Assembly (NCBI RefSeq): GCF_024437745.1
Contig: NZ_JANFNY010000041.1
Location: 1 to 42,972 of the forward strand
Length of the DNA: 42,972 nt
From: Roseomonas sp. GC11
GTDB taxonomy: Bacteria; Pseudomonadota; Alphaproteobacteria; Acetobacterales; Acetobacteraceae
Direction of reading: 5' to 3'
Shown: piece by piece, positions 1 to 42,972 of the stretch
Layout of the letters: the number at the start of each line of letters is the position of its first letter
Position numbering within the stretch: position 1 is the stretch's first letter
Program-made: the position numbers and the translations under genes
Notes under the pieces: model-generated
Databases searched by the model: none
Told to the model about the DNA's origin: nothing
Seen by the model: only the letters and a program-made list of their open reading frames with translations

Positions 1-305
1 GGCTCAGGGGGCGCGGGCGGCGCCTCGGGCTGCGGTGGGGCCAGCGGCGCCTCCGTGCCGGCGGCCTCCGGCGCGGCGGGCGGCGGCTCCTGCTGCGGCA
101 GGGGCGGGCCTTCCGGCGTTGCCTCGAACACCACCGGCACGCCTTCTTCCGGCGCCCCGCTCGGCATGGGCTTGGGCGTGTAGGTCATCAGCAGCCAGGC
201 CAGAAGCCCGGCATGCAGCAGCAGCGAGAGCGTCAGACCCGGCCCCAGCCGCCAGGGCAGCGGCGTCCGCCATGGCGGCAGGGGCGGTTCGGTGGTGAGG
301 CTCAT
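1..305 (-). CDS. TonB-like energy transducer, N-terminal part (runs off the left edge)
   Basis: The reading frame opens at the ATG at 305-303 and leaves the window after about 101 codons. It starts MSLTTEPPLPPWRTPLPW, has one hydrophobic segment at about residues 21-41 (LTLSLLLHAGLLAWLLM), then becomes strongly Pro/Glu/Ala-rich. A short cytoplasmic tail, one membrane anchor and a proline-rich periplasmic spacer is the architecture of TonB and TolA-type proteins, which pass proton-motive force from ExbB/ExbD to the outer membrane. The diagnostic C-terminal domain lies outside the window, so TonB versus TolA or another Pro-rich anchored protein cannot be settled. No strong Shine-Dalgarno is visible; the upstream region holds an A/T-rich repeat arm shared with the divergent ABC-F gene. 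Confidence 0.6.
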   Translation of the reverse strand, partial: MSLTTEPPLPPWRTPLPWRLGPGLTLSLLLHAGLLAWLLMTYTPKPMPSGAPEEGVPVVFEATPEGPPLPQQEPPPAAPEAAGTEAPLAPPQPEAPPAPPE

Positions 306-420
306 GCGGCGGGGCGCGTCTCAAAGGCAGGATCGGGCGCCGCACCCTAGGGCCGCACCGCAGCGCCCGCCAGGGTGCGTGACAGATCGTGACACAGCTC
401 CCGCCGGCCGGAAGGAAACA

Positions 421-466
421 GAAAGAAGTTCTTTTTTGGGAAAAAGAACCAAAAAAACCTTTTTTC
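421..466 (+). repeat. A/T-rich hairpin repeat, copy A
   Basis: GTTCTTTTTT (428-437), loop GGG, AAAAAGAAC (441-449), followed by CAAAAAAACCTTTTTTC. It lies between two divergent genes, so it is not placed as a terminator of either. It belongs to a family with arms at 3577, 11993, 27189, 32680, 32774, 34940 and 35037. Confidence 0.75.
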
Positions 467-534
467 AGGGTGGGGGCGCCCGTGGCAGGGCCGCGCGCTT
501 TCGCCCCGGCCCCTGGATGCTTTAAACCCCGCCT

Positions 535-2409
<1,875 letters not shown>

Positions 2410-2429
2410 GGGCGCCCCCAAAAGGGTTT

Positions 2430-2485
2430 CCAAAGGCCTCAGGCCTTTGGTGGGGAGAGTTTGAGAGGGGCGAAGCCCCTCTCAA
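2430..2485. terminator. Two perfect hairpins behind the ABC-F gene
   Basis: CCAAAGGCCT (2430-2439) pairs with AGGCCTTTGG (2441-2450), and TTGAGAGGGGC (2461-2471) pairs with GCCCCTCTCAA (2475-2485) around GAA. They lie 21 and 52 bases after the ABC-F stop. There is no U-tract, so a role in termination or mRNA 3'-end protection is inferred from position only. Confidence 0.45.
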
Positions 2486-2581
2486 GACGCGCATCCCACA
2501 GGAACGCCCCTTCCCCCTTGGCGCCGCGCCGCGCGCGTGGGATGCAAACGGCCAAGAACCCCCGCCCGGGAGAGAAACACC

Positions 2582-3544
2582 ATGCAACGCCGCACCCTGC
2601 TGCGCGCCGGTCTGGCCGGCGCCCTCGCCCACCCCGCCCTGGTCCAGGCGCAGGGCACCGCGCCGCTGCGCATCATCGTCCCGGCCCCACCCGGCGGGCC
2701 CACCGACCTCCTGGCCCGTGCCCTGGCCGACCGCACCCAGCACAGCCTCGGCCGCCCGGTGGTGGTGGACAACCGCGCCGGCGCCGGCGGCGTCATCGGC
2801 AGCGAGGCCGCGGCCCGCAGCGCGCCGGATGGCAACACCATCCTGCTCGGCCACAACCAGACCCACGCCAGCAACCAGGCGATGATGCCCCGCCTGCCCT
2901 ACCATGTGCTGGACAGCTTCGCCCCCCTGGCCAAGCTCGCCACCGTCCACCACGCCCTGGTGGTGCCGGGCAATTACCCCGCCACCACCCTGGCGGCGCT
3001 GATCGAGCGCGGCCGGCGCGGGCGGCTGAGCTACGCCTCCTCCCAGGCTGGTTCCGCCAGCCACGTCATCGCCGAGACGCTGGTCCGCCGCGAGAAGATG
3101 GACGCCACCCATATCCCCTACCGGGGGGCCGCGCCGGCGGCGACGGACACGGTGGCCGGCACGGTGGATTTCTACGTCGCCACCTTCCCCTCCGTCGCCG
3201 GGCTGGTGCGGGATGGGCAGCTGCGCGCCCTGGAAATCGGCGCGCCCGCCCGGCTGGCGGAATTCCCGAATATCCCCACCGCCGCCGAGGCCGGCGCGCC
3301 CTACCTGGCGGTGGATGCCTGGTTCGGCCTCTTCGCCCCGGCCGGCACGCCGGAGCCCATCCTCCAGCGCATCGCCACCGCCATGCTCCAGGCCCTCGCC
3401 GAGCCGGAGATGGGCACCCGGCTGGCCTCCGGCGGCTTCACCCTCGACCCGCTGCCCCCCGGCCCCTTCGCCGCCTTCCAGAAGGAAGAAGTCGCGCGCT
3501 GGGCGGAGATGGTGAAACTCACCGGCGTCACCATCGACGGGTGA
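2582..3544 (+). CDS. Tripartite tricarboxylate transporter substrate-binding protein (TctC/Bug), orphan
   Basis: 320 aa. The N-terminus MQRRTLLRAGLAGALAHP is a twin-arginine-like signal followed by VQAQG, giving a periplasmic mature protein. The core begins IIVPAPPGGPTDLLAR and contains VVVDNRAGAGGVIGSEAAA, the typical Bug-family N-lobe with the Pro-Gly-Gly ligand loop. YRGAAPAATD and the FPNIPTAAEAG segment near residue 230 are also family hallmarks. These proteins capture carboxylated organic acids for TctA/TctB. No tctA or tctB is adjacent here; such orphan Bug genes are common in Acetobacteraceae and Burkholderiales. The ATG at 2582 is preferred over a start at 2537 because it follows GGGAGAG and begins directly with the signal peptide. 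Confidence 0.92.
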   Translation: MQRRTLLRAGLAGALAHPALVQAQGTAPLRIIVPAPPGGPTDLLARALADRTQHSLGRPVVVDNRAGAGGVIGSEAAARSAPDGNTILLGHNQTHASNQAMMPRLPYHVLDSFAPLAKLATVHHALVVPGNYPATTLAALIERGRRGRLSYASSQAGSASHVIAETLVRREKMDATHIPYRGAAPAATDTVAGTVDFYVATFPSVAGLVRDGQLRALEIGAPARLAEFPNIPTAAEAGAPYLAVDAWFGLFAPAGTPEPILQRIATAMLQALAEPEMGTRLASGGFTLDPLPPGPFAAFQKEEVARWAEMVKLTGVTIDG

Positions 3545-3569
3545 GGGAAAAGAAAGAAAGCAGGGCAGA

Positions 3570-3613
3570 AAAAGCCGTCCTTTTTTGAAAAAAAGGACCA
3601 AAAAACTTTTTCC
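3570..3613 (+). repeat. A/T-rich hairpin repeat, copy B
   Basis: GTCCTTTTTT (3577-3586) pairs with AAAAAAAGGAC (3588-3598), followed by CAAAAAACTTTTTCC. Relative to the GTTC/GAAC copies both sides of one base pair have changed (GTCC/GGAC), a compensatory substitution. It sits 26 bases after the tctC stop. Confidence 0.75.
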
Positions 3614-3792
3614 AGCAAAGGGCGCGCCTCCGGGGGAAAGAGCGCACACATCGCACACATAAAGAATCGCGCGAGGGTCATGCGGCGCATGCACCCTTCG
3701 GCGGTGGCGATGGGCGCCCCCGCCTGCTATAGCCCGCCCGGACACCGCCGGAGCCCCCCTCTAGAACCGGCGGCGAGAGGGATTCGTGGATC

Positions 3793-4557
3793 ATGGCGCG
3801 ACGCCGGCAGCTCTATGAAGGCAAGGCGAAGGTCCTGTTCGAGGGACCGGAGCCCGGCACCCTCGTGCAGTATTTCAAGGATGACGCCTCCGCCGCCAAC
3901 GGCGCCAAGAAAGGCATCATCACCGGCAAGGGCGTGCTCAACAACCGCATCAGCGAATACCTGATGACGCGCCTGGGCGAAATCGGCGTCCCCACCCATT
4001 TCATCCGCCGCCTGAACATGCGCGAGCAGCTCATCCGCGAGGTGGAAATCATCCCCCTCTCCGTGATGGTGCGCAACGTCGCCGCCGGCTCCCTCGCCAC
4101 GCGCCTCGGCATCCAGGAAGGCACCCGCCTGCCGCGCTCGATCGTCGAGTATTATTACAAGAACGACGCGCTGAACGACCCGATGGTGTCGGAAGAGCAT
4201 ATCACCTGCTTCGGCTGGGCCGCGACACAGGACCTGGACGACATGGTGGCCCTCGCGCTCCGCGTGAACGACTTCCTCTCCGGCCTGTTCCTCGGCGTCG
4301 GCATCGTGCTCGTCGATTTCAAGCTGGAATTCGGGCGGCTCTACGAGAACGAGGACATGCGCATCGTCCTCGCCGATGAGATCAGCCCCGACAATTGCCG
4401 CCTGTGGGACGCCAACACGGGCGAGAAAATGGACAAGGACCGCTTCCGCCGCGACCTGGGCAGGGTCGAGGAAGGCTATCAGGAAGTGGCCCGCCGCCTC
4501 GGCATCCTGCCAGAGGCCGGCATTCGTGACATGAAGGGCCCGGAGGTGATGCAGTGA
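3793..4557 (+). CDS. purC: Phosphoribosylaminoimidazole-succinocarboxamide synthase
   Basis: 254 aa. PurC joins CAIR and aspartate with ATP to give SAICAR in de novo purine synthesis in the cytoplasm. The sequence shows [14 protein letters not shown] at the N-terminus (nucleotide-binding strand), [17 protein letters not shown] in the middle, DFKLEFG and the signature [14 protein letters not shown] near the C-terminal third. Length is normal for the bacterial single-domain enzyme. It is the first gene of a purine cluster; its stop overlaps the start of purS by GTGA. The 248-base upstream gap carries an A/T-rich hairpin arm and presumably the operon promoter. Confidence 0.97.
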
Positions 4558-4793
4558 AGGCGCGTGTGACCGTCATGCCGAAGAACGGCGTCCTCGACCC
4601 CCAGGGCAAGGCCATCGAGCACGCCCTGGGCACGCTGGGCTTCGCCACCGTGGGCGAAGTGCGGACCGGCAAGATCATCGAGCTGGAACTGGCCGAGACC
4701 GACCCGGACAAGGCCCGCGCCCAGGCCGAGGAGATGGCCCGCAAGCTGCTGGCCAACACCGTGATCGAAAGCTTCCGCGTCGAACTGGCCTGA
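4554..4793 (+). CDS. purS: Phosphoribosylformylglycinamidine synthase subunit PurS
   Basis: 79 aa. PurS is the small structural subunit of the three-part FGAM synthase (PurS-PurQ-PurL) that channels ammonia from PurQ to Pur[31 protein letters not shown] is the classic PurS start (given here as the GTG at 4554), and [13 protein letters not shown] follows. The GTG overlaps the purC stop (GTGA), so translational coupling is likely. Full length; separate PurS, PurQ and PurL are typical of alphaproteobacteria and Gram-positives, unlike the fused enzyme of enterobacteria. Confidence 0.96.
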
Positions 4794-4833
4794 GGCCAGA
4801 CCCGCCGCCACAACGCCGGAGCGCGCGCGCCCC

Positions 4834-5076
4834 ATGGTCAAGGCCTCCCTCCTGCTGATGCTGCTGCTGACGCTGCTCATCGGCATGGGGCTGCGCTGGC
4901 GGCAAAGCCGCCTGCCGCAGGTGGCCACCGCCCAGCGGGGCCGGGCGCGCCGGCCGGGGCTGCTCGCCCTGGCCAAGGCCCGGCTCGACCTGTGGATCAC
5001 CGCCGCCGCCCTCGCCTCGCTCGTCACCATCCTGCTGATGGGCGGGCTGCACTGGGTGCGCGTCTGGCTCCAGTGA
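4834..5076 (+). CDS. Small two-helix membrane protein between purS and purQ
   Basis: 80 aa, function not recognised. Two hydrophobic segments are visible: about residues 4-20 ([16 protein letters not shown]) and 58-78 ([21 protein letters not shown]), joined by a basic stretch ([16 protein letters not shown]). The predicted topology is a helical hairpin with a positively charged cytoplasmic loop. It lies 40 bases after purS and 43 before purQ on the same strand, so it is probably co-transcribed with the purine genes. No motif ties it to purine synthesis. The G/C-rich codon use matches its neighbours, so it is resident. Confidence 0.7.
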
Positions 5077-5119
5077 TGCTTCCCCCCTCCCCTCCCCTTC
5101 CCTTTCCGGGGCCCGCCGC

Positions 5120-5818
5120 ATGAACGCCGTCATCCTCCTCTTCCCCGGCACCAACCGCGAGCGCGACATGGCGATCGCGCTGCACAAGGCGACGGGGAAG
5201 AAGCCCACCATCCTGTTCCACCAGGAAACCAGCCTGCCCGCCGGGACGGACCTGGTGGTGCTGCCCGGCGGCTTCTCCCATGGCGACTATCTGCGCTGCG
5301 GCGCCATGGCGGCACGCTCGCCCATCATGCCGGCGGTGGCCGAATTCGCGGCGAAGGGCGGGCATATCCTGGGCGTCTGCAACGGCTTCCAGATCCTGAC
5401 CGAGGCCGGGCTGCTGCCGGGCGCGCTGCTCCGCAACGCCGGGCTGCGCTTCCTCTCGATGGACTGCCACCTGCGCGTGGAAACCAGCGACAGCCCCTTC
5501 ACCAGCCGCTGGCAGAAGGGCGAGGTCTACCGCGCCCCGATGGCCCATGGCGACGGCAATTTTTTCTGCGATGACGAGACGCTCGCCCGCCTGAACGGCG
5601 AGGCCCGCGTGGCCTTCCGCTACGTGGACGCCAGCGGCGCCGCCACGCCCGAGGCCAACCGCAACGGCGCGCGCGAGAACATCGCCGGCATCCTGAGCGA
5701 GAACCGCCGCATCCTGGGCATGATGCCCCACCCGGAAGATCTGGTGGACCCGCTGATGGGCGGGACGGATGGGCTTCCGCTGTTCGAGAGCATCGCGGGG
5801 GTTTTGGCGGCGGCCTGA
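5120..5818 (+). CDS. purQ: Phosphoribosylformylglycinamidine synthase subunit PurQ (glutaminase)
   Basis: 232 aa class I glutamine amidotransferase. It hydrolyses glutamine and delivers ammonia to PurL through PurS. The N-terminal strand is [13 protein letters not shown]; the oxyanion-loop motif is [17 protein letters not shown] (48-64). The nucleophile is Cys87 in GVCNGF, and the catalytic His204/Glu206 lie in PHPE. Length is normal. In a typical pur cluster purL would follow within a few bases; here about 2.6 kb of AT-rich foreign-looking DNA plus a transposase-derived gene intervene. Confidence 0.97.
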
Positions 5819-6076
5819 GCGGGGGGTTTCAGTTCGGAGAGTTGGTGGGCGCGGGGCCGGGAGGCCTCGCGCTTTTGGTGCTTCCGGCAGCTACAGCCGG
5901 CGGGCCATCTGCGGCGGGATACCTTTGGAACATCGAAAATTCACCCGCAGAGCTGAAATTTTTAGCTCATATTCGAGCCAATTTAATTCGAAATAACTAC
6001 GAACCGACTTTACCGAGCAGCTGCGGCAAAGCTAATCTCGTGATGGGCTCGTCTGTCGCCTACAAGGAGGTGAGAA
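5819..6076. other. Junction between purQ and the AT-rich island
   Basis: The first 100 bases keep the host G/C bias; from about 5925 the sequence becomes A/T-rich. CCGGGAGGC at 5857-5865 recurs inverted (GCCTCCCGG) at 8410-8418. An imperfect palindrome, GAGCTGAAA/TTTTAGCTC, lies around 5950-5968 and could be an operator or promoter element for the island genes. An open frame through here (5842-6132) has no recognisable protein features. Confidence 0.4.
6064..6070 (+). promoter_or_regulatory. Ribosome binding site setting a TTG start
   Basis: AAGGAGG, a near-perfect anti-16S match, lies 6 bases before the TTG at 6077. It decides the start of the first island gene, which has no ATG until residue 12. 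Confidence 0.8.
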
Positions 6077-6841
6077 TTGTCTGCGACGATCAACGGCGTT
6101 GGCCAACTGATGTGCGGAAATCAAAATATTGACGGAATAGCAGGAAGCGCTCTGTTACAGCTGTCAAGTTCGATAGTTCAGTTTTCAGATCGAATGGTTG
6201 ATTTGCTAAACCGTGATGACAGCGTCGATAGAATTGCGCTCGGGCCATTCTGCACTAGAGTTTTCATGGAAAATTCTTTCGCCGCCATTATGGCTCGACT
6301 AGATTCATTTAGAATTATTTACCTCAGTGAATTTCAAAATCAACCCGAATATATTCATGGAAAACGAGCAAAATCTTCATTCTCTTGGTTTGGAGATGTT
6401 ATTCCGATCGATGAAAAATCAACAACAGCATTATGGAATATTGAGCATGACTCTTCTAAAATCAGCAGGGCATTATTTTCTCAATATTCAAATCATATGT
6501 ATTGGAAAAACGCTATGGCAAAATCATTAGATTATGTTTCAAAAAAACCCGCCAGCGCGATAAAGAGTGAGTTTTCTTTATTAGATCCAGAAACATTTAT
6601 GGTTCAATATAAAGGAACATGTCAGGGTTTATACTCTTCTTTATCTAAGGGCGTTCACTGGGAATTCTTCACAACAGCAATGGTCTATGACGACAATACG
6701 GTGACAGATTTAATAAAAAGCACGGCAAAAATAGTTAGTCAATTTGGATTTATTTCTAATTTTATATCAACATCAATTTCTTCTTGCAGTCCAGATGAGG
6801 CGTGGGAAATCTATTGCGATTTTCGGAGCAAAACGGAATGA
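6077..6841 (+). CDS. Island protein A, unknown family (254 aa)
   Basis: I do not recognise this protein. The start is TTG at 6077, fixed by AAGGAGG at 6064-6070. There is no signal peptide or clear membrane segment, and predicted structure is mostly helical. Recognisable stretches are ALLQLSSSIVQFSDRMVDLL (25-44), SWFGDVIP (103-110) and YSSLSKGVHWEFF (186-198). The last loosely resembles the Y-x2-LS-x2-vH pattern of some helical accessory proteins, but no HEPN R-x4-6-H motif, nuclease triad or nucleotide-binding loop is visible. The gene is A/T-rich and its stop overlaps the next start (ATGA at 6838-6841), so the two products are probably made together and may form a complex. Effector or adaptor partner of the downstream ATPase is a guess. 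Confidence 0.75.
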   Translation: MSATINGVGQLMCGNQNIDGIAGSALLQLSSSIVQFSDRMVDLLNRDDSVDRIALGPFCTRVFMENSFAAIMARLDSFRIIYLSEFQNQPEYIHGKRAKSSFSWFGDVIPIDEKSTTALWNIEHDSSKISRALFSQYSNHMYWKNAMAKSLDYVSKKPASAIKSEFSLLDPETFMVQYKGTCQGLYSSLSKGVHWEFFTTAMVYDDNTVTDLIKSTAKIVSQFGFISNFISTSISSCSPDEAWEIYCDFRSKTE

Positions 6842-8346
6842 TTAGTCAAAATTTAGATAGAAGCGACGCAGGCCTTGTCTTGGCTGCCGAGGAGTGGCCT
6901 CAGGATTCATTCGTTCAATATCATAGCTTTACTACGAACGATGAAAGTGTCATCCGCAAGCTAATTGCGCATGGCCCCGTCCTCATTAGAGGCGGCCGAG
7001 GCAGCGGCAAAAGCGCCCTACTGCTTGAGGCCCATCGGCGCATGCAAAATGTGCCCAACATTTTGCCTGTCTATGTCAGTCTGAGATACCTCCCGCTGCT
7101 TCAAGCGGACGGAAACGAATACATCAGGCACTTTTGTGATATTTTATCCGAAAAAATCAGTTCAGAAATTCAAAAAAGAAGGCTTAATTTTACGTTTGGA
7201 GAATGCAATGACGAATCTTCACTAAAAAGGAATCTTTCGGAGCTTTCTCAAAACTCGAATAGGAGAATCGTTCTTCTTTTTGATGATCCTGCACACATTG
7301 GTCGAGAGAAGTCTCTAGAAGTTTTTTTCGATTTATTCAGAACGATTTCCAGCAGCCTCATTTCGTGCAAAGCCGCGATTTACCCAGGCGTTACAAAATT
7401 CGGCATCCGCTTTGATGTGTTTAATGATTCAACATTAGTTGATATTACACGATCAGATGTATCTTCGACACCAAATCTATTTCCTGAGGTGATGAGGCTA
7501 AGATACCCAAGACTATCCGATCGTTCATTATTTTCTGATCGTTTATTGCCTGATCAGTTCGCAAACCTGCTTGGACGAGCAGTTGTCGGCAATATGCGTG
7601 GATTTATACTTGCCTGTAATAAATTTCAATATGAAAGAAAAATTGGGATTCCTCAGCTAAACAAATCTTTGCTTGAGCTTTCGACCGATCACTTTTGGCC
7701 GCTGATGGAAGAAGTCGCGCCTAAACTTGGCGTTTACGAGCCTTTGGTGGAGGGCCCCGCTCGTTCAATCATGGAAGCATTATGCATGCATATCGGGCAA
7801 TCTCTTCGAGAAAAATCAAGATTATCATTTCAAGATAAAGTGCTTATCCACAGAAATATTATTAGTAAATACTCAAAAATAATGGAAATACTTGAATATC
7901 TTGGATTTGTTTCGAAAAGAGAGGCATCTCGCGCCATGCGCTCTGGTGGTAGAGGGCCTGTGTTCGCCATGAATATTTGTAGTCTTCTCGAATTTATTCC
8001 AACTCAACGCCTTACATTAGAAAACATCAGGGATATGATCCTAAACAGCAGTGAACCTGCTGAAATTCACACCAATAGTAATGTTTTTAAAAACATTACT
8101 CTTCCAGATCTAGATAATAATGAAAATCTCAGCATTCTATCAAAAGAAATATCTTTTTTGCAAAAAAGCAAGATGTACCCATATGGGTTGACTAACGACA
8201 TGATTCAACGGCTCACACGCGCTAACCTTCACCTTGTTTCTGACCTCGCCTCTATATCTGACACAAATTTGCTTAGAATTGAGGGGATTGGTCGCGCCAA
8301 AATGAATAGAATTAAAAATGTAGTTTATCAGGCAATTTGGATGTAG
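6838..8346 (+). CDS. Island protein B, P-loop ATPase with winged helix and C-terminal helix-hairpin-helix (502 aa)
   Basis: ATG at 6838 overlaps the upstream stop. Residues 48-62 (VLIRGGRGSGKSALL) are a Walker A loop, and IVLLFDDPAHIG (144-155) is a Walker B strand with two acidic residues. GNMRGFILA (251-259) resembles the GxPR/sensor-2 motif of ORC/CDC6-like and STAND ATPases. Residues about 330-388 (KVLIHRNIISKYSKIMEIL, then a Gly/Arg wing) look like a winged helix. The last 50 residues contain LTNDMIQRLTRANL and LLRIEGIGRAKMNRIKNVV, a helix-hairpin-helix with the GIG hairpin, a DNA-binding module. This suggests an ATPase that senses or loads on nucleic acid. Nothing shows what it acts on. 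AAA+ (ORC/CDC6-like) rather than STAND is inferred from the domain order. A/T-rich composition sets it apart from the host genes. Confidence 0.85.
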   Translation: MISQNLDRSDAGLVLAAEEWPQDSFVQYHSFTTNDESVIRKLIAHGPVLIRGGRGSGKSALLLEAHRRMQNVPNILPVYVSLRYLPLLQADGNEYIRHFCDILSEKISSEIQKRRLNFTFGECNDESSLKRNLSELSQNSNRRIVLLFDDPAHIGREKSLEVFFDLFRTISSSLISCKAAIYPGVTKFGIRFDVFNDSTLVDITRSDVSSTPNLFPEVMRLRYPRLSDRSLFSDRLLPDQFANLLGRAVVGNMRGFILACNKFQYERKIGIPQLNKSLLELSTDHFWPLMEEVAPKLGVYEPLVEGPARSIMEALCMHIGQSLREKSRLSFQDKVLIHRNIISKYSKIMEILEYLGFVSKREASRAMRSGGRGPVFAMNICSLLEFIPTQRLTLENIRDMILNSSEPAEIHTNSNVFKNITLPDLDNNENLSILSKEISFLQKSKMYPYGLTNDMIQRLTRANLHLVSDLASISDTNLLRIEGIGRAKMNRIKNVVYQAIWM

Positions 8347-8377
8347 CAAGTTTATCGCCAACCAAGTTCAGAATTTA

Positions 8378-8403
8378 GGAAAATTTGCCCACAGCAAATT
8401 TCC
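8378..8403 (+). terminator. Hairpin at the end of the island operon
   Basis: GGAAAATTTGC (8378-8388) pairs with GCAAATTTCC (8394-8403) with one bulged A and loop CCACA, 31 bases after the ATPase stop. There is no U-tract. It coincides with the return to high G/C. Confidence 0.5.
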
Positions 8404-8419
8404 CTGATAGCCTCCCGGA

Positions 8420-9045
8420 ATGAGCGCATCCCGCCTGACGCCGCCCCGCCCCTGGGCCCCGATGACGGACCAGGAATGGGCGGCGCTCCTTCCCTATCTG
8501 CTGCACCGCTCGCCGCAGGGCCGCCCCCTCCGGGAATTGCGGCAGCGCATGGACGGCATCTTCGCCCTCGCCACCAGCCACGCCCCCTGGCGGGCGCTGC
8601 CGGAGCGGTTCGGCAAGGCCGACACCGTCGCCCGCTATTTCTGCCGCCTCATCCATGCCGGCCTCTGGCAGCGCTTGCTGGTCGCCCTGGCGGAAGCCGC
8701 ACCGAGCCACCCGCTGCGCGCCATCGAGCATTTCATCGTTCGCGCCACCCGCCGCGCCCACCGCATCCTCGGCCTGCCGCTGCTGGTGCTGATCCGCCGT
8801 ATCGGCCTGCGCTCCGCCCTGCGCGCCCCGCCCTGGCTGCTGCCGGACCCGGATTTGTCCGAAACCCTCCTCCGCCAGCCCCTGGCCTGGCTGCGCGCCG
8901 CCGCCCCGCCGGCGGAGGCGGCCGGAACACCGCCCGCCACCACCCCCGCAAGGGCCTGGAAGGAACGCTTCTCCGCCCTGCGATCCCTGTTGCGGACGGC
9001 CTGGGGGCGGGCCCGCATCAGCCGCTCGGTCTGCTGGGGGTGGCC

Positions 9046-9049
<4 letters not shown>
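8420..9049 (+). CDS. Transposase-derived DUF4096-like protein coupled to purL
   Basis: 209 aa. Residues about 15-95 ([63 protein letters not shown]) match the N-terminal DNA-binding region (DUF4096) of IS5-type transposases. The DDE catalytic domain is absent; the rest is Ala/Pro/Arg-rich with a hydrophobic [18 protein letters not shown] stretch. The stop overlaps the purL start as ATGA (9046-9049), so translation is probably coupled to purL. Composition equals that of the host genes, arguing for long residence. It could be a domesticated DNA-binding protein or a decaying fragment kept for coupling. Start at 8420 or 8462; neither has a good ribosome site. Confidence 0.7.
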
Positions 9050-11310
<2,261 letters not shown>

Positions 11311-11338
11311 GCTAGAGACCGGACAGGAGAACGACCCC

Positions 11339-11569
11339 ATGGCCATGCCGGCTGCGGAAATCGAGGCGCTGATCAAGGCCGCCCTGCCCGATGCCCAGGT
11401 GACGATCGAGGATCTCGCGGGGGATGGCGACCACTATGCCGCCACCGTGGTGTCCGAGGCGTTCCGGGGCCGCTCCCGCGTGCAGCAGCACCAGATGGTC
11501 TATGCCGCACTCCAGGGCCGCATGGGCGGGGCGCTGCACGCCCTTGCCCTGCAGACCTCCGCCCCCTGA
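11339..11569 (+). CDS. BolA family protein
   Basis: 76 aa. [19 protein letters not shown] and [15 protein letters not shown] form the alpha-beta core, followed by [12 protein letters not shown] with the invariant His51 used as a cluster ligand in BolA-glutaredoxin complexes. It sits 29 bases after purL and 15 before grxD; this pairing of BolA with a CGFS glutaredoxin behind purL is conserved in alphaproteobacteria. The two proteins form a [2Fe-2S] heterodimer involved in iron-sulfur trafficking and iron sensing. AGGAGAA precedes the ATG. It belongs to the short YrbA/BolA2-like branch. Confidence 0.9.
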
Positions 11570-11583
11570 AGGAACCTCCCCCT

Positions 11584-11922
11584 ATGAGCAACCCTGTCTT
11601 CGAGCGCATCCAGGCTGAGATCACCGAGAATCCGGTGGTCCTCTACATGAAGGGCACGCCGGTTTTCCCGCAGTGCGGCTTCTCGTCCCGGGTGGTGCAG
11701 ATTCTTTCCCACATGGGCGTGCCCTTCAAGGGCGTGAACGTGCTGGAGGACATGGAGGTCCGCGAGGGCATCAAGTCCTTCACCAACTGGCCGACCATTC
11801 CGCAGCTTTATGTGCGGGGCGAGTTCGTGGGCGGCTGCGACATCATCATGGAGATGTTCCAGAATGGTGAGCTGACCCAGCTGCTCACCGAGAAGGACAT
11901 CCCGCACAAGGCCGCCGCCTGA
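11584..11922 (+). CDS. grxD: Monothiol glutaredoxin, Grx4 family
   Basis: 112 aa. It holds the CGFS active site (31-34), the cis-Pro segment WPTIPQLYV (69-77) and GGCD (83-86) for glutathione binding. Monothiol CGFS glutaredoxins bind a glutathione-ligated [2Fe-2S] cluster and pass it to targets or to BolA, rather than acting as oxidoreductases. Full length, one domain, cytoplasmic. The ribosome site GGAACC is weak, but the spacing after bolA suggests one transcript. A repeat element follows 19 bases after its stop. Confidence 0.95.
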
Positions 11923-11930
11923 TCCAGGCT

Positions 11931-12020
11931 TTTTTTCAGTTGGCGTCCTGCCTCGGACCTGAGGCGGGGCGCCGGCTGGCAAAGTCTTTTTGCTTCTTTT
12001 TCTTCAGAAAAAGAAGATTT
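11931..12020 (-). repeat. A/T-rich hairpin repeat with G/C hairpin, copy C (truncated composite)
   Basis: Read on the minus strand: CTTCTTTTTC, loop, GAAAAAGAAG (plus-strand 11993-12016), then CAAAAAGACTTT, then a G/C stem (11942-11973), then AACTGAAAAAAAG, which looks like the start of a second arm. The order matches the element at 34936-35062 with the second arm cut short. The CTTC/GAAG closing pairs are a compensatory variant of GTTC/GAAC. It follows grxD. Confidence 0.7.
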
Positions 12021-12094
12021 CTTCCTGTTACTTTATTTCTCCTCCTGCATTCCCCTTATCTTCCTTCCCAAGGAAAGTTCCCGGGGATGACATC

Positions 12095-12865
12095 ATGACC
12101 AGCCATAAACTGCGCACCCTGCTGAATCTGCTGCTGCCGCTGGCGCAGCCGGTGGTGGGGGCGATGGCGCCGCTGTTCGGCATTGGCCACACCCAGGCGG
12201 AGATGTCCGCCCGCAGCCAGACGCCCGTGGTGCCGCAGGGCTATGCCTTTTCCATCTGGGGCCTGCTGTTCACGCTGAGCATTGTGTGGGGCATCTGGCA
12301 GGCGCTGCCGGCGGGGCGGGATACACTGGCGGCGCGGCGGCTGGGCTGGCCGCTGGCGGGGGCCTTCGCCGCCTCCATCCTGTGGATGGTGCTGAGCCAG
12401 CTCACCGAGAATGGCTGGCACCTGGTGCTGGTGATCCTGCTGGTGCTGGCGGCCAGCCTGGCGGCTTTCTTCCTGGAGCTGCGCCTGCCGCGGGAGGGTG
12501 CGGCGCAATCCTGGCTGATCCACCCGCTGGTGGGGCTGCTGGCGGGGTGGGTCTCGGTGGCGACATTTGCCAATATCGCCGGGGCGGCGCGCATCCACGG
12601 GCTGTTCCCGGCCGATGGGCTGGGGGCCACGCTGGCGGCGGTTCTGGTGCTGCTGGCGGCGGGCGGACTGACGCTCGGGGTGCTGTGGGTGGCGCGCGGG
12701 GCGCTGTGGTATGCGGCGGCCGTGGCCTGGGCGCTGCTGGCCATCCTCTATGCCAACACCGCCGGCCGGTCCTTCGATCCGGGCGTGGCGCTGGCGGCGG
12801 GCGCGCTGCTGGCCGTGGTGCTGGCCATGGCGTGGCAGCGGCGCCGGCTGCGCGCCGCCGCCTGA
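12095..12865 (+). CDS. TspO/MBR-related integral membrane protein
   Basis: 256 aa, very hydrophobic, with about six or seven membrane helices. The stretch VVPQGYAFSIWGLLFTLSIVWGIWQ (about 45-69) matches the P-x-YAFSIWG hallmark of TspO-type tryptophan-rich sensory proteins. The protein is longer than the canonical five-helix TspO of about 160 aa, so it belongs to the extended bacterial relatives, whose ligand is unknown. TspO proteins bind porphyrins and regulate pigment or stress responses; that role is not proven here. ATG at 12095 was chosen because it begins just before the first hydrophobic segment and follows GGGG. It ends 21 bases before a convergent gene. Confidence 0.75.
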   Translation: MTSHKLRTLLNLLLPLAQPVVGAMAPLFGIGHTQAEMSARSQTPVVPQGYAFSIWGLLFTLSIVWGIWQALPAGRDTLAARRLGWPLAGAFAASILWMVLSQLTENGWHLVLVILLVLAASLAAFFLELRLPREGAAQSWLIHPLVGLLAGWVSVATFANIAGAARIHGLFPADGLGATLAAVLVLLAAGGLTLGVLWVARGALWYAAAVAWALLAILYANTAGRSFDPGVALAAGALLAVVLAMAWQRRRLRAAA

Positions 12866-12886
12866 GGGCCGCCTCCCCCGCCGGCC

Positions 12887-14329
12887 TCAGCCGCGCCGGC
12901 GGATCACCAGCCCGATGGAGGTGGTGACGTAGCGCTGCAGATCCAGCTTCAGATGCGCGCCCTGGGGGTTGGGCAGGTAGGGTGGCAGGTCGATCACCTC
13001 ATCCAGCTCATGCCCGCCGGGCCAGAGGTTGAGCGGCCAGACCTCATGCCCGGCGGCGACCATGCGGGCCAGGAACTCCTCGATATCCACCTTGCGGAAG
13101 AGGCTGCATTCCGGCGTCTGCAGGGTGACGCCATTGGAGAGCAGGTTGAACTCCGTGGTGTGGACGGCGATGCCACCGGGGCGCAGGCAGCCCAGGCTGG
13201 CCTCGATGAAATCCAGCCCGTGGCGCAGCGAGCCGAGATGCTCCAGCGAGCAGGCGGACCAGGTGACATCGAAGCCCGCCAGATCCGGCGGGATGGCGTT
13301 CATGTCCACCGCGCGGTGGGTGACGCGCTGGCGGAACAGATCCGCCGGCAGCAGCTTCGGGCGGTGAAGCTGCATGACATCGTGGCTGTGCTGCTGGGTG
13401 CTGGCCCAGCCCTGGCTGGCCATCAGTTCCGGCGGGGCGTCGGTGGCGAGGACGGAGAGGCCCTGCGCCGCCAGGGCGGAGGGCAGTGGCTCCACCCCTG
13501 TGCCGAAGCCGAGGGCGCGCAGGCCGGGGCGCAGCATTCCGGCGGCCTCGATGGCGGCCAGGATGTAGCAGAACTCCCAGATCTTGCGGTGGCGCCGGGG
13601 GGATGGCGGGATGCCGAGCATGGCGCTCAGCCGGGCGAAGGCGGGCTCGCTGAACTGCTCGGCGGTGCAGAGCTGGGAGACGGGGCGCGCCAGGCTGGGC
13701 GGGGCGAAGCGCCACGGCAGGGCCGGGTCCGCCGGTGGCCGCAGCAGGAAGAGCGGCATGCTGTATTCGGTGCTGGAGGGCCGTGGCGGGGCGGCGGCAC
13801 TGGCGGGCAGCGCCGCCTGCGGGAGCGGCTGCACCCGGCACAGGGTGCGGCCGAGGCGCCAGACGAGGCGGCGCAGCCGCCCCGGCAGGCCGGGGATGGG
13901 CATGTCCTGCGCCTGCACCAGCCGACGGACGCGGCGGTGATAGGCGCGCAGATGCGGGGTGCGGCGCAGGGCGGGCAGGCCCGCACGCCGGGGCCGGCGG
14001 AACCAGACAACGAAGACGTCATTGGCGAAGACGGGATAGGCGCGGTCGGGCAGCGCCTCCCAGAAGAGCAGGTTATGCGGCGCGATCTCCCCCTTGTGGC
14101 AGACCACCCAGTGATAGGCGGTATCGGCCTCGCCCGGCTCCGCCTCGACGAGGACGCCGGCGGGGAGGGCGGGCCAGAACTGGAGGGGGGCCAGCACCCT
14201 CTCACCGGGCCGGATATGGATGGCGAGCAGATCAGCGACTGCCTGCCAGGCCGGATCCAGCGCGAGCGGCGGGGGCTCCGGCTGGGTGGCCGGCGTCAGA
14301 ACCTCCGGGGCGAGCAGGGCTTCAGGCAT
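12887..14329 (-). CDS. SAM-dependent methyltransferase with a long N-terminal extension
   Basis: 480 aa. The C-terminal half holds a class I methyltransferase fold: motif I ALGFGTGVEPLPSALAAQG (272-290), acidic strand end LATDAPPE, VTWSACSLEHLGS (356-367) as motif II/III, and LRPGGIAVHTTEF after it. The N-terminal 200 residues are not recognised; they contain HWVVCHKGEIAPHNLLFW (73-90) and basic HLRAYHRRVRRLV segments. The substrate cannot be read from the sequence. SAM-binding with LEHL is common in enzymes modifying small molecules or polysaccharide precursors. A 10-base direct repeat at 14356-14376 lies just upstream. Confidence 0.8.
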   Translation of the reverse strand: MPEALLAPEVLTPATQPEPPPLALDPAWQAVADLLAIHIRPGERVLAPLQFWPALPAGVLVEAEPGEADTAYHWVVCHKGEIAPHNLLFWEALPDRAYPVFANDVFVVWFRRPRRAGLPALRRTPHLRAYHRRVRRLVQAQDMPIPGLPGRLRRLVWRLGRTLCRVQPLPQAALPASAAAPPRPSSTEYSMPLFLLRPPADPALPWRFAPPSLARPVSQLCTAEQFSEPAFARLSAMLGIPPSPRRHRKIWEFCYILAAIEAAGMLRPGLRALGFGTGVEPLPSALAAQGLSVLATDAPPELMASQGWASTQQHSHDVMQLHRPKLLPADLFRQRVTHRAVDMNAIPPDLAGFDVTWSACSLEHLGSLRHGLDFIEASLGCLRPGGIAVHTTEFNLLSNGVTLQTPECSLFRKVDIEEFLARMVAAGHEVWPLNLWPGGHELDEVIDLPPYLPNPQGAHLKLDLQRYVTTSIGLVIRRRG

Positions 14330-14355
14330 GGCGGCATCCCCCGCAGCATTGTTCC

Positions 14356-14376
14356 GAAATCATACTGAAATCATAC
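14356..14376 (-). promoter_or_regulatory. Direct repeat upstream of the methyltransferase
   Basis: GAAATCATAC occurs twice with one T between, 27 bases before the methyltransferase start. On the minus strand each copy reads GTATGATTTC and contains a TATGAT that could serve as a -10 box. Possible promoter or operator. The rest of 14377-14574 shows no gene. Confidence 0.35.
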
Positions 14377-14574
14377 CCCCATGCCAGCATGGCGGCCACG
14401 GCGCGTCACAGGCGCACGGTTTTTTTGTGGCTTCGCCGGCTTTCGGACGGGCAGCGGGAAAGCCGCCCGGGGGCGGCGGGGCGGGATTGCCGCCTGGCGG
14501 CTTCAGCCAGAGGCAGGGGAGCAAAGCACGGCCATCCCCGCATCAGGAGGCGTGTTCCGCCGGGAAGAAGCCCG

Positions 14575-15090
14575 CTATCTGGCGCACGCGACGGCCAGTT
14601 TTGAGGCCCCGATTGTCCCTGGCGCCGGGTTTTCCCAGGGCGCCCGCCAATTTTCATTGTCGGACCTGATAATTTTCCCGGCGCCGGAAATTTCTTCAAA
14701 ATAAACAGTCGATATAAAGCGGTATTTATTTGAAGAACAATCATAATCCATCAAAGATCGCGTGCTTTTTTGCCCATAACTTCCGTTATTTTCTCTCGTG
14801 TAATTCACGATCACCCAGACCCGAGCAATATTCCCCTCGATATGTCTGGTAGGCAGATGCATCCAATGCAAAAATTTTTCATTCCAACCGCCCATCACCC
14901 ACCCACTTCCAGGCGCCTCATAAGCAGGGTCCGGGGAAGGCATGGGCGGCAGCACAGGCTCAGGCCTGGGTTGGGCCGCGACCCTGGGTGCGGAGGCCGG
15001 CACCTGAGGCTGAACGCAGCCTGACACGGCGACCAGTCCCGCGGCCGCCAGGGCGGCCCGGACATGCCGCCACCCGACAACAGGCTTCAT
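14575..15090 (-). CDS. Lipoprotein with a surface-adhesin E-like domain
   Basis: 171 aa from the ATG at 15090-15088 (MKPVVGWRHVRAALAAAGL). A lipobox LVAVSGC (about residues 19-25) gives a lipid-anchored mature protein with Cys25 as first residue. A Pro/Ala-rich linker follows, then GSGWVMGGWNEKFLHWMHLP and IARVWVIVNYTRENNGSYGQ, and MDYDCSSNKYRFISTVYF. The pattern of valine-rich strand, Ser-rich turn, DYDC and a further strand resembles the surface-adhesin E/CNP1-like lipoprotein domain. The domain half (about 14600-14900) is clearly A/T-richer than the signal half and the flanking genes, suggesting transfer or relaxed selection. An in-frame start 42 bases upstream is possible but less signal-like. 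Confidence 0.7.
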   Translation of the reverse strand: MKPVVGWRHVRAALAAAGLVAVSGCVQPQVPASAPRVAAQPRPEPVLPPMPSPDPAYEAPGSGWVMGGWNEKFLHWMHLPTRHIEGNIARVWVIVNYTRENNGSYGQKSTRSLMDYDCSSNKYRFISTVYFEEISGAGKIIRSDNENWRAPWENPAPGTIGASKLAVACAR

Positions 15091-15477
15091 CCGCACCCCC
15101 AATCGCTGCGCTTGCGGTTCTTTTCCAGGCAACGGGATGCAGGCGTCAAGACCGCGATCGGGCAGAAAGCCAGCCCCGGACGCTCCGCGCCTTCAGCACG
15201 AACCCTGAAGCTGTCGCACATGGCCGAGGGCGACGGCGAAGGCTCGGGCAGGAGCCAGAGGGCAAGGCGGCAAAGGGGAGCGCGACCACAAAAACCGACC
15301 GGGGGCAGAGGGGTAAAACCCGCCGACAACGCTCGCCGGATGGGGTCTCAGATTTTTGCGCCCAATCTGGGGGCACTCTTCACCGCGCAGCTTGGGCGGC
15401 TGAAGAGGCGGCGCCTCGCAACAATGTCGCGGGAGACCGCCGGGGGATCGACGCCGAAGCGGTTCCCCCCATCATTG
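15091..15477. other. Non-coding gap between lipoprotein gene and rpsD
   Basis: No supported gene on either strand. Several open frames run through it but none shows a recognisable domain or ribosome site. It is expected to hold the lipoprotein promoter. Confidence 0.5.
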
Positions 15478-15479
15478 AA

Positions 15480-15504
15480 AAGGCGGGGCTTTTGGCCCCG
15501 CCTT
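15480..15504 (-). terminator. rpsD terminator
   Basis: AAGGCGGGGC (15480-15489), loop TTTTG, GCCCCGCCTT (15495-15504), 8 bases after the rpsD stop; on the minus strand it runs into TTTCAATG. A strong stem with a short U-rich tail is a typical intrinsic terminator. Confidence 0.8.
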
Positions 15505-15512
15505 CGTCAGCT

Positions 15513-16130
15513 TCAGCGCGAGTAGAACTCGACGACCAGGTTGGGCTCCATCTGCACCGGGTAGGGCACGTCCGAGAGCTTCGGGGCGCGCAGGAAGCGG
15601 CCCTTCATCTGGCGGTGGTCGACCTCGAGGTACTCCGGCACCTCACGCTCGCCGGACTGGGCGGCGTCGAGGACGGCGACGAGCTGCTTCGACTTCTCCT
15701 TGACCTCGATGACGTCGTTGTCCTTGACGAGGTAGGAGGGGATGTTGACGCGCTTGCCATTGACCGTGATGTGGCCATGGTTGACGAACTGGCGGGCCGC
15801 GAAGGGGGTCACCGCCAGCTTCAGGCGATAGACCACAGCGTCCAGGCGGCGCTCCAGGATCTCGATCAGGTTCTCGGAGGTGTCGCCCTTGCGGCGCACG
15901 GCCTCCTCGTAATACTTGCGGAACTGCTTCTCGCCGATGTTGCCGTAGTAGCCCTTCAGCTTCTGCTTCGCCATCAGCTGAACGCCGAAGTCGGTCGGCT
16001 TCTGCTTGCGGCGCTGGCCGTGCTGGCCGGGGCCATACTCACGCTTGGCGACCGGGGACTTCGCACGGCCCCACAGGTTCACGCCAAGGCGGCGGTTGAT
16101 CTTGTACTTGCTTTCCGCGCGCTTCGTCAT
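15513..16130 (-). CDS. rpsD: Small ribosomal subunit protein uS4
   Basis: 205 aa. S4 is a primary 16S rRNA-binding protein of the 30S body and, in many bacteria, a translational autoregulator. Features are [42 protein letters not shown] and [20 protein letters not shown], followed by the S4 RNA-binding domain (about 95-155: [39 protein letters not shown]). The zinc-binding cysteines of some orthologues are absent, as in other alphaproteobacteria. It stands alone, away from the alpha operon, which is usual in this class. AAGGAG sits before the ATG, and the terminator follows directly. Confidence 0.98.
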
Positions 16131-16314
16131 GCGGCGGGCTCCTTCTTGTTGTGCGGACCGTTCGGGTTCCGCTGGTGTCCCGGTAGTCCCAGGGCGATCA
16201 TGCCAAGGGCGTGGCTCAGGCGTGCCTGGACCCGCTTTCCCGGAAGGGTGGGCGGCTTTAGCGCCCGTGCTGGCGGCTTGTCAAACCCTCGCGCGCTGCC
16301 TACTCGCTCTTCTC

Positions 16315-16530
16315 ATGGTGAATCGCGCGGACATCCTGGTTCTGGGCCTGAAGGCCGGCGTCATGGGCAGCCTGATCGGCGGGTTGATGCTGGGCATCGG
16401 CCTGGGGCTGGTGGTGAATGGGGTGCATGCCGCCTGGGTGCTGGTGCTGCCGGCGGCGCCGGTGGGCGGGCTGGTGGGCTACTGGCTGGCGCGCAGGCTG
16501 GCCAGACAACTCCCCGATGGACAATTCTGA
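16315..16530 (+). CDS. Small membrane protein of unknown function
   Basis: 71 aa from ATG at 16315: MVNRADILVLGLKAGVMGSL. Two glycine-rich hydrophobic segments (about 15-36 and 39-58) separated by VNGVHA, ending in a basic tail YWLARRLARQLPDGQF. No family recognised. The gene has a plausible composition but no strong ribosome site, so it is moderately supported; it could be a chance frame in G/C-rich DNA. Confidence 0.5.
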   Translation: MVNRADILVLGLKAGVMGSLIGGLMLGIGLGLVVNGVHAAWVLVLPAAPVGGLVGYWLARRLARQLPDGQF

Positions 16531-16844
16531 GGGGGCTGCCTGGGAACGGGCGGCGCGCGCCTGAGAGGGCCTTTCCCGCTTCTCTGCAGCCATGTGGCCA
16601 CGCAGCGGCCAAAGGCCTGTGGAAGCTCTCTCCTTTGGATTTCCCCGCTGAAGATCGGGGGCAGCCGCCCCCATTCCCCTGCCCAAGGGAAATAAAGAGA
16701 GTCGCTTGAGGGGGAGGACAAAGCCCCCCCTCGAAACCAGCCGGGGCCAGAATTCTGTAGTGCCCCTGAGAGAGCTTCTTGCCCTGGCGGGAAAATCCGC
16801 AGGCCTTACTGGCGGCCTGGCCCCGCAGGGCTGGCCAGAAAGCG
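16531..16844. other. Gap with G/C hairpins, no gene seen
   Basis: No supported coding region. Hairpins GGGGGCAGCCGCCCCC near 16659 and TTGAGGGGG/CCCCCCCTCGA near 16706-16736 resemble the palindromic spacer sequences elsewhere in the window (for example 2461-2485). It lies beyond the 3' end of the HxlR gene and of the small membrane gene, so termination is plausible. Confidence 0.4.
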
Positions 16845-17195
16845 TCAGGCGGCCCGTGCCACGCCGCGCGCCAGCCAGGCGCTCCCCCACACCCGCAGCG
16901 CCACCACCACCGGCCGCAGGCTCTCCCCGGTCGGCGTCAATGCGTAGTCCACGCGCAGCGGCACCGCGGCCTGCACCGTGCGGGTCAGCAGCCCGGCCTC
17001 CTCCAGTTCGCGCAGCTGTTTGGTCAGCATGCGCTGGGAGACACCGGGCAGGCGGCGGCGCAGCGTGCTGAAGCGCTGCGGCCCCTCCAGCAGGTGGTGC
17101 AGCACCAGCCCCTTCCACTTGCCGCCGATCAATTCCAGCGTCGCCTCCACCGGGCAGCCGGGGGAGCAGTCATAGGCGGTATGGGCCATGGCCAT
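16845..17195 (-). CDS. HxlR family transcriptional regulator
   Basis: 116 aa from the ATG at 17195, preceded by AAAGGGAACC. Winged helix-turn-helix of the HxlR/YodB type: CSPGCPVEATLELIGGKWKGLVLHHLLEG, FSTLRRRLPGVSQRMLTKQLRELEEAGLLTR, then the wing LRVDYALTPTGESLRPVV. Two N-terminal cysteines (Cys10, Cys14) could sense thiol-reactive or quinone-like compounds, as known for family members. It is divergent from the quinone-oxidoreductase-like gene at 17299, with 103 bases between starts, so it most likely controls that gene and itself. Confidence 0.92.
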   Translation of the reverse strand: MAMAHTAYDCSPGCPVEATLELIGGKWKGLVLHHLLEGPQRFSTLRRRLPGVSQRMLTKQLRELEEAGLLTRTVQAAVPLRVDYALTPTGESLRPVVVALRVWGSAWLARGVARAA

Positions 17196-17298
17196 GGTTC
17201 CCTTTCGGTGCCTTGGCACCAACAGCGTGCGTTCTTGCGGGGGAGGCCAGTATGGCAAACATGCCGGGCCGGATGCCACGCGCAGAAAGGATGCCACC

Positions 17299-18309
17299 AT
17301 GAAGGCCTTCGGTTACCGCCAGCCCCTGCCGATCACCGCGCCGGACGCGCTGCTGGAACTCGACCTGCCACGCCCGCAAGCACGGGGGCGCGACCTGCTG
17401 GTCGAGATCCGCGCTGTCTCAGTCAACCCGGTGGATGTGAAGCTGCGGGCCGGACGGCCGGCCCCGGAGGGCGGGGCGCGGGTGCTGGGCTATGATGCCG
17501 CCGGGGTGGTGGTCGCCACAGGGCCGGAGGCGCGGTTGTTCCGGCCGGGCGATGCTGTCTTCTATGCCGGCGACATCAACCGCCCCGGCAGCCATGCCGA
17601 GTTCCAGCTGGTTGATGAGCGTCTCGCAGGGCCGAAGCCCGCCCATCTGGACTTCGCCGCCGCCGCTGCCCTGCCGCTGACCACGCTCACCGCCTGGGAA
17701 ATGCTGTTTGACCGCTTTGGCCTGCCGCAGGGTGGGGGAAAGGGGCAGCATCTGCTGGTGGTGGGCGCCGCCGGCGGCGTCGGCTCCATCGCCCTGCAAC
17801 TGGCGCGGCAGCTGACGCAGCTTTCCATCACCGCCACCGCTTCCCGCCCTGAGACGGCGGCCTGGGTGAAGGCCCAGGGTGCCCATGCGGTGCTGGACCA
17901 CCACCAGCCGCTGGACGCGGCACTGCGCGAGGCCGGGCTGCCGGCGCCGGACCTGATCTTCGCCATCAACGGCACGGAGGGGCATTTCCCGGCCCTCGCC
18001 GCGGCGCTGGCACCGCAGGGGCGGATCGGCGTCATCGACGACCCAAAATCCCTCGATATTGGCCTGCTGAAGAGCAAGAGCGCCAGTTTCCACTGGGAAT
18101 TCATGTTCACGCGCGCTGCCTATGCCACACCGGACATGGCGCGCCAGCACGCCATCCTCGCCGAGACAGCGCGGCTGGTGGAGGCTGGCCGGCTGCGCAG
18201 CACGGTGAGCGAGGTGCTGGGGCCGATCGACCTGCCGACCCTGCGCGAGGCACATCGCCGGCTGGAGAGCGGCACCGCCCGCGGCAAGCTGGTGCTCCAG
18301 GGCTTCTGA
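17299..18309 (+). CDS. Zinc-type alcohol dehydrogenase / quinone oxidoreductase-like protein (MDR family)
   Basis: 336 aa. The N-terminal GroES-like domain shows LLVEIRAVSVNPVDVKLRAG and ARVLGYDAAGVVVATG; the Rossmann motif is VGAAGGVGSIALQLARQL (155-172). The Cys/His zinc ligands of true alcohol dehydrogenases are missing, so it belongs to the zinc-independent NAD(P)H quinone-reductase branch (adh_fam_1 type). It probably reduces quinones or activated alkenes; the substrate is not shown. GAAAGGA precedes the ATG at 17299. The HxlR gene is divergent upstream. The 3' end faces an ABC exporter gene across a hairpin. Confidence 0.9.
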   Translation: MKAFGYRQPLPITAPDALLELDLPRPQARGRDLLVEIRAVSVNPVDVKLRAGRPAPEGGARVLGYDAAGVVVATGPEARLFRPGDAVFYAGDINRPGSHAEFQLVDERLAGPKPAHLDFAAAAALPLTTLTAWEMLFDRFGLPQGGGKGQHLLVVGAAGGVGSIALQLARQLTQLSITATASRPETAAWVKAQGAHAVLDHHQPLDAALREAGLPAPDLIFAINGTEGHFPALAAALAPQGRIGVIDDPKSLDIGLLKSKSASFHWEFMFTRAAYATPDMARQHAILAETARLVEAGRLRSTVSEVLGPIDLPTLREAHRRLESGTARGKLVLQGF

Positions 18310-18416
18310 GTGACGGCTTGAGGGTTCTGTTCCGCCGCCCCGCCTCCAGGGGCGCTTCCCGGATGGGTTGCCAAAGGCCGCGGCCTGCCTTCTCGACCCG
18401 CCCTGAAAACAGCGGA

Positions 18417-18484
18417 GCCGGCGGACAGCGTCCGCCGGCCCTGACAGAACAGAAGGGGGTGCAGGGGGAATTCTTTCCCCCTGC
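18417..18484. terminator. Convergent-gene hairpins
   Basis: GCCGGCGGAC/GTCCGCCGGC (18417-18439) and GCAGGGGGAA, loop TTCT, TTCCCCCTGC (18461-18484), the second followed by CCTTTCATGCCTTTT. They lie between the ends of two convergent genes and can serve both. Confidence 0.6.
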
Positions 18485-18521
18485 CCTTTCATGCCTTTTA
18501 CCGCCTTGTATTTTTTTCCAC

Positions 18522-20318
18522 TCAGGCCGCGACCTGCAGCGCCTCGGACTGCCGCCGCACCATGTCCTGATAGGGCCCCGGCCGGCGCATCAGCAGATCC
18601 GGCGCGCCATCCTGCACGACCTGCCCGCCTTCCATGACGACGATGCGGTCGAAATTGGTCAGGGTGGCGAGGCGGTGGGCCACGGCGATGACGGTGCGGC
18701 CCTGCATCAGCCCGTCCAGCGCCTTCTGCACCTCGGCTTCCGATTCCGAGTCGAGGGCCGAGGTGGCCTCATCGAGCAGCAGGATGGGCGCGTTCTTCAG
18801 CAGGGCGCGGGCGATGGCCAGGCGCTGGCGCTGGCCGCCGGAGAGCTTGGCGCCACGGTCGCCCACGATGGTGTCGAAGCCCTCGGGCAGGGCCTCGATG
18901 AAGTCGCGGCAGCGGGCGGCCTCGGCGGCGGCCAGCACTTCCTCATCCGAGGCATCCGGCCGGGCGTAGCGGATATTCTCGAGCACGCTGCGGTGGAAGA
19001 GGGCGACATCCTGCGGCACGACGGCGATCATGTCGGACAGGCTCTCGCGCGTCGCCGCGGCGATGTCCTGCCCATCGATGGAGACGCTGCCGCCCTGCGG
19101 CGCCGCGTGGCGCTGGAGCAGGGTGAGCAGGGTGGACTTGCCGGCGCCCGAGCGGCCGACCACGCCGACCTTCTGCCCCGGCTGGATATCCAGCTCCAGC
19201 CCGCGCAGCACGGGGGCGGCATCCTCCGGCGCCGAGGGGTAGCGGAAGGTGACGTCGTGGAACACCACATGCCCGCCCTGGGCGTGCAGGCGGGTGGCGT
19301 TCTCGGCATCGGGCATGTCGTGCGGCAGCAGCAGGGCGCCGAGCGCCTCGCGCATGCGGGCGACATACTGCGTCAGGTCCACCAGGGCCATGGCGAGGTC
19401 ACGGCTGGCATGCAGGATGGTGAAGCCGAGGGTGCAGACCAGCACGATATCGCCGGTGGTGGCGCGGCCCATCTGCCACAGATGCACCACCCAGCCGAGC
19501 AGCAGGGCCGTCAGGATGGCGGTGGCGACGCCGTGGATCAGGCGCAGCTTCTCCAGGTAGCGCAGGCTGTGGCGGCGGGCGGCGGTTTCCTCGGAGAGGG
19601 CGCCGTCCAGCCGCTGGGCCTCGCGCTGGAAGGCGCCGAAGGCGCGCACCAGGGAGAAGTTCTGCACCACGTCCACGATCTGCCCGTCCACCGTGGCGGC
19701 GCGGCTGGCGAAGCCGTCATGCAGGGGCTCGCCCTTGCGGGCCAGCCAGGTGACGCCGATGGCGAGGCCCGCGGCCACCGCCACGAGGCAGCCGGCCATC
19801 ATCGCGTCCACGCTGGCGAGGAAGCCGATGGCGAGCGCCACGGCGACGGCGGGCGGCACGGTGTGCCAGGTGAAGTTCTGCAGCAGGGTGAAGCCCGCCG
19901 TGCCGGTGGCGCTGATGCGCGCGGCCAGGGTGCCGGCGGAGCGGTTGGCGAAGAAGCCCGGGGAGTGGCCGGCGAGGTGGCGGAACAGCTCCGCCCGCAT
20001 GGCGGCGGTGACGCGGGGGAAGCGGTCCGCCGCGATCCAGCCGCCGACGCGCCAGAGCATGTTATCGGCCGCGATGATGCCGGCGAGGATGGCGAAGGCC
20101 GTCCACACCGCCGCCGCCGTGGCGTTCTGCGCCCCGGTGGCGAGGGTGTCGATCAGGTGCTTCACGGCGTAGTTGGAGCCGACGGAGCAGCCCACCGCCC
20201 CCAGCACCGCCAGCATGATGGCGGCATGGCTGGCCGCCCAGGGGCGGATATGGCGGAACAGGAAGCCGATCGGGCGGCGCGCGAGGCGCAGCAGGGCGTC
20301 GGTCTCGGCCTGGGGCAT
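18522..20318 (-). CDS. ABC transporter, fused permease and ATP-binding protein (exporter type)
   Basis: 598 aa from ATG at 20318, which lies 10 bases after AAGGAGG; an upstream ATG at 20351 lacks such a site. Six-helix type I exporter membrane domain (to about 330): HAAIMLAVLGAVGCSV, VWTAFAILAGIIAADN, VAVALAIGFLASV and ILTALLLGWVVHLW are among the helices. Nucleotide-binding domain: Walker A GRSGAGKST (388-396), signature LSGGQ (491-495), Walker B ILLLDEATS (511-519), then the His switch in IAVAHRLATL. The half-size protein should homodimerise. The substrate is unknown; MsbA-like lipid or drug export is typical of the family. No partner gene is adjacent on this strand. Confidence 0.92.
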   Translation of the reverse strand: MPQAETDALLRLARRPIGFLFRHIRPWAASHAAIMLAVLGAVGCSVGSNYAVKHLIDTLATGAQNATAAAVWTAFAILAGIIAADNMLWRVGGWIAADRFPRVTAAMRAELFRHLAGHSPGFFANRSAGTLAARISATGTAGFTLLQNFTWHTVPPAVAVALAIGFLASVDAMMAGCLVAVAAGLAIGVTWLARKGEPLHDGFASRAATVDGQIVDVVQNFSLVRAFGAFQREAQRLDGALSEETAARRHSLRYLEKLRLIHGVATAILTALLLGWVVHLWQMGRATTGDIVLVCTLGFTILHASRDLAMALVDLTQYVARMREALGALLLPHDMPDAENATRLHAQGGHVVFHDVTFRYPSAPEDAAPVLRGLELDIQPGQKVGVVGRSGAGKSTLLTLLQRHAAPQGGSVSIDGQDIAAATRESLSDMIAVVPQDVALFHRSVLENIRYARPDASDEEVLAAAEAARCRDFIEALPEGFDTIVGDRGAKLSGGQRQRLAIARALLKNAPILLLDEATSALDSESEAEVQKALDGLMQGRTVIAVAHRLATLTNFDRIVVMEGGQVVQDGAPDLLMRRPGPYQDMVRRQSEALQVAA

Positions 20319-20492
20319 GGGGCGGGTCGCCTCCTTCAGTCTCCGGTGCACATGCGCGTGATGGCACGCCGCATCCGCGTTGATGGGGAGAGAACACCCG
20401 CATCAAGACGAAATCGTGGCGATGTTTGCCCAAGCGGCTCCTCAATCGGCTGCGATGGTGCGGGCATGGACAGCAACGGAGACCGGACCCCG

Positions 20493-21542
20493 ATGCGTAT
20501 CGCCCAGATCGCCCCCCTGACCGAAGCCGTCCCGCCCAAACTGTATGGCGGCACCGAGCGGATCGTCTCCTATATTACGGAGGAGCTGGTGTCGCTCGGC
20601 CATGAGGTGACGCTCTTCGCCAGCGGCGACTCCGTCACCCGCGCCACCCTGGCGCCGGGCTGCGCCAAGGCGCTGCGGCTCGACCCCTCGGTGCGCGACC
20701 CCAATGCGCCGCTGCAGCTGATGCTGGAGCAGGTCTACCGCCGCCGGCATGAGTTCGACCTGCTGCATTTCCACCTGGACTACCTGCCCTTCGCCCTGTT
20801 CTCGCGGCAGAGCGTGCCCTTCGTCACCACGCTGCACGGGCGGCTGGACCTGCCGGAGCTGCAGCCGGTCTTCGATGCCTTCAGCCAGGCGCCGGTGGTC
20901 TCCATCTCCAACGACCAGCGCCGGCCGCTGCCGCAGGCGAACTGGGCGGGCACCATCCATCACGGCCTGCCGGAGCGCCTGCTCACCCCGCGCGGCGATG
21001 CGCGGCCGGGCTACCTCGCCTTCCTCGGCCGCATCGCGCCCGAGAAGCGGTGCGACAGGGCCATCGAGATCGCCCTCGCCACCAACACGCCGCTGAAGAT
21101 CGCGGCCAAGGTGGACCGGGTGGATGCCGAGTATTTCGAGAGCCGCATCAAGCCGATGCTGGACCACCCCCTGGTCGAGTTCATCGGCGAGATCGACGAG
21201 ACGCAAAAGCAGGACTTCCTGGCCAATGCCATCGGCCTGCTGACGCCGATCGACTGGCCGGAGCCCTTCGGCCTCGTGATGATCGAGGCCATGGCCTGCG
21301 GTACCCCCGTCATCGCCTTCCGCCACGGCTCGGTGCCGGAGGTGATCGATGAGGGGGTGACGGGCTTCGCGGTGGACAGCATGGCCGAGGCCATCGCCGC
21401 CGTGCCGCGGCTGAAGGCGCTGCCCCGCGCCGCGGTGCGCGCCCGCTTCGAGCAGCGCTTCACCGCCCGGCGCATGGCCGAGGACTATGTCCGCCTCTAT
21501 GAGCGGCTGGCCAACCCGGCCCTGCGCATCGCGGCGGAGTAA
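20493..21542 (+). CDS. Glycosyltransferase family 4
   Basis: 349 aa, GT-B fold. The N-terminal domain MRIAQIAPLTEAVPPKLYGGTERIV is typical of GT4 proteins with the PPKLYGGTE loop. The C-terminal domain holds FLGRIAPEKRCDRAIEIA (177-193) and the E-x7-E motif EPFGLVMIE (Glu257, Glu265) that contacts the sugar nucleotide, followed by AMACGTPVIAFRHGSVPEVI. It is a retaining glycosyltransferase, probably making a glycan or glycolipid; donor and acceptor are not shown. Start at 20493 (GGAGACC upstream) is preferred over an in-frame ATG at 20466. It is divergent from the ABC exporter, with 174 bases between starts. Confidence 0.9.
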   Translation: MRIAQIAPLTEAVPPKLYGGTERIVSYITEELVSLGHEVTLFASGDSVTRATLAPGCAKALRLDPSVRDPNAPLQLMLEQVYRRRHEFDLLHFHLDYLPFALFSRQSVPFVTTLHGRLDLPELQPVFDAFSQAPVVSISNDQRRPLPQANWAGTIHHGLPERLLTPRGDARPGYLAFLGRIAPEKRCDRAIEIALATNTPLKIAAKVDRVDAEYFESRIKPMLDHPLVEFIGEIDETQKQDFLANAIGLLTPIDWPEPFGLVMIEAMACGTPVIAFRHGSVPEVIDEGVTGFAVDSMAEAIAAVPRLKALPRAAVRARFEQRFTARRMAEDYVRLYERLANPALRIAAE

Positions 21543-21568
21543 GCCTTCCGGGAGGGCGCCGCCCTCCC

Positions 21569-21678
21569 GGACCCTCCCGCTGGGGGGACAGGGTCCCCCC
21601 AGGCCCCGCCATCGGTTCAGGCCCCCACCTCCCTGATGGCGGGGTCCGGGGGGACCCTGTCCCCCCGGCGGGGGTTCC
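21569..21678. repeat. G/C-rich palindromic block, copy 1
   Basis: Arms of about 44 bases: 21569-21613 and its near-perfect inverse at 21635-21678. Each arm itself contains GGGGGGACAGGGTCCCCCC or its inverse, a nested hairpin. The same unit occurs at 31059-31100. A further hairpin (CCAGGGGGCGGAGCCCCCTGG, 21677-21697) follows. It fills the gap between the glycosyltransferase and lepA. Confidence 0.75.
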
Positions 21679-21801
21679 AGGGGGCGGAGCCCCCTGGTCT
21701 TCCCGCATGGGCCTTCTGCTTTGATTCCGGCGCTGCTTGCCTTATGTGCATGCGCGCGGCGGGCTCCCCTCCTCCGCCCCTTGATGGCCGCCGGAAGCTC
21801 A

Positions 21802-23607
<1,806 letters not shown>

Positions 23608-23655
23608 GCGGGCGCCGCCCGCGCCCTCCAGGCCAGACCCCGCCCGGGTTGAGCA

Positions 23656-23685
23656 CGCCGCCGGTGCCGCGAGGTGCCGGCGGCG
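23656..23685 (+). terminator. lepA terminator hairpin
   Basis: CGCCGCCGG (23656-23664) pairs with CCGGCGGCG (23677-23685), followed by TTT, 49 bases after the lepA stop. Confidence 0.6.
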
Positions 23686-23992
23686 TTTGCGTATCCTGGT
23701 TTTGAGATCCGTCTTTCTGTCGTGCCGGACATGGCGCCGTCATCCTGGCGGGCGCGGCACATGGCGGCACAGTCACCCCACGCTCATCTGAAGTATAACT
23801 TTCAGAATATTGAAGAGAGGACATGTTTCCTCCACCCACCCCACCACCGCCACCAGAACCGATTAAATTATTGATTTATAACACAAAAAATTCCCCGTCC
23901 CGCTCCATGGCCACGGCGCTGGATCGCGTGGCCTTGAACGGCGTTTTATTTGCGGCCTAGCGTGCTCTTCCGGTGATTCGGAGGAGACATCC
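23686..23992. other. AT-rich leader upstream of tctBAC
   Basis: No supported gene. About 23790-23960 is markedly A/T-rich for this genome and includes TTAAATTATTGATTTATAACAC (23861-23882), a possible promoter region. GGAGGAG at 23982-23988 is the tctB ribosome site. A 45-codon frame at 23823-23960 has a GAGAGG before it but a low-complexity proline start. Confidence 0.45.
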
Positions 23993-24496
23993 ATGAATTT
24001 CTCTACAAAAAATCGCTTCAAGGATTATTGCGGCGGATTAATACTATGCGGGCTCGGCACCGCCGCGGCCCTCCAGGCGCAGAGCTACCATCTCGGCACC
24101 CTCAACCGCATGGGGCCGGGCTTCGTGCCGATGGCGCTGGGCATCCTGCTGGCCGGGGTGGGCCTCGTGCTGCTCGCCGCCACCGCCCTGCGGCGCGAGG
24201 AGGCGGCCCCCTCCGGCCTCCCCGCCCTGCCCGGCGCCGCGGAGGAGGGCCACCACGGCCCCGACTGGCGCGGCTGGGGCTGCATCTGCGCCGGCGTCAT
24301 CGCCTTCGCCGTGCTGGCCGAGCATGCCGGGCTGATCCCCGCCACCCTCGGCTGCGTCGCCATCACCGCCATGGGCGACCGCGAGAACACCTGGCGCGAC
24401 GCCATCCTGCTCGCCATCGGCATCGCCATCATGGCGGTGGCCGTCTTCTGGTGGGGCCTTGGCGTGCTCATGCCGCTGGTGAAGGGCATCTACTGA
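23993..24496 (+). CDS. tctB: Tripartite tricarboxylate transporter, small membrane subunit TctB
   Basis: 167 aa, four predicted helices. The sequence starts MNFSTKNRFKDYCGGLILCGLGTAAALQAQSY, with the typical LGTLNRMGPGFVPMALGILLAGVGLVL. Then a polar loop, then WGCICAGVIAFAVLAEHAGLIPATLGCVAITAMGDR and AIGIAIMAVAVFWWGLGVLMPLV. TctB is the poorly conserved small subunit of the TTT permease. Its stop is one base before the tctA start. Its first 20 codons are A/T-rich compared with the rest. Confidence 0.9.
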   Translation: MNFSTKNRFKDYCGGLILCGLGTAAALQAQSYHLGTLNRMGPGFVPMALGILLAGVGLVLLAATALRREEAAPSGLPALPGAAEEGHHGPDWRGWGCICAGVIAFAVLAEHAGLIPATLGCVAITAMGDRENTWRDAILLAIGIAIMAVAVFWWGLGVLMPLVKGIY

Positions 24497-24497
24497 G

Positions 24498-26027
24498 ATG
24501 TGGCAGTCCATCCTCGACCTCGGCTACGGCTTCGGCCTGGCGCTGGAGCCGCACAACCTCTTCTGGTGCTTCGTCGGCGTGCTCGCCGGCAACCTGATCG
24601 GCGTGCTGCCGGGCACCGGCGCGCTCACCGCCATCTCCATGCTCCTGCCGCTGACCTTCGCCATGCACCCGGTGCCGGCCATCCTGATGCTGGCCGGCAT
24701 CTTCTACGGCTCGCAGTATGGCGGGGCGATCGGCGCCATCCTGCTCAACCTGCCCTCCCACCCGCCGCACGCCGTCACCTGCCTCGACGGCTACCCGATG
24801 ACGCGCGCCGGCAAGGGCGGCACGGCCCTCGGCCTGACGATGATCGCGAGCTTCTTCGCCGCCTCCTTCGGCATCATCGTCATGATCTTCGCCTCCCCCC
24901 TGCTGGTGGAGATGGCCTTCAAGTTCGGCCCCGCCGAGCTGTTCTCCATCATGCTGCTCGGGCTGATCGCCGGCTCCACCATGTCGCGCGGCTCGCCCCT
25001 CAAGGGCATCGCCATGACGGTGATGGGCCTGCTCCTCGGCTGCGTCGGCACCGACGTGCAGACCGGCCAGCAGCGCTTCACCTTCGACCTGCCCGAACTG
25101 GCCGATGGCGTGGAACTCGTCTCCATCGCCATGGGCGTCTTCGGCATCGCCGACTTCCTCAAGCACGTGAACCGCATGAAGCATGTGGGGAACCTGCAGC
25201 CGGTGAAGTTCCGCGACATGCGCCCGAGCCTGGCCGAGATGAGGCAGGCCTTCTGGCCGATGGTGCGCGGCACCCTCGTCGGCACCATCTTCGGCGCCAT
25301 GCCCGGCACCGGGCCCACCATCACCACCTTCATCGCCTATGCCGTCGAGCAGAAGATCTCCAAGACGCCGCATAAGTTCGGCACCGGCATGATCGCCGGC
25401 GTCGCCGCGCCCGAGGCCGCCTCCCACTCCAAGACCCAGGTCGACTTCATCCCGACCATGAGCCTCGGCATCCCGGGCGACGCGGTGATGGCCCTGCTGC
25501 TCGGCGCCCTGCTCATCCACGGCATCCAGCCGGGGCCCCGCCTGCTCTCCGAGCACCCGGACATCTTCTGGGGCCTGATCGCCAGCTTCTGGGTCGGCAA
25601 CGTGCTGCTGATGGTGCTGAACGTGCCGATGATCGGCGTCTGGGTGAAGCTGCTCCAGGTGCCCTACCGCTTCCTCTTCCCCGCCGCCGTCTTCTTCATC
25701 GCCATCGGCGCCTACACGGTGAACAACGAGATCTTCGCCGTCTACGAGGTGCTGGTCTTCGGCCTGCTCGGCTGGCTGTTCATGGCGCTCGACTTCCCCA
25801 TCGCGCCCATCCTGCTCGGCTACGTGCTCGGGCCCATGGTGGAGGAGAATTTCCGCCGCGCCATGCTGCTCTCGCGCGGGCATTTCGGCATCTTCGTCGA
25901 GCGCCCGATCAGCGCCACCATCCTCGGCATCATCGCCCTGCTGCTGGCGGCGCAGCTCTTCTTCAGCCTGCGCGCCCGCCTGCGGCCGCGCCAGGCGGCG
26001 GCCGGCACGCTCTCCTTCCAGGAGTAG
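24498..26027 (+). CDS. tctA: Tripartite tricarboxylate transporter permease TctA
   Basis: 509 aa, about 11-12 membrane helices. It contains GVLPGTGALTAISMLLPLTF and GGAIGAILLNLPSHPPHAVTCLDGYPM, the duplicated Pro-Gly-x-Gly family signature, repeated as GAMPGTGPTITTFIAYAVEQ in the second half. TctA is the large permease taking up citrate-like or dicarboxylic acids delivered by a TctC protein, using an ion gradient. It follows tctB by one base and precedes tctC by 120 bases holding a strong hairpin. The cognate ligand cannot be told from the sequence. Confidence 0.96.
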   Translation: MWQSILDLGYGFGLALEPHNLFWCFVGVLAGNLIGVLPGTGALTAISMLLPLTFAMHPVPAILMLAGIFYGSQYGGAIGAILLNLPSHPPHAVTCLDGYPMTRAGKGGTALGLTMIASFFAASFGIIVMIFASPLLVEMAFKFGPAELFSIMLLGLIAGSTMSRGSPLKGIAMTVMGLLLGCVGTDVQTGQQRFTFDLPELADGVELVSIAMGVFGIADFLKHVNRMKHVGNLQPVKFRDMRPSLAEMRQAFWPMVRGTLVGTIFGAMPGTGPTITTFIAYAVEQKISKTPHKFGTGMIAGVAAPEAASHSKTQVDFIPTMSLGIPGDAVMALLLGALLIHGIQPGPRLLSEHPDIFWGLIASFWVGNVLLMVLNVPMIGVWVKLLQVPYRFLFPAAVFFIAIGAYTVNNEIFAVYEVLVFGLLGWLFMALDFPIAPILLGYVLGPMVEENFRRAMLLSRGHFGIFVERPISATILGIIALLLAAQLFFSLRARLRPRQAAAGTLSFQE

Positions 26028-26038
26028 CCGCCCCGCCC

Positions 26039-26065
26039 GCGGGGCCGGCCACGCGCCGGCCCCGC
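26039..26065 (+). terminator. Strong hairpin between tctA and tctC
   Basis: GCGGGGCCGGC (26039-26049), loop CACGC, GCCGGCCCCGC (26055-26065), followed by CACATCCTTCCCTTTTCC. It may attenuate transcription or stabilise the 3' end of the tctBA message. Confidence 0.6.
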
Positions 26066-26147
26066 CACATCCTTCCCTTTTCCTTGACACCAAGATGACG
26101 GGACATTCATCTCGGGGATGGCATCGACCGCCGGGAGGAATGAACCT

Positions 26148-27164
26148 ATGATTCGCCAAGCGTTTCGCCGCGCCCTGCTCGGCGCGGGTCTCGCCACCGC
26201 CGCCCTGCTGGCCCTGCCGGCAGCGGCCCAGCAGGCGGGGCAGCAGGCGGGGCAACCGGCCTACCCCAGCCGCTCCATCACCATCGTCGTCCCCTTCGCC
26301 GCCGGCGGCCCCACCGACACCGTCACCCGCCTGGTGGCCGAGGTGATGGGCCGCGACCTCGGCCAGCCCGTGGTGGTGGAGAATGTCGGCGGCGCCGGCG
26401 GCACCCTCGGCGCCGCCCGCGTCGCCCAGGCCCGGCCCGATGGCTACACCCTGCTGCTGCACCATATCGGCATGGGCACCACCCCGGCCCTCTACCGCCG
26501 CCTCGCCTACGACCCGGTGGGCGGCTTCGAGACCATCGGCCTCGTCACCGAGGTGCCGATGACCGTCATCGCCCGCAAGGACATCGCGGCCAACAGCCTC
26601 GCCGAGCTCGTCGCCCTGGTGCGCCGGGATCAGACGAAGATCAACTACGCCAATGCCGGCATCGGCGCCGCCAGCCACCTCTGCGGCCTGCTGCTGCAGA
26701 AGGCCATCGACGCGCCCATGACCACCGTGCCCTATCGCGGCACCGGCCCGGCCATGACCGACCTGATCGGCGGCACCGTCGATGTCATGTGCGACCAGAC
26801 CACCAACACCACCCAGCAGATCCGCGCCGGCTCGGTGAAAGTCTTCGCCGTCACCACCCCGCAGCGCCTGCCCGCCCTGCCCGAGGTGCCCACCGCCGCC
26901 GAGGCCGGCCTGCCAGGGTTCGAGGTGACGGTCTGGCACGGCCTCTACGCCCCCAAGGGCACCCCGGCCGAAATCACCACGCGGCTCTCCCGCGCGCTCC
27001 AGGCCGCCCTGCGGGATGAGAAGCTGGTGGCCCGCTTCGCCGATCTCGGCACCGCCCCGGTCGCGCAGGAGCGCGCCACGCCGGAAGCCCACCGCGCCTT
27101 CTGGCAGGCCGATATCGCCAAGTGGCGCCCGGTCATCCAGGCCGCCGGGCAATACGCGGACTGA
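26148..27164 (+). CDS. tctC: Tripartite tricarboxylate transporter substrate-binding protein TctC
   Basis: 338 aa. Signal peptide MIRQAFRRALLGAGLATAALLALPAAAQQ, then the mature Bug fold: SITIVVPFAAGGPTDTVTR, VVVENVGGAGGTLGAARVA, PYRGTGPAMTDLIGGTVDVMCDQ. The PFAAGGPTD loop and the DVMCDQ stretch make the ligand pocket. It sits behind tctA and is the natural partner of this transporter, unlike the orphan at 2582. ATG at 26148 follows GGGAGGAA; a frame extending upstream to 26118 has no ribosome site. QQAGQQAGQ at the mature N-terminus is a short repeat. Confidence 0.95.
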   Translation: MIRQAFRRALLGAGLATAALLALPAAAQQAGQQAGQPAYPSRSITIVVPFAAGGPTDTVTRLVAEVMGRDLGQPVVVENVGGAGGTLGAARVAQARPDGYTLLLHHIGMGTTPALYRRLAYDPVGGFETIGLVTEVPMTVIARKDIAANSLAELVALVRRDQTKINYANAGIGAASHLCGLLLQKAIDAPMTTVPYRGTGPAMTDLIGGTVDVMCDQTTNTTQQIRAGSVKVFAVTTPQRLPALPEVPTAAEAGLPGFEVTVWHGLYAPKGTPAEITTRLSRALQAALRDEKLVARFADLGTAPVAQERATPEAHRAFWQADIAKWRPVIQAAGQYAD

Positions 27165-27184
27165 ACCAGGGAGGAGAGAAAGAC

Positions 27185-27225
27185 AGCGGTTCTTTTTTGA
27201 AAAAAAGAACCAAAAAACTTTTTTC
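27185..27225 (+). repeat. A/T-rich hairpin repeat, copy D
   Basis: GTTCTTTTTT (27189-27198) pairs with AAAAAAAGAAC (27200-27210), followed by CAAAAAACTTTTTTC. It starts 20 bases after the tctC stop. Confidence 0.75.
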
Positions 27226-27356
27226 TGCCACCGCTCCACCCTGCGGGAGGGCGGAAAGGGCGGGTCACCACAACCACGGCGCGGCCCCGGCGCCAGCCTT
27301 GCCATTCTGAGGCTCTCCCCCCGCCCTTCCTCTTGTGCCGGCGGCGGGGAGGGCGC

Positions 27357-30300
27357 ATGGAGAGGCATGAACCTTCCTCATCGCCCGAGCGCCGGGCTGG
27401 CATGAGTCGCCGGGGTCCGGAACGTGGCCCGACGGTCCGGCAGCATGTGCTCTTCCTCGCCCTGGCGGCGCTGCTGCCGGTCTGGGGCCTGGCCGGGCAT
27501 ATCGCCGGCCGCATGGCCGAGGCGGAACGCGCCCGCATCAGCGCCCAGGCCCGCGAGACGGCGCAGGAACTGGCCTTCGCCGTCGAGCGCGAGACCCTCT
27601 CGATGCGCGCCGAGCTGACCGCCCTCGGCACCACCATGGCGCTGAATGATGGCGACCTCTCGGCCCTCTACGCCCAGATGCGCGCCCTGCCGCCCGAGCG
27701 CGGCGCCCGGCTGCGGCTGACCGATGCGGTGGGGCATGTGCTGCTCGACACCGCCCTGCCCTTCCCCCCGCCGGAAGGGCAGGTCCTGCCCCCCGCCAGC
27801 CCGGCGCGCGGCGGCGGCCTCTCCGCCCTCATCCTGCCCGAGCAGCCGGACGGGCCCTTCCGCGTCGACGTCACCCAGGAAATCCCGCAGCCGCCCGGCG
27901 ACCCCAGCCTGTTCCTGACCGCCAGCACCGACCCGCGCCGCCTCTGGGTGCGGCTGCTGGAGCGGGCGGAACTGCCCGGGGGCTGGGTCGGCGTGCTGGT
28001 GGACGGGCATGGCCGCCAGGTCGCCCGCCGCCCGGCCCGGCCCGAGACCACCGGCATGCCCCTGCCGGAGGGCGGCATCCTGCTCCAGGCGCTGCGCGAG
28101 CCCGCCACGCGCGGCTGGGGCCGCGGCATCGCCCGCACCGGGGAGCCGGTCTACACCGCCTGGCAGCGCGTCGGCGGCACCACCTGGATCATCGCCGTCT
28201 CCATGCCGGCGGAGGCGCTGGACGGCGCCCTCCCCCGCGCGCTGATGCCGGTGCTGGTGGGCGGGCTGGTGCTGCTGCTGGGCTTCACCATCGGCCTCGC
28301 CTGGTGGGCGGAACACCGCATCGCCGCGCCGCTGGACCGGCTCGGCCGCATGGCCCAGGCCTTCGGGCGGGATGCGCCGCTGCCCGGCTTCCCGCCCAGC
28401 GGCCTGCGCGAGATCGACACCGCCGCCGCCACCCTCACCGCCGCCGCCGCCGAGCGCGACGCCCTGCGCGCCGAGCGCATGGCCCTGACCGCCCGCCTGC
28501 AGATGGTGCTGGAGAGCACGACGGACAGCGTGCTGGTGCTCGATGACGCGGGGCGGGTGATCTACCTGAACGGCCGCGCCCGCGCCCTGGCCGGCGGGCG
28601 CGACGCGGCGGGCCAGCCGCTGGCCGAGCTGTTCCCCGGCCTGCAGGAAGGCCCCTTCGGCGCCGCCGCGCGGCAGGCCCTGGCGCAGGGCGTGGCGCAG
28701 TCCGTCACCGCCTTCCACGCCGCCTTCGGCCGCTGGATCTCGGCCGATGCCTACCCCTCCACCGAGGGGCTGACGCTGTTCTTCCGCGATGTCAGCGACG
28801 AGCGCGCGGCCCAGGCGGCGCTGCGCGAGAGCGAGGCGCGGCTGAAGGCGGTGATGGAGAATGTGCCCGTCGGCGTGCTGCTGGCCGAGGCCCCCTCGGG
28901 CCGCATCCTCCTCGGCAACCGGCGGATGGAGGACCTGCTGCGCCGCCCCATCCGCTTCTCCGGCCGGATCGAGGATTATGCGGCGGAGTGGGAGGCCTAC
29001 CACGCCGATGGCCAGCGCGTCTCCAGCGAGGAATTCCCGCTCAGCCGCGCCCTGCTGACGGGGCTGCCGGCGCAGGGCGAATACCGCTTCCGCCGCGGCG
29101 ATGGCAGCATGGTCTGGCTGCAGATCGAGGCCACGCCGGTGCGCGACGCGGCGGGGCTGGTGACGGGCGGCGTCGTCGCCGCCAGCGACATCGATGCCGA
29201 GCGCCGCGCCGCCGAGGCCCTGCGCGAGAGCGAGCTGCGCTTCCGCATCCTGGCCGAGGCCATCCCGCAGGTCGTCTGGTCCAGCCTGCCGGACGGGCGG
29301 ATCGACTATGTGAACCCGCGCGTGGAGGACTTCACCGGCCTGCCGCCAGACCAGGCGGTGCTGTCGCTGGGGCAGATCCTCCACCCGGCGGATCAGGCGC
29401 GGGCGGAACGCGGCTGGCGCCGCGCCCTGCGCCGGGGCCGCCCCTTCGCCGCCGAGCTGCGCCTGCGCCGGGCCGATGGCGGCTGGCGCTGGTGCGTGGT
29501 GCGCGCCCTGCCCGCCCAGGGGCCGGATGGCGCCATCAGCCGCTGGATCGGTGCCGTCACCGATGTCTCGGAACTGGCCGAGGCGCGCGATGCCCTCTCC
29601 CGCCAGGTGGCGGCGCAGGCGGCCTCCCGCGCCGCGGCGGTGCAGGCCGCTGCCGCCCTCGCCGCCTCCGAGAGCCGCTTCCGCCGCTTCGCCGAGGCCA
29701 GCCCGGACGTGATGTGGATGACCGACCCCTCCGGCCGGCATCTCGAATTCCTCAGCCCGGCCTTTGAGCGGATCTGGGGCATCCCGCGCGAGCGGCTGCT
29801 GGAATCGCCCGAGATCTGGATGGACACCATCCACCCCGCCGACCGCGATCCGGTGAAGGCCAGCTGGGCCAATTCCGCGCGGGACGGGCTGTTCGATGCC
29901 GAGTACCGCATCCTCCGCCCGGATGGCAGCATGCGCTGGATCCGCGATGTCAGCTTCCCCATGCTGGACGCGCAGGGGATCATGGTGCGGCGCGGCGGCC
30001 TCTCGCGCGATATCACCGCCGCCAAGGCGGCGGAGGCGCGGCAGGCGCTGCTGCTGGGCGAGCTGAACCACCGCGTGAAGAACACCCTGGCCACGGTGCA
30101 CTCCCTGGCGCTGCAAACCGCGCGCACCGCCGGCAATGCCCCCGATTCGATGCAGCGCTTCCTGGCGGACTACCAGTCTCGCCTGCTGACGCTCTCCCGC
30201 GGGCACGACCTGCTGACGGCGCGCACCTGGCGCGGCGCCACCATCAACGACATCGCCCGCGCCGCCCTCGCCCCCTGGCAGTCGCAGGACGGGCCGGATG

Positions 30301-30677
30301 GCGCGGCGCGGCTCTCCCTCTCCGGCCCGGATTACTGGCTGGCGCCGCGGCAGGCGCTGGGCCTCGCCCTGGCGATGCACGAGCTGGCCACCAACGCCAC
30401 CAAGCATGGCGCCCTCTCCTGCCCCGGCGGGCGGGTGGTGGTGGCCTGGGTGGGCGAGGCGGAGGGCATGGTCCGCCTGCGCTGGCGCGAGGAGGGCGGC
30501 CCCCCCGCCCGGCCGCCGACGCGGCGCGGCTTCGGCAGCCGGATGCTCGAACGTGGCCTGCCGGCCGAGCTTGGCCCTGGTTCTTCGGTGGAAATGGAGT
30601 ATGCCGAGGAGGGCTTCCGGGCGGCGATCCGCTTCCGCCCGGCCAATGGCCCCCAGGTTGAAGAGGAGACCGCATGA
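27357..30677 (+). CDS. HWE-family sensor histidine kinase with four PAS domains
   Basis: 1106 aa from ATG at 27357, which follows GGGAGG. Order: cytoplasmic tail, TM1 (about 29-48), a periplasmic sensor of about 230 residues, TM2 (LMPVLVGGLVLLLGFTIGLAWWA), HAMP-like region, four PAS domains (cores LESTTDSVLVLDDAGRVIYL, MENVPVGVLLAEAPSGRILL, LAEAIPQVVWSSLPDGRIDY and FAEASPDVMWMTDPSGRHLE), then the HWE kinase. H-box ELNHRVKNTLATVHSL with phospho-acceptor His905; N-box HELATNATKHG from His1008; W-x-E at Trp1043-Glu1045. It should phosphorylate the receiver protein encoded immediately downstream (ATGA overlap). The signal is unknown. Confidence 0.93.
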   Translation: MERHEPSSSPERRAGMSRRGPERGPTVRQHVLFLALAALLPVWGLAGHIAGRMAEAERARISAQARETAQELAFAVERETLSMRAELTALGTTMALNDGDLSALYAQMRALPPERGARLRLTDAVGHVLLDTALPFPPPEGQVLPPASPARGGGLSALILPEQPDGPFRVDVTQEIPQPPGDPSLFLTASTDPRRLWVRLLERAELPGGWVGVLVDGHGRQVARRPARPETTGMPLPEGGILLQALREPATRGWGRGIARTGEPVYTAWQRVGGTTWIIAVSMPAEALDGALPRALMPVLVGGLVLLLGFTIGLAWWAEHRIAAPLDRLGRMAQAFGRDAPLPGFPPSGLREIDTAAATLTAAAAERDALRAERMALTARLQMVLESTTDSVLVLDDAGRVIYLNGRARALAGGRDAAGQPLAELFPGLQEGPFGAAARQALAQGVAQSVTAFHAAFGRWISADAYPSTEGLTLFFRDVSDERAAQAALRESEARLKAVMENVPVGVLLAEAPSGRILLGNRRMEDLLRRPIRFSGRIEDYAAEWEAYHADGQRVSSEEFPLSRALLTGLPAQGEYRFRRGDGSMVWLQIEATPVRDAAGLVTGGVVAASDIDAERRAAEALRESELRFRILAEAIPQVVWSSLPDGRIDYVNPRVEDFTGLPPDQAVLSLGQILHPADQARAERGWRRALRRGRPFAAELRLRRADGGWRWCVVRALPAQGPDGAISRWIGAVTDVSELAEARDALSRQVAAQAASRAAAVQAAAALAASESRFRRFAEASPDVMWMTDPSGRHLEFLSPAFERIWGIPRERLLESPEIWMDTIHPADRDPVKASWANSARDGLFDAEYRILRPDGSMRWIRDVSFPMLDAQGIMVRRGGLSRDITAAKAAEARQALLLGELNHRVKNTLATVHSLALQTARTAGNAPDSMQRFLADYQSRLLTLSRGHDLLTARTWRGATINDIARAALAPWQSQDGPDGAARLSLSGPDYWLAPRQALGLALAMHELATNATKHGALSCPGGRVVVAWVGEAEGMVRLRWREEGGPPARPPTRRGFGSRMLERGLPAELGPGSSVEMEYAEEGFRAAIRFRPANGPQVEEETA

Positions 30678-31033
30678 GCGGACTGAACGGGCGCCGCATC
30701 CTCGTGGTGGAGGATGAGGCGCTGATCGCGATGCTGGTCGAGGACGCGCTGCTGGAGGCGGGCGCCTCCGTGCTCGGCCCGGCGGCCACGGTGGAGGAGG
30801 CGCTGGCCCTGTTCGAGAGCGAGCGGCCCGAGGCCGCCGTGCTCGACATCAACCTGGCCGGCCAGGCTTCGATTCCGGTGGCGGACCGGCTGGTGGAATG
30901 CGACATCCCCTTCGTCGTCGCCACCGGCTATGGCGCCGCCGGCCTGCCGGACCGCCACCGCAATGTCCCCGTCCTGGCCAAGCCCTATGACCCGCGCGAC
31001 CTGATCGCCGCGCTGGAACGGATCTGCCGGTAA
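30674..31033 (+). CDS. Single-domain response regulator
   Basis: 119 aa, receiver domain only. Acidic pair in VVEDEA (residues 13-15), phospho-acceptor Asp58 in AAVLDINLAG, Thr84 in VVATGYG and Lys103 in LAKPYDP complete the active site. There is no output domain, so it must signal by protein contact or as a phosphate sink. Its ATG overlaps the kinase stop (ATGA), which argues that it is the cognate partner. HWE kinases with receiver-only partners are frequent in alphaproteobacteria. Confidence 0.95.
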   Translation: MSGLNGRRILVVEDEALIAMLVEDALLEAGASVLGPAATVEEALALFESERPEAAVLDINLAGQASIPVADRLVECDIPFVVATGYGAAGLPDRHRNVPVLAKPYDPRDLIAALERICR

Positions 31034-31058
31034 AGGAAAGAGATCGGGGCGCTGCCCC

Positions 31059-31166
31059 GAACCCCGCCGGGGGGACAGGGTCCCCCCGGACCCCGCCATC
31101 AGATCGCGGGGTCCGGGGTGGCCGCGCCACCCCGGCGGAGGGGTTTGGGGAGGCGGAGCCTCCCCA
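31059..31166. repeat. G/C-rich palindromic block, copy 2, ending in a terminator hairpin
   Basis: 31059-31100 matches the unit at 21569-21613, including the nested GGGGGGACAGGGTCCCCCC and CCCCGCCATC end. The inverted arm (31103-31146) is related but diverged, with an extra GGTGGCCGCGCCACC stem. TGGGGAGGC, loop GGA, GCCTCCCCA (31146-31166) is a final hairpin that can end both the response-regulator and amidase transcripts, which converge here. Confidence 0.7.
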
Positions 31167-31171
31167 GGATT

Positions 31172-32584
31172 TCACAGCGCCGGATCGCAGGGCAGCGGAT
31201 CGCAGGGCAGCACCGGCGGGCCGCCGGCCTCGATCACCGCGCCCGCCTGCAACAGCAGGTCCTCACGATAGCGCCCGGCGACGAGCTGCACGCCCATCGG
31301 CGCCTTCCCCGTCCCGCCCATCGCCACGGTCAGCGCCGGGATGCCCATCAGCGGCAGGCCAATCTGGACGAGCTGTGCCTCCGCCACCCGCTCGAAGGCG
31401 GCGGGCGACTCGACATCGAGCAGGTCCGGGAAGGGCGGCTCGGCGCAGACCGGCAGCAGCAGCACCGGGTAGTTCTTCAGGAAGACCTGCCATTGCCGCA
31501 CGAAGCCGGCACGGGCCTGGAGGATGTCCTGGAACTGGAAGAGATCCGGCGCCGTCACCAGCCGGGCCATCTGGGCCATGACGAAGCTGGCATCCGGGTC
31601 GGCCTCGCGCTCCACGGCGGCATTGCCGGTGCGGCGCGACTCGGCCATCCACAGCATCAGCTGCTGGCGGGCCGGCTCCCGCAGCGGCGGGCAGGCCGTT
31701 TCCACGATGCTCCAGCCCTGTTCCTGCAGGCGCAGCGCGGCGGCGCGCAGGGCGGCCTCCACCTCCGGCGCCGTGGCCAGCCCCTCGGGGCGGACGCAGA
31801 GGGCGGCGCGCTTCGGCGCCGGCGGCCCTTCCAGCGGGGCGGGGACATACCAGGGGTCGCGCACATCCTCGGCCGCCATCGCCTCCAGGCTCAGGCGGAT
31901 ATCGGCGATGCTGCGCGCCAGCGGGCCGGAGACGGCCATGATCTGCGCACCCAGCGCCCGGTCCGGGCCGGAGGCATTCCAGGCCGGCACGCGGCCCAGG
32001 CTGGGGCGCAGCCCGTGCACGCCACAGGCATAGGCCGGGTAGCGGACGGAGCCGGCGATATCCGTGCCATGCCCGATGGCGCCAATGCCCGCCGCCACCG
32101 CCGCCCCGGCGCCGCCGGAGGAGCCGCCCGGCGTCAGCGCCGGGTTGCGCGGGTTCTTCGTGTGGCCGTGCAGGCTGTTGCGGGTGAACCAGCGCAGGCT
32201 GAAGGCCGGGGTGTTGGTGCGGCCGATGATCACCGCCCCCGCCCGGCGCAGATTGGCCACCACCGGGTTGTCCTCGGCGGCGATGAGGTCCTTCTGGATC
32301 TTCAGGCCATTGGTGGTGGCGTGGCCCTTCTGGTCCACATTCACCTTGATGGTAATGGGCACCCCCGCCAGCGGGCCAGGCGCCTCGCCACGGGCCAGGG
32401 CGGCATCCACCGCATCGGCGGCGGCCAGCGCCTCCTCCGGCATCTCCTGCACCACGGCGTTGATCGCGGGGTTCACCGCCGCCAGCCGCGCCAGCGCATC
32501 CTGCGCCACCGCACGCGCCGAGACCTCCCGCGCCTTCACCAGGGCCGCGATCTCGCTGGCCGTCAGCCGCCACAACTCGCTCAT
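31172..32584 (-). CDS. Amidase (amidase-signature family)
   Basis: 470 aa. The Ser-cisSer-Lys triad is visible: Lys80 in VPITIKVNVDQKG, cis-Ser155 in TPGGSSGGAGAAVAAG and nucleophile Ser179 in GHGTDIAGSVRYPA. The Gly/Ser-rich signature and length are normal. It hydrolyses an amide; the natural substrate cannot be derived. GatA is less likely because no gatB/gatC is near. The ATG at 32584 has only a weak GGGATGG site. Upstream lies the composite repeat and the tlpA-like gene, both on the same strand side. Confidence 0.92.
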   Translation of the reverse strand: MSELWRLTASEIAALVKAREVSARAVAQDALARLAAVNPAINAVVQEMPEEALAAADAVDAALARGEAPGPLAGVPITIKVNVDQKGHATTNGLKIQKDLIAAEDNPVVANLRRAGAVIIGRTNTPAFSLRWFTRNSLHGHTKNPRNPALTPGGSSGGAGAAVAAGIGAIGHGTDIAGSVRYPAYACGVHGLRPSLGRVPAWNASGPDRALGAQIMAVSGPLARSIADIRLSLEAMAAEDVRDPWYVPAPLEGPPAPKRAALCVRPEGLATAPEVEAALRAAALRLQEQGWSIVETACPPLREPARQQLMLWMAESRRTGNAAVEREADPDASFVMAQMARLVTAPDLFQFQDILQARAGFVRQWQVFLKNYPVLLLPVCAEPPFPDLLDVESPAAFERVAEAQLVQIGLPLMGIPALTVAMGGTGKAPMGVQLVAGRYREDLLLQAGAVIEAGGPPVLPCDPLPCDPAL

Positions 32585-32674
32585 GCCACCATCCCTGTCC
32601 CTGTGACGGGGCGGGAGTGTCGCGCCGGATGAAAGGGGGCGAAAGCCCCCCCTCTCCGGGAGAAGGGTTTTTCA

Positions 32675-32800
32675 GAGATGTTCTTTTTCTGAAGAAAAAG
32701 AACCAAAAAGACTTTTTTCAGGCTGCCGCCGTCTCCCGTCACGGCGGGACGCCAAACGGATAAAAGTTTTTTGGTTCTTTTTTTTCAAAAAAGAACTTTT
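32675..32800. repeat. Composite repeat: two inverted A/T arms around a G/C hairpin (copies E and F)
   Basis: Arm E on plus: GTTCTTTTTC, loop TGAA, GAAAAAGAAC (32680-32703), then CAAAAAGACTTTTTTCAG. Centre: CCGCCGT...ACGGCGG and GGGACGCCAAACGG (about 32726-32759). Arm F is inverted: AAAAGTTTTTTGGTTC, T-run, AAAAAAGAAC (32764-32796). Overall it is a near-symmetric element of about 125 bases behind the tlpA-like gene. Confidence 0.75.
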
Positions 32801-32811
32801 CTCCAAAAATC

Positions 32812-33372
32812 CTATGTCGCCCCTGTCGCTTCCCCGGCGAGGGCACGCAGCGCCTGGAGCATCCCCGGCTCATCCCACTCCGCCGCGCCTTCGAGGCGGG
32901 CGACCTCGCGGCCCTGGCGATTGACGATGACGCTGGTGGGCAGGCCGCGCGCGCCGAAGGCCCGCGCCGCCGCGCCACGCGGGTCCAGCCAGAGGCCCAG
33001 GGACTTCACCCCCGTGCGGGCATAGAAGGGCTCCACCTGCGAGGCGCCGGCACGGTCGGAGGACAGGGCGAGCACCACCCAGCCCTCCCCGGCCAGGGCG
33101 CGCTGGGCGCGGTCCAGCGCCGGCATCTCGGCCACGCAGGGGCCACACCAGGTGGCCCAGAAATTGATCAGCACCGGGCGGCCGGCGAAGTCGGCCAGCG
33201 TCTTCGGCGCCCCGGCGGCATCCGTGAAGCCGAACTCCGGCAGCGGGCGCGGCACGGAACGGGAGAGCTTGCCAAGACCCTCCGCCGCAATCCCTTGCCG
33301 TGCCGGGAGCAGCGTGGTTAGGGTCGCCCCCGCCGCGAACAGCGAGAGCAGGGAGCGGCGTCCGAGCAACAC
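32812..33372 (-). CDS. TlpA-like thioredoxin-fold protein, exported
   Basis: 186 aa. Start is GTG at 33372-33370, 8 bases after AAGGAAGGA. The N-terminus [30 protein letters not shown] has a twin-arginine-like signal. The thioredoxin motif WATWCGPC (WCGPC at 75-79) follows VLINF, and [12 protein letters not shown] carries the cis-Pro. TlpA/ResA-type proteins reduce disulfides in periplasmic targets such as cytochrome c or Cu-site proteins; the target is unknown. The start is 15 bases from the divergent argH start, so both genes share one short regulatory region. Confidence 0.9.
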
Positions 33373-33387
33373 GAGGCAGATCCTTCC

Positions 33388-34784
<1,397 letters not shown>

Positions 34785-34788
<4 letters not shown>

Positions 34789-34928
34789 GCCCGCGCCTCG
34801 CCGCCACGCTGATGCTGGCGGCCCTGGCGCTGGCCGCCTGCGGCCGGCCGGGGCCGATCAAGGCCCCCGGCCCGGCCGACCAGGTGACCTATCCGCGCAG
34901 CTATCCGGCGCCGGAAAAGACGCCGTAA
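34785..34928 (+). CDS. Small lipoprotein, LptM/YifL-like
   Basis: 47 aa from GTG at 34785, overlapping the argH stop. [22 protein letters not shown] has a signal peptide and lipobox LAAC with Cys19; the mature part is [20 protein letters not shown] small Cys-Gly-x-x-G-P lipoprotein directly behind argH is the conserved place of LptM/YifL-type proteins in alphaproteobacteria, where lysA usually follows. LptM aids maturation of the LPS translocon. Here lysA is not present. The assignment rests on position, lipobox and the CGxxGP pattern. Confidence 0.75.
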
Positions 34929-34935
34929 TTCTATA

Positions 34936-35062
34936 GAATCTTCTTTTTCTGAAGAAAAAGAAGCAAAAAGACTTTCTTTCAGTTTGGCGTCCCACCTCAG
35001 GCCCGAGGCGGGACGCCAACGGAAAAAAGTTTTTTGGTTCTTTTTTTTCAAAAAAGAACGTC
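34936..35062. repeat. Composite repeat: two inverted A/T arms around a G/C hairpin (copies G and H)
   Basis: Arm G: CTTCTTTTTC, loop TGAA, GAAAAAGAAG (34940-34963). Centre: GGCGTCCC...GGGACGCC (34986-35017). Arm H, inverted: AAAAAAGTTTTTTGGTTC, T-run, AAAAAAGAAC (35023-35059). It lies between convergent ends of the argH-lipoprotein unit and the phosphoesterase and can act as a bidirectional terminator. Confidence 0.75.
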
Positions 35063-35067
35063 TTCCC

Positions 35068-35823
35068 TTACGTCATCCACCCTGTCCCCACCGCATTGAC
35101 CCACCCCTCCCGCCCGGCGGCGCGGGCGAGCGCGACCATGCGCGTGGTGTCATAGGGCAGGAAGCGGAAGCTGGCGCGCCACTGGGCCCCTTCCCGCTCC
35201 AGCACGGCGTAGCAGGCATCGGGCAGGCCGGCCTCCATGAGGTGGGGCGGGCTGTCATCCTCATAGGCGGGGCAGCCGACACTGCCGGGGTTCAGCAGCA
35301 GCCGCCCGCCGGAGAGGCGCAGCGCGCGCGGCCGGTGGCTGTGGGCGCAGAGCAGCAGGCCGTGCGGCAGGCCGGCGGCCTCGGCCTCGATCTCCTCCCG
35401 CGCGCGGCGCAGCACCCGGCCATCGGGCAGCACGCTCTCCATCCAATAGGTCAGGTCGCTGCCAGGCGTGCCGTGACAGAGAAAAATCTCCCCGCCGATG
35501 CTGGCGGTGGGCGGCAGGGCGCGCAGCCAGCCGAGTTGCTCGGGCGAAAGCTGCTCCCGCGCGATTCGGTCGGAAGGATACATGGCCTCGGGCGCCTGGT
35601 CGGTCACCCAGCGGTCATGATTGCCGCGGATGGCCAGCAGCGGCCGCGCCATCAGCAGCGCGGCCGACTCGGCCGGGGCCATCGGGCCGCTGACATGGTC
35701 GCCCAGGGCGACAATGGCGGTGATGCCCTGGGCATCGATATCGGCGAGCACGGCGGCCAGCGCATCGCTGTTGCCATGCACGTCGGCGATCACGGCGAGG
35801 CGCCGGGGAGCTTCGGTCCACAT
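35068..35823 (-). CDS. Metallophosphoesterase (calcineurin-like)
   Basis: 251 aa from ATG at 35823. Two-metal site motifs in order: ADVHGNSDAL (D-x-H), ALGDHVSGP (GD), IRGNHDRW (GNHD), FLCHGTPGSD and CAHSHRPRA (H-x-H). LNPGSVGCP precedes the C-terminal part. It is a cytoplasmic phosphodiesterase or phosphatase of the YfcE/MJ0936 type; the substrate is not shown. A GTG at 35862 with GAGG before it is an equally possible start adding 13 residues. It sits directly behind the multicopper oxidase gene on the same strand and may be co-transcribed. Confidence 0.9.
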   Translation of the reverse strand: MWTEAPRRLAVIADVHGNSDALAAVLADIDAQGITAIVALGDHVSGPMAPAESAALLMARPLLAIRGNHDRWVTDQAPEAMYPSDRIAREQLSPEQLGWLRALPPTASIGGEIFLCHGTPGSDLTYWMESVLPDGRVLRRAREEIEAEAAGLPHGLLLCAHSHRPRALRLSGGRLLLNPGSVGCPAYEDDSPPHLMEAGLPDACYAVLEREGAQWRASFRFLPYDTTRMVALARAAGREGWVNAVGTGWMT

Positions 35824-35881
35824 CGGCCGAGGGTCGGGCCGGGCTGCCGGCCCTGTCAACACACTGGCCTCAACCCTGGCC

Positions 35882-37450
35882 TCAGCGCGGGCGGACGCGG
35901 AACCAGCCCATCATCCCCGTCTCCAGATGCTCCAGCACATGGCAGTGGAACATCCAGTTCCCCGGCGCGGCGACGAAGGCGATCTCCGCCTTCTCGCGCG
36001 GCAGCAGCAGCACGGTATCGGCCCAGTGCGGCGGGTTCTCCTGCCGCGACTGGGAGAGCACCCGGACGCTGTGCCCGTGCAGGTGGATGGGGTGCGGGTG
36101 GGGGGTGAGGTTCTCCAGCTGGAAAACATAGCTGCGCCCGGCCACCAGCTCGGCGAGCGGGGGCGGCAGGCGGGCATGCTCCCCGGCCGGCCAGACGGAG
36201 GCGTTGATGGCCCAGAGGCTGCCCCCGGCGGCACAGAGCGCATCCAGCAGGAGGGCGGCGAAGGGGTCGCCCGGCGGCAGCCCCGCCCCCATGCTTCCGC
36301 CCCCCAGCGCGGCGGTGAAGCGGAAAGAAAGCCGCTCCGCCCGGTGCAGATCGGGCCGCGGGATCTCCGGCGCGTAAAGCCCGCGCGGGGCGAAGGGGCG
36401 CGGCGCCAGGGGAGATGCCAGGGGAGATGCCACCGCCTCCAGCCGCGCCAGGGGGAAGGGCTCGCGCGGGAACTGGTCCAGCACCTCCACCACCGCCCCG
36501 GCGGCGGGGGCGCGCAGCAGGAGGTCCAGCCGCATGGCCGGGCCAAGCCGCCAGGCGCCCAGCGGAAAGGGCGGCACCGCCACGCCATCCACCGCCAGGA
36601 CCACGGCCTCCGCCCCGCGCACCAGGGGCATGATCAGCCGCGTCGAGTCGAGGTTGAGCAGCCGCAGCCGGATATCCCCATGCGCCGGGATGGTGGCGGC
36701 ATAGGCGCGCTGCGCGTTCACCGTGCGCAGCGTGCCGAAGGTGCCGGCCCGCCCGGCGCCCTGCGGCGTCAGGAAGGGCAGCCATTGCCCGGCCGCGTCC
36801 AGCCGCCAGTCCTTGCAGGCCAGGACCAGGTCGGCATGGGAGGGCTCCGGCTCATCCCCCTCCACCACCAGCACGGCGGCCATGCCGCGGCCGACCTGCC
36901 CTGTCTCGTTGCAATGGGGGTGGAGGAAGAAGGTGCCGGGATCGGGCGGGGTGAAGGCGTAGGTGAAGGATTCGCCGGGCAGGACCGGTGGCTGGGTCAC
37001 CCAGGGGACGCCGTCCATGGCGTTGGGCACGCGGACGCCGTGCCAGTGGATGGCGGTATGCTCGGGAAGGGCGTTGTCGAGCCGGGCCAGGATGCTGTCC
37101 CCCCGGCTGGCACGCAGCACGGGAAGGGGAGCCTCCGCATAGGTCCAGAGTTGCGACTCGGGGCCATCGGGGCCGAGCAGCCGGGCCGGGCGCGCGGCGG
37201 CGCGCAGGGTCCATTCATGCCGCCGGCCGGTGGGGCGCGGGGGCGGCGGGGGCAGGGTGACGGCCTGGCTGCCTCCGGTGGCGGGGGCGGGCATGGCCTT
37301 TGCCTCTGCCGTGGCATCGCCTGCCCTGGCATCGCCGGATGCTGTCGCCCCCCGGGTGGCCGCTGGTGCCAGCCCCGCCAGGGCGGAGGCCAGAAGGCCA
37401 CGGCGCCGGAGGAAAACCGGGATGGAGCGGGAGGGGGAGGCAGGCGGCAA
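35882..37450 (-). CDS. Multicopper oxidase, Tat-exported
   Basis: 522 aa from TTG at 37450 (GGAG seven bases upstream). Twin-arginine signal FLRRRGLLASALAG (13-26). Copper motifs: HWHG (135-138), HPHC (177-180), HPIHLHGH (453-460) and HCHVLEHLETGM (502-513), covering the T1 and trinuclear sites; the T1 axial Met is in ETGM. Three cupredoxin domains, size typical of the laccase/CueO type. Periplasmic oxidation of Cu(I) or phenolic substrates is likely. A duplicated ASPLASPLAP lies about residue 336. The XRE gene upstream on the same strand is 103 bases away. Confidence 0.93.
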   Translation of the reverse strand: MPPASPSRSIPVFLRRRGLLASALAGLAPAATRGATASGDARAGDATAEAKAMPAPATGGSQAVTLPPPPPRPTGRRHEWTLRAAARPARLLGPDGPESQLWTYAEAPLPVLRASRGDSILARLDNALPEHTAIHWHGVRVPNAMDGVPWVTQPPVLPGESFTYAFTPPDPGTFFLHPHCNETGQVGRGMAAVLVVEGDEPEPSHADLVLACKDWRLDAAGQWLPFLTPQGAGRAGTFGTLRTVNAQRAYAATIPAHGDIRLRLLNLDSTRLIMPLVRGAEAVVLAVDGVAVPPFPLGAWRLGPAMRLDLLLRAPAAGAVVEVLDQFPREPFPLARLEAVASPLASPLAPRPFAPRGLYAPEIPRPDLHRAERLSFRFTAALGGGSMGAGLPPGDPFAALLLDALCAAGGSLWAINASVWPAGEHARLPPPLAELVAGRSYVFQLENLTPHPHPIHLHGHSVRVLSQSRQENPPHWADTVLLLPREKAEIAFVAAPGNWMFHCHVLEHLETGMMGWFRVRPR

Positions 37451-37553
37451 GGAGGGGCTCCGGCGGGAAGGGCCGGAGGTTAGGCGGGGAGAGCGCCCCT
37501 GTCCCCCTGAATGTGCGAATGACTCGCAGTTCCTGGGGGCAGGGCGGAGCGGC

Positions 37554-37988
37554 TCAGTCGAGCGGGCGCCCCTGCGACTGGGCGGCCAGGGCGCGGGCCA
37601 TCTGGCTCAGGGCCTCCTGGTGCCGCTCATTGTCGATGAGGGCGAAGTTGCGGGCCAGTTCCAGGCACATGCGCTGACGCACGCCGAGCGGCTGCGTGGC
37701 GCCATCCTCGTCGAGGCCCTCGAAGAACCAGGAGACCGGCACGGCCAGCACCATGGCGATTTCGAACAGGCGTCCGGCGGAGATCCGGTTCAGCCCGCGC
37801 TCATACTTGTGCGCCTGCTGGTAGGTCACGCCGATCATGCTCGCCAGCTGCTGCTGGGACAGGCCCAGCATCAGGCGCCGCTCACGAATCCGCATGCCGA
37901 CGTGCCGGTCCGCATGGCGGGCCCGTTGGGTGGAGGAATCTTCCGACTCGTCCGCGCTGGGGACGAGATCGGCATCGCTGTCAGCCAT
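37554..37988 (-). CDS. XRE-type helix-turn-helix regulator
   Basis: 144 aa. Helix-turn-helix at about 34-86: IRERRLMLGLSQQQLASMIGV, TYQQAHKYERGLNRISAGRL, FEIAMVLAVPVSWFFEGL. An acidic N-terminal tail (DADLVPSADESEDSS) and a helical C-terminus flank it. Cro/CI-type regulators of this length with an FFEGL end are common in alphaproteobacteria. The target is unknown; the multicopper oxidase gene follows on the same strand. The upstream A/T-rich stretch 38020-38075 includes TTATCGCGATGTT, possibly its operator. Confidence 0.9.
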   Translation of the reverse strand: MADSDADLVPSADESEDSSTQRARHADRHVGMRIRERRLMLGLSQQQLASMIGVTYQQAHKYERGLNRISAGRLFEIAMVLAVPVSWFFEGLDEDGATQPLGVRQRMCLELARNFALIDNERHQEALSQMARALAAQSQGRPLD

Positions 37989-38034
37989 GCTCTACCCTGT
38001 CAGATGGTTGGAGGTTCAACCTGAAATAGTATTA

Positions 38035-38075
38035 CAGCGCCTGAGGATTATCGCCATTTGTTATCGCGATGTTGA
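38035..38075 (-). promoter_or_regulatory. Possible promoter/operator of the XRE gene
   Basis: An A/T-rich region in G/C-rich DNA. ATTTGTTATCGCGATG and TTGACAAAT form an imperfect dyad around TCGCGA. On the minus strand TTGTCA and GATAAT occur, but their spacing of 20 is longer than ideal. Confidence 0.3.
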
Positions 38076-38196
38076 CAAATCCGTGATCGAAAAAACGCCC
38101 CTCTCCAGCCAAGCCCGCGCCTCGAAAGGGCAGGCTTTGGCCAAAAATGCCCGTATCTGCGGCATTTCCGCCAAACGGTGACAGGCCCGAAAGAAT

Positions 38197-38226
38197 CCCG
38201 CGCCGGCCGGCGGAAGCCGGCGCGGG
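38197..38226 (-). terminator. phaR terminator
   Basis: CCCGCGCCGGC (38197-38207) pairs with GCCGGCGCGGG (38216-38226), 8 bases after the phaR stop; on the minus strand it is followed by ATTCTTTC. Confidence 0.7.
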
Positions 38227-38233
38227 CCGCCGC

Positions 38234-38854
38234 TCACCCTTTGTTGTTGCGCTGCATCTCTGCCATCTGCTGGCGGAGCAGGCGAAGCTCAGCCTTGAGT
38301 TCCGCCACCTCCGCCGGCTCATCGGCCGGGCTGGTGCCGCCGGCCACGCCGCCGGCCAGCGGCCCCTTGGCGGCGAAGGGGCTGAACAGGGACATGGCGC
38401 GCTCCATCATCGCCATGTTCTGCTTGCCCACCTCCTCCAGCCCGGCCAGCGGGTTGAAGCCGCCCATCGCCTGCTCGACGGAGACACGCATCTGTTCCTG
38501 CTGCCGGGCGAAGCTGCCCATGGCGAATTCCAGATAGCGCGGCACCAGCGATTGCAGGCTGTCGCCATAGAAGCCGATGAGCTGGCGCAGGAAGGGGGTG
38601 GGCAGCAGGCTGCGGCCCTTCGCCTCTTCCTCGACGATGATCTGCGTCAGCACGCCGCGGGTGATGTCATCGCCCGACTTGGCATCGTAGACGACGAAGT
38701 CGCGCCCATCGCGCACCATCTTCGCGAGGTCCTCCAGGGTGACGTAGGAGGAGGCCTCGGTGTTGTAGAGGCGGCGGTTGGCGTATTTCTTGATGACGAT
38801 GGTGGGCTTGCCCTGTTCCTCCGCCGGTGCCTGCTGCTTCGCGTGTTCAGACAT
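38234..38854 (-). CDS. phaR: Polyhydroxyalkanoate synthesis regulator PhaR
   Basis: 206 aa from ATG at 38854, with GGGAGG seven bases upstream. The N-terminal PhaR DNA-binding domain is clear: TIVIKKYANRRLYNTEASSY (18-37), VTLEDLAKMVRDGRDFVVYD and ITRGVLTQIIVEEE, followed by the PHB_acc domain LLPTPFLRQLIGFYGDSLQS. The C-terminus is a Gly/Ala linker and a coiled coil (about 180-202). PhaR represses phasin and PHA genes and is released by binding to PHA granules. It is divergent from the phasin/PhaE-like gene, which it probably controls. Confidence 0.94.
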   Translation of the reverse strand: MSEHAKQQAPAEEQGKPTIVIKKYANRRLYNTEASSYVTLEDLAKMVRDGRDFVVYDAKSGDDITRGVLTQIIVEEEAKGRSLLPTPFLRQLIGFYGDSLQSLVPRYLEFAMGSFARQQEQMRVSVEQAMGGFNPLAGLEEVGKQNMAMMERAMSLFSPFAAKGPLAGGVAGGTSPADEPAEVAELKAELRLLRQQMAEMQRNNKG

Positions 38855-38896
38855 TGCTACCTCCCATCCCGCGAACGTGGTCGAAACGACGCTAGC

Positions 38897-38913
38897 ATGC
38901 GGCATGATGCGGC
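38897..38913. promoter_or_regulatory. ATGCGGC direct repeat in the phaR / phasin intergenic region
   Basis: ATGCGGC at 38897-38903 and 38907-38913, with more TGC-rich sequence near. PhaR proteins are known to bind TGC-rich sites, so this is a plausible operator; not proven. Confidence 0.3.
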
Positions 38914-38997
38914 GCGAACAGATGTCGCAGGCGCCCTTTCTTGACGCGCGTCCGGCGCTATGTTCCGCCCCACGCCGCGCCGCAGCAAGGGATGGAA

Positions 38998-39918
38998 ATG
39001 GCCGAGCGCGAGAAGCACCAGCCCCGGGGCGCGGCAGCGCGCTCCTCCGGGGCTCCCGCCGGAACCGGGCCGCGACGCGGCGCCGGGGCCTCTGGCGTGC
39101 CCGGTGCTTCTGGTGTGCCCGGTGCTTCTGGCGTGCCAAGGGCTGCTGGCGCGGACGGGACCTCTGGCCCACAGGGGGCTTCCCCCCGTGCCGCCCCCCC
39201 GGGGGAACAGGGCGGCCGGCCGCCGGAGGGCAGCCGGGATGGCCGCCGCGCCGGCCCGCAGGGTGCCGCGCCCGGGGGTGCGCCCAGGGGTGCGCCCGGA
39301 GCCCAGCCGGGAGCACGGCCGGGAGCAGGGCCGGGGCACAACACGGGCGCGGGCACGGCGGGAAGCACGGGCAACGCCATGCCCGAGGGGCTGGACAGGC
39401 TGGCGGAGGACTGGATCACGCTGTGGCAGAGCGAGATCAGCGCATGGGCGGCGGACCGCGAACTGGCCGAGGCCTGGTCGAACTGGGCCGCGCTCGGTGC
39501 CGCATGGCTGCGCGCCACCAGCACGCCGCCGCCCCGCGCCTTCCAGGACCGCGCCTTCCAGGCCCGCCCCTTCACCCCGCCCGGATGGGCCGGATTCGCC
39601 GAGGGCCAATCGGCCTTCGACCCCACCGCCTTCGACCCCACGGCCTTTGGCGCTCCACCCGCCGCCACGTCGCCCCCCTCCCCCGCCGGGACACCGCATG
39701 AGCCTGCCCCGACGCCGCGGCCCGCGCCCGCTCCCCCTCCACCTGAATCTGGCGCTGATGCGCGGGATGGGGGCAGCGCTGAGCCTGGATCCCCTGACCG
39801 GGCGGCCCTCCTCGCCCGGCTCGCCGAACTGGAGCGACGCCTGGCCGATCTCGAAGGCGGGCCGGGCGGAGATGCACCGGATCGCCCGCGCCCTCGCCGA
39901 GGGCGGGCACGATCCTGA
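38998..39918 (+). CDS. Phasin/PhaE-like protein with disordered N-terminus
   Basis: 306 aa from ATG at 38998 (AAGGG seven bases upstream). Residues 1-125 are Gly/Ala/Pro/Arg-rich and include three copies of ASGVPG. Residues 128-173 form a Trp-rich helical region (LDRLAEDWITLWQSEISAWA, ADRELAEAWSNWAALGAAWL), then short duplications AFQDRAFQAR and AFDPTAFDPTAF, then a Pro-rich stretch and a coiled coil ALLARLAELERRLADLEGG (about 270-288). The arrangement resembles PhaE/phasin-type partners of PHA synthase. The last 221 bases overlap the next gene in another frame. PhaE rather than phasin is inference from the neighbour. Confidence 0.65.
   Translation: MAEREKHQPRGAAARSSGAPAGTGPRRGAGASGVPGASGVPGASGVPRAAGADGTSGPQGASPRAAPPGEQGGRPPEGSRDGRRAGPQGAAPGGAPRGAPGAQPGARPGAGPGHNTGAGTAGSTGNAMPEGLDRLAEDWITLWQSEISAWAADRELAEAWSNWAALGAAWLRATSTPPPRAFQDRAFQARPFTPPGWAGFAEGQSAFDPTAFDPTAFGAPPAATSPPSPAGTPHEPAPTPRPAPAPPPPESGADARDGGSAEPGSPDRAALLARLAELERRLADLEGGPGGDAPDRPRPRRGRARS
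39088..39138 (+). repeat. 18-nt tandem repeat inside the phasin-like gene
   Basis: GCCTCTGGCGTGCCCGGT, GCTTCTGGTGTGCCCGGT and GCTTCTGGCGTGCCAAGG in a row, encoding ASGVPG, ASGVPG and ASGVPR. Confidence 0.85.
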
Positions 39919-40951
39919 GCGCTTCCGCGCCGCCGTGCTGCGGCGCCTCGCCCGCCAGGACCGCGCGCTGATCGCCGGCCTCGCCGCCTATCGCCGCCAC
40001 CCCTACACCCGGCAGATGCCCCCGCCCCCCGTGCTCTGGCAGGAAGGCGACAGCCGCCTGCTCGACTATGGCGGCAGCGGGCCGGCCGTGCTCGTCATCC
40101 CCTCCCTGGTCAACCGGGCGGAGGTGCTCGACCTCATGCCCGGCCACTCCCTGCTGCGCTGGCTGGCCGCCAGCGGCCAGCGCGTGCTGCTGCTGGACTG
40201 GGGCTGGCCCGGCGAGGCGGAACGCGGCTTCACCCTCACCGACTATGTCGCCGGGCGGCTGGAACGCGCCCTCTCCGCCCCCGCCCTGCGCCCGCTCGGG
40301 GCCCTGGCCCTGGTGGGCTACTGCATGGGCGGGCTGCTCGCCCTCGGCGCCGCGCTGCGCCGGCCGGACCGGCTGCGCGGCCTCGCCCTGCTCGCCACCC
40401 CCTGGGATTTCCACGCGGGCGACACCGCCACCCGCAACCGCGCCCTGGCCCTCGCCGCCCTGCTGCCAGGGCTGGAGCCGCTGCTCCAGGCCCAGGGCGC
40501 CCTGCCCGTCGATGTCATCCAGACCCTCTTCGCCGGGCTCGACCCCTGGAGCATCGCCGCCAAGTTCCGCGCCTTCGCCGGCATGGACCCGGACAGCCCA
40601 CGCGCCCATCTCTTCGTCGCGCTAGAAGACTGGCTGAATGACGGCATCCCCCTCGCCGCCCCGGTGGCGCGCGAGGCGCTGGGCGGCTGGTATGGCCGCA
40701 ACGAGACGGCGCATCTGCGCTGGCGCATCGCCGGCGCGGTGGTGGACCCGGCGGCGCTGGAGGTGCCCGCCTTCGTCGCCGTGCCGCGGGCGGACCGCAT
40801 CGTCCCCCCCGAATCGGCCATCGCCCTCGGCCTCCGCCTGCCCGGCGCGCAGCTCCGCGTGGTGGAGGCCGGGCATATCGGCATGGCCGCCGGCGGCCGC
40901 GCCGAGACACTCCTGTGGCAACCCCTGCGCGCATGGCTTGGGGCCTTGTAG
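39698..40951 (+). CDS. PHA synthase-like alpha/beta hydrolase (short PhaC)
   Basis: 417 aa from ATG at 39698, within the previous gene. The lipase-box variant GYCMGG (207-212) puts Cys209 as nucleophile, with Asp366 (PRADRIVPP) and His393 (EAGHIGMAAG) completing a Cys-Asp-His triad as in PHA synthases. WGWPGEAERGFTLTDYV (168-184) is a second PhaC hallmark. At 417 aa it is shorter than class I PhaC (about 560-600) and closer to class III, which needs a PhaE partner. The start PRPLPLHLNLAL is typical of this subgroup, supporting the overlapping start. It likely polymerises hydroxyacyl-CoA on granules. Confidence 0.85.
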   Translation: MSLPRRRGPRPLPLHLNLALMRGMGAALSLDPLTGRPSSPGSPNWSDAWPISKAGRAEMHRIARALAEGGHDPERFRAAVLRRLARQDRALIAGLAAYRRHPYTRQMPPPPVLWQEGDSRLLDYGGSGPAVLVIPSLVNRAEVLDLMPGHSLLRWLAASGQRVLLLDWGWPGEAERGFTLTDYVAGRLERALSAPALRPLGALALVGYCMGGLLALGAALRRPDRLRGLALLATPWDFHAGDTATRNRALALAALLPGLEPLLQAQGALPVDVIQTLFAGLDPWSIAAKFRAFAGMDPDSPRAHLFVALEDWLNDGIPLAAPVAREALGGWYGRNETAHLRWRIAGAVVDPAALEVPAFVAVPRADRIVPPESAIALGLRLPGAQLRVVEAGHIGMAAGGRAETLLWQPLRAWLGAL

Positions 40952-40982
40952 CGGTCCCATATCGCTAGCAGACTGACCTCAG

Positions 40983-41094
40983 CACTCCGGCGCCGCCACG
41001 CCGCGCCGCCGGAAGAACACCACTCCGGCGCCGCCGCAGGCGCCGCCGGCAGAACACCACCCCGGCGCCGCCGCAGGCGCCGCCGGTAGAACAC
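40983..41094 (+). repeat. Three tandem hairpin repeats ahead of phaA
   Basis: Three units of 38, 37 and 37 bases (40983-41020, 41021-41057, 41058-41094), each CAC(T/C)CCGGCGCCGCC, then GCGCCGCCGG, then (A/C/T)AGAACAC. Each unit can fold as a G/C hairpin. The last unit ends 21 bases before the phaA start, next to its ribosome site. Confidence 0.85.
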
Positions 41095-41115
41095 CAAGAG
41101 GGAGTTACCCGGCCG

Positions 41116-42291
41116 ATGACCGATATCGTGATCGCTTCCGCCGCGCGCACGCCTGTCGGCGCCTTCAGTGGCGCCTTCTCCGCCGTGCCCGCGCATCTGC
41201 TGGGCAGCACCGCCATCAAGGCCGCCCTCGCCCGCGCCGGCGTCGAGGCCGCCGAGGTGGACGAGGTGATCCTGGGCCAGGTCCTCACCGCCGGCACCGG
41301 CCAGAACCCGGCCCGCCAGGCCGCCATCGCCGCCGGCCTGCCCCATGGCAGCACCGCCTTCGCCCTCAACCAGGTCTGCGGCTCGGGCCTGCGCGCCGTC
41401 GCCCTCGCCGCCCAGCAGATCGCCTCCGGCGATGCCTCCATCATCGTCGCCGGCGGGCAGGAGAACATGACCCTCTCCCCCCACTGCGCCCCGCTGCGCG
41501 CCGGGGTGAAGATGGGCGACACCCAGCTGATCGACACCATGATCAAGGACGGGCTGTGGGACGCCTTCCACGGCTACCACATGGGCATCACCGCCGAGAA
41601 CGTGGCCCAGAAGTTCCAGATCACCCGCGAGCAGCAGGACGAATTCGCCTACAACACCCAGCGCAAGGCCGGCGAGGCCATCGCCGCCGGGCGCTTCAAG
41701 GACGAAATCACCCCCGTCACCGTCAAGGGGCGCAAGGGCGATGTGGTCGTCGACACGGACGAATACCCGAAGCCCGACACCACCCTGGAAGTCCTGGCCA
41801 AGCTGCGCCCGGCCTTCAGCAAGGATGGCACCGTCACCGCCGGCAATGCCTCCGGCCTCAATGACGGCGCCGCCGCCCTCGTCGTGATGTCGGCGGCCGA
41901 GGCGGCGAAGCGCGGCCTGACGCCGCTCGCCCGCATCGCCTCCTGGGCCACGGCGGGCGTCGATCCGGCCATCATGGGCTCCGGCCCCATCCCGGCCAGC
42001 CGCAAGGCGCTGGAAAAGGCCGGCTGGAACATCCAGGACCTCGACCTGATCGAGGCCAACGAGGCCTTCGCCGCCCAGGCCTGCGCGGTGAACAAGGAAC
42101 TCGGCTGGGACCCGGCCAAGGTGAACGTCCATGGCGGCGCCATCGCCCTCGGCCACCCCATTGGTGCCTCCGGCGCCCGCGTGCTCACCACCCTGCTCTA
42201 TGCGCTGAAGACCCATGGCGGGAAGAAGGGCCTCGCCACCCTCTGCATCGGCGGCGGCATGGGTGTCGCCATGTGCGTGGAAGCGGTCTGA
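41116..42291 (+). CDS. phaA: Acetyl-CoA C-acetyltransferase (beta-ketothiolase)
   Basis: 391 aa. Catalytic Cys88 in [12 protein letters not shown], His347 in [12 protein letters not shown], and Cys377 in LCIGGGMG form the thiolase triad; [11 protein letters not shown] and GGGMGVAM are the two C-terminal signatures. It condenses two acetyl-CoA into acetoacetyl-CoA, the first step of polyhydroxybutyrate synthesis, and reverses in fatty acid breakdown. Placement behind phaR and a PhaC-like gene supports the PHA role. ATG at 41116 follows GGGAG; three tandem hairpins precede it. phaB would be needed to complete the pathway and is not in the window. Confidence 0.95.
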
Positions 42292-42308
42292 CCGCCCTGG
42301 GAAAGGTT

Positions 42309-42327
42309 CAGGGGGCGCCGCCCCCTG
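42309..42327. terminator. Convergent hairpin between phaA and DUF1203 gene
   Basis: CAGGGGGC (42309-42316), loop GCC, GCCCCCTG (42320-42327), 18 bases after the phaA stop and 11 before the minus-strand gene end. It resembles the CCAGGGGGCGGAGCCCCCTGG hairpin at 21677-21697. Confidence 0.6.
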
Positions 42328-42337
42328 GACCACGCCT

Positions 42338-42817
42338 TCAACCGGGAAGCTTCTCCACCGCCACCAGCAGGCAGCCCGGGCGCGCGGTGTGAATGTTGAT
42401 GAAGCGCGTGCGCGAATCCGCCACCGCCCGCGCCAGCAGCGGCGCCACCTCCGCCCCCGCCGCGATGCCGCCCAGGTCATAGAGGCACATCTCCGCCGCG
42501 TCATAGGAACGGACGGAGACAATCGCGTTCTCCAGCACGATCTCGGGGATTTCGTCCGCCGCCGTGAAGGCGGCGCAGTCCCGCGCATGCAGGAAGATCG
42601 GGCTCGGGGTCCAGTAGACACCCTGGGGATGCGGCAGGTCATAGCCGCCCAGCAGCATCGCCTCCCCCGGCAGGCCCAGGCGCAGGCAATGGCGGCAGGG
42701 ATAGCCCGGACCATCCACCACGCGGTGGTGGAGGGGCTGGCCACGGTCGTCCCGCCCGGTGGCGCGCCAGCGCGCGGCGGTGTCGCCCGGAATGGGAGTG
42801 CAGCGAAAGCGGGACAT
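42338..42817 (-). CDS. DUF1203 family protein
   Basis: 159 aa from ATG at 42817; GAGGAAGAG lies upstream. The family pattern is visible: GPGYPCRHCLRLGLPGEAMLL (36-56), then VYWTPSPIFLHARDC (67-81) and SYDAAEMCLYDL. The CRHC pair (41-44) and PIFLH are conserved features of this uncharacterised family, and two Cys and a His could bind metal. No function is assigned. An in-frame upstream start at 42871 lacks conservation and a ribosome site. Confidence 0.85.
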   Translation of the reverse strand: MSRFRCTPIPGDTAARWRATGRDDRGQPLHHRVVDGPGYPCRHCLRLGLPGEAMLLGGYDLPHPQGVYWTPSPIFLHARDCAAFTAADEIPEIVLENAIVSVRSYDAAEMCLYDLGGIAAGAEVAPLLARAVADSRTRFINIHTARPGCLLVAVEKLPG

Positions 42818-42905
42818 CCGTCTCTTCCTCGGTGATGCCCCAGCCTCCGCCAGACGCCAGGCCGCCGCCATCCGACGGTTGCGGTGGCAGGAGATTTAAG
42901 GCCTG

Positions 42906-42972
42906 TTAGAGCTTGATCCAGTCTGCGGTGGCTGCGAGGCAGAGGATGCCGAGGAATGATCGGGCGGTCTTC
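42906..42972 (-). mobile_element. IS5-like transposase, C-terminal end (partial at right edge)
   Basis: The minus strand reads KTARSFLGILCLAATADWI then KL and a stop at 42908-42906. RTARSFL...LAA...W(I/L)-K/R is the usual C-terminus of IS5-family transposases. Only 21 codons are in the window. TTAAGGCCTGTTAGAGC just after it (42897-42913) may contain the terminal inverted repeat and a TTAA or TAA target duplication. Confidence 0.6.

Follow-up and report, generated by a model that had tools for sequence, protein, structure and literature searches.

Why does an A/T-rich pair of genes lie between purQ and purL in a Roseomonas genome, and what could its two proteins do there? The window, i.e. the whole stretch of DNA analysed here (42,972 nt, Roseomonas sp. 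GC11, contig NZ_JANFNY010000041.1), contains this pair, whose members we call A and B. The features of the locus are given below with their positions in the window.

5120-5818, plus strand: purQ (GATase_5, E 1.4e-40), the fixed left flank of the cargo site
6064-6071, plus strand: Shine-Dalgarno sequence AAGGAGGT, 5′ of the TTG start of A
6077-6841, plus strand: gene A, 254 aa, TTG start, the orphan partner and candidate effector
6838-8346, plus strand: gene B, 502 aa, ATG start at 6838, a P-loop ATPase
8378-8413, plus strand: promoter-like block GGAAAATTTGCC, with -35 TTGCCC, 17 nt and -10 TAGCCT, before the DUF4096 gene (read by eye), the right edge of the cargo site
8420-9049, plus strand: DUF4096 gene (IS5 transposase N-terminal domain, E 8.5e-19), the fixed right flank, outside the module
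9103-11310, plus strand: purL, named by eye with an approximate start codon, the right flank

The original prediction described a coupled pair with its own strong ribosome site and a base composition unlike the flanks. The open reading frames and the sequence at 6064-6071 agree with this: the stop of A and the start of B share ATGA, and GC is 0.35-0.44 in A-B (about 0.41 overall) against 0.65-0.75 in most flanking windows (about 0.70; 500-base windows). Rfam and tRNA scans gave no match. The 3′ hairpin that had been assigned to the cassette (8375-8407) did not stand up, as its z was -1.3, 19 of 200 shuffles were as good and the terminator scan was empty, and it was dropped as a terminator of the cassette. 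The hairpin overlaps the promoter-like block, which several relatives also have before their DUF4096 gene. Flanking direct repeats or terminal inverted repeats were also rejected, the scan having given short, imperfect pairs only. The predicted position between purQ, named by Pfam, and purL, named by eye, was confirmed; the order purQ-AB-purL is right, but an extra ORF (8420-9049) separates B from purL.

The same interval was compared in relatives. purQ was present in 8/8 same-genus relatives searched, and in all six with an assembled gap (L132 containing an N run; the contigs of L133 and L134 end inside the gap) a lone DUF4096 gene is followed by purL. The distance from purQ to DUF4096-purL is 2.5-4.6 kb in these six gaps, and purQ and purL are adjacent in none of them. 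Outside the genus, among 43 family genomes with purQ, purL lies within 170 nt of purQ in 21 of the 28 listed loci; three others have a gap of 776-1350 nt, and the remaining four gave no purL within 1.5 kb. The adjacency of purQ and purL that had been taken as normal thus usually holds outside the genus and fails in the six assembled gaps within it.

A cassette of one or two A/T-rich genes (GC mostly 0.35-0.55) is found directly before DUF4096 in five of the six gaps, L128 being without one. Between genomes, the ORFs of 100 aa or more in the 1.7 kb beside DUF4096 showed no similarity in protein sequence (E 1e-4), and the window gap had no similarity of at least 25 nt to the six other gaps. A G/C-rich left part of the gap is common to several relatives and absent from the window. 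The cargo includes a DUF2971 protein in L130 (E 4.2e-5) and a Mrr_cat nuclease in the broken gap of L134, at the contig end (E 3.5e-29); the tested cargo proteins of L129, L131, L132 and L135 had no Pfam match. Similar stretches of 46-49 nt at the L131/L132 and L132/L135 edges were considered as attachment sites and rejected, as the two pairs do not have the same sequence and one of the sequences contains inverted repeats. Unrelated cassettes at the same site, patchy presence and foreign composition, as expected of mobile cassettes in a hotspot, were all found, and the purQ-purL gap in this genus is a cargo site. By eye, the promoter-like block (GGAAnAnTTGCC, followed 17-18 nt later by a TA-type -10) was recognised in the window, L128, L129, L130, L132 and L136, was partial in L131 and was missing in L135; a simple promoter scan did not detect the block at 8378-8413. 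Such a block, reading into the DUF4096 gene, may explain how purL tolerates cargo upstream.

The conserved features of the two proteins are as follows.

6632-6664, plus strand: A motif YSSLSKGVHWE, residues 186-196, with S187, S190, K191 and H194 invariant in 49 A proteins
6991-7014, plus strand: B Walker A GGRGSGKS, residues 52-59, with G52, R54, G55, G57, K58 and S59 invariant in 52 members
7270-7296, plus strand: B Walker B-like VLLFDDPAH, residues 145-153, with F148, D149, D150, A152 and H153 invariant in 52 members
7381-7404, plus strand: B signature YPGVTKFG, residues 182-189, of which YPG is common to both sister classes of B (see below)
8176-8343, plus strand: B C-terminal helix-hairpin-helix (HhH) domain with the QAIWM end; HHH_5 in 34/52 and RNA_pol_A_CTD in 33/52 members

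B is a P-loop ATPase as predicted, with GGRGSGKS and LLFDD whose core residues are invariant in the 52 members; the tail residues Q498, A499, W501 and M502 are invariant as well. The window B scored below the Pfam cut-offs for AAA_16 (23.5 bits, cut-off 32.6), ATPase_2 (23, cut-off 33.2) and ORC-CDC6-like (17, cut-off 27). Across the 52 members these families matched at E 0.01 or better in 51, 38 and 34 proteins, respectively, and the sister-class proteins of L003, L004 and L005 clear the ORC-CDC6-like cut-off of 27 with 46, 44.8 and 33.2 bits. Weak NCBIfam matches, at the level of the P-loop, were to the Sll1717 family, the antiphage family DS41_1 (18.7 of 370 bits) and RdrA. Against solved structures the best matches were of the HhH part, to RNA polymerase alpha C-terminal domains. 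The PADLOC scan of B gave no match, and no PADLOC system model was met by both proteins. An assignment to a housekeeping family was looked for, and none in Pfam or NCBIfam claims A or B.

Do A and B belong together? One genome per species was scanned with the YPG-motif pattern, 238 relatives of B were confirmed, and the best 80 of these were analysed: 53 loci (L034-L086) at 38-62% identity, which span five phyla, and 27 at 21-29%. Among these best 80 of 238, an A-related sequence lies directly 5′ of B at 53/53 loci with the B type of the window (tblastn). Two loci of the viral collection with this B type (L013 and L014) also have A directly upstream (2/2, tblastn), while A was found upstream of distant B relatives at 0/46 loci (17 viral, L032, L033 and 27 genomic; tblastn). 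A further 398 genomes of the phylum, drawn separately, were searched independently with the A and B profiles. A was present in six genomes, the window's own included, and this B type (E below 1e-200) in the same six, adjacent to A; these positives may overlap the 53 loci, from which both profiles were built. In nine other genomes of the draw B was matched only weakly or distantly, and A was not found. The expected constant pairing of A and B is therefore seen in both sets, and the copies lie in differing gene neighbourhoods and across phyla, as had been anticipated.

B is single-copy in the genome of the window, and A occurs in one of 299 family genomes, which is that same genome. Among 200 genomes of the order, a two-row B profile gave no match in the eight listed relatives of the same genus; two other order genomes with a match have distant relatives only. 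A search of the phage collection with B gave no match. Viral scans with A4, A3 and A5 gave nothing confirmed by tblastn; the A1 scan of the viral collection gave two B loci with A.

The two proteins also diverge in step. For 48 intact pairs the A and B distances correlate with a Pearson coefficient of 0.88 (Mantel; 0 of 2000 permutations as high, the highest 0.19) and a Spearman coefficient of 0.64. On average the A proteins are 31% identical and the B proteins 48%, and nearest neighbours are concordant between A and B in 26/48 pairs. Co-divergence of this kind is the expectation for any co-inherited pair.

Strict pairing and close coupling (at 23/55 loci a candidate B start shares exactly 4 nt with the stop of A) are also what a toxin-antitoxin or addiction module would show, in which A would be a toxin and B its ATP-dependent antitoxin or regulator, acting by post-segregational killing or plasmid exclusion and not by phage sensing. 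In PMC3710099, a dyad of HEPN and a ParA/Soj-like ATPase is proposed as such a pair. The plasmid collection (72,556 records) argues against an addiction role: no match to A was found, and the matches to B were distant, three with the window B and five with the L056 B, all under 60% identity. B itself is large and conserved and has switch and HhH domains of its own. The usual antitoxins differ from large, conserved, multi-domain proteins of this kind. We consider a toxin-antitoxin role unlikely.

What, then, moves? DNA matches between loci were counted at 500 bp or more and 72% identity or more. L049 and L051 match at 83% over 2275 bp, and L064 and L069 at 85% over 2281 bp, in both cases over the pair only. 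For L049/L051, for L064 or L068 versus L065 and L069, and for L065/L069, the sole match is A-B, ending within ~15 nt of the B stop. The L072/L073 match begins ~125 nt into A and ends at the B stop, and L075 is truncated by the contig end. L046/L049 and L064/L068 are similar through their flanks, i.e. each is one locus. DNA similarity at unlike loci stops near the edges of AB, and AB by itself is thus the mobile unit. At 48 of the 52 loci whose flanks were long enough to compare, the pair is richer in A/T than its flanks by over 0.03. The nearest upstream gene is co-directional in 35/47 loci (p 0.001) and the downstream gene in 28/50 (simple gene caller). In the B tree, betaproteobacteria fall inside the alphaproteobacterial set, Pseudomonas lies beside cyanobacteria and Desulfobacter among gammaproteobacteria; this mixing of classes and phyla suggests transfer, short of proving it.

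A unit consisting of AB alone would also suit a selfish or recombination-helper cassette, that is an ATPase and a DNA-binding partner that would promote their own movement and play no part in defence. HhH and AAA+ domains are both found in recombination proteins, and 3 of 141 neighbour proteins of other copies match Resolvase and 2 of 141 Phage_integrase. The shared A-B stretch, by contrast, contains no transposase or integrase, no strong terminal repeats were found around A-B in the window, and the landing sites are unlike in gene content. A purely selfish cassette therefore seems quite improbable to us.

The neighbours of A-B bear on another reading, in which the pair would be an accessory, housekeeping or regulatory, to purine or glutamine-amidotransferase metabolism. 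The order purQ-AB-purL in the window is echoed by carA-AB-carB in L046 and L049, two related Methylococcales bins, but these two count as one locus, since their similarity runs through the flanks. Many of the genes around other copies look like housekeeping genes; those recognised by eye include argG, hslU, nrdB, aceE, clpX, smpB and mutM. With B not found in the eight same-genus relatives listed, a metabolic accessory is very improbable. No defence gene was recognised by eye beside A-B in the window, where the flanking genes were read as pur genes and DUF4096. Among 141 of the 167 candidate neighbours of other copies, mad3 matched four proteins and each other listed defence model one (25 of 125 models listed; no control set); a claim of enrichment for defence neighbours was dropped, the control set being absent.

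The distant relatives of B carry partners of their own. A script sorted 44 distant loci (17 viral and 27 genomic) into class II (26 loci), class III (14) and neither rule (4). In class II (these 26 loci with L003 and L009), as in A-B, the partner lies just upstream; it has 206-315 aa, typically ~238 aa beside an ATPase of ~536 aa, and the motif YRxxSxxxHG (R-x6-H), invariant in 28 rows. The class II ATPase differs from B at 21-26% identity, and its partner has no demonstrable kinship to A. In class III (these 14 loci with L004 and L005) the gene order is reversed, with a partner of 270-302 aa just downstream that carries RHxxxH, invariant in 14 rows; the ATPases are homologous to B over nearly full length. 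Class III also has an extra zinc ribbon, seen as matches in L004 and L005 and as four cysteines of zinc-ribbon type that do not vary across 14 rows. The B profile aligns with class II at E 3.2e-51 and with class III at E 2.5e-52, over nearly the full length. The partner profiles of classes II and III gave no significant alignment with each other. Judged by the homology of B, the three ATPase-plus-partner classes are one superfamily. One plasmid class II pair (L003) is flanked by SspD on one side and, on the other, by a helicase that matches PbeA, within an SspC/SspD operon of the Ssp phosphorothioation type.

A had been called an orphan, and Pfam, NCBIfam and PADLOC indeed leave it unclaimed, as it was under the cut-off for every model. 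Its best matches were weak: PHROG 29068 (unknown function) at E 0.0022, PADLOC PDC-M04B at E 0.02 and DUF4930 at E 0.17. A Pfam scan of 49 family members found no common family (eight models with one member each, best E 0.00092), and HEPN models were absent among the matches. Conservation was read from the 49-member alignment A5, in which R61, R74, Q87, D107, S187, S190, K191 and H194 are invariant and E65 and D76 are kept in at least 90%.

Could A be a divergent HEPN-fold ribonuclease, its Rx4-6H turned into SxxSKGxH and triggered by B, so that the three B classes would form one HEPN-plus-ATPase family? The sister partners, with invariant R-x6-H (28 rows) or RHxxxH (14 rows), point this way, and one class III partner matches RiboL-PSP HEPN at E 0.0012, under the model cut-off. 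The A stretch YSxLSKGVH keeps the Y, S and H spacing of class II YRxxSxxxH, and the region was aligned by hhalign; a serine replaces the arginine in 49/49 A proteins. The profile comparison of A with the sister-class partners was not significant (hhalign E 0.065 and 0.098, probability under 1%). In HMM ranking, class II partners and A stood above background with each other (AUC 0.84 and 0.76), in a comparison that used related sequences and a background that includes spurious ORFs; the class III partner profile ranked A unconvincingly (AUC 0.57, p 0.09). No HEPN match was obtained in PDB sequences or Pfam, and we do not file A as HEPN. A divergent HEPN fold for A is possible but rather unlikely. 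It concerns the chemistry of A and overlaps with the reading of the pair as a conflict module.

We regard A-B, on balance, as probably a conflict module of two genes that is complete in itself and spreads by horizontal transfer, most likely with an anti-phage role. This role is argued from pairing, mobility, composition and the cargo site; since the pair travels as a unit and the site houses unrelated cassettes in relatives, it is a good candidate for an as yet undescribed defence against viruses. B would be an ATP-dependent sensor or switch of the STAND/ORC-Cdc6 type, as its domains suggest, and its C-terminal HhH would bind nucleic acid or A. A would be an effector enzyme built around R61, R74, Q87, D107, S187, S190, K191 and H194, polar residues that stay invariant despite the low mean identity of A. 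The resting pair would keep A silent; on sensing infection B would release or activate it, and active A would cause growth arrest or attack nucleic acid. As both sister-class partners carry R-x4-H or R-x6-H of the HEPN type, the first function to consider for A is that of a nuclease. A itself is without the HEPN-type arginine, which is against that idea. Whether the pair is specifically an undescribed immune system, in which an ORC-Cdc6-like HhH ATPase with the QAIWM tail senses nucleic acid and unleashes an SxxSKGxH effector, as one of three parallel classes that would be spread across bacterial phyla, beside housekeeping genes and not in defence islands, is nearly an even call, and we put it forward tentatively.

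Besides the sister classes, two groups of known systems resemble the pair. PMC12839542 treats BREX BrxB/BrxD and other STAND/ORC-Cdc6-like defence ATPases, to which B is akin in its weak, family-wide matches to AAA_16, ATPase_2 and ORC-CDC6-like. BrxB is described there as having no Walker motifs, whereas those of B are intact and are joined by the C-terminal HhH; no BREX gene was recognised by eye beside A-B. The HEPN-ParA/Soj dyads and DUF499-HEPN pairs of PMC3710099 likewise combine a small partner with a P-loop ATPase as a conflict pair, but A lacks the Rx4-6H arginine and the ATPase family differs. A literature search of open-licence papers, including PMC12839542, PMC13092281 and PMC3710099, found no paper on the A-B pair or the purQ-purL site. 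Compact ATPase-plus-partner conflict modules are already known as a kind, and the A-B pair is new among them.

The finding offers a compact candidate immune module of 2.3 kb whose partner protein is of an unknown family. A-B often lies beside housekeeping genes, a position that defence-island searches would miss, and through the homology of B three classes of two-gene ATPase modules are linked into one superfamily. The other occupants of the cargo site between purQ and DUF4096-purL are ready candidates.

Right of the variable cargo, in the window and in all six same-genus relatives with an assembled purQ-purL gap, lies a lone DUF4096 gene, which marks the cargo's right edge and precedes purL. 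The gene in the window is:

Window 8420-9049: lone DUF4096 gene (IS5 transposase N-terminal domain)

A promoter-like block at the DUF4096 gene is common to several of these loci. The window's gene has one match in its own genome, and 4-10 matches per genome were found in the relatives. This lone gene may be a domesticated transposase fragment with a role as regulator or insulator.

The AB cassette itself was found at other loci. In two Methylococcales loci, L046 and L049, it separates carA from carB, as it separates purQ from purL in the window. Both are pairs of a glutaminase and a synthetase subunit, a parallel which is possibly a coincidence. The L049 cassette is a close copy of that in L051 (83% at the DNA level), yet it is sited in carAB. 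The L051 copy adjoins a gene reading, by eye, as a toxin-type GNAT acetyltransferase.

The almost invariant QAIWM motif (residues 498-502; alignment of 52 family members) ends protein B and, for these reasons, suggests a docking tail. Two pairs belong to class II, one of the two sister classes of B:

L003 5179-7536: class II partner-ATPase pair, Planktothrix plasmid
L009 1-2193: class II pair, alphaproteobacterium

Besides the L003 pair, the plasmid operon around it encodes SspC and SspD as well as a PbeA-matching helicase. The ATGA overlap is also present in the L009 pair, which adjoins a stretch reading, by eye, as a tRNA gene and pheT.

Paralogous lone DUF4096 genes (L137-L144, L147) carry a different promoter-like block, close to TTGACAAAAGGANTAAATTCCT. 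The gene following the paralogue reads as argG in L141 and L147. Lower-GC cargo lies upstream of several paralogues, including:

L142, upstream: AAA_15/AAA_21 ATPase
L144, upstream: HTH-Peptidase_M78 protein and PIN-like gene (PIN by eye)
L139, upstream: NucS_C-like nuclease

The paralogous loci are possibly a second cargo site, of the same design as that before purL.
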